Source of the DNA: Mycolicibacterium gadium | GTDB lineage: Bacteria; Actinomycetota; Actinomycetes; Mycobacteriales; Mycobacteriaceae | Direction of reading: 5' to 3' | Assembly (NCBI RefSeq): GCF_010728925.1 | Contig: NZ_AP022608.1 | Location: 4,526,001-4,590,000 of the forward strand | DNA length: 64,000 nt | Shown: piece after piece, positions 1-64,000 of the stretch | Layout of the letters: each line of letters opens with the position of its first letter | Position numbering within the stretch: the stretch's first letter is position 1 | Made by a program: the position numbers and the translations under genes | The notes under the pieces: generated by a model | Seen by the model: the letters and a program-made list of their open reading frames with translations, nothing else | What the model was told of the DNA's origin: nothing | Database searches by the model: none

Positions 1-477
1 CACCGCGCGTTGCCGGGCGGACAGGTGCTGCAGCGCCGCGACGAACGCGAGCCGCACCGATTCACGCGAGCCGACGATGTTCGACGGGTCGGTCGAGTCG
101 TCGGGAATGGGCTCCAGCCACGGCACCTCGTCGCGCGCGACGATGTCGTCGACCGGATCGGAGCTGGGCGCGCCGAGCCCCGTCGGCAGCGGCCGGCGCT
201 GACGGCTGTCCAACGCCGTCAAGCAGGTGTTGGTGGCGATCCGGTACAGCCAGGTACGCACGGATGATTTGCCTTGGAACCCCTGGTACGACTTCCATGC
301 CCGCAAGTAGGTTTCCTGCACCAGGTCCTCGGCGTCATGCAGCGACCCGGTCATCCGATAGCAGTGCGCGAGCAGCTCGCGGCGATAGCGCTGCGCGTCG
401 GCCAGAAAGGCGTCTTCGGCGCTGTCGTCGTCCAGATTGCGGGCCAGGACCGTCACCTCGCCGAGCTTAGTCACCAT
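1..477 (-). CDS. sigG: ECF RNA polymerase sigma factor SigG (C-terminus outside window)
   Basis: Read on the minus strand from an ATG at 477, the frame is open to the window edge, so the C-terminal half is missing. The visible part has the sigma region 2 signature of SigG-type ECF factors ([23 protein letters not shown] split across residues 31-55, then the [13 protein letters not shown] stretch) and the start of the region 4 linker ([21 protein letters not shown]). Large ECF factors of this type carry a C-terminal SnoaL-like domain, which lies outside the window. It is divergent from the monoacylglycerol lipase, as in M. tuberculosis (Rv0182c/Rv0183). The family directs stress-responsive transcription; no operator is visible. 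Confidence 0.9.
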
Positions 478-483
478 GGGTGA

Positions 484-2357
<1,874 letters not shown>

Positions 2358-2372
2358 ACCTAATCTGGCGCC

Positions 2373-3125
2373 ATGAGTGACGACAAGATGCTGGCGCGCA
2401 TCGCCGCTCTGCTGCGGCAAGCCGAGGGGACCGACAACACGCACGAGGCGGACGCGTTCATGGCCGCCGCCCAACGGCTGGCCACCGCGACATCGATCGA
2501 CCTGGCGGTCGCACGCTCGCATGCATCCAACCGCACCAAGGCGCAGATGCCGGTCCAGCGAACCATCACGATCGGTAACGCAGGCACCCGCGGCCTGCGG
2601 ACCTATGTCCAGCTGTTCACCGTGATCGCGATGGCCAACGACGTGAAGTGCGATGTCGCCTCGAATTCGACGTTCGTATACGCGTACGGGTTCGGCGAGG
2701 ACATCGACGCCAGCCATGCGCTCTACGCCAGCCTGGTGATGCAGATGGTGCGCGCGTCGGAGGCCTACATCGCGTCGGGGGACCACCGGCCGACGCCGAC
2801 GATCACCGCGCGCATCAACTTCCAGCTGGCGTTCGGTGCGCGCATCGGCAAGCGGCTGTCCGAAGCCCGCGAAGAGGCGCAGCGGGAAGCCACCGGACCA
2901 CGCTGGCGCAGAAAGCCGGGCACCGCTATCGCGTTGCGGAACAAGGAGATCGAGCTCAAGGACTTCTACCAGCAGACCTCGGCGGCGCGGGGCACGTGGC
3001 GACCAACCAGTGCGACGGCGGGGTATTCGTCGGCGGCGCGACGCGCGGGTGATCGCGCAGGCCGCAAGGCGCGGCTGGGCAGCGGCGGGGAGCTGTCCGG
3101 TGCCCGCTCGGCCCTGGAGACGTGA
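2373..3125 (+). CDS. DUF2786 domain protein (Rv0184 family)
   Basis: A 250-residue cytosolic protein. The first 45 residues (KMLARIAALLRQAEGTDNTH, then EADAFMAAAQRLA) match the DUF2786 helical domain found in phage and host proteins of unknown function. The remainder is helical and charged, with a basic low-complexity end from about residue 215. The ATG at 2373 lies 15 bases after the lipoprotein stop. The next gene continues in the same reading frame after this stop, as in the Rv0184-Rv0185 pair. The function is unknown; co-transcription with a putative metallohydrolase is the only contextual clue. Confidence 0.82.
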   Translation: MSDDKMLARIAALLRQAEGTDNTHEADAFMAAAQRLATATSIDLAVARSHASNRTKAQMPVQRTITIGNAGTRGLRTYVQLFTVIAMANDVKCDVASNSTFVYAYGFGEDIDASHALYASLVMQMVRASEAYIASGDHRPTPTITARINFQLAFGARIGKRLSEAREEAQREATGPRWRRKPGTAIALRNKEIELKDFYQQTSAARGTWRPTSATAGYSSAARRAGDRAGRKARLGSGGELSGARSALET

Positions 3126-3215
3126 GCGATCAGAGACACCCAGCGGGCCAAGGTCTACGCCGCAGAGGAATTCGTCCGGACACTGTTCGACCGGGCGGCT
3201 GAGCACGGCAACCGG

Positions 3216-3617
3216 GTGGTCGACTTCTTCGGGACGCAGCTGACCCTGCCACCCGAGGGCCGGTTCGCGTCGGTGGAGTCGGTGCAGCGCTACGTCGACG
3301 ACGTGCTCGGCATGGCGCTGGTCCGTGAGGCGTGGCCCGGCGCGGGGGCGTTGACGGTGCGTGCCCGGCGCGGCGTCAGCGCGGCGCACTACGAGCGTGC
3401 CGACGACGGCGCACGCATCGCGGTGCCGGAGAAACGCACGACGTGGGCGCTGCGTGAACTGGTGGTCCTGCACGAGATCGCCCACCATCTCTGCGTCACC
3501 GAACCGCCGCACGGACCCGAGTTCGTCGCGACGTTCTGCGACCTCGCCGGCGGGGTCATGGGTCCGGAAGTCGCCCACGTGCTGCGCGTGGTGTACGCGA
3601 AAGAGGGTGTCCGATAA
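3216..3617 (+). CDS. TIGR04338-type metallohydrolase (Rv0185 family); start codon uncertain
   Basis: The core carries a zinc-protease-like HEIAHH motif (VVLHEIAHHLC) followed by PHGPEFVATFC, typical of a small minimal metallohydrolase family of unknown substrate. The first conventional start is the GTG at 3216. Family-like coding sequence clearly begins earlier: codons from 3126 read AIRDTQRAKVYAAEEFVRT, in frame and directly after the upstream TGA (3123-3125), with no ATG, GTG or TTG. The natural start may therefore be ATC at 3129 or CTG at 3183, or a start codon has been lost. The interval given is the conservative one. Confidence 0.75.
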   Translation: MVDFFGTQLTLPPEGRFASVESVQRYVDDVLGMALVREAWPGAGALTVRARRGVSAAHYERADDGARIAVPEKRTTWALRELVVLHEIAHHLCVTEPPHGPEFVATFCDLAGGVMGPEVAHVLRVVYAKEGVR

Positions 3618-3618
3618 C

Positions 3619-4302
3619 GTGCCCCGTGTGGCCGAGCCTGATTCCCGCCCAGACCCCGAGGCGCTCGATCAGCTCTTCAACGCTGTGCTGCGCACCGAGG
3701 ACGATGCGCTGACCGCCGCGCGGGAGTCGGCCGACGCGGCGGGGATGCCCGCCATCGAGGTATCGGCGCAACACGGGAAGCTGCTGTACCTGCTTGCCAG
3801 GGCGGCACGGGCGACCCGCGTCTTGGAGATCGGCACGCTCGCCGGCTACAGCACCATCAACCTCGCTCGCGCCGTCGGACCGTCGGGTCGTGTCGTCACT
3901 CTCGAGTACGAGGCCGCGCACGCGGATGTCGCACGCCAGAACCTCGCGCGCGCGGGCGTCGAGGACCGGGTGGAGGTGATCGTCGGCGCCGCCCTTGACA
4001 CCTTGCCGGATCTCGAAGCACGCGGTGAGATCTTCGACCTGTCGTTCATCGATGCCGACAAGGAGAACAACGTCGCCTACGTCGAGTGGGCGATCAAGCT
4101 GGGCCGCCCGGGCTCAATCATCGTGGTGGACAACATCGCCCGATTCGGGCGGGTGTTCGCACCCGCGGCAGACGACCATCAGGCCCGCGCCGTGCGCGAC
4201 ATGCTCGAGATGATGGGTGAACATCCGCGTCTGGACACCGCGGCGATCCAGACAGTGGGCACCAAGGGCTGGGACGGCTTCGCGGTCGCGGTTGTCAACT
4301 AG
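3619..4302 (+). CDS. Class I SAM-dependent O-methyltransferase (Rv0187 family)
   Basis: About 227 residues, close to the 220 I recall for Rv0187. It has the catechol-O-methyltransferase-like fold: motif I VLEIGTLAGYS, an acidic SAM ribose-binding residue in VVTLEYEAAH, and the metal and catalytic region FIDADKENN followed by IIVVDNI. These enzymes use a divalent cation to methylate vicinal hydroxyls of aromatic or phenolic substrates; the substrate here is unknown. GTG codons at 3607, 3619 and 3628 are all possible starts; 3619 was chosen for its spacing from the AAAGAGGG at about 3600. The 3' end overlaps the convergent IclR gene by eight bases. Confidence 0.87.
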   Translation: MPRVAEPDSRPDPEALDQLFNAVLRTEDDALTAARESADAAGMPAIEVSAQHGKLLYLLARAARATRVLEIGTLAGYSTINLARAVGPSGRVVTLEYEAAHADVARQNLARAGVEDRVEVIVGAALDTLPDLEARGEIFDLSFIDADKENNVAYVEWAIKLGRPGSIIVVDNIARFGRVFAPAADDHQARAVRDMLEMMGEHPRLDTAAIQTVGTKGWDGFAVAVVN

Positions 4303-4972
4303 CCAGTGATCGCGCGCAGTCGCGCAGGGCGCTGACGATCCGTCGCTCGTTCGCATCGAAGCGGTCGCTCGGCGCCGGCACCGAGATCGCGACGATGTGT
4401 CCGCCCGTCGTCCTCGCGGCGATACCGGCCGCGGAGATCCCGGCGGTGTGCTCGTCGCGGTCGAACGCGATGCCGCTGAGCCCCGCGGACGGGTCGGTCA
4501 GCAGTTCGAGCGCGGCCTTGCCGTTGGCCGTGCACTCCAGCGGGAACCGCACACCCACCGCCGAAACCGCCCGCAGCCGGTGCGCGGACTGCACCTGGTC
4601 GATGAACAACATCTGCTGACCACGCAGTACCGACAGATCCACCGTCTCGCCGGTCGTGCGGGCCAACCTGTCCAGCGTGGGCCGGAACTGTGTCGCAAGG
4701 GTCGCGTCGTCGGCACCGCCCAGCCCGAGCAGTCGTTCGCCGAGGCTGATCCTGCCCTCGTCATCGATGCTCGCGAATCCGATCTCGACCAGTCCGACCA
4801 GCAGCCGTCGCACCGTGGACTTGGCCAGGCCGAGCCGCCCGCCCAGGTCGACCAGCCGAAGCTGGCCTGGTGAAGCGGCGATCTCGTCCAGGGCGGCCGC
4901 CGCACGTCGCAAAACCTGAATTCCGTCTGAACGCCCGGATTCGGATGGCTGATTCTCTTCCGCAGGGGCCAC
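4295..4972 (-). CDS. IclR-family transcriptional regulator
   Basis: 225 residues from a GTG at 4972. An N-terminal winged helix (residues about 20-75, with the recognition region LGLAKSTVRRLLVGL) is followed by an IclR effector domain (LRAVSAVGVRFPLECTANGK, then GIAARTTGGHIVAISVPAP near the end). IclR proteins commonly control degradation of aromatic and other small molecules in response to pathway intermediates. The gene is divergent from an FAD oxidase, with a 65-bp intergenic space holding two palindromes at 4987-5003 and 5009-5025. It therefore very probably regulates that operon and itself. The module is absent from the corresponding place in M. tuberculosis as I recall it. Confidence 0.88.
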   Translation of the reverse strand: MAPAEENQPSESGRSDGIQVLRRAAAALDEIAASPGQLRLVDLGGRLGLAKSTVRRLLVGLVEIGFASIDDEGRISLGERLLGLGGADDATLATQFRPTLDRLARTTGETVDLSVLRGQQMLFIDQVQSAHRLRAVSAVGVRFPLECTANGKAALELLTDPSAGLSGIAFDRDEHTAGISAAGIAARTTGGHIVAISVPAPSDRFDANERRIVSALRDCARSLAS

Positions 4973-4986
4973 CCCACCACTATATT

Positions 4987-5003
4987 GATCCGCAATGCGG
5001 CTC
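4987..5003. promoter_or_regulatory. Palindromic operator 1 (probable IclR site)
   Basis: GATCCGCAATGCGGCTC is palindromic around the A at 4995, with seven of eight base pairs matching. It shares the core CGCAATG(C/T)G with the second palindrome, whose centre lies 22 bp away, or about two helical turns. It starts 15 bp upstream of the IclR GTG. The position between divergent genes and the paired, phased arrangement are what a regulator binding as a dimer of dimers would need; binding by IclR is inferred. Confidence 0.7.
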
Positions 5004-5008
5004 ACAAC

Positions 5009-5025
5009 GATTCGCAATGTGAATC
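5009..5025. promoter_or_regulatory. Palindromic operator 2 (probable IclR site)
   Basis: GATTCGCAATGTGAATC is palindromic around the A at 5017, with seven of eight pairs matching. It ends one base before the AGGAGGG ribosome-binding site (5027-5033) of the FAD oxidase gene. Occupancy here would directly block transcription or its start. Same core as operator 1. Confidence 0.72.
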
Positions 5026-5037
5026 TAGGAGGGCTAA

Positions 5038-6378
5038 GTGGTGGCACTACCGGCGGGGCGGCACTTCGCGCACGGGGCCGACGGGTACGAGGACGCCCGA
5101 CGGTCGACGGTCTGGAATCAACGCGTGCCGGATCGCTATCCGGCGATGATCGTGCAGGCCCACGACGACGACGACGTCATCGCCGCACTGGCCTATGCGA
5201 AGGCCCACGATCTTCAGGTCGGGATCCGGTCGGGCGGACACAGCTGGGCGGCCAACCATCTGCGCGACGGCGGCCTGCTGCTCGATATGCACGGTTTCGA
5301 CCAGGCCACCATCGACAAGGCCAAAATGCTCGCCGTGGCCGGCCCGGGCAAAGGTGGCAGCATCCTGGCGGCCGAACTCGAGGAGCAGGACCTGTTCTTC
5401 CCCGCCGGCCACTGCAAGGGCGTGTGCATCGGCGGGTACCTGCTTCAGGGCGGATACGGCTGGAACAGTCGTGTCTACGGCCCCGCGTGCGAAAGCGTGA
5501 TCGGTCTGGACGTCATCACCGCCGACGGCGAGAAGCTCTACATCGACGCCGAGAATCATCCCGATCTGTACTGGGCGGCGCGAGGTGCCGGTCCGGGGTT
5601 CTTCGCGGCCGTCACGGCCTTTCATCTGAAGCTGTACCCGAAGCCGGCCGTCTGCGGCATGAGCCTGTACGCCTATCCGTTCGACTGCGCAGAGGAGGTG
5701 TTCACCTGGGCGCGTGACATCAGTGCGGACGTGGACCGCAGGGTGGAACTGCAGATCGTCGCCACCAGAACCGTGCGGGATGCCGGGATCGACGGTCCCG
5801 CGATCTTGCTCGCGTCGCCCGTGTTCGCCGACACCGAGGCCGAAGCCGAGGAAGCGCTCGCCCTGTTGGGCACCTGTCCGGCCATCGATCAGGCACTGGT
5901 CAAAGTTCCTTATGCGCCAACGGATCTGCCCACCTGGTACACCGCGGTGATGGCCAACTATCTGGAAGATCACCGCTACTCCGCAGACAACATGTGGACC
6001 TCGGCACCGGCGGCGGACCTGATGCCCGGCATTCGTCGGATCCTCGACACCCTCCCGCCGCACCCCGCGCATTTCCTCTGGCTCAATTGGGGACCGTCAC
6101 CGGCCCGGCAGGACATGGCCTACAGCGTCGAGGCCGAGGTCTACCTCGCGCTCTACGGGGGCTGGATGGACGAGGCCGACGACGACAAGTACGCGAACTG
6201 GCCGCGCGACAACATGGCCGAGATGGCGCATCTGGCCACTGGAATCCAGTTGGCCGACGAGAATCTCGGACAGCGTCCGGCGAAGTTCGCCACCGACGAG
6301 GCCATGGCACGGCTGGACAACGCCCGAGCCGCATACGACCCCGACGGCCGCTTCTACCCGTGGATGGGACGGGTCTGA
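5038..6378 (+). CDS. FAD-binding oxidoreductase, berberine-bridge-enzyme type with two covalent FAD attachment residues
   Basis: 446 residues. An N-terminal PCMH-type FAD domain contains IRSGGHSW (His68, the 8-alpha-histidyl attachment position) and GHCKGVCIGGY (Cys126, the likely 6-S-cysteinyl position). The C-terminal BBE segment RAAYDPDGRFYPWMG closes the fold. Such bicovalent flavoproteins oxidise alcohols, sugars or phenolic compounds with oxygen. There is no signal peptide, so it is cytosolic. A strong AGGAGGG lies at 5027-5033; spacing slightly favours the second GTG at 5041 over the one at 5038. Its stop overlaps the next start (TGATG), so it forms an operon with the PhlG-like gene, probably under IclR control. 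The substrate is unknown. Confidence 0.9.
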   Translation: MVALPAGRHFAHGADGYEDARRSTVWNQRVPDRYPAMIVQAHDDDDVIAALAYAKAHDLQVGIRSGGHSWAANHLRDGGLLLDMHGFDQATIDKAKMLAVAGPGKGGSILAAELEEQDLFFPAGHCKGVCIGGYLLQGGYGWNSRVYGPACESVIGLDVITADGEKLYIDAENHPDLYWAARGAGPGFFAAVTAFHLKLYPKPAVCGMSLYAYPFDCAEEVFTWARDISADVDRRVELQIVATRTVRDAGIDGPAILLASPVFADTEAEAEEALALLGTCPAIDQALVKVPYAPTDLPTWYTAVMANYLEDHRYSADNMWTSAPAADLMPGIRRILDTLPPHPAHFLWLNWGPSPARQDMAYSVEAEVYLALYGGWMDEADDDKYANWPRDNMAEMAHLATGIQLADENLGQRPAKFATDEAMARLDNARAAYDPDGRFYPWMGRV

Positions 6379-7157
6379 TGAGCGCCTACCTCGGTTACCG
6401 CGATGCCGACGGTGACACCCCCTGGGGCGCGTACTTCAATCCCGACATGGCCGAACTGCCAAGGCATGTGGTCGTCGCGCTGGAGCACGGACCTCAGGCC
6501 GACCAGACGCTGCTCGGATTCGATTCCGCGGGAACGATTCTCGACGAGGGCTACCAGCAGACCGAGAACGGATTCGGTCAGCTGCGCGGCGGCGGATTCC
6601 AGGTGTCGGTGCGCACCGAGATGCCCGGCGTCACACCCGCCATGTGGGACTGGTGGTTCGGCTGGCACGGCAGTGAGACGACACGCTACAAACTGTGGCA
6701 CCCACGCGCTCATGCGTCGGCGCGCTGGTCCGACAACGGCGGTGACGGCAGCTGGGTCGGCCGGACGTCGTTGATCGAGGAGTACCTCGGATCGTCGTAC
6801 ACCAAGGCCGCGATCCAGTTCGTCGAGCCACAGGTGATCGGCCTCGAACCGACCCGCCTTGGCGCAGACGTCGCGGTGTGCGCACGGCTGGGATCGGCGG
6901 AGGTGCCCGTCGACATCGGCTGGTTCGTCCACCACGTACGGGCCACCGCCGACGGCGCCGAGATGCGGTCCCGATTCTGGATGGGCGGACCCCACATCGG
7001 CCTGCGAAAGGGAAATATGTTGACCGACGCGGTGATTCGGCCCGTCGCCGCTCACCAGCTGCCCGATCCGCGCGATCTGCTCGTGCACTGCGCTCAGGAG
7101 ATGAACCACCTGGCCGGCTTCCTGCCCGCGGTGTATGCCCAATTCGCGGGTGCATGA
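6378..7157 (+). CDS. Diacetylphloroglucinol-hydrolase (PhlG)-like C-C hydrolase
   Basis: 259 residues resembling the PhlG/phloretin hydrolase family, which use a zinc ion to cleave the bond between an acyl group and an aromatic ring. Candidate metal ligands are His97 (WWFGWHG) or His108 (YKLWHP), Glu134/135 (SLIEEYLG), and the HxxxE pair His237/Glu241 (LLVHCAQEMNH). The HxxxE spacing equals the His270/Glu274 spacing I recall for PhlG. The ATG overlaps the oxidase stop by one base, so the two are co-translated. With the oxidase and IclR it suggests a two-enzyme catabolic or detoxifying module for an acylated phenolic (inference). Confidence 0.8.
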   Translation: MSAYLGYRDADGDTPWGAYFNPDMAELPRHVVVALEHGPQADQTLLGFDSAGTILDEGYQQTENGFGQLRGGGFQVSVRTEMPGVTPAMWDWWFGWHGSETTRYKLWHPRAHASARWSDNGGDGSWVGRTSLIEEYLGSSYTKAAIQFVEPQVIGLEPTRLGADVAVCARLGSAEVPVDIGWFVHHVRATADGAEMRSRFWMGGPHIGLRKGNMLTDAVIRPVAAHQLPDPRDLLVHCAQEMNHLAGFLPAVYAQFAGA

Positions 7158-7165
7158 CATTCCGG

Positions 7166-7180
7166 TGTGTTATTGACACA
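7166..7180. promoter_or_regulatory. Small inverted repeat before the secreted-protein gene
   Basis: TGTGT TATTG ACACA is an inverted repeat with 5-bp arms ending three bases before the ATG at 7184. It could be an operator or chance; no ribosome-binding site is visible between it and the start. Confidence 0.25.
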
Positions 7181-7183
7181 GGT

Positions 7184-7711
7184 ATGTCCAGGACACGAGC
7201 CATCAGCGCAATCGGAGCATGTGCCGCGTTGCTCGCGGCCCCAGCAGCCCAGGCGACACCCAGACCCGCGCCTCCACTGCTGTACGGGTGGTACAACGTG
7301 TCCGTCGACTTCGCGCAGCAGACGTTCAACGGTGCGCCGACGCCCATGCCGTCCAAGACTTTCCTTGTCGAATACACCGCCAACTGCGACGTGAACGGCT
7401 GCGTGGTGACCATGGACAACTCCGACGATCTGTCCCGCGACCCCGGTGCCCCACCGGTGTTCGAGTACCGATGGAACAACGACCGCTGGGAGACGAGCGG
7501 CGACTATCCGTACCTGTGCGAGCGCATGAATCCCGACAGCGCAGTGCAATCCGTGCGGTCGGACTACCTGATCCCTCGACCCGATGGCAGCTTCTTCGGC
7601 CAGCGAGCGATCACCGTCGAGGGCGCCGGATGCCCGGGTGAGGGAGCAGGAGTGCACTCGCTGCCGATCTCGGTGACGCCCGCCGACCCGCCGCCACCTA
7701 CCCCGCGCTAG
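7184..7711 (+). CDS. Secreted mycobacterial protein of unknown function
   Basis: 175 residues from the ATG at 7184. It has a clear Sec signal (RTRAISAIGACAALLAAPA, cleavage probably after AQA), a mature domain with several Cys (TANCDVNGCVV, YPYLCERM, GAGCPGEG), and a Pro-rich end. It resembles the many small exported proteins of mycobacteria that have conserved cysteine pairs and no assigned role. An in-frame ATG at 7154 would add ten residues before the signal and is less likely. The gene starts 26 bases after the PhlG-like gene, so it might be read through from that operon. Confidence 0.78.
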   Translation: MSRTRAISAIGACAALLAAPAAQATPRPAPPLLYGWYNVSVDFAQQTFNGAPTPMPSKTFLVEYTANCDVNGCVVTMDNSDDLSRDPGAPPVFEYRWNNDRWETSGDYPYLCERMNPDSAVQSVRSDYLIPRPDGSFFGQRAITVEGAGCPGEGAGVHSLPISVTPADPPPPTPR

Positions 7712-7754
7712 CCAGCGCTCGTTTAGTACTTCGCCGTTGGGGCACAGACCGGCA

Positions 7755-8147
7755 ATGGACTTTGGCCTCCGGCAGCGCATGCCGACCGTCGAAAGGCAGA
7801 TTTCTGCGCCGCCCGAGGCGGTGTGGAACGTTCTTGTCGACCTCGACCTGTGGCCGCAATGGGGCCCGTCGATTCAGCGGGCCGAGCTGGCGGAGATCGG
7901 GCCGATGAGGTTGGGTTCGCGAGGCAAAGTGTGGACGGCGATCGGAGTCGCGCTGCCGTTCACGATCACCGAATTCGAAGAGAACCGCTGCTGGGCGTGG
8001 GAGGTGGCCGGCCTGCGCGCCACTCGGCATGAGGTGAGACCCGCCGACGGTGGAACCAGGTTGGCGTTCGCAGTCCCGTGGTGGGCGCCGGCCTACCTGT
8101 CGGTGTGTGCGGTGGCACTGCAGCGGATCGACCGCATGGTGACCTGA
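7755..8147 (+). CDS. SRPBCC (START-like) family protein
   Basis: About 130 residues with the helix-grip fold pattern of SRPBCC proteins: VERQISAPPEAVWNVLVDLDL followed by WPQWGPSI at the N-terminus and a terminal amphipathic helix (SVCAVALQRIDRMV). Members bind hydrophobic ligands or act as cyclases; the ligand is unknown here. The start could be ATG 7755 or ATG 7779 (MPTVERQ), with no convincing ribosome-binding site for either. It is convergent with ilvD, 24 bases apart. Confidence 0.8.
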   Translation: MDFGLRQRMPTVERQISAPPEAVWNVLVDLDLWPQWGPSIQRAELAEIGPMRLGSRGKVWTAIGVALPFTITEFEENRCWAWEVAGLRATRHEVRPADGGTRLAFAVPWWAPAYLSVCAVALQRIDRMVT

Positions 8148-8171
8148 GGCGTCCCCGGGCCGGCGTAAGGG

Positions 8172-9908
8172 TCAGCTACAGACCGCGCCGCCGGCCGCCG
8201 AGCCCACCAGCTTGGTGTACTTGGCCAGCACCCCGGTCTTGTAGACGGGCGGCAGTGGTTGGAAGCCCGCCTTACGCGACTCGAACTCGTCCTTGTCGAC
8301 CAGCACGTCGAGCGTGCCGTTCGCGACGTCGAGGCGGATCTTGTCGCCGTCCTTGATGAACGCGATGGGCCCGCCGTCGACCGCCTCGGGCGCAATGTGT
8401 CCCACGCACAGTCCCGTGGTGCCGCCGGAGAACCGGCCGTCGGTCATCAAGAGCACGTCCTTGCCCAGGCCCGCACCCTTGATGGCGCCGGTGATGGCGA
8501 GCATCTCGCGCATGCCGGGTCCGCCCTTGGGTCCCTCGTAGCGGATGACCACGACGTCGCCGTTGGTGATCGTGCCGTCTTCGAGCGCATCGAGCGCGGC
8601 CCGCTCGCGCTCGAAAACCCTTGCCGTGCCCTCGAACACGTCGGAGTCGAAGCCGGCCGACTTGACCACCGCTCCTTCGGGTGCCAGCGATCCGTGCAGG
8701 ATCGTGATGCCACCGGTCGGATGGATCGGATTGTTCATCGCGCGCAACACCTTGCCGTCCGGGTCCGGCGGCTCGATGTGGGCCAGGTTCTCGGCCATGG
8801 TCTCACCGGTCACCGTCAGGCAATCCCCGTGCAGCAGACCGGCATCCAGCAACGCCTTCATGACCACCGGCACGCCGCCGATCTCGTCGACGTGCTTCAT
8901 CACGTGACGGCCGAACGGCTTGACGTCGGCGAGATGCGGGACCTTCTGGCCGACGCGGGTGAAGTCGGCCAGTGTGAGCTTGACCCCGGCTTCCGACGCG
9001 ATCGCCAGTAGGTGCAGCACCGCATTGGTGGATCCACCGAACGCCATCACCACGGCGATGGCGTTCTCGAACGCCTCGATGGTGAGGATGTCGCTGGTGG
9101 TGATGCCGCGACGCAGCATCTCCACGACGGCCTCACCCGAACGACGGGCATAGTCGTCGCGGCGCGAGTCGATCGCCACCGGCGAAGCGCTGCCCGGCAG
9201 CGACATGCCCAGTGCCTCGGCGGCCGACGCCATGGTGTTTGCGGTGTACATACCGCCGCACGCGCCCTCGCCCGGACAGATCGCACGCTCGATGATGTCG
9301 ACGTCCTCGCGCGACATCAGACCGCGGGCGCAGGCGCCGACCGCCTCGAACGCGTCGATGATCGTGACTTCCTTCTCGCTGCCGTCGGTGAGCTTCGCGA
9401 CGCCCGGCATGATCGAGCCGTTGTAGAGGAAGACGCTCGCCAGGTTCAGCCGTGCGGCGGCCATCAGCATGCCGGGGATCGACTTGTCACAGCCGGCGAG
9501 CAGCACCGATCCGTCGAGGCGCTCTGCCTGCATGACAGTCTCGACGCTGTCGGCGATGACCTCTCGCGACACCAGCGAGAAGTGCATGCCCTCGTGGCCC
9601 ATCGAGATTCCATCGGACACCGAGATGGTGCCGAACTCCAGCGGATAGCCGCCGGCGGCGTGGACGCCGCCCTTCACCGACTGCGCGAGCCGTTGCAGCG
9701 ACATGTTGCACGGAGTGATCTCGTTCCACGACGAACCGACGCCGATCTGCGGTTTGGCCCAGTCGTCGTCGCCCATGCCGACGGCGCGCAGCATTCCGCG
9801 GGCCGCTGTCTTCTCGAGGCCGTCGGTGACGTCGCGGCTGCGTGGCTTGATGTCGGGCGTCGATGAGCCGCTGGCGCGGGGAGCATCGGTCGTGGGCTGT
9901 GAGGGCAT
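8172..9908 (-). CDS. ilvD: Dihydroxy-acid dehydratase
   Basis: 578 residues. Catalyses dehydration of 2,3-dihydroxy-isovalerate and 2,3-dihydroxy-3-methylvalerate in valine and isoleucine synthesis. Iron-sulfur ligands are visible as Cys67 ([10 protein letters not shown]), Cys140 ([11 protein letters not shown]) and Cys217 ([13 protein letters not shown]). The C-terminal substrate region contains [12 protein letters not shown] and GHIAPEA. The ATG at 9908 gives the usual family length, about 575. It is divergent from the copper operon, and the RicR box lies 45 bp upstream. The same arrangement occurs in M. tuberculosis (Rv0189c/Rv0190). Confidence 0.97.
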
Positions 9909-9952
9909 GAGAGCAGTATGCCTTCGGCTTTTCACCGGACAAACTCTTTTAG

Positions 9953-9969
9953 ATACCCCACTGGGGTAT
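9953..9969. promoter_or_regulatory. RicR/CsoR-type copper operator
   Basis: ATACCCCACTGGGGTAT, a perfect 7-bp inverted repeat with a 3-base centre. It matches the TACCC-N5-GGGTA motif I recall for mycobacterial RicR and CsoR boxes. It lies between ilvD and the DUF305/ricR operon, 17 bp before the first start, so copper-responsive autorepression of that operon is expected. An effect on ilvD cannot be excluded. Confidence 0.85.
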
Positions 9970-9986
9970 GCGGTACTCTGATCCTC

Positions 9987-10604
9987 ATGCCGCCTCGCAC
10001 CACACGGATCGCCACCGTCTTCGTAGCCATCTTCGCCGCTTTGCTTCTCACCTCGTGCGCGGGGTCCAACGACCACACCGAGACGCACCAGGCGGACGAA
10101 CCGGTCGGCACCGCCCAGCCCGCCGGCTTCAACGCCGACGACCACGCGTTCGCGACCAACATGATTCCCCACCATGAGCAGGCCATCGAGTTGGCCGCCA
10201 TGGTGCCGGACCGCTCCACCAACGCCGACCTCATCGCGTTGGCCGCCAAGATCTCCGCCGAGCAGGAGCCCGAGATCAAGGCATTGCGGGTGTTCCTCGT
10301 GCAGTGGGATGAAAATCCAGACGATGACGCGTCCCAGGGGGAGCACGGCGGCCACGGCGCGATGGCGGGGATGGTCGACGAGGCCACGATGACGAAACTG
10401 CAGTCGCTGCGAGGCGCCGAGTTCGACACACTGTGGCTGCAGTCGATGATCAGCCACCACCAGGGCGCGATCGAGATGGCCAAGGCCGAGGTCGCCAACG
10501 GTCAGAACGAGGACGTCAAGCGCATGGCTCAGACGATGATCGACACGCAGCAGGCCGAGATCGGCCAGATGAACCAGATGCTGAAAGGTGGGGGAAATGG
10601 CTGA
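9987..10604 (+). CDS. DUF305 copper-associated lipoprotein
   Basis: 205 residues. The N-terminal signal [12 protein letters not shown] has a lipobox Cys, so it is probably anchored outside the membrane. Two DUF305 halves each hold a His-rich metal motif: [15 protein letters not shown] and [16 protein letters not shown], with a GEHGGHG stretch between. Such Met/His-rich proteins are linked to copper binding and are often encoded with copper regulators. Here the gene sits between the RicR box and ricR, overlapping ricR by eight bases, which supports extracytoplasmic copper handling. Confidence 0.88.
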
Positions 10605-10896
10605 CGACGCTTCCACCCACGGGTATTCGGCCCAGAAGGAGAACTACGCCAAACGCCTGCGCAGGATCGAAGGTCAGGTTCGCGGCATCGCGAAGATGAT
10701 CGACGAGGACAAGTACTGCATCGACGTGCTCACCCAGATCAGCGCCGTCAACAGCGCACTGCAGTCCGTCGCGCTCGGGCTACTCGACGAGCACCTCGGG
10801 CACTGCGTCACCCAGGCCGTGGCCGAGGGCGGCGACGAGGCGGACGCCAAACTGGCCGAGGCATCCGCCGCCATCGCCCGGTTGGTGCGGTCCTGA
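10597..10896 (+). CDS. ricR: Copper-sensing repressor RicR (CsoR family)
   Basis: 99 residues, all-helical CsoR family. The Cu(I) ligand set is visible as Cys41 (KYCIDVLTQ), His66 (LLDEHLG) and Cys70 (GHCVTQAV), in the usual C-H-C order with an HxxxC spacing. The [12 protein letters not shown] helix is the family's DNA-contact region. Copper binding releases the repressor from TACCC-N5-GGGTA boxes; one such box lies at 9953-9969. The ATG at 10597, behind AAAGGTGGGG, overlaps the DUF305 gene. Placement beside ilvD equals Rv0190. Confidence 0.92.
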
Positions 10897-11045
10897 CGTA
10901 ACGTTCGACCGCCTCAGGCGGATGAACACAGCAGGTCAGCGTCATTGGTGGCGTGACGGTCGGGGTTCTGGCGACATGCAGATGACAAAGACCGCCCGGC
11001 GCGTTGTGCCACACTGGACGAAGTTATGCGACTGGGAGGTCACGT

Positions 11046-12077
11046 ATGCGGCAGCCGAAATTGAGGCGCCTACTCTCCGCCGTGCTGGCGGCCGGACTCG
11101 TCGGCGGGTTGGTGCTGAGCACCCCGTCAGCACTGGCTCAACCTGGTGTTCCGCCACCGCCGGCGCCCGTCGACCCGGCCGCCGCGCCGGTGCCACCGCC
11201 ACCGCCCGCGGTCCCCGCAGCGTTCCCGCCCGCCCCGCCGGGACCGCCCGCGCCGCCTCCGTTCGGTGCGCCCCTGCCGCCCGCCCCGCCCCCGCTCTTC
11301 GGGGAGCCCCAGCCGATGGCGATTCCCGAAGGGACGCCGGAAGGACAGAACCCGACGCCGTTCGTCGGGGAGCCGCCGTTCCTGCCGCCGTCGTTCAATC
11401 CGACCAACGGTTCGATTGTCGGCGCGGCGAAGCCGATCTACATCAACTTCCAACGGCCCATCGCCAATCGGCAGATGGCCCAGGACGCCGTGCACATCAC
11501 GTCGGTGCCGCCCGTTCCCGGCCGGTTCTACTGGACCACCGACACGCAGCTGCGGTGGCGGCCGCAGGACTTCTGGCCGGCCGGCACCACGGTCTACATC
11601 GATGCGGCGGGTACCAAGTCGAGTTTCACCGTCCCCGAGCAGTTGGTCGCGACCATCGACAACGACACGCACGAGATGACGATCGTGCGTAACGGTGAGG
11701 TGGAGAAGACCTTCCCCGTCTCAATGGGCAAATCGGGTTACGAGACCAAGAACGGCACCTACTACGTGTTGGAGAAGTTCGCCGACATCGTGATGGACTC
11801 GTCGACCTACGGCGTGCCCGTCAGTTCGGCCGAGGGCTACAAGATCAAGGTGCAGGACGCTGTGCGAATAGACAACAGCGGCATCTTCGTTCACAGTGCG
11901 CCGTGGTCTACGGGGGCGCAGGGCAACAGCAACGTCAGCCACGGCTGCATCAACCTGAGCCCAGCCAACGCGCAGTGGTTCTACGACAACTTCGGCAGTG
12001 GCGACGCTGTTGTCATCAAGAACTCCACCGGCATATACGACAAACCGGACGGCGCCTCCGACTGGCAGATGTTCTAG
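11046..12077 (+). CDS. L,D-transpeptidase (Rv0192 family)
   Basis: 343 residues: a signal peptide ([23 protein letters not shown]), a Pro/Ala-rich linker from about residue 35 to 105, an Ig-like immunoglobulin region, and a YkuD catalytic domain. The active site is visible as FVHSAPW, then SHGCINLSP with catalytic Cys301 and His299. It forms 3-3 peptide cross-links in peptidoglycan outside the membrane. The ribosome-binding site GGGAGGT (11034-11040) is well placed for the ATG at 11046. The M. tuberculosis neighbour Rv0191 (an MFS exporter) is not present between ricR and this gene. Confidence 0.9.
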
Positions 12078-12129
12078 GTGAGTTCGGTGCGCTTACGTTC
12101 GCACAGCGACCGTAAGCGCACCGAAATCG
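12078..12129. repeat. Palindromic element filling the gap between convergent genes; probable bidirectional terminator (copy A)
   Basis: A perfect 15-bp stem, TTCGGTGCGCTTACG (12083-12097) and its complement (12111-12125), with a 13-base loop. It occupies essentially the entire space between the stop codons of the L,D-transpeptidase and zmp1. A closely related sequence occupies the gap at 40124-40178, also between convergent genes. The stem has no U-tract, as is usual for mycobacterial terminators. Confidence 0.75.
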
Positions 12130-14133
12130 CTAACTCCAGATCCGCACGCGCTCTTGCGGATCCAGGTAGAGCTTGTCTGACTGGTCGACGTCGAACGCCT
12201 CGTAGAACGCGTCCAGGTTGCGCACGACGCCGTTGCAGCGAAACTCCGGTGGCGAGTGCGGATCGATCGCAAGCCGCCGAACAGCTTCGGCGTCACGGGA
12301 CTTCGTGCGCCACACCTGGGCCCAGCCGAAGAAGACCCGCTGCTCACCGGTCAGCCCGTCGATCACCGGCGACGGTTCGCCCTTGAGTGAGAGCTGGTAG
12401 GCGAGCAGAGCGATCGAAAGGCCACCCAGGTCGCCGATGTTCTCGCCGACGGTGAATGCGCCGTTCACGTGATGGCCGTTGCTGAGCGCCCTGGGCACGT
12501 ACTTGTCGTACTGCTCGATCAAAGCCTTTGTCCGCGTGCCGAACTCGGCTCGATCGTCGTCGGTCCACCAGTCGACCAGGTTGCCGTCGCCGTCGTACTT
12601 GGATCCCTGGTCGTCGAAGCCGTGACCGATCTCGTGACCGATCACCGCACCGATCCCGCCGTAGTTGGCGGCGTCGTCGGCATCGGCATCGAAAAAGGGC
12701 GGCTGCAGAATCGCGGCGGGAAAGACGATCTCGTTCATGCCGGGGTTGTAGTAGGCGTTGACGGTCTGCGGCGTCATGAACCATTCGTCGCGGTCGACGG
12801 GCCCACCGAGCTTGGCCAGATCCCGGTCGTATTCCGCGGCGTAGCCGCGTAGGTAGTTGCCGTACAGATCGTCACGCTTGATCACCAGCGCCGAATAGTC
12901 GCGCCACTTGGCCGGATAACCGATCTTCGGGGTGAACTTGTCGAGCTTGGCGAGCGCCTTCTCGCGCGTCTGCGGCGTCATCCACGCCAGTGAGTTGATG
13001 CTGACCCGGTACGCCTCGCGAAGGTTGGCGACCAGCTCGTCCATCCTGGACTTGGCCAGCGGCGGAAAATGCCGCTCGACATAGAGTCTTCCGACCGCGT
13101 CACCCATCAGACCCTCGACGACCGACACCCCGCGCTTCCAGCGATCGCGCAGTTCCTCGGTGCCCGAGAGCTTGCGGCCGTAGAACTCGAAGTCCTCGGC
13201 GACCAACTCGTCGGTCAGCAGGAACGCGCGGGCGTGGATGAGCCGCCAGCGCAGCCACGCCTTCCAGTCCGCCAGATCGAAGGCGGACCACGCCGCGGCG
13301 AACGCCGTCAAGTAATCGGGTTGGCGCACCACGACTTCGGCGACCTTGTCGGGGGTGGCACCAAGCGCGGCCACCCACCCGGCCCAGTCGAAGCCGGGCG
13401 CCTCGGTGAGCAGGTCGGTGAAGGTGCGCAGGTTGTAGGTCAGGTCGGCGTCGCGGCGCTTGACGACGTCCCAGTGCGCGGCGGCCAGCTTGGTTTCCAG
13501 CGCGACGATGCGTTCGGCGGTGGCCTGCCATTCGTTCGGCTGCAGTTCCTCGCCGTAGACGAGTCCGAACATCGCCGCGATGTGCCGCGGATAGGCGGCG
13601 AGAATTTCGGCGTGCTGCTCGTCGCGGTAGTACGACTCGTCGGGCAGGCCGAGGCCGGACTGGCTCATGTGCACCAGATAGCGCGTCGAGTCCTTGGAAT
13701 CGGTGTCGACGTAGATTCCGGTCCCCCCGCCGACGCCAGTGCGCTGCAGCGTGCCGAGGACCGCTGCCAGCGCCTCGGGAGTATCCGCGGCGTCGATGGC
13801 GGCCGACTCCTCGAGCAGCGGTTGCACACCCCGTGCAGCCACCGCCCGCTCGTCCATGAAGCTGGCGTACAGGTCCCCGATGCGCCGCTCGTCGGACGGC
13901 GAGTCGGAACCGGACGCTGAAGCCTTTTCGCTGGCTTCGGTGATGAGGTCGCGGACATGCTCCTCGGCCCGGTCGTACAGCGACCGGAACGCGCCGTCGG
14001 TGGCACGGTCGCCCGGCATCTCGTATTCCCTCAACCAGCGGCCGTTGACATGGCCGAAGAGGTCGTCTTGCGGACGGGCATCGGAGTCGACGTGGCTCAG
14101 GTCGAGACCGGATCGGATTGCTTCTACTGTCAC
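12130..14133 (-). CDS. zmp1: M13-family zinc metalloprotease Zmp1
   Basis: 667 residues from a GTG at 14133, the neprilysin-like family. The zinc site is HEIGH at residues 500-504 (VIGHEIGHGFDDQG) and the third ligand Glu564 (GENIGDLGG); NAYYNPG, just upstream, is the substrate-backbone motif. There is no signal peptide, as in Rv0198c, which is exported without a classical signal and, in M. tuberculosis, is reported to affect inflammasome and phagosome responses. In an environmental species the role is more likely peptide turnover. It is convergent with the transpeptidase and divergent from omamA. Confidence 0.95.
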   Translation of the reverse strand: MTVEAIRSGLDLSHVDSDARPQDDLFGHVNGRWLREYEMPGDRATDGAFRSLYDRAEEHVRDLITEASEKASASGSDSPSDERRIGDLYASFMDERAVAARGVQPLLEESAAIDAADTPEALAAVLGTLQRTGVGGGTGIYVDTDSKDSTRYLVHMSQSGLGLPDESYYRDEQHAEILAAYPRHIAAMFGLVYGEELQPNEWQATAERIVALETKLAAAHWDVVKRRDADLTYNLRTFTDLLTEAPGFDWAGWVAALGATPDKVAEVVVRQPDYLTAFAAAWSAFDLADWKAWLRWRLIHARAFLLTDELVAEDFEFYGRKLSGTEELRDRWKRGVSVVEGLMGDAVGRLYVERHFPPLAKSRMDELVANLREAYRVSINSLAWMTPQTREKALAKLDKFTPKIGYPAKWRDYSALVIKRDDLYGNYLRGYAAEYDRDLAKLGGPVDRDEWFMTPQTVNAYYNPGMNEIVFPAAILQPPFFDADADDAANYGGIGAVIGHEIGHGFDDQGSKYDGDGNLVDWWTDDDRAEFGTRTKALIEQYDKYVPRALSNGHHVNGAFTVGENIGDLGGLSIALLAYQLSLKGEPSPVIDGLTGEQRVFFGWAQVWRTKSRDAEAVRRLAIDPHSPPEFRCNGVVRNLDAFYEAFDVDQSDKLYLDPQERVRIWS

Positions 14134-14207
14134 CCCACCAGACTGCCAGACCGGTCGTCGCGGCAGCGTGGCGATCGTGCTCGCTGCCGCCCGGTACCCT
14201 CACGCGC

Positions 14208-14789
14208 ATGCCCGAAGACGAGGCGGATGCCAACGAGCACGATTCCGCGATCTCCGGCTATGGCATCGGCTCGGCGGTAGCCGGCGTGATCGCGATAGCC
14301 GCTGTCGTGCTCGCCGCGCTGATCTGGACCCAGCACCGCAGCGACGCCGCCGAACTGCGTTACCGCACGCAGGCCATGCAGGCCGCCGCCGACTGGACCA
14401 CCGTGCTCATCAACATGAACGCCGACACCGTCGAGGCCAGCCTGGCGCAGCTGCACGAGGGCACCGTCGGACAGCTCAACGCCGACTTCGACGCGTCGAT
14501 CAAGCCGTATCGCGATCTGGTGCAGAAGCTGCAGACCCGCACCACCGGCCAGGTCGACTCGGTCGCGGTCGAGTACGTGCACCACGAACAGCCGGGCGCG
14601 CAGGGGCCGCCGGCCGCCGCCGATGTGTCGGCGTTCGCCTCACGCACCGACACCGTGATGGTCATCGCGACGTCGGTCAGTGAGAACGCGGGCAACGAGA
14701 AGCCCCAGACGGTGCGCTGGACGCTGCGGCTCGACGTCGCCGACGTGGACGGCAAGCCGATGATCTCCCGGCTGGAGTCGGTCCGATGA
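14208..14789 (+). CDS. omamA: Orphaned Mce-associated membrane protein OmamA
   Basis: 193 residues: a short acidic cytosolic head, one membrane helix (GSAVAGVIAIAAVVLAALIW, about residues 20-40), and a periplasmic alpha/beta domain with VLINMNADTVEASLAQL typical of Mce-associated proteins. The family adopts a VirB8/SnoaL-like fold. Rv0199 was reported to stabilise Mce1 lipid transporters. The ATG at 14208 excludes upstream non-coding frame. It overlaps the next gene by four bases and the two form an operon. Confidence 0.86.
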   Translation: MPEDEADANEHDSAISGYGIGSAVAGVIAIAAVVLAALIWTQHRSDAAELRYRTQAMQAAADWTTVLINMNADTVEASLAQLHEGTVGQLNADFDASIKPYRDLVQKLQTRTTGQVDSVAVEYVHHEQPGAQGPPAAADVSAFASRTDTVMVIATSVSENAGNEKPQTVRWTLRLDVADVDGKPMISRLESVR

Positions 14790-15475
14790 GGACCGCCTGG
14801 CGCATCGGCGCCTTCGACGTGGCGGCGCCGTTGGCCGCGATCGCCGCGTTGCTCTACATAGGCGTCGCGCTCGGCTGGCCGCTGTGGTGGGTTTCGGTCT
14901 GTTCGGTGCTGTGTCTGCTCATCGTGGAAGGCGTCGTGACCAACGTGGTGCTGGCCCGCAGGGACGGGGTCACCGTCGGCACGGATGACGACGGGCCGAG
15001 GCTGCGACTCGCGGTGGCCGGCACCGCGGCGGCGGCACTGGCGGCGGCCGTCGTCGTCGCCTATCTGAACTGGTCGGTGCCCGACCGCAACCTGGAGAAC
15101 GACACCGCAGAGGTGGTCGACCTCGCCAGCAGCGTCTCGGAGGCGTCAGCGACCTTCACCCCGCAGAGCCCCACCGCGTCGATCGACCGGGCCACCGCGA
15201 TGATGTCGTCACAGGCCGCAGAGGAGTTCAAGAAGGAATTCGACTCTGTGGCAAAGGATTTGGCCAGTCGCAACGTCTCGGCGACGGCCAGTACCGTGTC
15301 CGCGGGCGTCGAGGCGATCGGCCCCGCGGCCGCCAGCGTCGCCGTGATTCTGCGCGGGTCACAGAGCTCGCCCGGCACCCCGCCCGACACCGCAGTGCTG
15401 GCGTTGCGGGTCCGGCTGTCCAAGCAGGACGGCCGCTGGCTGGTCGACGACGTATCGCCGATTCACTCCCGCTAG
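14786..15475 (+). CDS. omamB: Mce-associated membrane protein OmamB (Rv0200 family)
   Basis: 229 residues. There are two membrane helices at the N-terminus (AAPLAAIAALLYIGVALG and VSVCSVLCLLIVEGVV), a third near residue 75 (VAGTAAAALAAAVVVAYLNW), and a periplasmic domain resembling OmamA (SIDRATAMMSSQAAEEF). Rv0200 has been reported as OmamB, an accessory to Mce transporters; the assignment rests on synteny and topology. Its stop overlaps the convergent CoA-binding gene by four bases. Confidence 0.8.
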   Translation: MRTAWRIGAFDVAAPLAAIAALLYIGVALGWPLWWVSVCSVLCLLIVEGVVTNVVLARRDGVTVGTDDDGPRLRLAVAGTAAAALAAAVVVAYLNWSVPDRNLENDTAEVVDLASSVSEASATFTPQSPTASIDRATAMMSSQAAEEFKKEFDSVAKDLASRNVSATASTVSAGVEAIGPAAASVAVILRGSQSSPGTPPDTAVLALRVRLSKQDGRWLVDDVSPIHSR

Positions 15476-15867
15476 CCGAGCAGACGCGCGTGGTCCACCT
15501 TCAGGCAACGATCCATCACGACCTGGAGTCCGGCGGCGGCACCGTCGCGGGCGACCTCGTCATCCCACAGACCCTGTTGCAGCCAAAGCGTTTTGGCGCC
15601 GACGGCAATCGTCTCGGTCAGCACGGAGTGCAGATGTTCGCGGCGACGGAACACGTCGACCATGTCCGGAACCGCGGGCAGTTCCGCCAGCGACGGATAG
15701 ACCTTGTCGCCGTCGATCTCGCTGATCGTCGGATTGACCAGGTACAGCTCGTAGTCACTGGCCGCCTTCAGGTAGCGCCAAACTCCGTGACTGGGCCGCA
15801 TCGGGTCATCTGAAACGCCGACGATCGCCACACTTCGGGTCTGGCGGAGAATGCGCTCGATATCCAT
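15472..15867 (-). CDS. Small CoA-binding (Rossmann) protein
   Basis: 131 residues, a single CoA_binding_2 domain. SVAIVGVSDDPMRPSHGVWRY is the nucleotide-binding loop and TLWLQQGLWDDEVA the conserved second motif, followed by VVMDRCLKVDHARL. Homologues are stand-alone proteins of about 130-140 residues; the YccU type binds CoA in the crystal. The physiological role is unknown. It lies upstream of nothing in its own operon and is convergent with omamB. Confidence 0.85.
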   Translation of the reverse strand: MDIERILRQTRSVAIVGVSDDPMRPSHGVWRYLKAASDYELYLVNPTISEIDGDKVYPSLAELPAVPDMVDVFRRREHLHSVLTETIAVGAKTLWLQQGLWDDEVARDGAAAGLQVVMDRCLKVDHARLLG

Positions 15868-15873
15868 CGGCGG

Positions 15874-16242
15874 CTAGTAACTGAACGTGGTCGCGCCGTC
15901 GCCGATCCATTCCCAGAGTTGAACAGTGCCTCCGGGTTCGGCGCCGTCGATGAAGTTGTCGGCGTCGAGTTGCTTGGACTTGATGCAGATCGGGCAGACC
16001 AGATAGCGGCCCCCGGCTTTCCCGTAGCGGTCCATCAGCTCTTCCAAGGGTGGACAGCCGTCGCAGGCCGTGCCCACGCCGACTCCGGGCACCATCAGAC
16101 GGACGGCCTCCTTGGTGAGAAACATCAGCGTCGGCCTTCCGCTTTCGGCGGCACCGACGGCGACCAGAAATGCGACGGTGACTTTTTCGGCATCCTCGAG
16201 TCCGGTGGTGAGGCTGATGGCGGCTTTGTTGTCGCTGTTCAT
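15874..16242 (-). CDS. DsrE-like sulfur-relay family protein
   Basis: 122 residues from the ATG at 16242. A DsrE/DsrF-like fold is suggested by the AISLTTGLEDAEKVTVAFLVA start, the FLTKEAVRLM helix, and four Cys in CDGCPP and CPICIKSKQL. Family members take part in sulfur transfer or redox sensing; the paired CxxC-like motifs could bind metal or persulfide here. It lies seven bases upstream of the CoA-binding gene, so the two are probably co-transcribed. Confidence 0.8.
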   Translation of the reverse strand: MNSDNKAAISLTTGLEDAEKVTVAFLVAVGAAESGRPTLMFLTKEAVRLMVPGVGVGTACDGCPPLEELMDRYGKAGGRYLVCPICIKSKQLDADNFIDGAEPGGTVQLWEWIGDGATTFSY

Positions 16243-16259
16243 GTCGCCAGCGTAGGACT

Positions 16260-16781
16260 TCAGGCCTGGCCCTCGCGGCGCGTCGAACGCATCTTCGCGA
16301 AACGATCGCAAAGCTTGCGCATGCGCACCATCAGCGACGCGGACGGACTCGTTTCACCGCGGAGGTAGGACGCGAAATCGTCGTTGGGCACACCGATGCG
16401 CGAGGCGAACTCCTGCTGGCCCAGACCCGACCTGTCGAGCATCGTCTGGATATGGCGGGCGACCTCGGCGCGCTCGTTGGCCTCGAGATGTTCGCGGGTG
16501 CGGTGCAGCACCTCGGCGAGCGCCTTTGAGACTCCGTACGGGCGGGCGGTCTGCAGGACTTCCTCGACCTGCCGTGCCGTGCGGCCGAACGGATCGCGTT
16601 TGATGGCCGCGACGATGCGCTGCCACACGGCCAGGTCGTCGGTCTCCAGCGCCGCGCGGATCGCCGATGTCGGCCAGAACTCGACGGGCCGGTCATCCAC
16701 CGGTGGACGGCGTCCTGGCGTGGGATCCGGCGAGCCGGGCTCGCGGCGCGAGGTGCCCCGGACGTCGGGAGTCACCGTCAC
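16260..16781 (-). CDS. Helix-turn-helix protein coupled to mmpL11 (Rv0201c family)
   Basis: 173 residues from a GTG at 16781 that overlaps the mmpL11 stop (GTGA). The C-terminal half carries an XRE-like helix-turn-helix (SGLGQQEFASRIGVPNDDF, then LRGETSPSASLMVRMRKL). The N-terminal part is basic and Pro-rich, followed by a helical segment FGRTARQVEEVLQTARPYG. Translational coupling to mmpL11 is conserved in M. tuberculosis. Whether it regulates mmpL11 or something else is not shown; there is no obvious operator. Confidence 0.8.
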   Translation of the reverse strand: MTVTPDVRGTSRREPGSPDPTPGRRPPVDDRPVEFWPTSAIRAALETDDLAVWQRIVAAIKRDPFGRTARQVEEVLQTARPYGVSKALAEVLHRTREHLEANERAEVARHIQTMLDRSGLGQQEFASRIGVPNDDFASYLRGETSPSASLMVRMRKLCDRFAKMRSTRREGQA

Positions 16782-19675
16782 CTCGCCTCCTCCAGCATGG
16801 CCACCGCCACCGAAAGGCAGCGCTCCTTCACCCTGGCCCAATCGGCCTCCGCCTGCGGGCCCGACATGCGGGTGTCGTGCTCGTCTGACGGTTGGGGGTC
16901 GGCCAGCCGGCGTACCAACTGGGTGGCCACCCATTGTTTCCTCGAATCCTGTCCACAGTAGTACCGGTCCATGCCGGCCAGCACGCTTGCGGCCGTACGA
17001 GTCTCCATCGCGTCGACGAGTTCGGCAAACGCTGCGTAGTCCCGGGTGCTGTTTCGGCACATGATGAGGTAGCTCTGCAGTCGCAGCGTCTCGGCGCCCG
17101 TCGGGATCTGCAGGCGGTCGCCCGTCGGCAGTTGCACATTCGTGGTCTCTACCGGGCTGCGCCGCTCCATGGGTGCCCGCTCGAAGGCGGACGCTTCGCT
17201 CAGCGCGTCCAGCGCCACCGACAGCCGGCCCCGCCACATCGTCACCGGATGCACCGGAAGCTCGGCGGTGAGCAACGCCTTGCCGCCTGCGCCGGTGCGG
17301 TGCGTGCTGTTGAGCCGGCTGGCGCTACGCAACTGCTTGGCGGGCAAACAGCCGCTGAACGCCAATGGATCGGCGACGGTAACAGCCTGCGGGGCAAGGC
17401 TTTTCAGCTTGGCTGCCGACTTGACCACCATGCGCAGCTCCGAGCCGGTTGGCCCGAGGGACGAGAGGTCGTCGGGGATGATGATGAGGTCGGGAAGGTC
17501 GATCTTGGGCAGCGGCTTCTCGAAGTCGACCTCCGGCAGGATGCGATCGAGCCAGCGCGGCAGCCACCAGTTCCATTCGTCGAACATCGCCATCAGCGCG
17601 GGCACCAGCACCAGGCGCACCACCGTGGCGTCGACCGCGATGGCGACCGCACACGCGACGCCGAGCTGGGCGACCAGCGGCATGCCCGCAAACGCGAACC
17701 CGATGAACACCGCGATCATGATCAGCGCGGCGCTGGTGATCGTGCGGGCACTGGTGCTCACGCCGTACGCGACGGCGTCACGGGTGTTGCCGGTCTGCAG
17801 GAAGCGCTCCCTGATGCGGGTCAGCAGGAAGATCTCGTAGTCCATCGACAGGCCGAACGTCAGCGCCAGGACCAGCGGCGGGATCGTACTGTCCAGCGAC
17901 GAGATCGGTTCGAAGCCCAGTGGCTCCAGCCAGCCCCATTGGAAGACGGCCACGAGGCTGCCGTAGGCCGCCGCGACCGACAGCACGGTCATCAGCACAC
18001 CCTTGAGCGCCAGGAACACCGACCGGATGGCGATCAACAGCATCACGAACGCGATCAGCGCGACGAACGCGAAGACCAGCGGCTGTTTGGCTGACACCTG
18101 GTCGTCGAAGTCCTTGATCAGTGCTGTCGGACCGCCGACGTCGATGCGGGCATCACCGAGTCCCGGGGTGGACGGCAGCTCCGCGCGCATCCAGTCGACG
18201 GTTTCGCGGGCACCCATGTCCTCCGGGTCCACCGAGAGCACCGCGGAGAGCAGCGCGTGCCGGTAATCCTCGCCGAACACCGCGGGCGTCACCGAAACGA
18301 CGTTGGGCCCCTGGGCCATTCGCTGGCGCATCGAGTCCAGCAAGGGTTGCTTGGAGGGCGCCGATGCCGCGTTGCCGTCGGGGAAGCTCACCAAGACCCG
18401 GACCGGTCCGAGCGCGCCGGGCCCGAGCGCCTCGGCCGCGGCGTTCACGCCGCCCCGGATCTCGTGGGTGGGCTCGAACTGACGTTGCATGCTGTTGCCG
18501 AGCACCATCGAGAACGCGGGTGCAGCCAAGATCAGCAGCAGCGCCGCCGCCCCGAGCGCCGCGATCCACGGGCGCCGCATCACCCAGCCCGTCCAGCGCG
18601 TCCAGAACCGCGACTGGGTCGTCTCCGGCCGGCGCGACCAGTGCAGGTACGACGACCGCTTGGCCGCCGCCCTACCGAACGTGGCGAGGATGGCCGGCGT
18701 CAGCGTCGTCGACGTCAGAACCGCAACGGCCACCGCGAGGATCGCGCCGGTGGCCATCGAGACCAGGACCGGCGTCTGGATCAGATAGATGCCGGTCACC
18801 GAGGCGATCACCGTGAGGCCGGACAGGACGACCGCCAGACCCGACGTCGCCATGGCGGCGTCGGCCGCTTGTTCCGGGTCGCGGCCCGACCGCAGCTCCT
18901 CGCGGAAACGCATGAGGATGAACAGCGAATAGTCGATGGCCACGGCAATGCCGAACATCGACACCGTCGACGTCACGAACACCGACATCGTGGTGTACAT
19001 CGAGAGCAGATAGACCAGTCCCATGGTCACGACGACGGTGCAGATGCCGAGCACCAGCGGCATCGCCGCGGCGGCCAGCGACCCGAACACCGCGAGCAAG
19101 ACAATCAGGACGATCGGAAGGTTCCACTGCTCGGCCTGAGCGATGTCGTGTTTGGTGGCCTGGGTGGCTGCGGCACCGAGCGCGCCCTGGCCGATGACGT
19201 ACAGCTTGACCTTGCCGTTCTCGATCTCCCCGGGTTCCTCGCCGTCGATACCGACCTTCTGGCGGAGTTTCTTGGCGACGTCGACCGCGCCGGTGTTGTT
19301 GAAGTCCAACTGCAATGTGACGACGTAGGGGCGGTCGGGTTGCGGCGCCGGCTGTTGCGGATTGGGCACCACCCGGACGCTGGGCACCTCGGCCGCGGCG
19401 CGTTCCAGGAAGGCGACCGCGTTGTCCATGTCGGCGAACGACGCGTCGGCGCGCGGCGCGGCCACCAGGGCCAGGGGAGAAGCCCCCTGGTCGGGGAAAT
19501 TCTCTTCGAGCTCGCGCTGGACTCGCAGCGACTGCGAGCCTTCGACCTCAAAACCCCCGCCGGTGAGGTGACTGGACTGGCTCAGCGCGAGATACACCGA
19601 TGGCACCAGGAGAAGCAGCCATACAGCGAACACCGCCCAGCGGTATCTGCGCAGGGTGCTGCTCAAGCGCATCAT
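16778..19675 (-). CDS. mmpL11: RND-family lipid transporter MmpL11
   Basis: 965 residues from the ATG at 19675 (MMRLSSTLRRYRW), one residue shorter than the 966 I recall for Rv0202c. Twelve membrane segments lie in two MMPL repeats, with proton-relay Asp-Tyr pairs in GIAVAIDYSLFIL and GLSMDYEIFLLTR, two periplasmic porter domains, and a cytosolic C-terminal domain of about 230 residues ending SVAVAMLEEAR. MmpL11 exports wax-ester and monomeromycolyl-diacylglycerol lipids and was reported to take part in heme uptake with MmpL3 and Rv0203. In-frame ATGs at 19732 and 19762 would add poorly conserved sequence. Confidence 0.95.
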   Translation of the reverse strand: MMRLSSTLRRYRWAVFAVWLLLLVPSVYLALSQSSHLTGGGFEVEGSQSLRVQRELEENFPDQGASPLALVAAPRADASFADMDNAVAFLERAAAEVPSVRVVPNPQQPAPQPDRPYVVTLQLDFNNTGAVDVAKKLRQKVGIDGEEPGEIENGKVKLYVIGQGALGAAATQATKHDIAQAEQWNLPIVLIVLLAVFGSLAAAAMPLVLGICTVVVTMGLVYLLSMYTTMSVFVTSTVSMFGIAVAIDYSLFILMRFREELRSGRDPEQAADAAMATSGLAVVLSGLTVIASVTGIYLIQTPVLVSMATGAILAVAVAVLTSTTLTPAILATFGRAAAKRSSYLHWSRRPETTQSRFWTRWTGWVMRRPWIAALGAAALLLILAAPAFSMVLGNSMQRQFEPTHEIRGGVNAAAEALGPGALGPVRVLVSFPDGNAASAPSKQPLLDSMRQRMAQGPNVVSVTPAVFGEDYRHALLSAVLSVDPEDMGARETVDWMRAELPSTPGLGDARIDVGGPTALIKDFDDQVSAKQPLVFAFVALIAFVMLLIAIRSVFLALKGVLMTVLSVAAAYGSLVAVFQWGWLEPLGFEPISSLDSTIPPLVLALTFGLSMDYEIFLLTRIRERFLQTGNTRDAVAYGVSTSARTITSAALIMIAVFIGFAFAGMPLVAQLGVACAVAIAVDATVVRLVLVPALMAMFDEWNWWLPRWLDRILPEVDFEKPLPKIDLPDLIIIPDDLSSLGPTGSELRMVVKSAAKLKSLAPQAVTVADPLAFSGCLPAKQLRSASRLNSTHRTGAGGKALLTAELPVHPVTMWRGRLSVALDALSEASAFERAPMERRSPVETTNVQLPTGDRLQIPTGAETLRLQSYLIMCRNSTRDYAAFAELVDAMETRTAASVLAGMDRYYCGQDSRKQWVATQLVRRLADPQPSDEHDTRMSGPQAEADWARVKERCLSVAVAMLEEAR

Positions 19676-20025
19676 GAACTGCTGGATGTCGAACTCCCCG
19701 CTTTCTCCCCGGAGTCGGGCTGCCGACGACATTGGCCCGGCGTTGCTAGCGTGAGCGTACAACAGCGTGTGCTATGTCGAGGCGCGGCGGGAATCCTGCC
19801 AGCAACGCCTTAAGCAGCTCTAACCCTCTCTTTCGGTACGCGGCCGGCAGTAGTTACAGGCTGTCCGTGGCATGTGTTTCCGATCGCTCAATTCGTAAGC
19901 CTCGCCCTCACGATGGCACTATGTAGTTCGGCCGTTTGGGCCGGTTTTGCGGTCGGGGATCGATTGCCGCCTATGGCGGGCGTTTCGGGTGCGCCGAATC
20001 GTTCGCAAACCCATGAGGAGTGCAT
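19676..20025. other. Divergent promoter region between mmpL11 and the Rv0203-like hemophore
   Basis: 350 bases without a convincing gene. It is noticeably less GC-rich than its surroundings near 19800-19960 and contains the small hairpin CCGCC-TAT-GGCGG at about 19969-19981 and a GAGGAG ribosome-binding site at 20015-20020. It must hold the promoters for both divergent genes. I see no recognisable IdeR or Fur box. Confidence 0.6.
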
Positions 20026-20598
20026 ATGAGATCCATCACCGCTGGATCGCGCCGCGGGCTGTTCGCCACGTTCGCCGCGTCCGCCCTCGGCGGCGCCGCG
20101 GTGGTCGCGATGATGGTGTCACCGTCGTCGGCGATGCCGTCAGCAACGGCGGCGCCGGACCCGTGCGCGGCCAGCGAAGTCGCCAGGACGATCGGTGCGG
20201 TCGCCACGTCGACGGGCAATTACCTCGACACGCATCCGCAGACCAACCAGGCACTGACGAGTATCGCCAAGCAGCAGGGCGGGCCGCAGTCGCTCGCCGC
20301 GGTGAAGACCTACTTCGATGCGAACCCGCAAGCGGCCAAGGACATGCAGCAGTTGCAGCAGCCGCTGGCGACTCTGTCGAGCCGGTGCAAGCTTCCGCTG
20401 ACCCTGCCGCAGATGATGGGTCTGATGCAGGCCGCCCAGCAGGCGGCGCCCGGCCTTCCGAGTTTGCCAGGCACCCAGACCAGCTCCTCGGCCGCAGGTG
20501 CCCCAGGTACGGTGTCACCGGCGCAGTCGCCGTCGGCGTCCCCCGTTTCGCAGGGCACCACCTCGCTCCCCGGAGCAGCGATCGCGGGCTTGCCGTAG
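20026..20598 (+). CDS. Secreted heme-binding protein (Rv0203 family hemophore)
   Basis: 190 residues. A signal peptide (GLFATFAASALGGAAVVAMM) precedes a four-helix hemophore core: DPCAASEVARTIGAVATST, YLDTHPQTNQALTSI, VKTYFDANPQAAKDM, LSSRCKLPL. The two Cys fit the conserved disulfide. A Pro/Ser/Thr-rich tail of about 55 residues ends the protein and makes it longer than Rv0203 (about 136). It is thought to shuttle heme to MmpL11/MmpL3; being divergent from mmpL11 fits. The ATG at 20026 has GAGGAG five bases upstream. Confidence 0.88.
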   Translation: MRSITAGSRRGLFATFAASALGGAAVVAMMVSPSSAMPSATAAPDPCAASEVARTIGAVATSTGNYLDTHPQTNQALTSIAKQQGGPQSLAAVKTYFDANPQAAKDMQQLQQPLATLSSRCKLPLTLPQMMGLMQAAQQAAPGLPSLPGTQTSSSAAGAPGTVSPAQSPSASPVSQGTTSLPGAAIAGLP

Positions 20599-20647
20599 CC
20601 TGGGCCGACGCGCGACTCTCGCTGGTAAGGTGATTGAGCTGCGAATT

Positions 20648-20690
20648 CAGACTTTCTTAAGATTCGTTGGCCGCAAGGCAAGAAAGTCTG
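20648..20690. repeat. 11-bp inverted repeat between the two hemophore genes
   Basis: CAGACTTTCTT (20648-20658) and AAGAAAGTCTG (20680-20690) are perfect complements separated by 21 bases. It lies 50 bp after the first hemophore gene and about 80 bp before the second, in an AT-rich stretch. It could be an operator, a terminator stem or an RNA structure. Confidence 0.55.
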
Positions 20691-20717
20691 TGCACATTCT
20701 GATTAGCTTTTGATGTC

Positions 20718-20761
20718 GGTAACCGCCCATGGTTACCTCCTTTCCACTTCCGAAGAAGGAG
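20718..20761 (+). promoter_or_regulatory. Tandem leader hairpins, the second covering the ribosome-binding site
   Basis: GGTAACC (20718-20724) pairs with GGTTACC (20731-20737) over a 6-base loop. Immediately after, CTCCTT (20737-20742) is complementary to AAGGAG (20756-20761), the ribosome-binding site of the gene at 20769. The second pairing could hide the ribosome-binding site. No trigger is evident from sequence. Confidence 0.45.
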
Positions 20762-20768
20762 CTTGTCC

Positions 20769-21167
20769 ATGTTGCTCTCGGCCCGTACTGCCCGACGTGC
20801 GGTAGCTGGCGCGGTGGGCACCGGCGCGATCGCCGGTGCGATGTTCTTCGGCGCCATGCCTCTGGCTTCGGCGCAACCGGCACCTCCTCCGCCACCTCCC
20901 CCACCCAACTGCACCGCGGCCGACCTGGCCGGCGTGGCCTCGGGTGTCTCGGCGGCGACGTCTGCCTACCTGTTCTCGCATCCGGATGTGAACTGGTTCT
21001 TCACCAGCCTCGAAGGTGTGCCGCGCGATGAGGTCCGCGACGACGTTCAGCAGTATCTCGATGCGCACCCGCAGACCAAGGCGGACCTGACCGGGATCCG
21101 CCAGCCGCTCGTCGACCTGAAGAATCGCTGCGGCGACACCAACGGCGACGGCATCGCGGACAGCTAA
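20769..21167 (+). CDS. Second secreted hemophore-related protein
   Basis: 132 residues. A signal peptide (AVGTGAIAGAMFFGAMPLASA) leads to a Pro-rich stretch and a hemophore-like helical core: NCTAADLAGVASGVSAATSAY, FSHPDVNWFFTSLEG, YLDAHPQTKADLTGI, DLKNRCGD. Cys pair spacing matches the gene upstream, so it is a paralogue with a shorter tail. GAAGGAG (20755-20761) serves the ATG at 20769. It probably binds heme or a related ligand outside the cell (inference from the family). Confidence 0.83.
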   Translation: MLLSARTARRAVAGAVGTGAIAGAMFFGAMPLASAQPAPPPPPPPPNCTAADLAGVASGVSAATSAYLFSHPDVNWFFTSLEGVPRDEVRDDVQQYLDAHPQTKADLTGIRQPLVDLKNRCGDTNGDGIADS

Positions 21168-21179
21168 GTCTGCGTTCGG

Positions 21180-21896
21180 GTGCAACAGGAGCCATCCAAG
21201 GGGGAGGGCGCTGGCCGCACCGTCTTGATGGTCGACGACGATCCGGACGTCAGAACTTCGGTTGCGCGAGGTTTGCGCCATTCGGGGTTCGACGTTCGGG
21301 TCGCGGCGACCGGCAAAGAAGCCTTGCGGCTGTTATCGAATGAATCGCACGACGCGCTTGTGCTTGACGTTCAAATGCCAGAACTCGACGGCGTCGCCGT
21401 CGTGACCGCGCTGCGCGCGCTCGGGAACGAGATCCCGATTTGTGTGCTGTCCGCGCGGGACACCGTCAACGACCGGATCGCGGGGTTGGAAGCCGGCGCT
21501 GACGACTACCTGACGAAGCCGTTCGATCTGGGTGAATTGGTGGCGCGCCTGCATGCGCTGTTGCGTCGCGCAGGCCATTCCGACCAGCAATCCGACACGA
21601 TGACCGTCGGCCCGTTGACGATCGACACCGCGCGACGGCTGGTGTTCGCCGGCGGTGAGCGGGTCAATCTGACCAAACGCGAATTCGATCTGCTCGCCGT
21701 GCTGGCCGAGAACGCCGGCGTCGTGCTGAGCCGGCAGCGGTTGCTCGAACTGGTCTGGGGTTACGACTTCGACGTCGACACCAACGTGGCCGACGTCTTC
21801 ATCTCCTACCTGCGGCGCAAGCTCGAACACGACGACCTGCCGCGGGTGATTCACACGGTGCGCGGAATCGGTTATGTCCTGCGGGACGAGTCGTAG
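21180..21896 (+). CDS. OmpR-family response regulator, PrrA-like
   Basis: 238 residues. The receiver domain has the acidic pocket VDDDPDV (Asp19-21), phosphoacceptor Asp63 ([13 protein letters not shown]) and Lys in [11 protein letters not shown]. The winged helix has [20 protein letters not shown] and [19 protein letters not shown], closely resembling PrrA (Rv0903c). M. smegmatis carries extra prrAB-like pairs in its mmpL11-mmpL3 region as I recall, and this is likely the orthologue. The GTG at 21180 follows the hemophore gene by 12 bases, so they may share a transcript. Confidence 0.9.
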
Positions 21897-21899
21897 CGG

Positions 21900-23246
21900 G
21901 TGAGACTTCCGCGGTTCCTGCGATCCGCGTCGCTGCGCACCAGAGTTGCCGTCGCGTCGGCAGCCGCAGCGGCCGCGGTGGTCGCAGTGTTCACGATCGC
22001 GACGTCGGTTGTGCTCGCGAATAACGATGCGGCACAACTTGATCGCCGACTCGATTCGATCATCGACGCCAGCATGCGACCAGAACAGCTACAGGATCCG
22101 CGCCGCGGAGTGCTGACGACAGGACGGTCCGAATCCACCGGACAGGTGGTGTTCCAGCGCGGCTTCCAGTTGCCGCCGCTACCGCCGGGCACCGACACGG
22201 TGGAAGTCAACGGCGTCGAGTACCGGGTGCGCACCCTGCCCGTCGATCAGCCCGACGGCGTCCTGATGTCGATCGGTATCCGCGCTGACAGCATTCTGTT
22301 GAGTGCCTCCAGGATTCCGCTGTACGCCGCGGCGGGTCTGCTCACGGTGCTGATCGCCGCGCTGCTGGGATGGGTGCTGGCGGGGCCAGCGATCCGGCCG
22401 CTGCGCAAACTGACCGAACACACCAAGCAGTTGCGCCGGGGCAGCGAGGAGATGCCCAAGGTGCATGGGGCGCGGGAGGCCGAAGACCTGTCCGAGGCGA
22501 TGTCGGCGATGCTGAGCCGACTGACGGCCGCGCAGCGGGCGACCACCAACTCGCTGCAGGCCGCCCAGGATTTCGCGGCCAACGCCGCCCACGAGCTGCG
22601 AACGCCGCTGACGGCGATGCGAGCCGATCTGGACACGTTGCGAATCCACGACCTCCCTGCCGAGGAGCGCGACGAGGTGGTGGCCGACCTGTCCCGGGCG
22701 CAGCGACGGGTGGAGGCGATCATCACCGCGCTAGGGCAGCTGGCGTCAGGTCAGTTGGCGCAAGCCGAAGACCGCGAACTGATCGACATCACCGACATGC
22801 TCGACCGGGTGGCCCGGGAGAACATGCGTCTGCGCGATGACATCGAGATCGTCGTCGAGGCGAAGGACGACCTCGGTGTCATCTGGGGCTGGCCGAGCGG
22901 TCTGCGGCTGGCCGTCGACAATCTGGTGCGCAACGCGATCCAGCACGGCCAGGCGACGCGGATCGTGCTGGAGGCACTGCGGGCGCGCGACGAGATCGTC
23001 ATCATCGTGGACGACAACGGCCGCGGGCTGCCCGCCGAGGAACACAAGACCGTTCTCGGCCGGTTCTCCCGCGGCACCACCGCGGCGCCGGGCGGCTCCG
23101 GGCTCGGCCTCGCGCTCGTGGCGCAACAGGCGGCGCTGCATCGCGGCAGCATCGAGCTGAGCAACGGGCCACTCGGCGGGTTGCGCGCGACCCTGACTGT
23201 GTCAGCCGCGGGTGAGCAGGGCGACCCCGGCGCGCCAGCCGAGTAA
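21900..23246 (+). CDS. Sensor histidine kinase, PrrB-like
   Basis: 448 residues from a GTG three bases after the regulator. Two membrane helices (about 17-40 and 140-165) flank a periplasmic sensor. A HAMP linker is followed by HisKA with His231 (NAAHELRTPLTAM) and an HATPase domain with DNLVRNAIQHG, DDNGRGLP and GGSGLGLAL boxes. It is the cognate partner of the preceding response regulator. The signal is unknown; location between heme and mycolate transport genes suggests envelope sensing. The 3' end overlaps a convergent gene by 45 bases. Confidence 0.92.
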   Translation: MRLPRFLRSASLRTRVAVASAAAAAAVVAVFTIATSVVLANNDAAQLDRRLDSIIDASMRPEQLQDPRRGVLTTGRSESTGQVVFQRGFQLPPLPPGTDTVEVNGVEYRVRTLPVDQPDGVLMSIGIRADSILLSASRIPLYAAAGLLTVLIAALLGWVLAGPAIRPLRKLTEHTKQLRRGSEEMPKVHGAREAEDLSEAMSAMLSRLTAAQRATTNSLQAAQDFAANAAHELRTPLTAMRADLDTLRIHDLPAEERDEVVADLSRAQRRVEAIITALGQLASGQLAQAEDRELIDITDMLDRVARENMRLRDDIEIVVEAKDDLGVIWGWPSGLRLAVDNLVRNAIQHGQATRIVLEALRARDEIVIIVDDNGRGLPAEEHKTVLGRFSRGTTAAPGGSGLGLALVAQQAALHRGSIELSNGPLGGLRATLTVSAAGEQGDPGAPAE

Positions 23247-23579
23247 TAGCAGGGCCGTCGAAAGTGACGCCACGACAATGAAACTCGGCGCCGTACCGGC
23301 CGAGGTGAGCTTACGTAGCAGCATGCCCACGACCACGGTGGACAACCACACCGCCACGCCGGAGGGCACCAGTGCGGCCGGACGTTGCCAGGCCCTCGAC
23401 AACAGCCAGCCGGTAAGCGTGCCGACCAAGAACGGCCAGGCCGTCTCGGCGATGCCGGAAAGCGTCAACCCTTCGGCGTGACTGCGCCGGCCGATCGTGC
23501 AGAAGACGACGACGCAGACGACGTCGGTCGCCAACGCGGTCAACGCGGGGCGGGCCTGCTCGGCGCTATCGATCGGCAT
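23202..23579 (-). CDS. DUF3054 membrane protein
   Basis: 125 residues with four predicted membrane segments: LATDVVCVVVFCTIG, AWPFLVGTLTGWLLS, LVPSGVAVWLSTVVVGMLL and FIVVASLSTALLLLG. It matches the DUF3054 family, small actinobacterial integral membrane proteins with no assigned role. Its start overlaps the M23 gene's 3' end by 14 bases (both minus) and its 3' end overlaps the kinase. Confidence 0.82.
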   Translation of the reverse strand: MPIDSAEQARPALTALATDVVCVVVFCTIGRRSHAEGLTLSGIAETAWPFLVGTLTGWLLSRAWQRPAALVPSGVAVWLSTVVVGMLLRKLTSAGTAPSFIVVASLSTALLLLGWRAGVALLTRG

Positions 23580-24837
23580 AGGTCATCACATCCAGTTCCA
23601 TTGGCATGACGCTGTTTTCGTCACGGGCGATGAATCCGGGTTGCAAGGGCGCGGGTTTACCCTCGAACAGCACGTTCAGGTTGTCCGCCGGTTCGGACAC
23701 CTTCGAGTCGAGACGGAATTCGGTGAACACGAAGGGAAGGCCGTTCGAGCGCAACGGATCCGGTGTGCTCATGACATGGAAGTGCAGATGCGGTGCATCG
23801 CTGTTGCCGGTGTTGCCGACCGCGCCGATCACTTGGCCGGCGGTGAGGCGGTCGCCGACCTCTACTTTGACCGCGCCTGTCTTGATGTGGGCGTACAACG
23901 CATAGTTGCCATCCCCGAGATCCTGCACGATGTGGTTTCCGGCGTACTGATTCAACTCCAGTCCGGTGGGGCTCGCACCGGGGATCTGCTCGGGCAGCCC
24001 GTCGACGGCCGCGACGACCGGTCCGTCGGAGACGGCGCGGATGTCAGCGCCGAAGTAGGAGTAGCTACTCAGCTTCGAACGGTCGCCGGAGAACAGCGCT
24101 CCGTCCGGCCGAAGCTGGACATAGTCGATCGCGTACCGCTCGGCCGCCCACAGTTGGCCGTCAATCGGGTTGAGCGCCATCCGGTGTGCGCTGGTGCCAC
24201 TGGGGGCACCTCCCGGCCGCAGGCCAGGGGGACAGCCGTCGCCGTCCAGCCAGTCCGGCCCTGACAGTGGCGGCGAGATCGCGATCGGCTTGCGGGACTG
24301 TACCGCTGTCGCCGCGATGTCGATGGTCATGGTTGCCGGGAACAGGGGCGGTTTCGGGTCGGACAGCGACAGGCTGACGGCGTGTACCAACTGCTCCGGT
24401 ACGGCGGCATCCTTTTCCAACGCGACGTCGAGCCAAACAATGGCCGTCTGCGCCGGCCCGATTTTAGTTGTCGGCGTTGGGCTTCCGACCACGCGCGTCC
24501 AGTCGGCGAGTCGCTCGCCGGCCAGTTTGAGCAGCGAGACGTCGCGGTCCAGCACCGCCAGCGAGGTCAGTGCCACCTCCTGGGAGAGCACATTGGTCAG
24601 CTGAACCTCATAGGCCAGGTGCACACGACCGTCGGTCGCGGGCACGGGGATCGGCGGCGCGATCACACTGCCGACCAGCGGCGTCGCCATCGGCTGCTGT
24701 GGCCCGCGGATCGGCCCGGCATTGGTGGTTGGGGAAGTCAATGTCGTCGACGGCGCCGGTGGCTCCGACGAGGACGAGCAGCCGACGGCGAGCAGCACTG
24801 AGACGCCGAAAAGCGCAGCGGCATAGCGGGTACGCAT
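23566..24837 (-). CDS. M23-like peptidase-domain lipoprotein
   Basis: 423 residues. The lipoprotein signal LFGVSVLLAVGCSSSS has its lipobox Cys at residue 20. A beta-rich region of about 200 residues precedes a C-terminal LytM/M23 fold, recognised by VVAAVDGLPEQIPG, GNHIVQDLGDGNYALYAHI, GQVIGAVGNTGNS and HLHFHVM. The HLHFH and preceding His are kept, but the usual first zinc motif HxGxD is not evident (YAIDYVQL stands where it would be expected), so peptidoglycan hydrolase activity is uncertain. Confidence 0.82.
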   Translation of the reverse strand: MRTRYAAALFGVSVLLAVGCSSSSEPPAPSTTLTSPTTNAGPIRGPQQPMATPLVGSVIAPPIPVPATDGRVHLAYEVQLTNVLSQEVALTSLAVLDRDVSLLKLAGERLADWTRVVGSPTPTTKIGPAQTAIVWLDVALEKDAAVPEQLVHAVSLSLSDPKPPLFPATMTIDIAATAVQSRKPIAISPPLSGPDWLDGDGCPPGLRPGGAPSGTSAHRMALNPIDGQLWAAERYAIDYVQLRPDGALFSGDRSKLSSYSYFGADIRAVSDGPVVAAVDGLPEQIPGASPTGLELNQYAGNHIVQDLGDGNYALYAHIKTGAVKVEVGDRLTAGQVIGAVGNTGNSDAPHLHFHVMSTPDPLRSNGLPFVFTEFRLDSKVSEPADNLNVLFEGKPAPLQPGFIARDENSVMPMELDVMTYADR

Positions 24838-24855
24838 GGGCGAGGTGATTACCTT

Positions 24856-25917
24856 CTACGAGTCGGGGTCGGCGTCGGGATCGAGCTCGGCCTCGGTGCG
24901 GAACATGAAGAAGAACACCACCCAGCCGATGGCGGCGATGAAGATCCAGCTGACCATCCGATAGATGAGCATGGCGGAAATCGCTGAGGCCAAGGTCATT
25001 CCACTGGAGACCAGCCCCGGCACCAGGACCGCCTCGACCACCAGCAGCCCACCGGGCATCAGCGGGATCGATCCGACGGCGCGGGCGGCGACGTAGGCCA
25101 CCACCACACCGAGCAGCGACGGCTTTCCGCCTGCGGCGAAGCACGCGAACAGCAGCGTGCCCACGCCGGTGACGAGCGTCATCATCGACCACACGAACGC
25201 CACGCCGAGCTGGCGCCTGGTCAGGTTCACCGACTCGAGCTGAGCGAGGGTTTCGCGCCATTTGGCGAGCCCTTTGTCCGCCGGTTTGGCGCGCACGTAG
25301 TTGACCCACGACAGCACGCGCACCCCGACACCGTCGAGCAGGTCCGGCCGCGATGCGACGGCCTGGGCCAGCACGATCAACATGATGAACCCGGCGAGGG
25401 TGAAGATGAGCGAGAACGGATTGTGTTTCGCGCCAAGGAAGAAGGCGCTGCCGATCCCGAGCAGCGTCAGGCTGGTGACTTGCAGTGCACCCGACATCAC
25501 CAACTGCCATGACGCGATCACCGGGCTTGCGCCCCACCTGCGCTGCTGGCGGTAGATGAACGTCGCCGAAAGCACCGGGCCGCCTGGCAACGTCGTGCTC
25601 AGCGAGTTGCCCGCATAGAACGCCGCCTGCGAGCGCCACTGGTGTACGGGCACGCACGCGGACCGCAGTAGCTTGCGCTGGATGTCGCCGAAGAAGTGCA
25701 TCGACGCCATCGCCGCGCCCACCGCGGCCAGCACCCACCACCAGTTCGCGGAGTACAAGCTGCGCCAGGCGTTGGCGAGCTGATCGCGTACCAGCGTCAG
25801 TTCGACGGACAGCACGACGACGGCCACGGCGATGATCGCCCACCGCAGCCACCAGTACTTGCCGCGCGCGGGGCGGTCCTGACCGCGGGACTCGCGCGCC
25901 GGCGCGTCGTGCGACAC
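24856..25917 (-). CDS. Integral membrane protein, lysylphosphatidylglycerol synthase TM-region family (Rv0204c)
   Basis: 353 residues from a GTG at 25917. About eight membrane helices fit the UPF0104/YbhN fold (flippase-like region of MprF), with the family signatures YAGNSLSTTLPGGPVLSATF and AARAVGSIPLMPGGLLVVEA. The family is associated with membrane lipid movement or synthesis. There is no catalytic synthase domain. It lies 18 bases upstream of the M23 lipoprotein and both probably form one operon with DUF3054. Rv0204c is longer at the N-terminus as I recall. Confidence 0.85.
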   Translation of the reverse strand: MSHDAPARESRGQDRPARGKYWWLRWAIIAVAVVVLSVELTLVRDQLANAWRSLYSANWWWVLAAVGAAMASMHFFGDIQRKLLRSACVPVHQWRSQAAFYAGNSLSTTLPGGPVLSATFIYRQQRRWGASPVIASWQLVMSGALQVTSLTLLGIGSAFFLGAKHNPFSLIFTLAGFIMLIVLAQAVASRPDLLDGVGVRVLSWVNYVRAKPADKGLAKWRETLAQLESVNLTRRQLGVAFVWSMMTLVTGVGTLLFACFAAGGKPSLLGVVVAYVAARAVGSIPLMPGGLLVVEAVLVPGLVSSGMTLASAISAMLIYRMVSWIFIAAIGWVVFFFMFRTEAELDPDADPDS

Positions 25918-25994
25918 GCCCTACAGGGTAAGGCGTGGGGCGACGGTTTCCCGAGATACCGGGTACGCGCGGGGCGGGCCGTTACGCTGGCGGG

Positions 25995-27143
25995 ATGTCC
26001 GCGGGTCTATCTGACGCAGACCTGGCGGTCAGCCCGCTGGTCCGCAAGGCCGCGGCGTGGTCGTGGCGGCTGCTGGTCATCGGTGCCGCAATCTTCGCGG
26101 TGCTGTGGGTGGTCAAGCGGCTCGAGCTGATCGTCGTGCCGATCGCCCTGGCGACGATGGTGGCGGCGCTGCTGCTGCCCGCGGTCGACTTCCTCGATCG
26201 CGTTGGCCTTCCGCGCGGCGTCGCGGTCGCTTTGATGCTGCTGTCCGGATTCGCGGTCGTCGGCGGCATTCTCACCTTCGTCGTAAGCCAGTTCATCGAG
26301 GGTTTGCCCGCTCTTGCCGAGCAGGTGGGCCAGAGCATCGAGGGTCTGGGTAACTGGCTGTCCAGCGGTCCCTTGCATGTCGGCGGCGACCAGATCAAGC
26401 AGGCCCGCGAGACCGCCCTCGAGGCGCTGCGTGACAACCAGGAGAGGGTGACCAGTGGGGCGCTGTCGACGGCGGGCACCCTCACCGAGATCATCACCGG
26501 CGCCCTGCTCGTGCTCTTCACCCTGATCTTCCTGCTGCACGGCGGGCGCAACATCTTCGGGTTCGTCACAAAGATCTTCCCCGAGAACGTGCAGCCGCGC
26601 GTCCATGAGGCCGGCCGGGCGGGGTTCCGGTCGCTCATCGGCTATGTGCGCGCGACGTTCCTGGTGGCGCTCGTCGACGCGGTGGGTATCGGCACCGGCC
26701 TGGCCATCATGGGCATCCCGCTGGCACTTCCGCTGGCGTCGCTGGTGTTTCTCGGTGCGTTCATCCCGCTGGTCGGGGCGGTGGTCGCCGGTTTCCTGGC
26801 CGTCATCGTCGCGCTGATCGCCAAAGGCTTGATTTATGCGCTCATCACCCTCGGACTGATCATCGCCGTCCAACAGCTCGAGGGGCACGTGTTGCAGCCG
26901 CTGGTGATGGGTCGTGCGGTGTCGATCCATCCGCTGGCCGTCGTGCTGGCCATCGCCGCGGGCGGCATCACGGCGGGCATCGTCGGGGCGCTGCTCGCGG
27001 TGCCTGCGGTCGCGTTCCTCAACAGTGCGGCGAGGGTGCTGCTCGCCAGGGATCCCGCGGCAGAGGAGGCCGCGCAGGCCACCGGGGACGAAGCCGTCAT
27101 CCAGGCCACCCCCGATGACGTCGGGGGCAGCGGCGAAGACTAG
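25995..27143 (+). CDS. AI-2E family transporter (Rv0205)
   Basis: 382 residues. Eight membrane helices and the AI-2E signature: long helix [55 protein letters not shown], and [21 protein letters not shown] near the end. Named for autoinducer-2 export, but many members exchange ions or protons; the substrate here is unknown. A charged Ala/Glu tail ends the protein. The ATG at 25995 agrees with the usual length. Confidence 0.9.
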
Positions 27144-27152
27144 ATCGCCGAT

Positions 27153-27198
27153 GTAACCGCACGGCGCTGTTTCGGGCAGAATCGCGCCCTGGGGTTAC
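27153..27198. repeat. 46-bp palindromic repeat, copy 1
   Basis: Starts GTAACC and ends GGTTAC. The first and last 15 bases are complementary at 13 positions, so it can fold back. Copy 2 at 28076-28121 is in the same orientation and identical at 42 of 46 positions. It lies between the AI-2E gene and the AbiEi/DUF559 gene. Confidence 0.85.
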
Positions 27199-27237
27199 AC
27201 ACGCGGGGATGTCAGCGTCCCTATGCAGAATCCGGCC

Positions 27238-28125
27238 ATGAATCAACCTTTTGTGGGCAGTGCAGCGACGGCTGCCGGAGCGCTGACGCGCCACGCGCTG
27301 CGCCGCGACTTCATCGCGCTGCACAAGGACATATACCTGGACAAGAACACACCGGTCACTCCCGTCATTCGGGCCAAGGCGGCTTGGCTGAGGTCTCGAC
27401 GCCGCGGCGTTCTTGCTGGCTTGTCGGCATCTGCGTTGCATGGCGCCCGGTGGATCGACGCGAGCTTGCCCGCAGCGATCATCGACACCAATCGCAGGCG
27501 TGCTGAAGGCGTCAATGCGTGGGCTGACTCCATCGAGAGTGACGAGATCTGCGTTGTCGACGGCATGCAGGTGACCAATCCGGCGAGAACCGCCCTCGAC
27601 CTCGCGTGTCGGTACCCGGTCGACTCGGCGGTCGCCACGATCGACGCGCTCGCCCGGGCGACCCGCCTGAAGATGGCCGATGTCGAGTTGTTGGCCGATC
27701 GGTATCGCGGCCGCCACGGCATCCCGAAGGCACGCAAGACTTTGGCACTCGTCGACGCAGGCGCGGAATCGCCGCGGGAAACATGGCTACGCCTGGTTCT
27801 CATCCGGAACGAATTTCCCCGCCCCACAACACAAATACCCGTGTACGACGGTTACGGCACACTCGTCGCCGAACTCGACATGGGCTGGGAGGACATAAAG
27901 GTGGCGGCCGAGTACGAAGGTGACCACCACAGGACCGACCCCGAGGTGTTCAACAAAGGCATCAGACGGCATGACGATCTCACCGACCTTGGCTGGCTCG
28001 TCGTACGAGTCACCAAACGGGACACCGAAGGTGCCGTCATCGGCCGGGTCGCCACCGCCTTCGCCCGTCGCGGGGGTAACCGCACGGCGAGATTTCGGGC
28101 GGAATCGCGCCCTGGGGTTACATGA
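27238..28125 (+). CDS. AbiEi-like N-terminal domain fused to a DUF559/Vsr-like nuclease fold
   Basis: 295 residues from the ATG at 27238; an ATG at 27223 is also possible. The N-terminal part resembles the type IV antitoxin AbiEi family (LTRHALRRDFIALHKDIYL, RRGVLAGLSASALHG). The C-terminal part resembles DUF559 endonuclease-like folds (ETWLRLVLIRNEFPRP, ELDMGWEDIKV, AAEYEGDHHR, LGWLVVRVTKRD) with acidic residues in plausible PD-(D/E)xK positions. Such proteins are numerous in mycobacteria; nuclease activity is not shown. The last 16 codons are encoded by repeat copy 2. No toxin partner is adjacent. Confidence 0.78.
   Translation: MNQPFVGSAATAAGALTRHALRRDFIALHKDIYLDKNTPVTPVIRAKAAWLRSRRRGVLAGLSASALHGARWIDASLPAAIIDTNRRRAEGVNAWADSIESDEICVVDGMQVTNPARTALDLACRYPVDSAVATIDALARATRLKMADVELLADRYRGRHGIPKARKTLALVDAGAESPRETWLRLVLIRNEFPRPTTQIPVYDGYGTLVAELDMGWEDIKVAAEYEGDHHRTDPEVFNKGIRRHDDLTDLGWLVVRVTKRDTEGAVIGRVATAFARRGGNRTARFRAESRPGVT
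28076..28121. repeat. 46-bp palindromic repeat, copy 2 (inside the 3' end of the AbiEi/DUF559 gene)
   Basis: Differs from copy 1 at four positions, three of them consecutive. It supplies the final codons of the gene (ending RAESRPGVT) and lies 15 bp from the mmpL3 stop, so it is well placed to terminate both convergent transcripts. Confidence 0.85.
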
Positions 28126-28136
28126 GCCGACGCGCT

Positions 28137-31100
28137 CTACATCCGCCCTTCGCGGCGCAGCAGATCCGCGGCGCTCACTCCGCCGCCGCGTCGCTTCGGC
28201 TGCTCTTCGGCGGCAGCGTTGAGTTTCTCGGTGGCAGTGTCGGGATCCTCTGCGCGTTGGGCGGGAATCGCCGTTGTCGCAGCGTCGTCGGGCTGCTGCG
28301 GCTGTGCCCTGTCCTGCGGCGGCGGGGTCCCCAGCGGGCGTCCCCTGCCTTGCAACGGGGTCCCCGGACCCGGGTCTTCCGACGCGGGCGCGCCCGGCAT
28401 CTTGCGGGTGGACGCGGTCGACGGGCGGCCGCGGCCCTCGGTGGCCGGCCTTCTGCTCGGCGACGGCGTCGGCTGACCGGCAGGCGCGCCGGTGCCGCGC
28501 AGTTCGCCGAGCCACGACTCGATCTCGCGCTCTTCCCGCGGGGGCGGGGGACCGGCGGCCGAGCGGGTGGCGGCCGCGGCGTTGTGCACGGCGTTGCGCA
28601 CCGCGTCCCGTGCGGTCGACAGGCGCGTGGTCTGCGGTTCGTCGGCGGGCGGGCGTCCGGTCGGCATGCGGGTCGTCCCCGTGGTCGACGGCGCATTCGT
28701 CCGTGGCGGCGCGGCGGCCCGGCCAGCAGCGCCGGGACGCGATGCGCCCTCCGCGGCCGGATGCGTGGGATCGTGCGGTGGGCGGGGACGGGCGGGGACC
28801 GGTGCGCCCGCACCCACCAGAGCTTCGGGGTTCTCGACGGATTCGCGCACCGCTGGCCGCTTACGCTCGTCGGGCAGCTCGGTCTCACCGAGGCCGAGGC
28901 GTTCCTGGATCCGCTTCATCCAGCGCGGCGCCCACCAGCAGTCGTCGCCGAGCAGCTTCATGATCGCCGGCACCAGGAACATACGGACGATGGTGGCGTC
29001 CAGCAGCAAGGCGATCAGCAGGCCGAACGCGAGGTACTTCATCATCACCAGGTCGGAGAACACGAACGCGCCCGCCACGACCGCGAGAACCAGTGCGGCA
29101 CCGGTGATCAGCCGGCCCGTGGTGGCTGTGCCGATGCGGATTGCCTCGGCGGTGGACATGCCGCGTTCGCGGGCCTCCACCATTCGGGACACCAGGAACA
29201 CCTCGTAGTCAGTGGACAGACCCCAGATCACCGCGATGATCAGACCGATCATCGGAGCCATCAGCGGCTGTGGTGTGTAGTTCATCAGGCCGGAGCCGTG
29301 GCCGTCGACGAACATCCACGTGAGCACGCCCATCGTGGAGCCGAGCGTGAGCGCGCTCATCACCGCGGCCTTGATCGGCAACACCACCGAACCGAACGCC
29401 AGGAACATCAGGATGGTCGTGGTGACGATCAGGATGGTCACCATCAACGGCAGCTTGTCGAACAGGGCGTGGATGCTGTCCTGCTCCAGCGCGGGGGTAC
29501 CGCCGACGGAGATCGTGAGTCCGCGCGGCGGGGAGATCGAGCGCAGCTCGTCGACCTTCTTCGCGGCGTCGTTGCGGTCGACCAAGCCGTTCTGGATGAC
29601 GCGCACTGACGGATCGGTGGACTCACCTCCACGGGCCTGCCACATCTTCGAGGGATCGCCGTCGGGCTCGATGAACCCGGGGACCGTCATGGCCTTGCTG
29701 CGGATCTCCGCGACCTGCTGGTCGGTCACCGGCTGGCCGTCGGTGTTCTCAATCACCAGCGTCAGCGGTTCGGTGCGGAATCCGGGGAAGGTCTTGTCGA
29801 AGTTCTCCTGCGCCGAGCGAACGGAGTTGTCGGGCGGCAGGTACTTCTCGCTGATGCCGCCGAGCGCCAGCTGCCCCAGCGGGATGACGAGCACGATCAT
29901 GGCGATCGCGATGGGGGCGGCGAAGGCGACGGGTCGCTTCATCACGACGTTGACGAGCTTGCCCCAGAAGCCCTTCTCGACCTCGGCGCGCGTCTTGGTC
30001 TTCTGCGTCTTCTCGGCGAGCCAGTTCAGCCACCACACGATCGGGGTGCGGGCCAGCGGGACATAGCGCGCGAGCACGACGCCGACGACAACCACGGCGA
30101 CGAAGATGACGATGCCCATCAACACCCAGTAGAGGGCGGTGCCCAGAGTGTCCTTCGAAGCCGAGATGGCGTAGGCGAGACCGCCCAGCAGGGTGATGTA
30201 ACCGAGCGTCAGGCCGATCAACGCAAACTGCGCGCCCTGCTCACCGGTCTCCCTGATCCGCTTGCGCGCCAGGTGTCCGAGCGCGATGCCCACCGGCGGG
30301 ACCAGCAGGCCGGTCGGGATCGACGCGATCGCCAACGTGTTGGTGCGCGGGTTGCCCGGGTCGGACCTGATGGTGTCCGGCTCGGCGAACTTCATCAGCC
30401 AGCGCACGCCGAGGGCGTCGACCCGAGAGCCGAGAATGGCGAGCGCGGCGGGCAGCACGGTGATCGACAGGATCGCCGCGAGCATGACCGACGCGATGAT
30501 CGCGTAGGTGATCGACTTCAGGAAGCCCTGCGGGAACAGCAACAGTGGCACCGAGGACGCCACGAGGATGACCGCGGAGAACATGATGGTGCGCCCCGAC
30601 GTCATCACCGAGCGACGTACGGCAGCCTCGGTGTCGTAGCCCTCGGCGATCTCCTCGCGAAACCGGCTCACCATGAAGAGGCCGTAGTCGACCGCGATGC
30701 CGAGACCCATGAGCGTGACCACGGGTTGGGCGAAGAAGTGCACCGGCATGAACTCGGCGAGCAGTCGCATGATGCCCAGCGCGCCCGCGATGGTCAGGCC
30801 ACCGATGATGCCCGGGAGCGCTGCCGCGACCACGCCGCCGAACACGAAGAACAGCACGACACAGACCAGCGGGATGGCGGCCACCTCGGCGCGCTTCTGG
30901 TCCTCGCCGATGGTGCCGGTGAGCTCGCTGGCCAGCGGTTGCAGGCCGGCGAGCTGGATATTGCCGTCGTTGACCTTGCGCAGGTCGGGCTCGATCGCCT
31001 GGTAGTTCTTCAGAATCGTGTCGTCGTCATCGCCCTTGAGCGGGACGCTGATGAACGTCGTCGACATGTCCGACGTCTTCATCTGCTGGACCGTCGGGTC

Positions 31101-31454
31101 GTCGCTGTTGGGGGCGCGCAGCCAGCCCACCCAGCCGACCATTTTGTCCTCGTGGTCCGCGACGAGCTGGTTGAGCTCGTCGGTGACCTTCTTCATCCAC
31201 TCGGGGTCGTCGACCTTCTTGCCGTCGGGCGGCGTGAGTATCGCCACCACGTGGCTGGTTCGGTCACGCCCGTACGCCTCGTCGGCGGTTACCGAGGCGT
31301 GGACGGACTGGCTGCCCTCGTCATAGAAGCCGCTCTGCGTGACGTTCTCGCCCAGACTGATGCCGAACACGCCGCCACCGAGGCACAGTGCAACCATGAC
31401 GCCGATGACGGAGTACCGAAACCGGTACACCATCCGACCCCACCAGGCGAACAC
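28137..31454 (-). CDS. mmpL3: Trehalose monomycolate flippase MmpL3 with an inserted DUF4190-like membrane segment
   Basis: 1105 residues from a GTG at 31454. Exports trehalose monomycolate for the outer membrane. Proton-relay pairs are Asp256/Tyr257 (GIAVDYGLFM) and Asp749/Tyr750 (STDYEVFLVSR). The first pair has the M. tuberculosis number exactly; the second is shifted by 104 from Asp645. The extra residues (about 357-473) sit in the cytosolic link between the two halves and contain LAIASIPTGLLVPPVGIALG, HLARKRIRETGEQGAQFALI and LTLGYI, the DUF4190 pattern, plus a further hydrophobic helix. The C-terminal tail (about 840-1105) is Pro/Arg/Thr-rich. It is last in the trmB-NYN-mmpL3 operon. 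Confidence 0.96.
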   Translation of the reverse strand: MFAWWGRMVYRFRYSVIGVMVALCLGGGVFGISLGENVTQSGFYDEGSQSVHASVTADEAYGRDRTSHVVAILTPPDGKKVDDPEWMKKVTDELNQLVADHEDKMVGWVGWLRAPNSDDPTVQQMKTSDMSTTFISVPLKGDDDDTILKNYQAIEPDLRKVNDGNIQLAGLQPLASELTGTIGEDQKRAEVAAIPLVCVVLFFVFGGVVAAALPGIIGGLTIAGALGIMRLLAEFMPVHFFAQPVVTLMGLGIAVDYGLFMVSRFREEIAEGYDTEAAVRRSVMTSGRTIMFSAVILVASSVPLLLFPQGFLKSITYAIIASVMLAAILSITVLPAALAILGSRVDALGVRWLMKFAEPDTIRSDPGNPRTNTLAIASIPTGLLVPPVGIALGHLARKRIRETGEQGAQFALIGLTLGYITLLGGLAYAISASKDTLGTALYWVLMGIVIFVAVVVVGVVLARYVPLARTPIVWWLNWLAEKTQKTKTRAEVEKGFWGKLVNVVMKRPVAFAAPIAIAMIVLVIPLGQLALGGISEKYLPPDNSVRSAQENFDKTFPGFRTEPLTLVIENTDGQPVTDQQVAEIRSKAMTVPGFIEPDGDPSKMWQARGGESTDPSVRVIQNGLVDRNDAAKKVDELRSISPPRGLTISVGGTPALEQDSIHALFDKLPLMVTILIVTTTILMFLAFGSVVLPIKAAVMSALTLGSTMGVLTWMFVDGHGSGLMNYTPQPLMAPMIGLIIAVIWGLSTDYEVFLVSRMVEARERGMSTAEAIRIGTATTGRLITGAALVLAVVAGAFVFSDLVMMKYLAFGLLIALLLDATIVRMFLVPAIMKLLGDDCWWAPRWMKRIQERLGLGETELPDERKRPAVRESVENPEALVGAGAPVPARPRPPHDPTHPAAEGASRPGAAGRAAAPPRTNAPSTTGTTRMPTGRPPADEPQTTRLSTARDAVRNAVHNAAAATRSAAGPPPPREEREIESWLGELRGTGAPAGQPTPSPSRRPATEGRGRPSTASTRKMPGAPASEDPGPGTPLQGRGRPLGTPPPQDRAQPQQPDDAATTAIPAQRAEDPDTATEKLNAAAEEQPKRRGGGVSAADLLRREGRM

Positions 31455-31498
31455 CTAAGCTCCTAACGCTCACAAATCTTCAAGGCGACCCGCGCATT

Positions 31499-32182
31499 TC
31501 ACGTGTTGACGCGCGAGGTCAGCAACGATGACAGCGGCCGGAACGGCTGCAGCCAAGCCCCCTGCTCGGGCAGCGAATCCAGTCCGATCCGCGGCAATGG
31601 CTCCCGGAAAACACCAGGGATGTCCTCCAGGTCGACGAACACCAAGGTATCCGACGCTAGCGCCCAGCTCGCATGTTCGCGAAATCCGAGCACCTGCACA
31701 GGCACGCCGTCGCGGGCGATTTCCTCCAACGGCTGTTTGAATGCTTGACCGTCGGCCGAGGCCACCAGCACACCGGCCAGGCCCTCACTCCTGCGAAGCG
31801 CGATGTGATTGAGCATGTCGATGTCGACGTCACTGTCTTCATCGATCTTCGGTTTCGCGAACACCGCGAAGCCGACGTTACGCAATGCCTCCACCCAAGG
31901 TCGAACCACATCGGCGCTACCAGGGGCGATGTTCGTGAACACGGTGGCTTCGGGCTCCAGCGAGACGTCGGGCCGGGTCGCCGACAGCTCCGCCGTCCGC
32001 GACAGCAACCAGCGGCCCAGCGCGTCGAACCGGGGCCGGTGCGCCGCGGTGGGCCGACCGCCGAGGATCGAGCCGAGGCCCATGTCCAGGTTGGGCGCAT
32101 CCCAGACGAGCAGCACCCGACCGGTTGCGGGCGGCGTTTCGGCCACATCCGAAATCCGCGCGATGTCTTCGGTGAGGCTCAT
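31499..32182 (-). CDS. NYN (PIN-like) domain protein (Rv0207c family)
   Basis: 227 residues. A NYN/PIN-like nuclease fold is indicated by VLLVWDAPNLDMGLG (first acidic site), VFAKPKIDEDSDVDIDML (second) and GVLVASADGQAFKQPLEEI (third), followed by a strand VPVQVLGF. Homologues may process RNA; the target is unknown. ATGA overlap with trmB and a 44-base gap to mmpL3 make it the middle gene of a conserved operon. Confidence 0.88.
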   Translation of the reverse strand: MSLTEDIARISDVAETPPATGRVLLVWDAPNLDMGLGSILGGRPTAAHRPRFDALGRWLLSRTAELSATRPDVSLEPEATVFTNIAPGSADVVRPWVEALRNVGFAVFAKPKIDEDSDVDIDMLNHIALRRSEGLAGVLVASADGQAFKQPLEEIARDGVPVQVLGFREHASWALASDTLVFVDLEDIPGVFREPLPRIGLDSLPEQGAWLQPFRPLSSLLTSRVNT

Positions 32183-32952
32183 TGGGCCTTCTCCCAGAGC
32201 AGTTCGGTGACCACGGGGCCTGCGAGAGCCTTGCGCTCGTACTTCGTCACCGGCCGATCGACCGAGATGGGAAGGGCGTCCTCGATGCCCACGCGGCGTA
32301 ACCGCGGTTCGGCGTCACCGACCTCGGCGATGTGCTCGGCGTAACCCATGTGGTCCGTCGCGGCGTGCAGCACACCGCCGGGCCTCAGCCGGTCGGCGAT
32401 CAGCGCCATGGTCGCGGTTTGCAGCAGCCGGCGCTTGTGGTGGCGGGCCTTGGGCCACGGGTCGGGAAAGAAGACCCGCACCCCGGTCAGCGAGTCCGCC
32501 CCGAACATGTACTGCAGGACGTCGACGCCGTCGCCGCGGACCAGGCGGATATTGCGGACCCGCTCGCGGTCGATACCGGACAGCAGCTGTGCCAGCCCGC
32601 GACGGTAGACCTCGACGGCGACCACATCGATGTTCGGTTCTGCCTGTGCCATCGCCAATGTCGAGGTGCCCGCGCCGCAGCCGATCTCGACGACGATCGG
32701 TGCCTTGCGTCCGAACCAGGCCTCGGTGTCCAACGCGGGGGCCGGGCCGTCGCCGTCGCGGGCGTGCATGCCCAGCTCAGGCCAGAGCCGGTCCCACGTG
32801 GCCTGCTGTGCGCCACTCAACGTCGTCCGGCGGGTTCTGAAGCTCGTCACCCGGGGGTGCAGATGTGACGGGGGTGGTGCCCCGACTTCCGCCGGCTCAG
32901 CCGGCAGTCCCACTCCCGCGCTACCCGAAAGCATCCGTCCATCGTCGCTCAT
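32179..32952 (-). CDS. trmB: tRNA (guanine-N7)-methyltransferase
   Basis: 257 residues from the ATG at 32952; an ATG at 32994 would add 14. The SAM motif VVEIGCGAGTSTLAMA and the TrmB signature VRVFFPDPWPKARHHKRRL are unmistakable, with TKYERKALAGP at the C-terminus contacting tRNA. Catalyses m7G46 formation in the variable loop of tRNA. First gene of the operon leading to mmpL3, as in Rv0208c-Rv0206c. Confidence 0.95.
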   Translation of the reverse strand: MSDDGRMLSGSAGVGLPAEPAEVGAPPPSHLHPRVTSFRTRRTTLSGAQQATWDRLWPELGMHARDGDGPAPALDTEAWFGRKAPIVVEIGCGAGTSTLAMAQAEPNIDVVAVEVYRRGLAQLLSGIDRERVRNIRLVRGDGVDVLQYMFGADSLTGVRVFFPDPWPKARHHKRRLLQTATMALIADRLRPGGVLHAATDHMGYAEHIAEVGDAEPRLRRVGIEDALPISVDRPVTKYERKALAGPVVTELLWEKAQ

Positions 32953-33137
32953 CAAGGGGGGAGTACCCGCATCGTGGTACATATTGATACCCAACAGTTG
33001 CCTTCGACTGCTACGCCTCGACCACGGGCTGCCGGTTTACTCCCAACGGCCACAACTACCGCTCGCGACATGCCTGCGGAGGTGCCAACATCGTGGGTGG
33101 GGAAGGGGGCCACCGACCGTGGTACTCCGTGGGGAGC

Positions 33138-34118
33138 ATGGAGGCTGCTGAGATTTTCGTTGACGTCTTGACGCAATTCGCTGAGCAGAGTCGTAATCCG
33201 CGGTTGGCGCCGATCATTCGGCGGGCCGCTGCGCCGGTAGGCGTTGCCGTGTGCGGTCGCCGAGGTGTCGGACGGAACACGGTGGCCGCCGCGCTGGCCG
33301 ACGCGGGTGTCGCGGTGAGGGCGGACGCCGCCGACGTCACCGTGCTCGTCGTCGCCGAGACCCTCAAGCCCGAGGATCTGATCGTGGCCAACCGTTCGGA
33401 CAAGCCGACGGTGGTCATCTTGAACAAGGCGGACCTGAGCGCGTTCGGTGACGCCGGGCCGCTGGCAACCGCGCAGCGCCATGCCACCGCACTGCGCGCG
33501 CTGACGGATGCGCCCACCGTGCCGGTGGTGGGTCTGCTTGCCCGCGCCGAGCTGGACGAGGAACTGATGACCGCGTTGCAGACGCTGGTGGATGCGCCCG
33601 CGGACCTCACCTCGACCGACGCTTTCGTGCACTCCGACCATCCGCTGTCGGCCGAGACGAGAAATCGTCTGCTCGACGTGCTGGACCGGTTCGGCATTGC
33701 CCACGCCGTGCTGGCCGTCGAAGGCGGCGCCGACCTCGCGGCAGTTCGGGCGCTGCTGCGCCGGACAAGCCGGATCGATGAGGCGGTCGCGCAGGTGGCG
33801 GCGGCCGGCGCGGCGATCCGGTACCGGCGGGTGCGCGCGGGGATCGACGAATTACGCTCGCTGGCAATGCGATCCGACGATCGACAGCTAGCTGAATTTC
33901 TCGTCACCGACGACATGGTGCTGGCCGTGATGGGCGCCGCCGTTGAGGCGGTGGAGGCTGACGGCGTGCGCGTCGATCGGGGTGACGATCCCGCCGCGCA
34001 TCGCCGCCGCGCCGTGCACTGGCGGCGGTACGGCTGCGGCCCGGTCAACGCCCTGCACCGGAGGTATTCGGCCGATATCTGCCGAGGCTCGCTGCGTCTG
34101 CTCGGGCGGTCCCGGTGA
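33138..34118 (+). CDS. P-loop-degenerate GTPase-like protein (Rv0209 family)
   Basis: 326 residues from the ATG at 33138 behind GGGGAG. A Ras-like G-domain outline is visible: the P-loop region VAVCGRRGVGRNTVAAAL, a second strand, and VVILNKADL, a proper G4 motif. The Walker A lysine is replaced by Arg-Asn (GVGRN instead of GxGKS/T), so GTP hydrolysis is doubtful. The C-terminal half is helical and Arg-rich. It overlaps the next gene by four bases; the pair is conserved as Rv0209-Rv0210. Function unknown; a dynamin-like heteromer is one possibility. Confidence 0.75.
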   Translation: MEAAEIFVDVLTQFAEQSRNPRLAPIIRRAAAPVGVAVCGRRGVGRNTVAAALADAGVAVRADAADVTVLVVAETLKPEDLIVANRSDKPTVVILNKADLSAFGDAGPLATAQRHATALRALTDAPTVPVVGLLARAELDEELMTALQTLVDAPADLTSTDAFVHSDHPLSAETRNRLLDVLDRFGIAHAVLAVEGGADLAAVRALLRRTSRIDEAVAQVAAAGAAIRYRRVRAGIDELRSLAMRSDDRQLAEFLVTDDMVLAVMGAAVEAVEADGVRVDRGDDPAAHRRRAVHWRRYGCGPVNALHRRYSADICRGSLRLLGRSR

Positions 34119-35575
34119 CCAGCGAGAGCACCGATACACGGGTAGATCCGGTCGCCGCGGCCGACGCCCTGGTTGCAGCGGTCGAGCCAAGTCTGACGTC
34201 GCCCGGTGTTCAGGGCCGCGACGTCGTGCTGGTGGTGGGTCCGTGGCTGGCCGGTACCACCAGCCTGATCGCAGCGTTGCGAGAGCAGTTGCCCGAGCAC
34301 ACTTTCGTCGAATCCGAGGAACTGCATCCGACGCATGCTCCGACGGCCGTCGTCTTCACCGTGTCCGCGATCGCACCGATGACCGAATCGGAGTGTGCGC
34401 TAATCGATTTGGCCAGCAGATATACCGACCTGGTGATCGGTGTGGTGTCGAAGATCGATGCGCACCGCCACTGGCGCGAGGTACTGGCTGCAAATCGCGA
34501 GCTACTGACGCAACGCACGCCGAACTACGCCCAGGTGCAGTGGGTGGGTGCCGCGGCCGCACCCGATCTGGGTGCGGCTCGCATCGACGAGCTTGTCGGC
34601 CTGCTGCGGCAGTGTCTGTCCGGTGCCGATGTCGCGCGCCGAAACCGTCTGCGCGCGTGGGAAACCCGGCTGCTCGCTGATATCGCACACTACCGGGCCG
34701 ACGGTGACGGGACGGACCGGCGGGCCCGGGTGAGCGCACTGCACTCCAAACGCGACGACATCCTGAGCCGCCGACGGCTGTCGAAGTCCGAACGCGCGAT
34801 CGCGTTGCGTAGCCAACTGCAGCAGGCCCGTGTGCAGCTGGGGCACTTCGCCCGTAACCGCTGCACGTCCGTGCGCAGTGAACTGGCCGAGGACGCCGCG
34901 CAGTTGACCCGCCTCAAGATCGGCACGTTCGAGACGCGGCTGCGGGCCCGCATGCGCGAGGTCGTCGACGAGGTGGAGGAGGGCATCACCGATCAGCTGA
35001 CGGACGTGGCGACGGAGGCGGGCCTACCCGTGCCGCCGGCCGCCGCACCCCCGTCGACACCCGAGATCCCCGCACCGCCACTCCAATCACGTCGGCAGGA
35101 AACCCAGTTGATGATGATCCTCGGCGCCGGCTTCGGGCTCGGGGTGGCGCTCGTGGTGACCCGGCTGTTCGCCGGGCTTGCACCCGGGATGACCGTCGCG
35201 GGACTTGCGGCAGGAGGCGTCGTCGGGCTGGTGCTGACGGTGTGGGTGGTCGGCATTCGCGGGCTGCTGCACGATCGAGGGGTGCTCGACCGCTGGATCA
35301 GCGACGCCGTCAACGTATTGCGGTCCGCGGTGGAGGAGCGGGTCGCCACTCGGATCCTGGTCGCCGAGACGGCGCTTACCTCCGAGCTCGCCCACCATGA
35401 CGAGGTGGAGGGCGCCACTGCCGCGGGCCGGGTTGCCGAGATCGACGCCGAACTGCGCGACCACGCGCTGCAGACGGCCAATGCGGCGAAGGCCAGGGAC
35501 CGCCGGCTGCCCCCGCTGTTGGCGGCCGTCGACGCCGTCCGGGCCGAGCTGTACGGAAAAGCCACGACCAGCTGA
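34115..35575 (+). CDS. Dynamin-like membrane protein with a degenerate P-loop (Rv0210 family)
   Basis: 486 residues. An N-terminal GTPase-like domain (VLVVGPWLAGTTSLIAAL, lacking the P-loop Lys; VVSKIDAHR in the G4 position) is followed by long helices (about 200-300, SKRDDILSRRRLSKSERAIAL), two adjacent membrane segments (MMILGAGFGLGVALVVTRLF and AGLAAGGVVGLVLTVWVV, about 330-385), and another helical arm. This order resembles bacterial dynamin-like proteins with a membrane paddle. It is coupled by overlap to the gene before. Role unknown. Confidence 0.78.
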   Translation: MTSESTDTRVDPVAAADALVAAVEPSLTSPGVQGRDVVLVVGPWLAGTTSLIAALREQLPEHTFVESEELHPTHAPTAVVFTVSAIAPMTESECALIDLASRYTDLVIGVVSKIDAHRHWREVLAANRELLTQRTPNYAQVQWVGAAAAPDLGAARIDELVGLLRQCLSGADVARRNRLRAWETRLLADIAHYRADGDGTDRRARVSALHSKRDDILSRRRLSKSERAIALRSQLQQARVQLGHFARNRCTSVRSELAEDAAQLTRLKIGTFETRLRARMREVVDEVEEGITDQLTDVATEAGLPVPPAAAPPSTPEIPAPPLQSRRQETQLMMILGAGFGLGVALVVTRLFAGLAPGMTVAGLAAGGVVGLVLTVWVVGIRGLLHDRGVLDRWISDAVNVLRSAVEERVATRILVAETALTSELAHHDEVEGATAAGRVAEIDAELRDHALQTANAAKARDRRLPPLLAAVDAVRAELYGKATTS

Positions 35576-35785
35576 ATCGATACACCGCGCACACAGCCTC
35601 TGAGCGGGTCTTCTGAATCGTTCCTGTGAGTGATCGGACATAGATCCGATTTACCGCGGGTATGTCACCCGCGTTAACCTCTTTATTACAGGGACGACCG
35701 AGACGCGCTGCCTTTCATTGGTACACGCTCCTCAGTCCCGGGTCCTGGCAGAAACGCATACGCAGCAAGATTGCAGGAGACACAC
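35576..35785 (+). promoter_or_regulatory. pckG upstream region with two inverted repeats
   Basis: 210 bases. ATCGGA (35633-35638) pairs with TCCGAT (35645-35650), and CGCGGGT (35655-35661) pairs with ACCCGCG (35667-35673), followed by the AT-rich GTTAACCTCTTTATTACAGG. These may be operators for carbon-source control of pckG, or a terminator for the preceding gene. A ribosome-binding site AGGAGA (35775-35780) precedes the pckG ATG. Confidence 0.5.
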
Positions 35786-37615
35786 ATGACCGCAGCGACC
35801 ATTCCAGGTCTGGACACCGCACCGACGAAGCACAAGGGGCTGCTCGCCTGGGTCCAGGAGGTCGCCGAACTCACGCAGCCCGACCGGGTCGTGTTTGCCG
35901 ACGGGTCCGAGGAGGAAGCCGACCGGCTGTCCCAGCAGCTCGTCGAGGCCGGGACCTTCAAGCGACTCAATGACGAGAAGAAGCCGAACTCCTACCTCGC
36001 TCTGTCCGATCCCTCCGACGTCGCGCGCGTGGAATCTCGCACCTTCATCTGTTCGGAGAAGGAGATCGACGCGGGTCCGACCAACAACTGGATGGACCCC
36101 GCCGAGATGCGCGGCATCATGACCGACCTGTACCGCGGGAGCATGCGCGGCCGCACGATGTACGTCGTGCCCTTCTGTATGGGCCCCCTCGGCGCCGACG
36201 ATCCCAAGCTCGGCGTGGAGCTCACCGACTCCGAATACGTCGTGGTGTCGATGCGGACGATGACCCGGATGGGTAAGGCGGCGCTGGAGAAGATCGGCGA
36301 TGACGGCTTCTTCGTCAAGGCGCTGCACTCGATCGGCGCCCCGCTGGAGCCCGGCCAGAAGGATGTGCCGTGGCCCTGCAACGACACCAAGTACATCAGC
36401 CACTTCCCGGAGACCCGCGAGATCTGGAGCTACGGCTCGGGTTACGGCGGCAATGCGCTGCTGGGTAAGAAGTGCTACTCGCTGCGCATCGCGTCGGCGA
36501 TGGCGCACGACGAGGGCTGGCTCGCCGAGCACATGCTGATCCTCAAACTGATCTCGCCGGAGAACAAGTCGTACTACGTCGCGGCGGCGTTCCCGTCGGC
36601 GTGCGGTAAGACCAACCTGGCGATGCTGCAGCCCACGATCCCGGGCTGGCGCGCGGAGACCGTCGGTGACGACATCGCCTGGATGCGATTCGGCAAGGAC
36701 GGTCGCTTGTATGCGGTCAATCCCGAATTCGGCTTCTTCGGCGTCGCTCCCGGCACCAACTGGTCGTCGAACCCCAACGCGATGAAGACCATCGCGGCCG
36801 GCAACACCGTCTTCACCAACGTCGCGCTGACCGACGACAACGATGTCTGGTGGGAGGGCCTGGAGGGCGAGCCCGACCACCTCATCGACTGGAAGGGCAA
36901 CGACTGGGTCCTGCGCGAAACGGAAAGCAAAGCCGCGCATCCCAACTCGCGTTACTGCACCCCGATGTCGCAGTGCCCCACGCTGGCTCCGGAGTGGGAC
37001 GACCCGCAGGGCGTGCCGATCTCGGCGATCCTCTTCGGCGGCCGTCGCAAGACGACGGTGCCGCTGGTGACGCAGGCCCGCGACTGGCAGCACGGTGTGT
37101 TCATCGGTGCCACGCTGGGCTCCGAGCAGACCGCCGCCGCCGAGGGCAAGGTCGGCACCGTCCGGCGTGACCCGATGGCCATGCTGCCGTTCCTCGGCTA
37201 CAACGTCGGCGACTACTTCGCCCACTGGATCGACATCGGCAAGAACGCCGACGAATCGAAGATGCCGAAGATCTTCTTCGTCAACTGGTTCCGTCGCGGC
37301 GACGACGGCCGCTTCCTGTGGCCGGGCTTCGGCGAGAACAGCCGAGTGATGAAGTGGATCGTCGATCGCATCGAGCAGAAGGCCGGCGGGAAGACGACGC
37401 CGATCGGCATCGTGCCGACCGCTGAGGACCTCGATCTGTCCGGTCTGGATGTCGACGCGGCAGATGTCAACGAAGCACTCGCGGTCAACGTGGACGAGTG
37501 GCGTGAGGAAATCCCGCTGATCGAGGAGTGGTTCGAGTTCGTCGGTGAGAAGCTGCCGACCGGCATCAAGGACGAGTTCGACGCCCTGAAGCACCGCCTC
37601 GCCGAAGCCGAGTAG
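35786..37615 (+). CDS. pckG: Phosphoenolpyruvate carboxykinase (GTP)
   Basis: 609 residues. Interconverts oxaloacetate and phosphoenolpyruvate with GTP, the entry to gluconeogenesis from fatty acids and cholesterol. Motifs: the kinase-1a P-loop [13 protein letters not shown] with the reactive Cys273, kinase-2 [27 protein letters not shown] in the substrate region, and [21 protein letters not shown] for guanine binding. The length and motifs define the GTP-dependent family. Monocistronic, with a strong terminator 10 bases after the stop. Rv0211 orthologue; Rv0212c (nadR) and Rv0213c are missing here. Confidence 0.97.
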
Positions 37616-37625
37616 CGCCGCGATA

Positions 37626-37661
37626 CGCCAAAGCCCCCGCTCGCCGGCGGGGGCTTTGGCG
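37626..37661 (+). terminator. Strong intrinsic terminator after pckG
   Basis: A perfect 15-bp stem, CGCCAAAGCCCCCGC and its complement, with a 6-base loop, starting 10 bases after the pckG stop. It lacks a T-run on the plus strand, common for mycobacterial terminators. Confidence 0.9.
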
Positions 37662-37686
37662 TGCCCCGGGTAGCCCGCCGTACCCT

Positions 37687-37719
37687 CTTGACACCTGTCA
37701 AGATCGCACATCGTAGAGT
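37687..37719 (+). promoter_or_regulatory. fadD4 promoter with a palindrome over the -35 region
   Basis: CTTGACA-CC-TGTCAAG (37687-37702) is a 7-bp-arm palindrome containing a consensus TTGACA. TAGAGT (37714-37719) fits a mycobacterial -10 element and ends six bases before the fadD4 ATG, implying a leaderless transcript. The spacer would be 20 bases, longer than usual, so the TTGACA may matter mainly as part of the operator. Confidence 0.6.
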
Positions 37720-37725
37720 CGGCGC

Positions 37726-39246
37726 ATGCAGATTCGCGAGCATGCCGAGGCCACCCCCGACAGGCCGGCCGTCATCATTCATCCGGCCGGAACGATCGTC
37801 ACGTTCAAGGACCTGGAGGAGCGGGCCAACCGGCTGGCTCACCACTTCCGCGATGCGGGTCTGGTCGAAGGTGACACCGTCGCGGTGCTGATGGAGAACA
37901 ACGAGCATCTGCCGACGGTGATGTGGGCGGCGCGGCGCAGCGGCCTGTACTACACCGTGATCAGCACCCACCTCACGCCGCCCGAGGTCGCGTACATCAT
38001 CGACAACAGCGGCGCGAAGGCCATGATCGGGTCGCGCGCGACGCGCAAGGTCTGCGAAGGCCTGGCGGAGCTGGACGCACTGCCGGACCTGCTGCTGATC
38101 GCCGACGACGACCTCGACGGCTGGCAGCGCTATCCAGAGTGCGTGGCGGACCGGCCGAGCTTGCCCATCGACGACGAGATCGAGGGTGATCTGCTGCAGT
38201 ACTCGTCCGGAACGACCGGCCGCCCCAAGGGAATTCGCCGAGAACTCACCCACGTCAAGCCTGCCGACGCACCGAATCTGGTGTCCGCGCTGCTGATGGC
38301 CATCCAGATGAGCCCGGAGTCCGTATACCTGAGCCCGGCGCCGCTGTACCACACCGCGCCATGCCTCTGGTCGATGAGCGCGCAGGCGATGGGCGTGACG
38401 ACGGTGATCATGTCGAAGTTCGACCCGGAATCGGCGCTGGACGCCATCCAGAGGTACCGGGTCACCAGCGGCCAGTTCGTCCCGGCGATGTTCGTGCGGA
38501 TGCTCAAACTTCCTGAGGACGTTCGCAGTTCGTACGATCTGTCGAGCCTGCACCGTGTGGTGCACGCCGCCGCACCGTGCCCGGTCGACATCAAGAAACA
38601 GATGATCAACTGGTGGGGCCCGATCGTCGACGAGTACTACTCGTCATCCGAAGGCGCGGGCATCACCTTCATCCCCGCCGAGGAATGGTTGAAACGCCCT
38701 GGCTCTGTTGGCAAGCCGCTGCTCGGTGTGGCCCACGTCCTCGATGACGATGGCAATGACCTGCCGCCCGGTCAGGCGGGGCAGATCTACTTCGACCTGG
38801 GTGTCGTGCCCTTCGTCTATCACAAGGATCCGGAGAAGACCGCCGCGTCACGCGACAGGCACGGCTGGGTGACCGTCGGCGACGTTGGTTATGTGGACGA
38901 CGAGGGCTACATGTTCCTCACCGACCGCAAGCACCACATGATCATCTCCGGCGGCGTCAACATCTATCCGCAGGAAGCGGAGAACATGTTGATCACCCAT
39001 CCGAAGGTGCTCGACGCGGCCGTGTTCGGCATCCCCGACGACGAGATGGGCCAGAGTGTCAAGGGCGTCGTCCAGACGGTCGACCCCGCCGACGCGAGCG
39101 AGGCGTTCGGTGACGAGCTACTGACCTGGCTGCGTGAACGGCTGGCGCACTACAAGTGTCCGCGGTCGATCTCATTCGAGGCGCAGTTGCCCCGTACCGA
39201 AACCGGCAAGATGTTCAAGCAGGAGCTGATAGAGAAGTATTCGTGA
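37726..39246 (+). CDS. fadD4: Acyl-CoA synthetase FadD4
   Basis: 506 residues. The AMP-forming adenylate superfamily: P-loop-like LLQYSSGTTGRPKGI, YYSSSEGAG (A5), GWVTVGDVGYVDDEGYMFLTD (A7), hinge DRKHHMIISGGVNIYP, and the catalytic Lys in PRTETGKMFKQEL. Activates a carboxylic acid to its CoA thioester. Its substrate is unknown. M. tuberculosis FadD4 (Rv0214) is similar in length (537 as I recall). It overlaps the enoyl-CoA hydratase gene by four bases (GTGA). Confidence 0.9.
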   Translation: MQIREHAEATPDRPAVIIHPAGTIVTFKDLEERANRLAHHFRDAGLVEGDTVAVLMENNEHLPTVMWAARRSGLYYTVISTHLTPPEVAYIIDNSGAKAMIGSRATRKVCEGLAELDALPDLLLIADDDLDGWQRYPECVADRPSLPIDDEIEGDLLQYSSGTTGRPKGIRRELTHVKPADAPNLVSALLMAIQMSPESVYLSPAPLYHTAPCLWSMSAQAMGVTTVIMSKFDPESALDAIQRYRVTSGQFVPAMFVRMLKLPEDVRSSYDLSSLHRVVHAAAPCPVDIKKQMINWWGPIVDEYYSSSEGAGITFIPAEEWLKRPGSVGKPLLGVAHVLDDDGNDLPPGQAGQIYFDLGVVPFVYHKDPEKTAASRDRHGWVTVGDVGYVDDEGYMFLTDRKHHMIISGGVNIYPQEAENMLITHPKVLDAAVFGIPDDEMGQSVKGVVQTVDPADASEAFGDELLTWLRERLAHYKCPRSISFEAQLPRTETGKMFKQELIEKYS

Positions 39247-40127
39247 AGTTTGTCGAACTCGGTCCGGGTGTGGTCGTCGCGACCGGATCCCCCTCGGATG
39301 ACGCAACTTTCACGCTCACCGAGCAGCCCGCTGACGATAGCCGTGCCGTGACCGTCGGCTCGATACCCGACGCGCTGGACGAACTGCGTGAGCGTTGCCT
39401 GCGCTGGCCGCATGCCGCCGCGATCTGTAGCGATGTACTACGTGCGTTCGACCCCGACGCGGCCGCGTTCGCCGGCGTCGTCACCGAATCGCTCGCCTAC
39501 TCCACGCTGCAGTCCGGACCCGAATTCGCGCGCTGGCTGGGTGAGCGGGGACCGGCGCGACCGGTGAGTCTTCCGGACCCGGTACAGGCCGAGCGCGTCG
39601 AGGACACCCTCTACGTGCGGTTCAACCGACCGCAGCGGCACAACGCGTTTTCGACCGACGCGCGTGCGGCGCTACTGGAACCGCTCGAGGTGGCTCGCCT
39701 CGATCCATCGGTCACCGATGTCGTGCTGTCGGGCAATGGTCCATCGTTCTGCAGCGGCGGCGATCTCGCCGAGTTCGGCACGTTCGACGATCCAGCCAGT
39801 GCCCATCTCGCGCGCACCCGGCAAAGTCCGGCGCTGGTGCTCGACGAACTTACCGCCCGCCTGGGCACGCGCTGCCGGGCCGAGGTGCACGGTCAGGTGC
39901 TGGGCAGCGGGTTGGAGATGGCCGCTTTCTGCGGCTGGGTTCGGTCGCGGCCGGATGCGGTCTTCGGTCTTCCGGAGTTGAGCCTGGGGCTGATTCCCGG
40001 AGCGGGCGGCACCGTCAGCGTCACCCGTCGGATCGGGCGTTGGCGGACCGCCTATCTGGTGCTGAGCGGACGGACCATCGACCCGCCGACAGCACTGCGG
40101 TGGGGACTGATCGACGAGATCCTGTGA
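39243..40127 (+). CDS. Enoyl-CoA hydratase/isomerase family protein
   Basis: 294 residues from the GTG at 39243. An unusual N-terminal segment of about 110 residues (VVATGSPSDDATF...ALDELRERCLRW) precedes a crotonase fold: RFNRPQRHNAFSTDARAALL, SGNGPSFCSGGDLAEFG (oxyanion hole), GQVLGSGLEMAAFC, and FGLPELSLGLIPGAGGT (with the Glu of the second oxyanion/catalytic loop). Coupled to fadD4, so it probably hydrates the product of the same acyl-CoA pathway. The N-terminal extension is not recognised. Confidence 0.82.
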   Translation: MKFVELGPGVVVATGSPSDDATFTLTEQPADDSRAVTVGSIPDALDELRERCLRWPHAAAICSDVLRAFDPDAAAFAGVVTESLAYSTLQSGPEFARWLGERGPARPVSLPDPVQAERVEDTLYVRFNRPQRHNAFSTDARAALLEPLEVARLDPSVTDVVLSGNGPSFCSGGDLAEFGTFDDPASAHLARTRQSPALVLDELTARLGTRCRAEVHGQVLGSGLEMAAFCGWVRSRPDAVFGLPELSLGLIPGAGGTVSVTRRIGRWRTAYLVLSGRTIDPPTALRWGLIDEIL

Positions 40128-40178
40128 TTTCGGTGCGCGCACGACCGCTCAGCGATCGTTACCGCACCGAAATCGCCA
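40124..40178. repeat. Palindromic element between convergent genes; probable bidirectional terminator (copy B)
   Basis: Outer arms ATTTCGGTGCG (40127-40137) and CGCACCGAAAT (40163-40173) pair perfectly, and inner CGCT/AGCG and CGA/TCG arms extend the hairpin. It aligns without gaps to copy A at 12078-12129, including flanks beginning GTGA and ending ATCGC. It fills the space between the hydratase stop and the GntR stop. Confidence 0.75.
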
Positions 40179-40907
40179 CTAGCCGGAGCGGCGCAACGTC
40201 ACCCGATAGGTGTACTGCTCAGGCAGGAAGTGGCTGACGGACAACTCGACGGGGCGGTGGCTCGCGTCGGAGTAGAGCCGGTCAACCCGCAGCATGGGAT
40301 GGCCGGGTTCGCACGACACCGCCTCCGCGACCGCAGGCTCGGCGAGCGCAACCGTAATCGACTGCGCCGCTTCGGTGATCGGCTCGATCAAACGCGGCTC
40401 GAGAATGCCGATCACGGTCTGGGTGCCGACGGCGCCGTCCTGAAGTTCGGGCGACGACAACACCGCGTGGGCGACCGCGGGAACCAGGTGCACGGTGGTC
40501 ATCACGAACGGCACGCCGTCGTGCAGCCGCCGGAACACCACCGAGTAGACGACGTCGTCGTCCAGTCGCAGCCGGCTCGCGGCATGCAGGTCCACCCGTC
40601 TGCGTAACCCGGTGAGCACCTCCATCGTGGTGTCGTCGGACAGACTCATCAGATCTTCTATCGAGCCGAGCTGCCGCAGATACCGTTGTCCGGTCTCGCT
40701 GGCGTATGTGCCGCGCCCCGGCACCCGGTACACCACGCCCTCGGCGACCAGATCCTGAAAGGCCCGGCGCACCGTCTGCCGTGAAAGGCTATGGCGTTCG
40801 ACCAGTTCGGACTCGGTGGGCAATCGAGAGCCGTCGCTGTACCGACCCGTCGCGATGTCGTCGCGAAGTTGCTCGCGCAGAGTCTGGTACGCGGGCGCTG
40901 ATCGCAC
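40179..40907 (-). CDS. GntR-family regulator, HutC subfamily
   Basis: 242 residues. A GntR winged helix (YQTLREQLRDDIATGRYSDG, LPTESELVERHSLSRQTVRR) and a UTRA effector domain (VLTGLRRRVDLHAA to YTYRVTLRRSG). Its start overlaps the fadE3 stop by one base, so it is probably co-transcribed with fadE3 and may control the fadD4/fadE3 region. No GTnTAnAC HutC operator was found nearby. The signal is unknown. Confidence 0.9.
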   Translation of the reverse strand: MRSAPAYQTLREQLRDDIATGRYSDGSRLPTESELVERHSLSRQTVRRAFQDLVAEGVVYRVPGRGTYASETGQRYLRQLGSIEDLMSLSDDTTMEVLTGLRRRVDLHAASRLRLDDDVVYSVVFRRLHDGVPFVMTTVHLVPAVAHAVLSSPELQDGAVGTQTVIGILEPRLIEPITEAAQSITVALAEPAVAEAVSCEPGHPMLRVDRLYSDASHRPVELSVSHFLPEQYTYRVTLRRSG

Positions 40908-42064
40908 TAGATGCCGCCGCGGGCAACCAGTTGGGCGGCGATCACATTGCGCTGAATCTCGTTGGTTCCCTCACCGACGATCATCAGTGGCGCATCGCGG
41001 AAGTAGCGCTCGACGTCGAACTCGGTCGAATAGCCGTAGCCGCCATGGATCCGGACGGCGTTCAGCGCGATCTCCATCGCCGCCTCGGAGGCGAACAGCT
41101 TGGCCATGCCGGCCTCCATATCGCACCGTTCGCCGCTGTCGTAGCGCTGTGCGGCATACAGCGTCAGCTGCCGTGCGGCCGTCAGCTTGGTCGCCATGTC
41201 GGCCAGGTAGTTGCCGATCGACTGGTGTTTCCAGATCGGCTGGCCGAAGCTCTCGCGCTCCTGCGCGTACTTCAGCGCATCGTCGAGTGCCGCGGTGGCT
41301 ACACCGAGCGCGCGTGACGCGACCTGAATACGGCCTGTTTCAAGGCCTTTCATCATCTGCGCGAAACCCTTCCCGGGCTCGCCGCCGAGGATCGCGGTCG
41401 CGGGCAGGCGATAGTCGGTGAAGGTCAGTTCGCAGGACTCGACGCCCTTGTAGCCCAACTTCGGCAGATCCCGTGACACCGTCAGGCCAGGACCGTGCTC
41501 GACCAGCGCGATCGAGATGCCTTTGTGCTTCGGCGTCGCGGTCGGATCGGTCTTGCACAGCAGCGCGATCAGGCCGGAGCGGCGGGCGTTGCTGATCCAT
41601 GTCTTGGACCCGTTGATGACCAGCTCGGAGCCCTCGCTCGTTGCGACGGTGCTCATGTTCTGCAGATCCGACCCGCCGCCGGGCTCGGTGAGCGCCATCG
41701 TCGCCCTCAGCTCACCGGTCGCCATCGGCGGCAGATACCGCTGCTTCTGCTCCTCGGTGCCGAACAACGCCAGCAGCTTCGCCACCACGGTGTGCCCGCC
41801 CATCGCGCCGGCCAGGCTCATCCAGCCCCGCGAGAGTTCCTGGGTGACCTCGACGTAGCACGGCATCGACACCGGCGAACCACCGTACGACTCGGGGATC
41901 GCCAGACCGTAGATGCCGATGCGCTTCATCTGCTCGATCCACGCCTGGGGGTACTCGTTGGCGTGTTCGGTCTCCCGTACGGCAGGCTTGACGTCACGGT
42001 CCACGAAGGCCCGCACCGTCTCCACCAGCATGGCTTCTTCTTGGGTCAACATTTGTACGGCCAT
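40907..42064 (-). CDS. fadE3: Acyl-CoA dehydrogenase FadE3
   Basis: 385 residues. The acyl-CoA dehydrogenase signatures are ATMALTEPGGGSD (FAD/substrate contact), INGSKTWISNARRSGL, and the late EFDVERYFRDAPLMIVGEGTNEIQR in which the Glu of GEGTNEIQ is the probable catalytic base. Oxidises acyl-CoA to enoyl-CoA with FAD. Orthologue by position of Rv0215c. Separated from the divergent Rv0216-like gene by only 29 bases, so the promoters must overlap. Confidence 0.92.
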   Translation of the reverse strand: MAVQMLTQEEAMLVETVRAFVDRDVKPAVRETEHANEYPQAWIEQMKRIGIYGLAIPESYGGSPVSMPCYVEVTQELSRGWMSLAGAMGGHTVVAKLLALFGTEEQKQRYLPPMATGELRATMALTEPGGGSDLQNMSTVATSEGSELVINGSKTWISNARRSGLIALLCKTDPTATPKHKGISIALVEHGPGLTVSRDLPKLGYKGVESCELTFTDYRLPATAILGGEPGKGFAQMMKGLETGRIQVASRALGVATAALDDALKYAQERESFGQPIWKHQSIGNYLADMATKLTAARQLTLYAAQRYDSGERCDMEAGMAKLFASEAAMEIALNAVRIHGGYGYSTEFDVERYFRDAPLMIVGEGTNEIQRNVIAAQLVARGGI

Positions 42065-42093
42065 ATTGACACTTTGTGCGGCCTAATGCCAAC

Positions 42094-43077
42094 ATGGCTG
42101 CCGTGGCCGGCCCGTACTTCGACGATCTGGAGATCGGCCAGGTCTTCGACGCCGCACCATCGATGACTTTGACCGCCGGCGCCGCCGCCGTGCACCAGTC
42201 GATCGTCGGCGACCGTCTGCGCCTTGCGCTGGATGCCGAACTGTCGGCGGCCGTCACCGGTGCCTCCACGCCGCTTGCCCATCCGGCGCTCGTGTGCGAC
42301 GTGGCGATCGGGCAGACGACCCTGGTGACGCAGCGGGTCACGGCCAACTTGTTCTACCGCGGGCTGAGGTTCCACCGCTACCCGGTCATCGGCGACACGT
42401 TGTTCACCCGCGCTGAAGTCGTTGGACTGAAACAGAACTCGGTGAAGCCCGGCCGCGCACCGACCGGTCTTGCGGCATTGCGGATGACGACCGTCGATGA
42501 CGTCGGTCGACTGGTCCTCGACTTCCACCGCTGCGCGATGCTGCCGCTCAGCGAGAGAGCACCCGACACCGGCCATGCCGATGACATGTCGGCGATCGGC
42601 AATGACCAGGCGCCGGTACCCGATCCGACCGCCGACTGGAACGCCGACGCGTACCGCGCCAAGGTACCCGGAGCGCACTTCGACGCGGGGCTTGCCGGCA
42701 CCGTGCTGCACAGCAGCGCCGACGTGGTCACCAGCGCGCCCGAACTCGCGCGTCTGACGCTGAATATCGCCGCCACCCATCATGATTGGCGAGGCGGCGG
42801 CCAACGGCTGGTGTATGGCGGGCACACCATCGGGCTGGCGCTTGCACAAGCCAGCCGACTGTTGCCCGACATGGTGACGGTGTTGGGCTGGCAGTCCTGT
42901 GACCACACCGCGCCGGTACACGAGGGCGACACGCTGTACAGCGAACTGCATGTCGAGGGCGCGGTGCCGCTCCCCGACGGCCGTGGCGGCGTCCTCGAGC
43001 TTCGGTCCGTCGTCTATGCGGTCGGCGAGCCTGACCAGCAGGTTCTGGACTGGCGCTTTACTGCCCTGCAGTTCTGA
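42094..43077 (+). CDS. Double-hotdog hydratase-like protein (Rv0216 family)
   Basis: 327 residues from the ATG at 42094; a GTG at 42076 would add six. Two MaoC/hotdog halves: GPYFDDLEIGQVFDAAPSM begins the first, and TLNIAATHHDWRGGGQRLVYG with GGHTIGLALAQASRLLPDM the second. Rv0216 has a double hotdog structure and lacks confirmed hydratase activity. Opposite fadE3 and near fadD4, so it fits an acyl-CoA pathway. The last residues LDWRFTALQF match the family end. Confidence 0.87.
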   Translation: MAAVAGPYFDDLEIGQVFDAAPSMTLTAGAAAVHQSIVGDRLRLALDAELSAAVTGASTPLAHPALVCDVAIGQTTLVTQRVTANLFYRGLRFHRYPVIGDTLFTRAEVVGLKQNSVKPGRAPTGLAALRMTTVDDVGRLVLDFHRCAMLPLSERAPDTGHADDMSAIGNDQAPVPDPTADWNADAYRAKVPGAHFDAGLAGTVLHSSADVVTSAPELARLTLNIAATHHDWRGGGQRLVYGGHTIGLALAQASRLLPDMVTVLGWQSCDHTAPVHEGDTLYSELHVEGAVPLPDGRGGVLELRSVVYAVGEPDQQVLDWRFTALQF

Positions 43078-43090
43078 GCACAATAGGGCT

Positions 43091-44206
43091 GTGACGTCAC
43101 TGGCGGTTCCCGTTGGAGTGGTGTCGCGGGCTCGCCGCGTCGCCAACGGTTTTCGCACCCTTACCGACGCCGAAGTTGACGCCGACGTCATAATCGCGGG
43201 CCGCGCAGGGCTACTCGGCCACACACCACAAGGCCGAATCTCCGCCGGTGGGGCGACGCATCTCATGCAAAGCCGTGACGGGTGGTGCGCGCTGACGCTG
43301 TCTCGTCCCGACGACGTCGACACGGTGCCCGCATTGATAGAGACCGATGCCGTCGGAGATGACGTCTGGCCCGAGGTGCACCGCTGGATCGCCGAACGTG
43401 ACAGCGCCGAGATCACCGAACGCGGTCGCCTGCTTGGACTTCCGGTCGCCGCGCTCGGCGAGACGCCCGCCGAAGCGCCCCGCGTCTACCCGCTCGGTGC
43501 GGCCACCACAGCGCGCAGCCCCTCGCGACTCCTGGTCGCCGACCTGTCGGCGATGTGGGCCGGCCCGCTCTGCGGGCAACTGCTCGTGCGTGCGGGTGCG
43601 ACCGTCGTGAAGGTCGAAAGCGCGTCACGTCCCGATGGGGCACGCGCGGGAGCACCGGCGTTCTTCGACTGGATGAACGGTGGAAAGCTCTCGTATCTGG
43701 TGGATTTCGACGATCCCACTGGATTGCAGGCGCTGCTTGCCGCCGCCGATGTCGTGATCGAGTCATCCCGCCCGGCGGCCTTGATCCGCCGCGGGCTCGG
43801 ACCGGTGGCGATCGGTCCGCGAGACGGAAAAATCTGGCTGAGGATCACCGGCCACGGCACCAGGGAGGAGCACGCCAACTGGGTCGCCTTCGGCGACGAT
43901 GCAGCCGTCTCCGGCGGGTTGGTCTGCGGTGATGATGACTCGCCGGTCTTCTGCGGTGACGCGATCGCCGACCCGCTGACCGGTCTGGAAGCCGCGGAGG
44001 CCGTGGTGCAGTCGCTGCGAAGGGGCGGTGGTGAGCTGATCGAGTTCTCGATGTCCGCCGTCGCCGCGACCTACGCCGAACTGCCGGATGCCGGCGAGAC
44101 CCGGTGCAGTGCGATGCCCCAGCTGTCCACCAGGGCCTCGGAGTTGGGTGCCGACAACGGGATCGTGGAACAGTTGATCACCGACAGGCATTATGCGGCA
44201 TGTTGA
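43091..44206 (+). CDS. CoA-transferase family III-like protein with unusual domain order
   Basis: 371 residues from the GTG at 43091. Residues about 135-260 resemble the N-terminal part of CaiB/BaiF enzymes (LLVADLSAMWAGPLCGQLLV, GATVVKVESASRPDG, FFDWMNGGKLSYLVDF, ADVVIESSRPAAL). The first 120 residues (GLLGHTPQGRISAGGATHL, GWCALTLSRPDDV) resemble another part of CoA-transferases placed ahead of it. The protein ends short after LIEFSMSAVAATYAEL. Whether it transfers CoA is unknown. It lies 13 bases after the Rv0216-like gene and overlaps the amidohydrolase. Confidence 0.72.
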   Translation: MTSLAVPVGVVSRARRVANGFRTLTDAEVDADVIIAGRAGLLGHTPQGRISAGGATHLMQSRDGWCALTLSRPDDVDTVPALIETDAVGDDVWPEVHRWIAERDSAEITERGRLLGLPVAALGETPAEAPRVYPLGAATTARSPSRLLVADLSAMWAGPLCGQLLVRAGATVVKVESASRPDGARAGAPAFFDWMNGGKLSYLVDFDDPTGLQALLAAADVVIESSRPAALIRRGLGPVAIGPRDGKIWLRITGHGTREEHANWVAFGDDAAVSGGLVCGDDDSPVFCGDAIADPLTGLEAAEAVVQSLRRGGGELIEFSMSAVAATYAELPDAGETRCSAMPQLSTRASELGADNGIVEQLITDRHYAAC

Positions 44207-45501
44207 TTCAACGTGCGACGCTCCTCGACGGGGGTGTCGTCGACATCCGCGTGGGAGACCGGATCATCGCGGTGGAGCCGTTCCTCGAGACCCTACCCGG
44301 CGAGCAGGTATACGACGCCAGGGCTGGGACGGTGATCCCCGGCCTGCACGATCATCACGTCCACCTCCGTTCGGCCGCAGCGGCATTGACGTCAGTCCGG
44401 GTGGGGCCGGCCGAAGTGCACACCCGCACCGAATTGGCGCGCGTCCTCGCGGCCGCCGATGTCGGCGATGATGGCTGGGTAAGGGCCGTCGGGTACCACG
44501 AGGCGGTCGCCGGGCCGTTGGACAGAGTCGCCTTGGACGACGTCTCGCCGCCGGTACCGGTCAGGGTCCAGCACCGCAGCGGTGTCCTGTGGACGCTGAA
44601 CTCGGCGGGCTTGGCACGAGTCGGACTCGCCGATCATCCGGACGGGCGGCTACGCAGCTCCGACCATACGTGGTCGGACACGTTGCAGCGCAACGAAAGC
44701 AGGCTCGCCGACATCAGCGCACGGTTGACCGCGTACGGGGTTACCGGTGTCACCGATGCGACCCCGGATCTGGAGGTCGGGGATGTCGTCAAACTCCTGG
44801 ACGCCCACCGTCGCGGCGAACTGCGTCAACGGGTGCACTGCCTTGCGCCGGGTAAGCGCATACTGCACGACACCGACCTCGATCTCGCGGGCTTGACCGA
44901 GTGGATCGCGCAGCGGCACGCCGATGCCGCGCCGGTCGCGGTGCACTGCGTCACCGCTGCGCAGTTGGTGGTGACGCTGGCTGCGCTGCGCGCGGCGGGC
45001 CGTCATCCGCACGATCGCATCGAACATGCCGCGGTGGTGCCCGACGACAACATCGCCGACCTGGTCGATGTCGGGGTGACGGTCGTAACGCAGCCGAATT
45101 TCGTCGCCGAGCGGGGTGACCAGTATCTGGTCGATGTGCCCGCGGCCGAACATCAGGAACTGTGGCGGGTGGCTTCGCTGTTGGCCGCCAAGGTGCCCGT
45201 CGCGCTCTCGACTGACATGCCCTTCGGTCACGACGACCCGTGGAAGGCGATGCGCGCGGCGGCTTTTCGTACCACCGCCGGGGGTGCGGTGCTCGGGACC
45301 GACGAACGGGTGGCACCGCACGACGCGCTGACGATGTTCTTCGGCGCGGCCGACGCGCCCACGGTGCCGCGCCGGATCGCGCCGGGTCAACCGGGCGACC
45401 TGTGCGTCCTGAGCGCGAAACCGAACGAGGTGCTGGGAGAACTCGACTCCGGCCTCGTCGCGGCCACGATCATCGCCGGGACGGTGGTGACCGAGCGCTA
45501 G
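44200..45501 (+). CDS. Metal-dependent amidohydrolase (YtcJ/amidohydrolase_3 type)
   Basis: 433 residues from the ATG at 44200. Metal motif GTVIPGLHDHHVHLRS at about residue 50, VTGVTDATPD mid-protein, VAVHCVTAAQL and HDRIEHAAVV for the later His ligands, and LSTDMPFGHDDPWKAM for the catalytic Asp region. The C-terminal APGQPGDLCVLSAKP is the composite domain. It hydrolyses an unknown C-N or related bond. Coupled by a 7-base overlap to the CoA-transferase-like gene; I do not recall either gene in the corresponding M. tuberculosis locus. Confidence 0.83.
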   Translation: MLIQRATLLDGGVVDIRVGDRIIAVEPFLETLPGEQVYDARAGTVIPGLHDHHVHLRSAAAALTSVRVGPAEVHTRTELARVLAAADVGDDGWVRAVGYHEAVAGPLDRVALDDVSPPVPVRVQHRSGVLWTLNSAGLARVGLADHPDGRLRSSDHTWSDTLQRNESRLADISARLTAYGVTGVTDATPDLEVGDVVKLLDAHRRGELRQRVHCLAPGKRILHDTDLDLAGLTEWIAQRHADAAPVAVHCVTAAQLVVTLAALRAAGRHPHDRIEHAAVVPDDNIADLVDVGVTVVTQPNFVAERGDQYLVDVPAAEHQELWRVASLLAAKVPVALSTDMPFGHDDPWKAMRAAAFRTTAGGAVLGTDERVAPHDALTMFFGAADAPTVPRRIAPGQPGDLCVLSAKPNEVLGELDSGLVAATIIAGTVVTER

Positions 45502-46415
45502 GCGGCCGCCGGCGCGAGCAGTCGCCGCAGGATGGTGCACTGACTGTTGAAAAACTCCTGCGACACTTGGGCTTTCGGAGCGATCCCGTCGAAGCCGTGG
45601 AAGGCGCCCTTCACAACTTCGACTTCGCACGGCACGCCGGCTGCCTGCAGTCGCTCGGCATACCCGAGGTCCTCGTCGTGGAACAGATCGAGCGTCCCGA
45701 CACCCATCCACGCCGGCGGTAAGCCGCTCAGATCGGTCCGTCGTGCGGGCACGGCGACTTCTGGGTCCGCGTCGCTCAGGTAGGCCGACCACCCGAACTT
45801 GTTGTTCGACCGGTTCCACAGCCGCTGGCCCGGATTGTCCCGCACGTCGCGGCCCACGGTGCGGTCGTCCAGCATGGGGTACACCAGCAATTGGGCGGCC
45901 ACTGCGATCTCGCCACGGTCGCGGGCGAGCAGCGCCAACGCCGCCGCCAGTCCGCCGCCCGCGCTGGCGCCGCCGATCGCGACCCGGTTCGCGTCCACCG
46001 TCGGCAGTCCGGCCAACCAGGTCAGTGCCGCATAGCAGTCCTCGAGCGGGGCCGGATACGGGTGCTCGGGCGCCAGTCGGTAATCCACCGAGGCGACCGT
46101 GACACCGAGACGCTGGGCGTAGCGTCGGCACAGCACGTCGTCCTGACCAGGATGGCCGATGACGAAGCCGCCGCCGTGGATCCACACCAGCGCGGGTCCG
46201 GGCCCGTCGGCGTCGGACGGCCGGTACAACCGCACCCCGACACCCGACGGGAGGGTCAGCGCCTCGACGTCCTTGGGGACGCGTCGCCACATCTTGCGGG
46301 TGACCAACCGAATGGCGGGCAGCGTCACCGGCGTCACCACCTGCTTGGGGACCAACCGCGCGATGCGGCGCAGGTCTGGATGGAAGTCTGAGGATTTGGA
46401 GGCGCCTGCCACCAA
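45498..46415 (-). CDS. lipW: Hormone-sensitive-lipase family esterase LipW
   Basis: 305 residues. HSL motifs: oxyanion HGGGFVIGHPG, nucleophile elbow IGGASAGGGLAAAL (Ser), GVGTLDLFHDEDL (Asp) and VKGAFHGFDG (His). No signal peptide. Hydrolyses short to medium acyl esters in this family. The position after the Rv0216-like block matches Rv0217c. It overlaps the convergent amidohydrolase gene by four bases. Confidence 0.88.
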   Translation of the reverse strand: MVAGASKSSDFHPDLRRIARLVPKQVVTPVTLPAIRLVTRKMWRRVPKDVEALTLPSGVGVRLYRPSDADGPGPALVWIHGGGFVIGHPGQDDVLCRRYAQRLGVTVASVDYRLAPEHPYPAPLEDCYAALTWLAGLPTVDANRVAIGGASAGGGLAAALALLARDRGEIAVAAQLLVYPMLDDRTVGRDVRDNPGQRLWNRSNNKFGWSAYLSDADPEVAVPARRTDLSGLPPAWMGVGTLDLFHDEDLGYAERLQAAGVPCEVEVVKGAFHGFDGIAPKAQVSQEFFNSQCTILRRLLAPAAA

Positions 46416-46422
46416 ACCAGTA

Positions 46423-47127
46423 TTACGTCAGCGTGGTTTCGAAGGCGATGCGGTCCCCGCGGTACAGCGCACGGACCATCTCGATCGGACGCCCGTTGGT
46501 GTCGAGCGAGCGACGGTGCAGTCGCAGCATCGGCATCGCCGTCGTGGTCTCCAACAGCGCGGCCTCCCTGGGCGAGGGCAACACGGTTTCGATGCGCTCC
46601 GTGGCGGAGCCGAATTGAACCCCACAGTTGCGGATCGCCGCATACAGCGACGTCGCCGGATCGAACCTCTCGGTCAGCCGGCCGAACCTGTGCCGCGGCA
46701 GGTACGTGCTCTCCAGGCCGATGCGCTGGCGGTCGGCAAGCAGAACCCGCTCGAGGTGCATGACGTCATCACCGGCCGAGATATCCAACGCCTCAGCAAT
46801 TTCCCTACTCGCGCTGATGTCCTCCCACGCTACCGGCAGGCCGCCCGGTACCCGGCCGTGGCCGGCGGCGCCCTCGGTGTACGACTCGAGGGACAGCCGT
46901 TGGACGTGTTTCGGTCGCGACACCACGGTTCCCCTGCCCCGGCGCTCGATGCGTCCCTCGACGAGAAGCTCGTGCAGCGCCTGTCGGACGGTTTCCCTTG
47001 AGACCCCAAATCGCGTCGCCAGCTCACGCTCGGGCGGGACCGCGTCACCCTCGTCGAGGTCGGCGAGAATGCCGTCGACGCCGGTGCGCACGAGATACGG
47101 CTTCGACGGCCGGTGCGGCGTGGTCAT
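46423..47127 (-). CDS. GntR/HutC-family regulator, PhnF-like
   Basis: 234 residues from the ATG at 47127. Winged helix (VDGILADLDEGDAVPPEREL, TRFGVSRETVRQALHELLVE) and UTRA domain (VLLADRQRIGLESTYLPRHR, MLRLHRRSLDTNGRPIEM). A sequence identical to the TGGTATAGACCA operator I recall for M. smegmatis PhnF lies upstream at 47245-47258, supporting a PhnF-like role in phosphonate or related nutrient genes. The gene it faces is a deletion remnant, so the regulator may now control only itself. Confidence 0.85.
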   Translation of the reverse strand: MTTPHRPSKPYLVRTGVDGILADLDEGDAVPPERELATRFGVSRETVRQALHELLVEGRIERRGRGTVVSRPKHVQRLSLESYTEGAAGHGRVPGGLPVAWEDISASREIAEALDISAGDDVMHLERVLLADRQRIGLESTYLPRHRFGRLTERFDPATSLYAAIRNCGVQFGSATERIETVLPSPREAALLETTTAMPMLRLHRRSLDTNGRPIEMVRALYRGDRIAFETTLT

Positions 47128-47225
47128 GGGCGATCGCTGCGACGCAGCACGCGGGCCGCCACGTGCGCACCGGCCAACCAGCCGACCCGGGCGCCGAACC
47201 GAGGTGTCAGCCAGGTGCGCGCCAC
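47124..47225 (-). CDS. Possible small ORF ahead of the GntR gene
   Basis: 33 codons from GTG 47225 to a TGA overlapping the GntR ATG (ATGA). The peptide MARTWLTPRFGARVGWLAGA is mildly hydrophobic and Arg-rich. Coupling and position just after the operator make it plausible, but there is no clear ribosome-binding site and no homologue I recognise. It could be the end of a lost gene. Confidence 0.3.
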   Translation of the reverse strand: MARTWLTPRFGARVGWLAGAHVAARVLRRSDRP

Positions 47226-47244
47226 GCCGCCACTCTACCGGAAT

Positions 47245-47258
47245 TTGGTCTATACCAA
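47245..47258. promoter_or_regulatory. PhnF/HutC-type operator
   Basis: TTGGTCTATACCAA. It contains the HutC-subfamily consensus GTnTAnAC and, on the minus strand, TGGTATAGACCA. It lies between the GntR gene and the oxidoreductase remnant, suited to controlling both directions. Confidence 0.75.
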
Positions 47259-47333
47259 TTCTTAACCTGTTGTTCCCCAGCGGAATACCCGCCGGTCGAT
47301 GGCTGGTCGCAGCGCGTCGGAAGGTTCGGCGGA

Positions 47334-47483
47334 ATGCGCGTGGCAATCGTCGGTGGCGGAATCCTCGGCACCGCGCACGCCCAGTTCCTCGGCCGTCCGC
47401 TGCCCCCGATCCGGCAGCGCTGGGCCGGCGTGTACAGCCAGTGCGTCGACCCTGAACAGAGCGCCGACCTCAGCGGCCTGTAG
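47334..47483 (+). pseudogene. Internally deleted FAD-dependent oxidoreductase (TIGR03364-like) remnant
   Basis: 49 codons. The start MRVAIVGGGILGTAHAQFLG is the dinucleotide-binding loop of a flavin oxidoreductase. It is followed directly by PLPPIRQRWAGVYSQCVDPE, which resembles a region near the C-terminus of the phosphonate-associated TIGR03364 oxidases. Around 300 residues are missing between. The remaining peptide cannot fold as an enzyme. Its stop touches the convergent acyl-CoA dehydrogenase stop (next base). PhnF-type regulator and operator upstream fit the intact gene's expected context. Confidence 0.7.
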
Positions 47484-49664
47484 TCACTTCAGCAGCGGAT
47501 CGCGCGGCAGTCCCAGGATGCGTTCGGCGATCGTGTTGCGGGTGATCTCGGAGGTGCCGCCCGCGATGGTCATGGCCCGATTGCCCAGATAGGCCAGCGT
47601 CAGCGTCGGCGTTTGTCCGACGATGGCCGCCGACCCGGCCAGCTCCAGGCCCAGCTCGGTCATCCGCTGGCCGGCCTCGGCGACCAGCAGCTTGGTGACG
47701 TTGCCCTCGGGGCCTGGTTCGGACCCGGCGATCGCGCGCGTTACCCGACGCAGATTCAGCAGCCGCAGCGTGTGTGACTCGGCGATCACCTCACCCGCAC
47801 GACGCACGTAGTACGCGGCGGTTTCGGCGGGCGCATTGTCGAGCAGCTTGATCAGATCGTCTGCGGAGAAGCCGCTCGTGCCGCCCGACCCGCCGCCGAT
47901 CGACACCCGCTCGTTGCCCAGCGTCGCCCGGGCTACCAGCCAGCCCTTGTTCACGTCGCCGACCACGTCCGCGTCGGGCACGAAGACGTCGTCGAAGAAC
48001 ACCTCGTTGAAGTGTGCGTGACCGGTCAGGCCCTTGAGCGGATTGACCGTGACGCCTTCGGATTTCATGTCGATGGCCATCATGGTGACGCCGGCGTGCT
48101 TGGGGGCGTCGGGATCGGTACGCACGGTAGCCAGCCCCCACTGGCACAGGTGGGCCAGGCTGGTCCACACCTTCTGCCCGGTGATCCGCCACCCGCCTTC
48201 GACCTTCTTTGCCGACGTGCGCACCGCCGCGGCGTCGCTGCCCGCACCGGGTTCGGAGAACAGCTGGCACCACATGACCTCACCGCGCAGTACCGGCTCG
48301 ACCCAGCGCTCACGCTGGTCATCGGTGCCCGCCTGCGAGATCGTCAGCGTCACCCAGCCGGTGATGCCCATGTCCGGGCGGTCGACATCGGCGAACTCCT
48401 CCTCGATGACCAACTGCTCGAGCACGTCCGCGGCGCGGCCCCACGGCTTGGGCCAGTGCGGCACCAAATAGCCGGAGTCGACGAGAAAGTCCCGCTGCTG
48501 ATCGGCGGGCAGCCCGCGCAGTGTCGCGACGGCTTCGCGCGCCTGCTCGCGGTACTTCTCGGCTTCGTCGGGCAACGTGAACGACGCGCCGTGCGCCTGT
48601 CCGCTGCGCTGGCCCTCGACAATGTCGAGCAGCGGATCGCCGGCCTCCTGCATCAACGCGGCGAGGGTGCGGGCGCGGCGCAGATACAGGTGCGAATCGT
48701 GCTCCCAGGTGAACCCGATACCGCCGTGCAGCTGAATATTGTTCTGCGAATTGAAGACCTGGGTCCGGATCGCATGCGAGGCGGCGACCGCGGCGGCGAA
48801 CCACGCGGTGTCCAGGTCGTCGGCGCGCGCCGCATCCCAGGTCGCCGCGGTGGTCTCTTCGGCGTTGACGAGCATGTTGGCGGCATGGTGCTTGACGGCC
48901 TGGAACGTGCCGATGGTGCGACCGAACTGCTCGCGCACCTTGGCGTACTCGACGGCCATCTCGAGCGTCGCCCAGCTGACGCCCACCGCCTCGGCGGACG
49001 CCAGGATCCGGAACACCGTGCGTGCCCTGCGGGCGGCGCCGCGCAGCACCCGGTCGTCGGCGACGCGCACACCGCTCAGCGCGACCGATCCGAGGCTTCT
49101 GGTGGGATCCAGCGACTCCAGTGCCGTCACGGTGACACCGTCCGCCTCCCCATTCTGGCCGGCGTCGACCACCACAACGTCCTCACCAGCGACAACGACG
49201 AGCACGTCAGCGTCCGGCGCGCCCAGCACGGCGGGGCTCTCGCCGGTCACCACCAGATCGGAACCGATCGTCACACTGCCCGAAACCGCCAGTGCGCCGA
49301 TGGTGCTGCCGTCGGCCAGCCCCGGAAGTAGTTGTGCGCGAAGAGAATCCGATGCGCAGCGGTCCACGACCACGGCTGCGGCAACGCTCGGAAGGAACGG
49401 ACCGGGGCACAGCTCGTGTCCCAGGGCCTCCACGACCACCGCCAATTCGGACAGCCCGAAGCCAGAACCGCCGTGTTCCTCGGCGATCGCCAGGCCGGTC
49501 CAGCCCAGGTCGGCGGCCGCCTTCCAGACGTCGGCGGGATGTGCGGACCCGCCCTCGAGCGCCGAGCGTGCGGCGGCCCGGCTCTTCACCCGGCTGAGCT
49601 GCCCAAACGCCGCGTCGGCAAGATCTGTGTGCTCTTCGGTGATCGCCAGGGCTGACTTACTCAC
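47484..49664 (-). CDS. Fused double acyl-CoA dehydrogenase (FadE6/FadE34-like)
   Basis: 726 residues from the GTG at 49664. Two acyl-CoA dehydrogenase domains in one chain. The first (about 1-350) has GWTGLAIAEEHGGSGFGLSE and REQFGRTIGTFQAVKHHAAN. The second (about 370-726) has MWCQLFSEPGAGSDAAAVRT, ITGQKVWTSLAHLCQWGLAT and IAGGTSEITRNTIAERILGLP. Only the second carries the full catalytic set; the arrangement mimics an alpha-beta heterodimer. FadE6 (731) and FadE34 (711) of M. tuberculosis have this layout. Substrates may be steroid or branched acyl-CoAs; unknown here. Confidence 0.85.
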   Translation of the reverse strand: MSKSALAITEEHTDLADAAFGQLSRVKSRAAARSALEGGSAHPADVWKAAADLGWTGLAIAEEHGGSGFGLSELAVVVEALGHELCPGPFLPSVAAAVVVDRCASDSLRAQLLPGLADGSTIGALAVSGSVTIGSDLVVTGESPAVLGAPDADVLVVVAGEDVVVVDAGQNGEADGVTVTALESLDPTRSLGSVALSGVRVADDRVLRGAARRARTVFRILASAEAVGVSWATLEMAVEYAKVREQFGRTIGTFQAVKHHAANMLVNAEETTAATWDAARADDLDTAWFAAAVAASHAIRTQVFNSQNNIQLHGGIGFTWEHDSHLYLRRARTLAALMQEAGDPLLDIVEGQRSGQAHGASFTLPDEAEKYREQAREAVATLRGLPADQQRDFLVDSGYLVPHWPKPWGRAADVLEQLVIEEEFADVDRPDMGITGWVTLTISQAGTDDQRERWVEPVLRGEVMWCQLFSEPGAGSDAAAVRTSAKKVEGGWRITGQKVWTSLAHLCQWGLATVRTDPDAPKHAGVTMMAIDMKSEGVTVNPLKGLTGHAHFNEVFFDDVFVPDADVVGDVNKGWLVARATLGNERVSIGGGSGGTSGFSADDLIKLLDNAPAETAAYYVRRAGEVIAESHTLRLLNLRRVTRAIAGSEPGPEGNVTKLLVAEAGQRMTELGLELAGSAAIVGQTPTLTLAYLGNRAMTIAGGTSEITRNTIAERILGLPRDPLLK

Positions 49665-49807
49665 GATGGGAATCCTCATTCGCATTCGGTTTACATTCGA
49701 CGCTCGTCACGTCACGCTAGCCCTCCGGTGCAGCTCAGCGTCTACGTGATCCGGGTCACAAATAACGTCTCGAGCGCAATCACTAGACATCTGGCGAATG
49801 TCCTCGT

Positions 49808-49833
49808 TTGGAAACTCTGTAGCGGGGTACAGT
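49808..49833 (+). promoter_or_regulatory. Probable lipC promoter, leaderless
   Basis: TACAGT at 49828-49833 fits the mycobacterial TANNNT -10 element and ends six bases before the lipC ATG, so the transcript would start at or near the start codon. TTGGAA at 49808 is a weak -35 candidate with short spacing. Confidence 0.45.
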
Positions 49834-49839
49834 CGCGAA

Positions 49840-51063
49840 ATGTCTCCTCAACCGGACACGCGGTACCCCGGACCGACGATCTGGACACGTGCCCGGTGGT
49901 TGCTGAACGCCGGGCCTTCGGACTACATCATGGCCATGAGCGTGGCGTCGGCGTCCCTGCCCGTCATCGGGAAACACCTTGAGCCTCTTGGCGCTGCCAC
50001 CGCAATGAGCGTCTGGGGATACCGCCACCTCCCCGACTTCCTGAACGCGACGGCGAAGTCAGTGCTTAGCCCCGGAAGCGGTGAGCAAAAGCGCGCCGAG
50101 CGCGACAGCACCCAAAACGTCACCGCGACTGCGCTGCGCGGCATCGTCAACGCCAAGGATCTCGACATCGAGTGGCCGGCACCCGAGAAGGTGCCCCCGC
50201 TGTGGAAGATGCGCGAGCAGCGCCGCAACGTCCACCGCACGTCGGTGCAATACGGCCCCCGGCCGTCTCAGCTTCTCGACGTGTGGCGCCGCGAGGCTCT
50301 GCCCGCCGAACCCGCGCCGGTGTTCATCTTCGTGCCAGGCGGTGCCTGGGTCCACGGCAGCAGGCTGCTGCAGGGCTATGCGCTCATGTCGCACCTGGCC
50401 GAACTCGGCTGGGTCTGCCTGTCCATCGACTATCGAGTGGCGCCGCACCACACGTGGCCGTCGCACATCACCGACGTCAAGACGGCGATCGCGTGGGCGC
50501 GCGCCAACGTCGACAAATTCGGCGGCGACCGCAACTTCGTGACGATCGGCGGCACCTCCGCCGGCGGCCACCTGGCGGCGCTGGCCGGCCTGACCCCCAA
50601 CGACCCGGACATGCAGGCGGAACTTCCGGAGGGCTCCGACACCTCGGTAGACGCCGTCGTGCCGATCTACGGCCGTTACGACTGGGAGGACCGCTCCACC
50701 GTCGAACGGGTCAGGTTCGTCGACTTCCTGGAACGCGTGGTGGTCAAGCGCAAGCTCGACAAGCATCGCGACGTGTTCCGAAAGGCGTCGCCGATTGCCC
50801 GCGTGCACTCCGACGCGCCTCCCTTCCTGGTCATCCACGGCACCGGCGACAGCGTCATCCCCGTCGCGCAGGCGCGCAGCTTCGTCGAGCAACTGCGCGC
50901 GGTGTCGCAAACAGTCGTGGGTTACGTCGAACTGCCGGGCGCGGGTCATGCGTTCGATATGATCGACGGCGCTCGCACGGGATCGATGTCGACCGCAATC
51001 GGGTTGTTCCTCAACCAGATTCACCGCAACCGGTCGCTGATCGGGGCGAAGAAGGTCATCTAG
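49840..51063 (+). CDS. lipC: Esterase/lipase LipC
   Basis: 407 residues from the ATG at 49840. An N-terminal helical region (WLLNAGPSDYIMAMSVASAS) leads to an HSL-like domain: FVPGGAWVHGSRLLQGYAL (oxyanion), IDYRVAPHHTWP, IGGTSAGGHLAALAGL (Ser), VIHGTGDSVIP (Asp), ELPGAGHAFDM (His). Very similar throughout to M. tuberculosis LipC (Rv0220), a cell-surface esterase. Its neighbour is a wax-ester/triacylglycerol synthase, 24 bases downstream, as in Rv0220-Rv0221. Confidence 0.93.
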   Translation: MSPQPDTRYPGPTIWTRARWLLNAGPSDYIMAMSVASASLPVIGKHLEPLGAATAMSVWGYRHLPDFLNATAKSVLSPGSGEQKRAERDSTQNVTATALRGIVNAKDLDIEWPAPEKVPPLWKMREQRRNVHRTSVQYGPRPSQLLDVWRREALPAEPAPVFIFVPGGAWVHGSRLLQGYALMSHLAELGWVCLSIDYRVAPHHTWPSHITDVKTAIAWARANVDKFGGDRNFVTIGGTSAGGHLAALAGLTPNDPDMQAELPEGSDTSVDAVVPIYGRYDWEDRSTVERVRFVDFLERVVVKRKLDKHRDVFRKASPIARVHSDAPPFLVIHGTGDSVIPVAQARSFVEQLRAVSQTVVGYVELPGAGHAFDMIDGARTGSMSTAIGLFLNQIHRNRSLIGAKKVI

Positions 51064-51087
51064 CTGCCCCGGGCAGGGAGGTAGCTT

Positions 51088-52503
51088 GTGAAGAGACTCA
51101 GCGGGTGGGACGCCGTCCTGCTGTACAGCGAGACGCCGACCGTGCACATGCACACTCTCAAGCTCGCGGTTATCGACATCTCCGAGCTGAAGGGCCGGCA
51201 GTTCGGCATCGATGAGTTCCGCCAAGTCATCCACGGTCGTCTCCACAAGCTCGAGCCGTTCTGCTATCAGCTCGTCGACGTCCCGCTCAAGTTCCACCAC
51301 CCGATGTGGCGGGAGAACTGCGAGGTCGATCTCGAATATCACGTCCGCCCGTATCGGGTCGACAGTCCCGGCGGCCGCCGTCAGCTCGACGAGGCGGTGG
51401 GACGGATCGCCAGTACCCCGCTCGACCGCAGTCGGCCGCTGTGGGAGATGTACTTCATCGAAGGCCTGGCCAACGGCCGGATCGCGGTGCTCGGCAAGAT
51501 TCACCATGCCCTGGCCGACGGTGTGGCCTCGGCGAACCTGCTGGCCCGCGGGATGGATCTGCAGCAGGGGCTGCAAACCGACCGGGACTCCTACGCGTGT
51601 GACCCGCCGCCGACCAAGAGTGAGCTGTTGCGAACGGCCTTCGCCGACCACATGCGGCACATCGGCCGATTTCCGGGCGTGGTGGCGTACACCGCTAAGG
51701 GGCTGCGACGGGTGCGGCAGAGTTCGCGGAAGCTGTCGCCCGAGCTCACCCGCCCGTTCACCCCGCCGCCGTCGTTCATGAACCATCGCGTCGATGCGCA
51801 ACGCAAGTTCGCGACCGCGACGCTGTCGCTGGCCGACGTGAAGGAAACCGCGAAGCACCTCAACGTCACGATCAACGACATGGTGCTCGCGATCTCGGCG
51901 GGCGCCCTGCGGCAGCTGTCACTGAAATACGACGGCAAGGCCGATCACCCGCTGTTGGCTTCAGTGCCGGTGAGTTTCGACTTCTCCAAAGACCGGATCT
52001 CGGGCAACCGGTTCAGCGGCGTCATGATGGTGGTGCCGATCGAACTCGAGGATCCGTTGGAGCGGGTCAAGGCCGTGCACGACGCGGCGGTGAACGCCAA
52101 GGAAACCCATCACCTCATGGGCCCCGAACTCGTGAGCCTGTGGTCGTCCTACTTCCCGCCGGCACCCGCGGAGCGACTGTTCCACTGGCTGGCGGAGAAG
52201 GACGGCCAGAACAAGGTGCTCAACATCCCGATCTCGAATGTGCCAGGGCCGCGCGAGCCCGGTCGCGTCGGCGGTGCGCTGGTCACCGAGATCTACTCGG
52301 TCGGCCCGCTCACCACCGGTAGCGGACTGAACATCACGGTGTGGAGTTACGTCGACCAGCTCAATGTGTCGGTGCTCTCCGACGGCGCCACCCTGCGCGA
52401 TCCGCACGAGCTGACTGACGCGATGGTCGACGCGTTCGTCGAAATTCGCTGTGCCGGTGGACTTTCCGAGCAGCTGACGGTGATCGAAAACGCTATGTCG
52501 TGA
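51088..52503 (+). CDS. Wax ester synthase / diacylglycerol acyltransferase (Rv0221 family)
   Basis: 471 residues from a GTG. The catalytic motif is HHALADG at residues 139-145 (GKIHHALADGVASANLL). Other WS/DGAT features are PLDRSRPLWEMYFIEGL, ATLSLADVKETAKHLNVTIND, and NIPISNVPGPREPG. Transfers acyl groups from acyl-CoA to diacylglycerol or alcohol to store neutral lipid. In an operon with lipC. Its 3' end overlaps the convergent esterase gene by 11 bases. Confidence 0.93.
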   Translation: MKRLSGWDAVLLYSETPTVHMHTLKLAVIDISELKGRQFGIDEFRQVIHGRLHKLEPFCYQLVDVPLKFHHPMWRENCEVDLEYHVRPYRVDSPGGRRQLDEAVGRIASTPLDRSRPLWEMYFIEGLANGRIAVLGKIHHALADGVASANLLARGMDLQQGLQTDRDSYACDPPPTKSELLRTAFADHMRHIGRFPGVVAYTAKGLRRVRQSSRKLSPELTRPFTPPPSFMNHRVDAQRKFATATLSLADVKETAKHLNVTINDMVLAISAGALRQLSLKYDGKADHPLLASVPVSFDFSKDRISGNRFSGVMMVVPIELEDPLERVKAVHDAAVNAKETHHLMGPELVSLWSSYFPPAPAERLFHWLAEKDGQNKVLNIPISNVPGPREPGRVGGALVTEIYSVGPLTTGSGLNITVWSYVDQLNVSVLSDGATLRDPHELTDAMVDAFVEIRCAGGLSEQLTVIENAMS

Positions 52504-53761
52504 TCGCCGGCACGGCCGACTCTGTCTTGGCCTGGCGCTTGGCGTGCACCCAGGAGAGGAACACCTCGACCGCCCGCGCCGTGTAGTGCGCGCGTGGCGA
52601 CCCGTAGTAGAAGTCGAACGCGTGCTGCGCGTGCGGGATCTCCGCGTAGGCGACGGTGGACGTCGATACCTCGCGCAACGCCGAGGCGAACTCACGGCCC
52701 TCACCCACCGGGATGATGGAGTCGTCTTGACCGTGCAGGATGAAAAACGGTGGCGCATCGGCGCGTAACCGCCTGATCGAGGACGCGTCGAGGTACGTCT
52801 GCCTGTTCTGCGCGAACGGCTTCTTCACCACGAACTTCTGCAGGAACGCGATGAATTCCTTGCGGCCGGAACCGTGGGAGGTGAACCAGTCGTAGCGGCC
52901 GTAGATCGGTACGGCGGCCACGACCGAGGTGTCGGCATCCTCGAATCCGGGCTGCCACTGCGGATCGTTCGGTGTCAGCGCGGCCAGCGAGGAGAGGTGA
53001 CCCCCGGCCGAACCCCCGGTTACCGCGACGAAATTCGGGTCGCCGCCGTAGTCGGCGATGTTCTCTTTGATCCAGGCGATGGCACGCTTGACGTCGACGA
53101 TGTGGTCAGGCCAGGTGTTCCTGGGGCTGACGCGGTAGTCGATCGACAAGCACACCCAGCCGCGTTCGGCCATATGGCTCAGCAGGGCATAAGACTGCGG
53201 GCGCCGCATCCCGATCGCCCACGCGCCGCCGGGTACCTGCAGCAGCACGGGTGCCTTACCGTCGCGGGGCAGGTCGGCACGGCGCCAGATGTCGGCGCGG
53301 TTCGACCGGGCGTGCGGACCGTACTGCACGGTGCTCGCCTTCTCAACATAGCGCCTGCGGACCAGGTCGGTTGGCCACACGCCGATTTGGGTTCGGCGCC
53401 GCGGCTGCGACTGGGCGGCGATCTGTTCGTAGTCGTTGCCGAGCGCCCTGCGCAGTGGTTCCTCGAAGTGCGGTTCCGCGGCCACGTTGCGGCGATGGAT
53501 GAGGTAGAGCAGAGCCCACGCAATTGCCGTCAACACCAACGCGATTCGGCCCGAGGTCCCGCGGAAGTCGCCGCGCAGGCCGCGGCGCAGCGCGTCGAGC
53601 ATCGAGACGCCCATGTACACCGGTGACATCTCAGACGTCGGCCAGCCGAACGCAAACACCGGAATCGTGGGGTAACCCTCACGAGCGACGGGTTGTACGC
53701 CGTTGGCGGCGTTGACGAGTTCTGCGACCGCGCGCAGCACCGTGTAGCGACGCTTACTCAT
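52493..53761 (-). CDS. LipC/LipO-type esterase with N-terminal membrane region
   Basis: 422 residues. An N-terminal segment with a hydrophobic helix (IALVLTAIAWALLYLI, about residues 73-88) is followed by an HSL-like domain: LQVPGGAWAIGMRRPQSYAL, IDYRVSPRNTWP, VTGGSAGGHLSSLAAL (Ser), LHGQDDSIIP (Asp), EIPHAQHAFDF (His). The length matches LipO (Rv1426c, about 420) better than LipC. A paralogue of the adjacent lipC in inverted orientation. Probably an envelope esterase. Confidence 0.87.
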   Translation of the reverse strand: MSKRRYTVLRAVAELVNAANGVQPVAREGYPTIPVFAFGWPTSEMSPVYMGVSMLDALRRGLRGDFRGTSGRIALVLTAIAWALLYLIHRRNVAAEPHFEEPLRRALGNDYEQIAAQSQPRRRTQIGVWPTDLVRRRYVEKASTVQYGPHARSNRADIWRRADLPRDGKAPVLLQVPGGAWAIGMRRPQSYALLSHMAERGWVCLSIDYRVSPRNTWPDHIVDVKRAIAWIKENIADYGGDPNFVAVTGGSAGGHLSSLAALTPNDPQWQPGFEDADTSVVAAVPIYGRYDWFTSHGSGRKEFIAFLQKFVVKKPFAQNRQTYLDASSIRRLRADAPPFFILHGQDDSIIPVGEGREFASALREVSTSTVAYAEIPHAQHAFDFYYGSPRAHYTARAVEVFLSWVHAKRQAKTESAVPAITT

Positions 53762-53802
53762 GAAAGACCTTGATAGCCACCGCGGCGATATTCAAAACCA
53801 GC

Positions 53803-54606
53803 TCAACCCAGTATCGGAAGCCGGCGTTCGCCGGCCAGTTCGTCCAGCGCCCGCTGCATCACATGCCGCACATGCGCGTCGATCTCGTCGATGTCGGGAT
53901 CCTCACCGAACTCGGCGGTGAGGTCGATGGCCGGCAGCACCTTCATCACGATCTTGGATGGCAGCGGAATGTTGGGCGGAACCACCAGGGACAGGCCGAA
54001 CGGGAAACCGAAGGACACCGGCACGATCTTGGTGCGCGCCAGACGGGCGATGGGCCCCAGACGCTTGGCCAGCCAGGTCCCGCGCGTAAGGAAGATCTGG
54101 GTCTCCTGGCCACCGATTCCCACGGCGGGCACGATCGGCACCCCGGCGTTCAGGGCGGCCTTCACGTAGCCGGTGCGGCCGCCGAAGTCGATCACGTTCT
54201 CGGTGAACGTCGGCCGGTAAACGTCGTAATCGCCACCGGGGAAGACCACCACCAGGCCGCCGGACCGCAGGGCTTCATCGGCGTTGGCGTGGTTGGCGCT
54301 GATGTAGCCGATCTTCTTGAAGAAATCACCGGTCGGGCCCACCGACAGCATGTCGTGGCTCAGCGTGTAGAGCGGGCGGTCGTAACCGTGGTGGTCGTAG
54401 AAGTCGGCCGCCAGAATCGGGACGTCCATCGGCAGCATGCCGCCGGAATGGTTGCAGACCAGCAGCGCGCCCCCGGGCGGAATGTTCTCGAGCCCTCGCG
54501 TCTCCGAGCGGAAGTACCGCTTCAGGAAGGGCCGCATGATCCCCATGACGCGTTCGGTCAGACCCGGATCCCACTTGGTGAGCTCCGAAGGTTCGGTGTC
54601 GGTCAC
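53803..54606 (-). CDS. Lysophospholipid-acyltransferase-family protein
   Basis: 267 residues from the GTG at 54606, with AAGGGGAAG just upstream. The acyltransferase motif is VCNHSGGMLPMD (His53, Asp61), with a longer gap than the classical HX4D, as in the DUF374-like branch. GLVVVFPGGDYDVYRP is the glycerolipid-binding block. Probably esterifies a lysolipid or diacylglycerol at the membrane. A KstR-type operator (54627-54640) sits directly upstream, so expression may rise during cholesterol growth. Confidence 0.83.
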   Translation of the reverse strand: MTDTEPSELTKWDPGLTERVMGIMRPFLKRYFRSETRGLENIPPGGALLVCNHSGGMLPMDVPILAADFYDHHGYDRPLYTLSHDMLSVGPTGDFFKKIGYISANHANADEALRSGGLVVVFPGGDYDVYRPTFTENVIDFGGRTGYVKAALNAGVPIVPAVGIGGQETQIFLTRGTWLAKRLGPIARLARTKIVPVSFGFPFGLSLVVPPNIPLPSKIVMKVLPAIDLTAEFGEDPDIDEIDAHVRHVMQRALDELAGERRLPILG

Positions 54607-54626
54607 AGCTTCCCCTTGCTTCAAAT

Positions 54627-54640
54627 TGAAACGTGTTCTA
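54627..54640. promoter_or_regulatory. KstR-type operator upstream of the acyltransferase
   Basis: TGAAACGTGTTCTA fits TnnAACnnGTTnnA, the consensus I recall for KstR, the TetR repressor of cholesterol-catabolism genes. It begins 20 bp upstream of the acyltransferase GTG and 83 bp from the divergent kinase. Confidence 0.65.
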
Positions 54641-54722
54641 GTTTACCCCGTGCGCGGCCGCCGAAATTCACCGCGCGAGCATCAGGGTTTGGCGCAGGGT
54701 CTGTCGGGCTACCTTATCGGCC

Positions 54723-55964
54723 ATGGAGGGCCGCGAAGTGCTTGCGGGCCGATACGAGGTGCGGGGCCTGCTCGGCCGCGGCGGGATGGCCGAGGTCTAC
54801 GACGGGTGGGATACCCGTCTGAGCAGACCAGTGGCCATCAAGCTGCTGTATCCCGCCTTCAAGGCCGACGCCGATGCGCGTCACCGGTTCGAGACGGAGG
54901 CGCAGGCCGCCGCCTCGCTCAACCATCCCAATATCGTGGCGGTGCACGATTGCGGTGAGCACGACGGGACACCGTTCATCGTGATGGAGCGGCTGCCGGG
55001 CCGCACCCTGGACGACGAGATCGCGACGGGGCCCATGGCGCAGCATCGGGTCCGGGCGATGCTCGACGACGTGTTGGGCGCGCTGGCGACCGCCCATGCA
55101 GCGGGGGTTGTGCACCGCGACATCAAACCCGGCAACGTCCTGGTCACCCATGACGGCGGCGCTATGAAGGTCGCCGACTTCGGCATCGCGAAGACCGCGG
55201 GTGCAGCCCTCACCGCAACCGGGCAGATCGTCGGAACGATGGCGTACATGAGCCGTGAGCGGGTCGCGGGTGCTCCCGCCTCGGTAGCTGACGACCTCTA
55301 CGCGGTGGGCGTCATGTCATACGAAGCGCTCAGCGGGCGACGGCCGTTTCCGCAGGAGAACCCCGCGTCGCTGATCCGGGCCATATTGGACGATCCGCCC
55401 CCACGGATCGAGGCGGTTCGACCCGATGTTGACGTCGACCTAGCAGCGGTGATCAATCGGGCGATGGGCGCCGATGGCGTCGGCGCGAGATTCGGCAGTG
55501 CCGTCGAGATGCGGGCCGCACTCTCAGGCGCCCCGGATGCGCAGTATTCGACTGTAGGGACACCGGCAGCGAGGCACCGGCCGTCAACCAAGGTGCTCGC
55601 ACAACCGCCGTCGCCGACCGCCAATTACCTGGCTCCGCCAGTCAACGACGCTCCATCAGCCAACTACTTCGTGCCATCGGCTCGCCGCAGGCCCATGAGC
55701 CGGGGGCGGAAACTGTTGCTTGCAGCGGCGGCGTTCGTCGCGCTGACCGTCGGAACGCTCGCGCTGGCCCTTGATCCGTCGTCGACCACGCAGTCACCAC
55801 AGCCGATCAGCACAAGCAGTGCCGTTCCCGCGCCCCCGCCCCCGGTGAGTTCGCAGCCGCCGCCGTCGCCGACCTCCGTTCCGGTCGTCGATGAGGCGCC
55901 AGCTCCGAAGAAACCAAAAGGCAGGGGCAACGGCAACGGCAACGGCAACGGCAAGAAGGGCTGA
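54723..55964 (+). CDS. Receptor-like serine/threonine protein kinase
   Basis: 413 residues. Kinase domain: G-loop LGRGGMAEVYDG (18-28), ATP Lys40 (PVAIKLL), catalytic HRDIKPGN with Asp133, DFGIAK with Asp152. The activation segment reads GTMAYMSRERV, Arg replacing the usual Pro of the SPE-like motif. A disordered linker leads to one membrane helix (about 328-350) and a Pro/Ser-rich outer tail ending in GRGNGNGNGNGKKG from a GGCAAC hexanucleotide repeat. There is no PASTA or other folded sensor. Substrates unknown. Divergent from the acyltransferase. Confidence 0.92.
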   Translation: MEGREVLAGRYEVRGLLGRGGMAEVYDGWDTRLSRPVAIKLLYPAFKADADARHRFETEAQAAASLNHPNIVAVHDCGEHDGTPFIVMERLPGRTLDDEIATGPMAQHRVRAMLDDVLGALATAHAAGVVHRDIKPGNVLVTHDGGAMKVADFGIAKTAGAALTATGQIVGTMAYMSRERVAGAPASVADDLYAVGVMSYEALSGRRPFPQENPASLIRAILDDPPPRIEAVRPDVDVDLAAVINRAMGADGVGARFGSAVEMRAALSGAPDAQYSTVGTPAARHRPSTKVLAQPPSPTANYLAPPVNDAPSANYFVPSARRRPMSRGRKLLLAAAAFVALTVGTLALALDPSSTTQSPQPISTSSAVPAPPPPVSSQPPPSPTSVPVVDEAPAPKKPKGRGNGNGNGNGKKG

Positions 55965-56019
55965 TCGTCGCGCGCCGCCGCCTGCCTAACACGACGGGGC
56001 GGCCGTTACGATCAGCCGC

Positions 56020-56793
56020 GTGAGTGACAACAGCGAACAAGCCGTCCTGGTCGAGCAGCGCGACCGGATTTTGATCATCACCATCAACCGGCCGCAGGCC
56101 CGCAACGCCGTGAACGCCGACGTCAGCCGAGGTCTCGCCGACGCAATGGACCGGCTCGACGGCGACGCAGGACTCTCGGTGGGTGTGCTGACCGGAGCAG
56201 GGGGTTCGTTCTCCGCGGGGATGGACCTCAAGGCCTTCGCGCGCGGCGAGAACGTCGTCGTCGAGGGCCGCGGCATGGGCTTCACCGAGAAGCCGCCGGC
56301 CAAACCATTGATTGCGGCGGTCGAGGGGTACTGCCTGGCCGGCGGATGCGAGCTGGCGCTGGCCACCGATCTGATCGTGGCGTCCAATGACTCGGCCTTC
56401 GGCATCCCCGAGGTCAAGCGCGGACTGGTCGCCGGCGGCGGTGGACTATTGCGGCTGCCGCAGCGCATCCCGCCCGCCGTGGCGATGGAACTGGCGTTGA
56501 CCGGTGAGAACCTGCCCGCCGCGCGTGCCAAGGAGCTGGGCCTGGTCAACGTGTTGGCCGAGCCGGGGCAAGCGCTCGACGCGGCGATTGCGCTGGCGGA
56601 GAAGATCACCGCGAACGGGCCGCTGGCCGTGGCCGCCACGAAGCGGATCATCGTCGAGTCGCGCAGTTGGGGACCTGAGGAGATGTGGACCAACCAGATG
56701 AACATCCTGGCGCCCGTCTTCATGTCCAACGACGCCAAGGAGGGTGCGATCGCGTTCGCCGAGAAGCGCGCGCCCAAGTGGACGGGCACCTGA
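56020..56793 (+). CDS. echA1: Enoyl-CoA hydratase EchA1
   Basis: 257 residues from a GTG. Crotonase fold: ITINRPQARNAVNADVS, GAGGSFSAGMDLKAFA (first oxyanion loop), GYCLAGGCELALATDL, and AFGIPEVKRGLVAGGGGL (second loop with Glu). Hydrates enoyl-CoA in beta-oxidation; close in order and length to Rv0222. It starts 55 bases after the kinase and 44 before nat, and may share a transcript. Confidence 0.88.
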   Translation: MSDNSEQAVLVEQRDRILIITINRPQARNAVNADVSRGLADAMDRLDGDAGLSVGVLTGAGGSFSAGMDLKAFARGENVVVEGRGMGFTEKPPAKPLIAAVEGYCLAGGCELALATDLIVASNDSAFGIPEVKRGLVAGGGGLLRLPQRIPPAVAMELALTGENLPAARAKELGLVNVLAEPGQALDAAIALAEKITANGPLAVAATKRIIVESRSWGPEEMWTNQMNILAPVFMSNDAKEGAIAFAEKRAPKWTGT

Positions 56794-56837
56794 CAGAGCC
56801 TTGACCTCAACGGTTCTTGAGGTCCCACGATGGTGTG

Positions 56838-57662
56838 ATGACTGACCTGTCCGACTACTTCCTTCGTATCGGCTACACCGGCCCTGCTACGCCCACGCTC
56901 GAGACGTTGCGCGCGCTTGTCGCGGCCCACACCGCCGCGATTCCGTTCGAGAATCTCGACCCGTTGACGGGAATTCCCGTCGCGGATCTCGGCCGGGCGG
57001 CGCTGTTCGACAAGCTCGTGGCGCGGCGTCGCGGCGGTTACTGCTACGAGCAGAACGGCGTGATGGGATATGCGCTCGCGGAGTTGGGTTTTGGAGTGCA
57101 GCGCCTCGGCGCACGAGTCGTGTGGATGGACACCTCGGGTGAACTGCCCGCGATGACGCACGAGGCGCTGTCGGTGACCGTGCCCGGCGACGACGGGCCG
57201 TGGCTCGTCGACGTCGGCTTCGGAGGACAGACCCTGTCGTCCCCCATTCGGCTTGAGGTCGACACCGTGCAGCCCACCCGGCATGAGCCGTACCGCATTC
57301 TCTCCGACGGAGATGGCTACGTGCTACAGGCGCAGATCCGCGGCGACTGGCAGACGCTGTACATGTTCACCACGCAACCGCGCCCGCGTATCGACCGTGA
57401 AGTCGGAAGTTGGTATGTGTCAACGTATCCGCGGTCGACGTTCGTCGTCGGGCTGTCGGTTGCGCTGGTCACCGACGACGCCCGCTGGAATCTGCGTGGC
57501 CGCAACCTGGCTATTCACAGCGGCGGGGCCACCGAGCGCATCCGATTCGCAACCGCAGCCGACGTGCTCGACACCCTGACCGACAGGTTCGGGATCAACC
57601 TGACCGACCTCGGCGACCGGGTGGACGTCGAAGCACGCGTCAACGCGGTTCTGGACAGCTGA
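56838..57662 (+). CDS. nat: Arylamine N-acetyltransferase
   Basis: 274 residues from the ATG at 56838. Transfers acetyl from acetyl-CoA to arylamines or hydrazines. The triad is Cys69 (RRGGYCYEQN), His108 (MTHEALSV) and Asp125 (WLVDVGFGG); length equals the M. smegmatis enzyme (275). In M. tuberculosis nat lies in a cholesterol-catabolism operon elsewhere, so this is a different location or a paralogue. Its 3' end overlaps the convergent acyl-CoA dehydrogenase by 23 bases. Confidence 0.92.
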   Translation: MTDLSDYFLRIGYTGPATPTLETLRALVAAHTAAIPFENLDPLTGIPVADLGRAALFDKLVARRRGGYCYEQNGVMGYALAELGFGVQRLGARVVWMDTSGELPAMTHEALSVTVPGDDGPWLVDVGFGGQTLSSPIRLEVDTVQPTRHEPYRILSDGDGYVLQAQIRGDWQTLYMFTTQPRPRIDREVGSWYVSTYPRSTFVVGLSVALVTDDARWNLRGRNLAIHSGGATERIRFATAADVLDTLTDRFGINLTDLGDRVDVEARVNAVLDS

Positions 57663-58653
57663 CCACGACCTGCCACGGGTCCTCGGCGGCGAGTGCAATC
57701 CGCCCGAGTCGCCGCGCGTACTGCGTTGTCGCACCGAAGTCGTCGACCCAATTGCGGGCCCGCGTCGTGAACAGCCACAGCCGGTGCTCGACGGTCACGC
57801 CGATCGCGCCGTGCAGCTGGTGCGCGATCCTGGTCACCGACTCGACGGCGCGGCCGACGGCCACCTTGGCCACTGTCACCGCGTAATCAGTTGCCGCGCT
57901 GTCGAATCCGAAGTCAGTGGCGGCGGTGACGGCCAGATCGGTGGCGGCTCGCGCACGCTCGATCTCGCCCGCCATCTCGGCCAGTGAGTGCTGCACCGCC
58001 TGGAACTTGGACAGCGGACGGCCGAACTGAACACGCTCGCTGGTATGCCTCACCGTGAGATCCCGGGCGGCTTCGAGTGCGCCGATCACCTGCACGCAAC
58101 GAGCCCATGCACCACGGCGGGTCAACTCGTCGATTACCTGAGCGTCGAGCACGTCGTGCGCCTGGAACTCGAAGTCGAATGTGCCGCGTGGCTCGCCGGC
58201 GAGGTTGTGGCTCGTCGCGGTCGGTTCAGCGGTCACCAGTCCGACGTACAGTCCGTCGGCCGTCTTCGCGGCGACCACCACGGGCGTCGAGTCCGCCCAC
58301 AGCACATCGTGTGCCGTTCCCGCTACGGTGCCGTCGCGCAGGTCGGCATCTGCCAGCGCGACGGTCAGCGGTCCGGTCTCAGGGACGGTGACGTTGGCCT
58401 TGGCCGCGAGAAACATTGCCAATAGGTCGGTTTCGACGATCGGAACCGCTGCCGCACTCCGGGCCAGACCCGTGAGCAGTGTCGCCGCTTCCGCGGGCCC
58501 GGCGTCCTCGGTGGACGTCAACCGGCTCAGCCCGGTCTCTTCGAGGTTGCGCCACAGCTTCTCGTCGAATGTGTCGGGGTACGCGGGCCTGCCGTGCCGG
58601 GCTTCCAACGCGCGCTCACCGATGTCGGCGACGAGTTGTTCCAGTTCGTTCAC
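57640..58653 (-). CDS. Acyl-CoA dehydrogenase, small subunit of a probable heteromeric pair
   Basis: 337 residues. An acyl-CoA dehydrogenase fold with a shortened, divergent middle: ARDLTVRHTSERVQFGRPLS and FQAVQHSLAEMAGEIERARA in the C-terminal helical domain, HQLHGAIGVTVEHRLWLFTTR near the end. It lacks the GGTSE/GGTNE catalytic block of its neighbour. It overlaps the downstream-encoded partner by ATGA. In mycobacteria such split pairs form alpha2beta2 enzymes acting on steroid side-chain or ring CoA esters. Confidence 0.85.
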   Translation of the reverse strand: MNELEQLVADIGERALEARHGRPAYPDTFDEKLWRNLEETGLSRLTSTEDAGPAEAATLLTGLARSAAAVPIVETDLLAMFLAAKANVTVPETGPLTVALADADLRDGTVAGTAHDVLWADSTPVVVAAKTADGLYVGLVTAEPTATSHNLAGEPRGTFDFEFQAHDVLDAQVIDELTRRGAWARCVQVIGALEAARDLTVRHTSERVQFGRPLSKFQAVQHSLAEMAGEIERARAATDLAVTAATDFGFDSAATDYAVTVAKVAVGRAVESVTRIAHQLHGAIGVTVEHRLWLFTTRARNWVDDFGATTQYARRLGRIALAAEDPWQVVVSCPEPR

Positions 58654-59807
58654 CGCACACCCAATCCTCGTGCCACCACACCCCGCAGGACCTCGTTGGT
58701 GCCGCCGCGCAGCGTGAACAACGGCGAATGCAATCGAGCGGTGTCCAACAACGCACGCAGGCGCCGGGCCTCCGGGGTTCGACCGTCGTCCACTCGGTCG
58801 AGGAGATCAGCGACCAACTCGACGGAGTCCTGCTCGAATCGGGTGCCCAGATCCTTCACCAGGGCGGCGCTGGTCGCCGCGTCCTCACCGGCGGCCAGTG
58901 CGCGGGCCACCGAAATCGACAGCTGGCGAAGCGAAATCATCCGGGCCACGAGGTCACCGACCGCCGCGGCGGTGCCGTCGTCGGCATCGTCGGGCAGAGC
59001 GCGGATGGCGTCGCAGACCAAGGTGACCGTCGACAGGATGCGTTCGGGTCCGCTGCGCTCGAAGCCGAGCTCGGAGGTGACCTGCCGCCAGCCGTCGCCG
59101 ATGCTGCCCAGCACGTCGGTATCGGGCACGAACACGTCGTCGAACGTCACCTCGTTGAAGTGATGTTCTCCGCCCATTTGCACGATCGGGTCGATCGTGA
59201 TGCCGGGGGAGTCCAGCGCCACGAAGAACTGGCTGAACCCGGCGTGGCGATGTTCGGGATCGAGCGGGCTGGTGCGGGCCAGCACGACGATCCGTTGCGC
59301 GAGATGTGCGCCGCTGGTCCACACCTTGGTGCCGCTCAGCGACCAGCCGCCGTCGACCTGCTCGGCGCGCGTCTTGACCGCGGCCAGGTCGGAGCCTGCG
59401 TCGTGTTCGCTCATCCCGATGGCCGCATGCAGCCTGCCCTTGGCGATGACCGGCAGAAACTCCTTACGCTGCTCGTCGCTGCCGTAGGACAACAGCGACG
59501 GGGCGAACTGGCGATCGGCGAACCAGTGCGCGGCGACGGGCGCGCCGTGCGCCAGCAACTCCTCGGTCACCACATAGCGGTGCAGGTGCCCCAGCCCGTG
59601 TCCGCCGTACTCGGTCGGGATGGTCAGGCCGACGAAGCCCGCGTCGGCCAGCCGGGCGGAGAATTCACCGTCCCACCTGGCCAGCCAGGAGTCGATCGCA
59701 GGCTCCCAGCCGAACTTCTCGCGGTCGGCGACCAGAAACTCCCGGATGGCCGATCGTAGTTCGGCCAGCTCCGGGTCATTGGCGCACAGTTCGTCGAATT
59801 CAGTCAC
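58650..59807 (-). CDS. Acyl-CoA dehydrogenase, catalytic subunit of a probable heteromeric pair
   Basis: 385 residues from a GTG at 59807; an ATG at 59849 would add 14 less likely residues. Motifs: GLTIPTEYGGHGLG, AIGMSEHDAGSDLAAVKT, LSGTKVWTSGAHLAQRIVVL, FTLRGGTNEVLRGVVARGLG. Partner of the 337-residue subunit, which starts within its stop. The pair is divergent from an AraC-type gene 80 bases away that may regulate it. Substrate unknown. Confidence 0.85.
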   Translation of the reverse strand: MTEFDELCANDPELAELRSAIREFLVADREKFGWEPAIDSWLARWDGEFSARLADAGFVGLTIPTEYGGHGLGHLHRYVVTEELLAHGAPVAAHWFADRQFAPSLLSYGSDEQRKEFLPVIAKGRLHAAIGMSEHDAGSDLAAVKTRAEQVDGGWSLSGTKVWTSGAHLAQRIVVLARTSPLDPEHRHAGFSQFFVALDSPGITIDPIVQMGGEHHFNEVTFDDVFVPDTDVLGSIGDGWRQVTSELGFERSGPERILSTVTLVCDAIRALPDDADDGTAAAVGDLVARMISLRQLSISVARALAAGEDAATSAALVKDLGTRFEQDSVELVADLLDRVDDGRTPEARRLRALLDTARLHSPLFTLRGGTNEVLRGVVARGLGVR

Positions 59808-59886
59808 TGCCCATGACAGTAGTGGCCCCAGCGCAGCAGGAATTGTCATGTCCCTGTCGGGGTCGCGGCGACCATACTCGAACACC

Positions 59887-60822
59887 GTGAGCGAGCGATC
59901 CCACCGCGACCGACTCCGCGAACTGCTCGACGCGGTCGTGGACGCCGACAACAGCGACGTCGGCGAGATGGCGCGCAGCAGTTACGCGTCGGAGTTCCAC
60001 TTCTCCCGGGAGGTCCGGCGGCTGACGGGGGAGTCTCCGGCCGCGCTGCGGCGCCGCATCATGCTCGAGCGCGCGGCGTGGCGTCTGCACCGGGGCGAGT
60101 CCGTGTCGGCGGTGGCCGCCGATGAGGGCTGGTCGTCGGCCGAGGTGTTCTCCCGCGCGTTCAGCCGTACCTTCGGGACGCCGCCGTCGCGCGCGGCCGA
60201 GATCGGATTCCGGCTGCCCGCACCGAACGGGTTGCACTTCCATCCCCCAAACTCTCTCTGGCTCGACAGCGACGAAAAGTCCGCTGGGGCCGAACAACCC
60301 GACATCTCGAGGTTGATGGTCGCCCACGACGTGGCCGACACCGCCTACCTCATCGATCAGGCGACCGGACTGTCCAAAGAGCAGTGGGCAGACGATATTT
60401 CGCCAGGACAGCAAGTGCTCGAATGGGACGGTCCCGAAGCGAGCGTCGGGGCGGTGCTCGGCGCCGTCGTGTGGACCAAACAGGTGTGGCTGGCGACGAT
60501 CGAAGGCCGGGATTTTCCTGACCGTGCCGCGACACAGCCCGACACGTGCACGGCTGAACAGTTGGCCGATCATCATGCGGATATCGCAAAGCGCTGGAGC
60601 GCAATGGTTTCGGAGTACTCGGTGGCCGGGCGATTGGGCGATACAGTCATCGATGCGCTTTGTGACCCGCCGGAGTCGTTCCAGCTCTACGGAATTGTCG
60701 CCCACGTGCTGACCTTCTCCGCGCACCGCCGCGGACTGGCCAGGGCGATGCTTGCCCACCATGGCATCCGTACCGGACATGGTGACCCACTCGAATGGAT
60801 GACGAAAGCGCGCGAAAGGTAA
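59887..60822 (+). CDS. AraC-type helix-turn-helix protein fused to a DinB-like domain
   Basis: 311 residues from a GTG at 59887. The N-terminal AraC-type DNA-binding half (SSYASEFHFSREVRRLTGES, SVSAVAADEGWSSAEVFSRA, SRTFGTPPS) occupies about residues 25-100. The remainder (about 145-310) fits a DinB-like four-helix bundle (LIDQATGLSKEQWADDI, LYGIVAHVLTFSAHRRGLAR with the metal-type His). This fusion occurs in actinobacteria; the signal is unknown. It is followed six bases later by the reductase-like gene, likely the same operon. Confidence 0.83.
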   Translation: MSERSHRDRLRELLDAVVDADNSDVGEMARSSYASEFHFSREVRRLTGESPAALRRRIMLERAAWRLHRGESVSAVAADEGWSSAEVFSRAFSRTFGTPPSRAAEIGFRLPAPNGLHFHPPNSLWLDSDEKSAGAEQPDISRLMVAHDVADTAYLIDQATGLSKEQWADDISPGQQVLEWDGPEASVGAVLGAVVWTKQVWLATIEGRDFPDRAATQPDTCTAEQLADHHADIAKRWSAMVSEYSVAGRLGDTVIDALCDPPESFQLYGIVAHVLTFSAHRRGLARAMLAHHGIRTGHGDPLEWMTKARER

Positions 60823-60827
60823 CGAAC

Positions 60828-61349
60828 ATGGCCACCGTCTACTACACCGCGTCCAGCCTGGACGGCTACATCGTCGACGAGTCGGGCAGCCTCGACTGGC
60901 TTACGTCACGTGAGATCGATCCCGACGGCCCGTTCGGGTATGACGATTTCATGAAATCCATTGGTGCACTGGTGATGGGATCGGCGACCTACGAGTGGCT
61001 GTTGCGCAATCAGCCCGGCGCGTGGCCCTACGAACAACCGTCGTGGGTGCTGACCCACCGTCCCCACATCATCGTCGAGGGACACCCGGTGCAGACGTTC
61101 GACGGTGATGTGCGCCAGTTGCACTCGAAGCTGGTCGCCGCCGCCGCGGGCGAGGACGTGTGGGTGATGGGCGGCGGAGATGTGGCGGGGCAGTTCGCGG
61201 CCGCCGGTCTGATCGACGAGATGATCGTGAGCTACACCCCGTGCTCGTTGGGCGGCGGATCTCCGGTGTTGCCGATCCGCTCGGAATGGGTGTTGGCGGA
61301 GGCCGGGGTCAACGGTGAATTCGTTTGCGCGCGTTGGCGTAAGGCTTAG
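60828..61349 (+). CDS. Dihydrofolate-reductase-family protein (RibD C-terminal type)
   Basis: 173 residues from the ATG at 60828 behind GAAAGG. Pattern VYYTASSLDGYIVDESGSL, then GALVMGSATYEWLL, EDVWVMGGGDVAGQFAAAGL and DEMIVSYTPCSLGGGSPVL identify the RibD_C/YwjB-like NADPH-binding fold. Actual substrate unknown. Coupled to the AraC/DinB gene upstream, so probably part of a stress or detoxification pair. Overlaps the convergent TetR gene by four bases. Confidence 0.86.
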   Translation: MATVYYTASSLDGYIVDESGSLDWLTSREIDPDGPFGYDDFMKSIGALVMGSATYEWLLRNQPGAWPYEQPSWVLTHRPHIIVEGHPVQTFDGDVRQLHSKLVAAAAGEDVWVMGGGDVAGQFAAAGLIDEMIVSYTPCSLGGGSPVLPIRSEWVLAEAGVNGEFVCARWRKA

Positions 61350-61966
61350 CCGACGGGGTTGGAGGGCAACCCGTAGCGCTGCACGAATTCCCTTGATTTG
61401 ATCAGGAACTCGAGTTGGGAAGCGACGTCGTTCAGCGGGCCGACACTACGTGTCGACCGGCACAGTACGACCGCTCCCTCCAGTGCGGCGATGCACATGG
61501 TGGCCAGCGATGCGGCGTCGACGTCGGTAAAGCCGTCGGAGACGAACGCCCGAGTGAGCGCGTCGCGCCAGAGACTGAAAATGCTGCCGGCGACCGTGGT
61601 GAGCTGTGGCTCTTCGTCGGCCGAGCCGATCGCGGCGGCGACCACCGGACAGCCCGCGGTGAAATTGCTCTCGACGAGCAGTTCCTCCCAGAACACGACG
61701 AATTTTCTGACCAGGAACATGCCGCCGTTGGCGGCGGCTTCGTCGATGACCTCGGTGATGGCTTCACCGGCGTACTGCAGCGCCTCGGCGAGGATCTGAT
61801 TTCGACCGTCGGGGAAGTGGTGATACACCGACCCGCGGGGTGCGCCACTGCGGGCCAGCACCTCGTCGATCGTGACGCCTGCGGCGCCACGCTCCCGCAG
61901 CACCTCGGCGGCACTGACCAACATGGCGGTGCGCGTGGATCCGCGTTTGGTCGCGGACTTGGTCAT
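61346..61966 (-). CDS. TetR-family regulator
   Basis: 206 residues from the ATG at 61966. Helix-turn-helix TIDEVLARSGAPRGSVYHHF with the AMLVSAAEVLRERG first helix, typical of the LmrA/YxaF branch; the C-terminal ligand domain has AITEVIDEAAANGGMFLVRK and AAIGSADEEPQL. The ligand and target are unknown. A small ORF (61998-62132) precedes it in the same direction by 31 bases. Confidence 0.9.
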   Translation of the reverse strand: MTKSATKRGSTRTAMLVSAAEVLRERGAAGVTIDEVLARSGAPRGSVYHHFPDGRNQILAEALQYAGEAITEVIDEAAANGGMFLVRKFVVFWEELLVESNFTAGCPVVAAAIGSADEEPQLTTVAGSIFSLWRDALTRAFVSDGFTDVDAASLATMCIAALEGAVVLCRSTRSVGPLNDVASQLEFLIKSREFVQRYGLPSNPVG

Positions 61967-61997
61967 GCTGGGAGACAGAACAAACCTCCGGCAAAGG

Positions 61998-62132
61998 TCA
62001 TGCGGCGCTGGTCTGCGGAAGCTGCGACTGGCGCCAGCCGAGCTTGCGTGAACTCGAGCGGACGAACGGTCGCCGGGCGTGCACTTCGTGGACGTATCGA
62101 CGACCAGCGACGTTGATCTCAACGATCCACAT
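61998..62132 (-). CDS. Small basic protein (44 residues), probable
   Basis: From the ATG at 62132, preceded by a strong AGGGAGG (62139-62145) with six-base spacing and a TATGAT -10 element (62159-62164). The peptide begins MWIVEINVAGRRYVHEVHAR and is Arg-rich at the end. Good initiation signals support translation; no family is recognised. It would be co-transcribed with the TetR gene. Confidence 0.5.
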   Translation of the reverse strand: MWIVEINVAGRRYVHEVHARRPFVRSSSRKLGWRQSQLPQTSAA

Positions 62133-62158
62133 GGCGTGCCTCCCTGCCTATGTCAAGC

Positions 62159-62164
62159 ATCATA
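62159..62164 (-). promoter_or_regulatory. -10 element for the small ORF/TetR transcript
   Basis: TATGAT on the minus strand, a consensus mycobacterial -10, about 27 bases upstream of the small ORF start. No convincing -35 is seen. Confidence 0.45.
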
Positions 62165-62339
62165 AAAGAGACAACACACGAACGCGAGAATTGTATTCCG
62201 CGTCACAGCTCATTCATCGGTAAACAGCAGGTAAATCGTGTATCTCCTGGCCGGGGGAGCGTGGACCGAAAAACGAGGATGCCCGCGACTATGGTCTACA
62301 GCATAATTTGGCGCTGCTGAAGCAAGCCGGGGTCGTCGC

Positions 62340-63815
62340 TCAGTCCTCGGGGGTGTAGCCGAACGGCAGGAGCACGCTCTTGGGCTCGACGTAGGCCTCG
62401 ATACCTTCGGGTCCGTTTTCGCGGCCGACACCGGAGTTCTTGTAGCCGCCGAACGGAGCACAGGGATCGAATGCGTACATGTTGACCGCGTACGTACCGG
62501 TGCGGATCTTCTTCGCGATCTCGATCGCCTTCTTGTTGTCGGTCGTCCACACGCTGCCCGCGAGGCCGTACACCGAATCGTTGGCGATGCGGACGGCGTC
62601 CTCCTCGGTGTCGTAGGGGATCACCGCCAGCACGGGTCCGAAGATCTCCTCCTGGGCGATCGTCATCGAGTTGTCGACATCGGCGAAGACCGTCGGCTGG
62701 ACGAACCAGCCGCTGTCCAGGCCCTCGGGGCGGCCACCGCCGGTGACGATGCGCGCGCCCTCTTCGACGCCCTTCTTGATGTAGCCCTCGACGCGCTCAC
62801 GCTGCTTCTCCGAAATCAGCGGTCCGATCGCGGCGTTCGGATCGTCGGGCAGGCCGACCGGCATCGCGGAGATGAAGTTCGCGATCTTCTCCACGACCTC
62901 GTCATACCGCGAGCGCGGCGCGAGGATGCGGGTCTGCGCGACACACGCCTGTCCGCTGTTCATCACACCGGAGAAGCCGAGCATCGGAAGCGTGGCGTCC
63001 AGGTCGGCATCCTCGAGGATGATGGCCGCCGACTTGCCGCCGAGCTCCAGAGTGCACGGCTTGAGCTTCTCGGCGGCGATCTTGGCGATCTCCTTGCCGA
63101 CGGCGGAGCTGCCGGTGAACGTGAACTTGTCCAGCTCGGGGTTGGACGTCAGCGCGCGTCCGGTCTCCGGGCCGCCGGGCACGATCGACAGCACACCCTC
63201 GGGAAGGCCTGCCTCTGCGAAGATCTCGGCCATCGCGAACACCGAAAGCGGCGTCTCCGCGGCGGGCTTGAGCACGACGGTGCAGCCCGCCAGGAAGGCC
63301 GGGCCCAGCTTGTTGGCCGCGAGGAAGAACGGAACGTTCCATGCGGTGACGGCACCGACGACACCGATCGGCTCGCGCACGACCAGCGTCTGCCCGTAGA
63401 CGCCGTCGCGGATGTCGCGCCACGGGAACTTGTCGGCTGCGCCGGCGTAGTACTGGAACGCCGACATGGCGGCGCCGTACTGCATCATGTCGACGATCGT
63501 CTGCGGCTGACCGGTCTCCGCGGCGAGCAGGTACTTGAGCTCGTCGGCGCGCTCTTCCATGCCCTTGATGGCGGCGGCGAGGATCGCGGCGCGCTCCTGC
63601 GGCTTCATGTGCGGCCACGGGCCCTCGTCGAAGGCCTTGCGTGCGGCCGCGCATGCGGCGTTGACGTCGGCTTCGGTGGCCAGCGGCACCTTGCCCACCA
63701 GCTCGCCGGTGGCGGGTGAGCGCACCTCGATGACCTCCGAGGAGGCCGGCTCGACCCACTTGCCGCCGATGAAGAGCTTGTCCCACTGGGTCTTGAACGC
63801 GACGGTCTGTGTCAT
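62340..63815 (-). CDS. NAD-dependent aldehyde dehydrogenase (Rv0223c family)
   Basis: 491 residues from the ATG at 63815. Catalytic Cys291 (NSGQACVAQTR) and Glu257 (TLELGGKSA), FTGSSAVGKEIAKIA for NAD binding, and FGGYKNSGVGRENGPEGIEA at the end. Oxidises an aldehyde to an acid in the cytosol. Rv0223c is the positional orthologue. A KstR-type operator at 63847-63860, 32 bp upstream, suggests a place in sterol degradation. Confidence 0.93.
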   Translation of the reverse strand: MTQTVAFKTQWDKLFIGGKWVEPASSEVIEVRSPATGELVGKVPLATEADVNAACAAARKAFDEGPWPHMKPQERAAILAAAIKGMEERADELKYLLAAETGQPQTIVDMMQYGAAMSAFQYYAGAADKFPWRDIRDGVYGQTLVVREPIGVVGAVTAWNVPFFLAANKLGPAFLAGCTVVLKPAAETPLSVFAMAEIFAEAGLPEGVLSIVPGGPETGRALTSNPELDKFTFTGSSAVGKEIAKIAAEKLKPCTLELGGKSAAIILEDADLDATLPMLGFSGVMNSGQACVAQTRILAPRSRYDEVVEKIANFISAMPVGLPDDPNAAIGPLISEKQRERVEGYIKKGVEEGARIVTGGGRPEGLDSGWFVQPTVFADVDNSMTIAQEEIFGPVLAVIPYDTEEDAVRIANDSVYGLAGSVWTTDNKKAIEIAKKIRTGTYAVNMYAFDPCAPFGGYKNSGVGRENGPEGIEAYVEPKSVLLPFGYTPED

Positions 63816-63829
63816 GACCGTCACATTAC

Positions 63830-64000
63830 CTACGAAGCCCCGAAAGTAGAACCTGTTGCAATCGGCGGCTTCAGCACCAGCACCACATTGCTCACCGTGA
63901 ACTCGCGCAGCACCGGGACGCGCACCATCCACCACGCCCATCGCGGGTGGTAGCGGGGGAAAGCGGCGAGTAGGGCGCCGGTGGCGTTCGCCCATTGCAG
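63830..64000 (-). CDS. SAM-dependent methyltransferase (Rv0224c family), C-terminal fragment
   Basis: The last 56 residues of a gene that begins beyond the window, ending at TAG 63832-63830. The sequence LLAAFPRYHPRWAWWMVRV followed by PVLREFTVSNVVLVLKPP resembles the end of Rv0224c, a possible methyltransferase. The SAM-binding part is not visible. Its 3' end contains the KstR-type site that lies before the aldehyde dehydrogenase. Confidence 0.7.
   Translation of the reverse strand: MQWANATGALLAAFPRYHPRWAWWMVRVPVLREFTVSNVVLVLKPPIATGSTFGAS
63847..63860. promoter_or_regulatory. KstR-type operator upstream of the aldehyde dehydrogenase
   Basis: TAGAACCTGTTGCA fits TnnAACnnGTTnnA. It lies inside the 3' end of the methyltransferase gene, 32 bp before the aldehyde dehydrogenase start. 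Confidence 0.62.

What the first reader, a model, noticed from the sequence alone, without database searches (positions are those of the whole stretch)
30030..30400. MmpL3 carries an extra DUF4190-like membrane segment between its two halves
The proton-relay Asp pair is at residues 256 and 749. In M. tuberculosis MmpL3 it is at 256 and 645, so about 104 residues are added between them while the first half keeps its numbering. The extra block (about residues 357-473) has the DUF4190 pattern, GHLARKRIRETGEQG and FALIGLTLGYI, plus about three hydrophobic helices. An odd number of added helices would flip the second half, so one must be re-entrant or paired otherwise. An insertion in an essential transporter and drug target could change regulation or inhibitor response.
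Basis: partly seen in the sequence, partly recalled or inferred. Interest (0 to 1): 0.82.

Follow-up and report, generated by a model that had tools for sequence, protein, structure and literature searches.

The report
MmpL3 with an exchangeable DUF4190 insert
An essential mycobacterial lipid exporter carries, in some species only, an extra membrane domain of unknown function in the hinge between its two halves, and this extra piece appears to have been passed between species by gene exchange.

Summary
The window's mmpL3 (28137-31454, minus strand, 1105 aa, Asp256/Asp749 intact) carries a block at residues ~357-474 (30033-30386), ~107 residues net, in the TM6-TM7 linker. Pfam calls DUF4190 in it (45.1 bits, cut-off 35). 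It is no artefact: 69 of 396 genus genomes have it, the window's included, and it is in frame in 47 of 47 aligned long forms. An AlphaFold2 model superposes on M. tuberculosis MmpL3 over 714 of 717 residues at 1.7 A, so both halves keep their orientation; the insert is best read as one re-entrant hairpin plus two spans. New here: the insert behaves as an allelic cassette. Linker state needs 6 and 11 changes on two trees, 5 and 4 forced. The insert's grouping is rejected by the same gene's first half (AU p=5e-66). It sits on three diverged classes of the first periplasmic domain. The nearest named stand-alone relatives are Nocardia DUF4190 proteins. Function is inferred only: an accessory membrane docking module outside the proton and lipid path. 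No paper in the held library names DUF4190.

The parts
28137..31454 (-). mmpL3, long form, 1105 aa, GTG start
   Evidence: NF052608, 1706.4 bits
30033..30386 (-). insert, residues ~357-474, standing in place of the ~10-residue segment VPFFRNWKPM / VPFLANWPFS of ordinary MmpL3; net gain ~107 residues
30177..30335 (-). DUF4190 match, residues 374-426
   Evidence: 45.1 bits over cut-off 35
30267..30338 (-). segment A, residues 373-396, helix broken at invariant Pro386 in the model; inferred re-entrant hairpin
30234..30266 (-). basic A/B loop RKRIRETGEQG, residues 397-407, inferred cytoplasmic
   Evidence: K+R mean 3.81, min 3, 47 of 47 long forms
30159..30233 (-). segment B, residues 408-432, predicted transmembrane helix
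30063..30155 (-). segment C, residues 434-464, predicted transmembrane helix beyond the DUF4190 match, inferred to bring the chain back to the cytoplasm
30006..30059 (-). helix 466-483 leading to the linker KTQKTKTRAEVEKGFWG shared with short MmpL3
30687..30689 (-). Asp256, proton-relay residue, invariant
29208..29210 (-). Asp749, proton-relay residue, invariant
30960..31274 (-). first periplasmic domain, residues 61-165, a second diverged block of the same gene
31499..32182 (-). neighbouring gene used as flank marker (NYN-domain protein in the position of Rv0207c; both names recalled)
32179..32994 (-). neighbouring gene used as flank marker (trmB-like methyltransferase; name recalled)

Best explanation
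An ancestral rapid-growing Mycobacterium took up a stand-alone actinobacterial DUF4190 domain at the flexible cytoplasmic TM6-TM7 junction of mmpL3. The product has a re-entrant hairpin (A) and one span (B) from DUF4190, plus an additional span (C) that returns the chain to the cytoplasm, so TM7-12 keep their normal orientation. The long and short linkers are now two alleles exchanged between species by homologous recombination, with the conserved TM2-6 and TM7-12 DNA as arms. The insert most likely packs at the rim of the transporter as an accessory membrane anchor or docking site for partners or lipid domains. It does not take part in the proton relay or the trehalose-monomycolate path. Shown by calls: anatomy, distribution, conservation, conflict between trees of parts of one gene. 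Inferred: donor, topology of A, exchange as the cause of the conflict, docking function.
Against: No experiment or partner supports the docking function. AlphaFold2 was trained on MmpL3 structures, so the good fit of both halves was to be expected and does not test the insert independently; pLDDT over residues 351-480 is 66-83. No coordinates were available, so whether A is a hairpin or a kinked span was not measured. The segment before A is net acidic. The insert changes faster than the TM blocks (1+2/3 ratio 0.19 vs 0.09 and 0.08; third-position divergence also highest). The core tree is itself disturbed by the diverged first periplasmic domain. On the flank tree 12 long rows form one starred clade, so inheritance is partly vertical. 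The clades were chosen after seeing the trees. The donor match is moderate, and segment C has no traced source.
Confidence: 0.6

Rival explanations
1. The insert is a tolerated spacer: the linker accepts almost anything, and selection keeps only its ability to sit in the membrane without harm.
For: The linker is a length-variable point: the extra stretch is absent in L197/L198 (Rhodococcus-type) and L149/L153, ~23 aa in the usual short form and ~130 aa in the long form. The inter-repeat linker is unresolved in the M. tuberculosis structure (PMC8752444, passages). Inserts of the novocastrense group are 39-47% identical to those of the other ten groups compared, while the cores are 76-90% identical.
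Against: DUF4190 signature residues (G382, L384, P386, G393, H394, A396, R397, I400, G407, G414, Y419) are invariant in 47 of 47 long forms. Constraint is like that of the first periplasmic domain. No partial insert among 124 rows, though rows were chosen as open frames, so broken genes could be missed.
Confidence: 0.25
2. The insert is a regulator acting on transport: it sits near the cytoplasmic gate, tunes coupling, lipid entry or assembly, and alters response to ligands and inhibitors.
For: It stands before the helix that precedes TM7. Changes in this loop are mentioned among inhibitor-response variants in print (PMC8752444 and PMC12930390, passages).
Against: The Asp pair is kept and the 12-TM part models as ordinary MmpL3. 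In two close long/short pairs (L029/L060, L027/L160) TM-coding windows stay 81-99% identical in DNA; this shows no wide adjustment but is not a test for one.
Confidence: 0.12
3. Hidden paralogy: long and short mmpL3 were once two genes side by side, and different lineages kept one or the other.
For: Three loci (L017, L042, L047) carry a short mmpL3 frame next to the long one.
Against: The tandem short copies fall outside the clades with the nested short forms and in other classes of the first periplasmic domain. It would not explain why inserts of one clade sit on different first halves.
Confidence: 0.03
4. Assembly or frame error at 30030-30400.
For: None found.
Against: Open frame and homologous insert in 46 of 80 named loci and 69 of 396 genomes.
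Confidence: 0.005

Closest known systems
MmpL3, trehalose monomycolate exporter of M. smegmatis / M. tuberculosis (PDB 6n40, 7n6b, 7nvh)
   Different: TM6-TM7 linker ~107 residues shorter there; no DUF4190 and no added TM helices
Stand-alone DUF4190 proteins (PF13828), e.g. Nocardia P0124 and the CrgA-DUF4190 fusion P0123
   Same: NPRTN...GH-AR--I--TGEQG...LGY core, 53-56% identity over ~62 aa
   Different: Proteins of 105 and 160 aa, not inside a transporter; could only see proteins of about 55-175 aa
Own-genome DUF4190 proteins (L119-L121, L123), incl. a 463-aa frame that looks like a ppiB-type prolyl isomerase (name recalled)
   Same: Same domain, over the Pfam cut-off
   Different: Best of them 37.4 bits and 39% identity to the insert, against up to 57.3 bits in other genera of the family; not RND pumps

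Membership tests
MmpL3 (NF052608) | equivalog HMM over curated cut-off | tested here: met
   1706.4 bits vs 1400
MmpL3 (NF052608) | proton-relay Asp pair (TM4 and TM10, recalled) | tested here: met
   D256 and D749 invariant
MmpL3 (NF052608) | 12-TM RND fold with two periplasmic domains | tested here: met
MmpL3 (NF052608) | exports trehalose monomycolate, essential | not testable with these tools
   function known for relatives only
DUF4190 (PF13828) | Pfam gathering score | tested here: met
   45.1 bits vs 35, profile 8-60 of 62
DUF4190 (PF13828) | GH-AR--I------G signature between two hydrophobic segments | tested here: met
   invariant in 47 of 47 long forms; hydropathy
DUF4190 (PF13828) | known function | not testable with these tools
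   Pfam: unknown; no paper found in the held library

The most novel reading that the evidence does not exclude
MmpL3 of rapid-growing mycobacteria is a modular, recombining gene. Two parts with no known role in proton coupling, the DUF4190 linker and the first periplasmic domain (two main classes 41% identical on a membrane scaffold 87-93% identical), are exchanged as independent alleles between species to match the exporter to local partners or mycolate types, or to escape something that recognises it.
Probability: 0.3. Interest if true: 0.8.

Novelty: new variant of a known kind. Interest (0 to 1): 0.62.

Why it matters
MmpL3 is essential and a much pursued tuberculosis drug target, and the MmpL3 chains found among solved structures are the M. 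smegmatis and M. tuberculosis forms without the insert. A domain of unknown function at its hinge, conserved, absent from some close relatives and apparently passed between species, gives natural experiments on what the TM6-TM7 linker does and a first lead to what DUF4190 does. Species with the long form (M. aurum and M. vaccae, M. phlei) should not be assumed to have the standard protein when used as surrogates.

Tried and rejected
Rejected: frame or assembly error; a single vertical gain without later switching (6 and 11 changes on two trees); simple deletion as origin of the nested short forms; hidden paralogy; recent foreign DNA (insert GC and GC3 close to the rest in the four genes checked); the genome's own DUF4190 genes as nearest source. 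Led nowhere: solved structure of the insert alone by sequence (best E 0.4); papers on DUF4190 or PF13828 (0) and on mmpL3 mosaics (0); papers on M. aurum, TM6-TM7, CrgA, NTM orthologues and long-form species (listings only; passages were then read in three papers). The first structure model (pLDDT 65) was superseded by the second (77.7), with nearly the same helix order. No model coordinates could be read, so the angle in segment A was not measured. A family not listed is not excluded.

Controls and limits: trees are quick searches, those careful ones, all with LG+G4 and no mixture. The clades were picked after seeing the trees. The core tree is itself mosaic. Class numbers depend on the cut: 9 clusters at 0.35, 7 at 0.40. 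In one search five identical rows were dropped (119 of 124 left); four long rows without both flank genes, 3 tandem copies and the 5 duplicates were dropped (112 of 124 left). Loci are the best 80 of 261, so biased towards the window's relatives; the 69 of 396 comes from an even draw. The list of matches is cut, so what the weaker genomes match was seen only for the rows printed.

Full report
1. The observation. mmpL3 is the ORF 28137-31454 on the minus strand, 1105 aa. NCBIfam calls it the trehalose monomycolate exporter MmpL3 at 1706.4 bits (cut-off 1400). Pfam finds two MMPL stretches and one DUF4190, residues 374-426, 45.1 bits against a cut-off of 35. Against M. smegmatis MmpL3 chains the match is unbroken to residue 356 and resumes at 476/369. 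Asp256 and Asp749 are invariant in alignments of 83 and 126 sequences.

2. It is real and common, but not ordinary. With the insert and its flanks as query, 69 of 396 genomes of the genus, the window's included, match over the insert at E<=8.7e-50. The next match is at E=4.9e-19, and the weaker rows printed for MmpL3-sized frames match only the shared tail of the linker; 11 genomes have no match at E<=0.001 (the list of matches is cut). Among the 80 best named loci, 46 are long and 34 short. Long forms include M. tusciae, M. iranicum, M. aurum, M. vaccae, M. novocastrense, M. bacteremicum, M. parafortuitum and M. hodleri. M. gallinarum, M. phlei, M. doricum and M. litorale entries with the domain appear; another M. 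litorale strain, L075, is short. In 301 genomes of the family, 9 have the full insert, the window's included, all in the same genus; the rows printed for other genera show DUF4190 only in frames of 111-676 aa.

3. The junction. Ordinary MmpL3 reads ...VRTLLR-VPFFRNWKPM-RVYLEWL..., the long form ...VRWLMKFAEPD-[insert]-LARYVPLARTPI-VWWLNWL.... In four pairs of long and short genes the codons agree well up to residue ~354 and again from ~478. L197 and L198 (Rhodococcus-type) and L149/L153 (M. abscessus-like, my label) lack even the short linker...RRVDALGFKFMRK-TKSSEEIENGMWG... and ...DALSIKRFSR-TKSRE.... Counted from there, this point exists in three states: nothing extra, ~23 residues, ~130 residues.

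5. Conservation. Over 16 close pairs, divergence at codon positions 1+2 relative to position 3 is 0.19 in the insert, 0.17 in the first and 0.13 in the second periplasmic domain, 0.09 and 0.08 in TM2-6 and TM8-12, and 0.20 in the short block 1-36. This is a crude measure without a neutral model; it says that the insert is constrained, less than the TM blocks. No partial insert was seen among 124 rows, all chosen as open frames. The DUF4190 signature residues are invariant in 47 of 47.

6. Exchange between species. On a tree of MmpL3 without the insert columns (119 rows) linker state changes at least 6 times, 5 forced by starred branches. On a tree of two flanking genes (112 rows) it changes 11 times, 4 forced; there 12 long rows (hodleri group, L026, L036, L039, L040, L042, L047) also form one starred clade, so part of the pattern is vertical. 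Nine inserts (L015, L017, L029, L035, L037, L039, L040, L041, L053) form one clade with support 100/99, yet residues 1-350 reject that clade (lnL 204 lower, p-AU 5e-66), and the insert rejects joining L039/L040/L053 with L042/L047 (lnL 55 lower, p-AU 2.3e-4; groups named after seeing the trees). Group means: L039/L040/L053 and L042/L047 are 88% identical in the core but 63% in the insert. Short forms nested among long ones on the core tree (L059, L060, L063, L160) carry VPFFRNWKPM, seen in none of the 47 long forms, so they did not arise by deletion of the insert. Three loci hold a short copy beside the long one, but these copies lie far from the nested short forms, so hidden paralogy is a poor account. 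Homologous exchange over the conserved TM-coding DNA is the simplest one.

7. A second diverged block. Clustering residues 61-165 of 124 rows (cut 0.35) gives nine clusters. The 47 long forms fall in three: 27 rows (5 long, 22 short), 9 rows (9 long) and 63 rows (33 long, 30 short). The largest two are 41% identical there, but 87% in TM2-6, 70% in the second periplasmic domain and 93% in TM8-12 (profiles). Both occur with both linkers, i.e. all four combinations exist, which needs recombination or repeated origin. This is outside the finding but supports its reading.

8. Donor. Five small DUF4190 proteins pass the threshold with the insert as query, two of them from Nocardia and three without an organism name; only proteins of about 55-175 aa could be seen. 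The match to the Nocardia proteins runs from NPRTN through LGY, 53-56% identity over ~62 residues. One of them is a CrgA-DUF4190 fusion. CrgA binds MmpL3 and not through its C-terminus (PMC6656915, passages). That is a hint for a docking function, no more. The genome's own DUF4190 genes are less similar (37.4 bits and 39% identity for the best, against up to 57.3 bits in other genera).

9. Mechanism. Most likely the insert is an accessory membrane anchor at the rim of the transporter, giving long-form MmpL3 an additional contact with partners or a membrane domain at the growth zone. Inert spacer is the main rival. A regulator of transport or of inhibitor response is possible; the linker is unresolved in the M. 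tuberculosis structure and is mentioned among inhibitor-response positions (PMC8752444 and PMC12930390, passages).

10. Known or not. Databases already list the domain pair (Pfam columns). No paper in the held library contains DUF4190 or PF13828, or MmpL3 together with mosaic and homologous recombination. Most subscription papers are not held, so this is limited.

Noticed in passing
window 30960-31274 (residues 61-165); rows: The first periplasmic domain of MmpL3 exists in deeply diverged classes (41% identity between the two largest) on a nearly identical membrane scaffold, and these occur with both linker alleles.
   Followed up: partly
L017, L042, L047: A second, short-form mmpL3 frame lies just upstream of the long one (910, 987 and 1023 aa open frames); its nearest rows are L142 and L133, whose genomes showed one mmpL3 match each.
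   Followed up: partly
L149, L153, L197, L198: These MmpL3 proteins lack the linker altogether, so the short linker itself may be an earlier addition.
   Followed up: partly
P0123 (Nocardia): CrgA cell-division protein fused to DUF4190; CrgA is a reported MmpL3 partner (PMC6656915, passages).
   Followed up: no
L120 (G000:C1:1376410-1376574): A prolyl-isomerase-like protein of this genome carries DUF4190 before its enzyme part (name recalled).
   Followed up: no
window 17558-19540 (-): A second MMPL-family gene (997-aa open frame, two PF03176 matches) in the same window, probably mmpL11 by position (recalled).
   Followed up: no
L023, L027, L033, L034 (novocastrense-type inserts): Inserts of this group are only 39-47% identical to those of the other ten groups compared, although their cores are 76-90% identical: fast change or a second donor.
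   Followed up: partly
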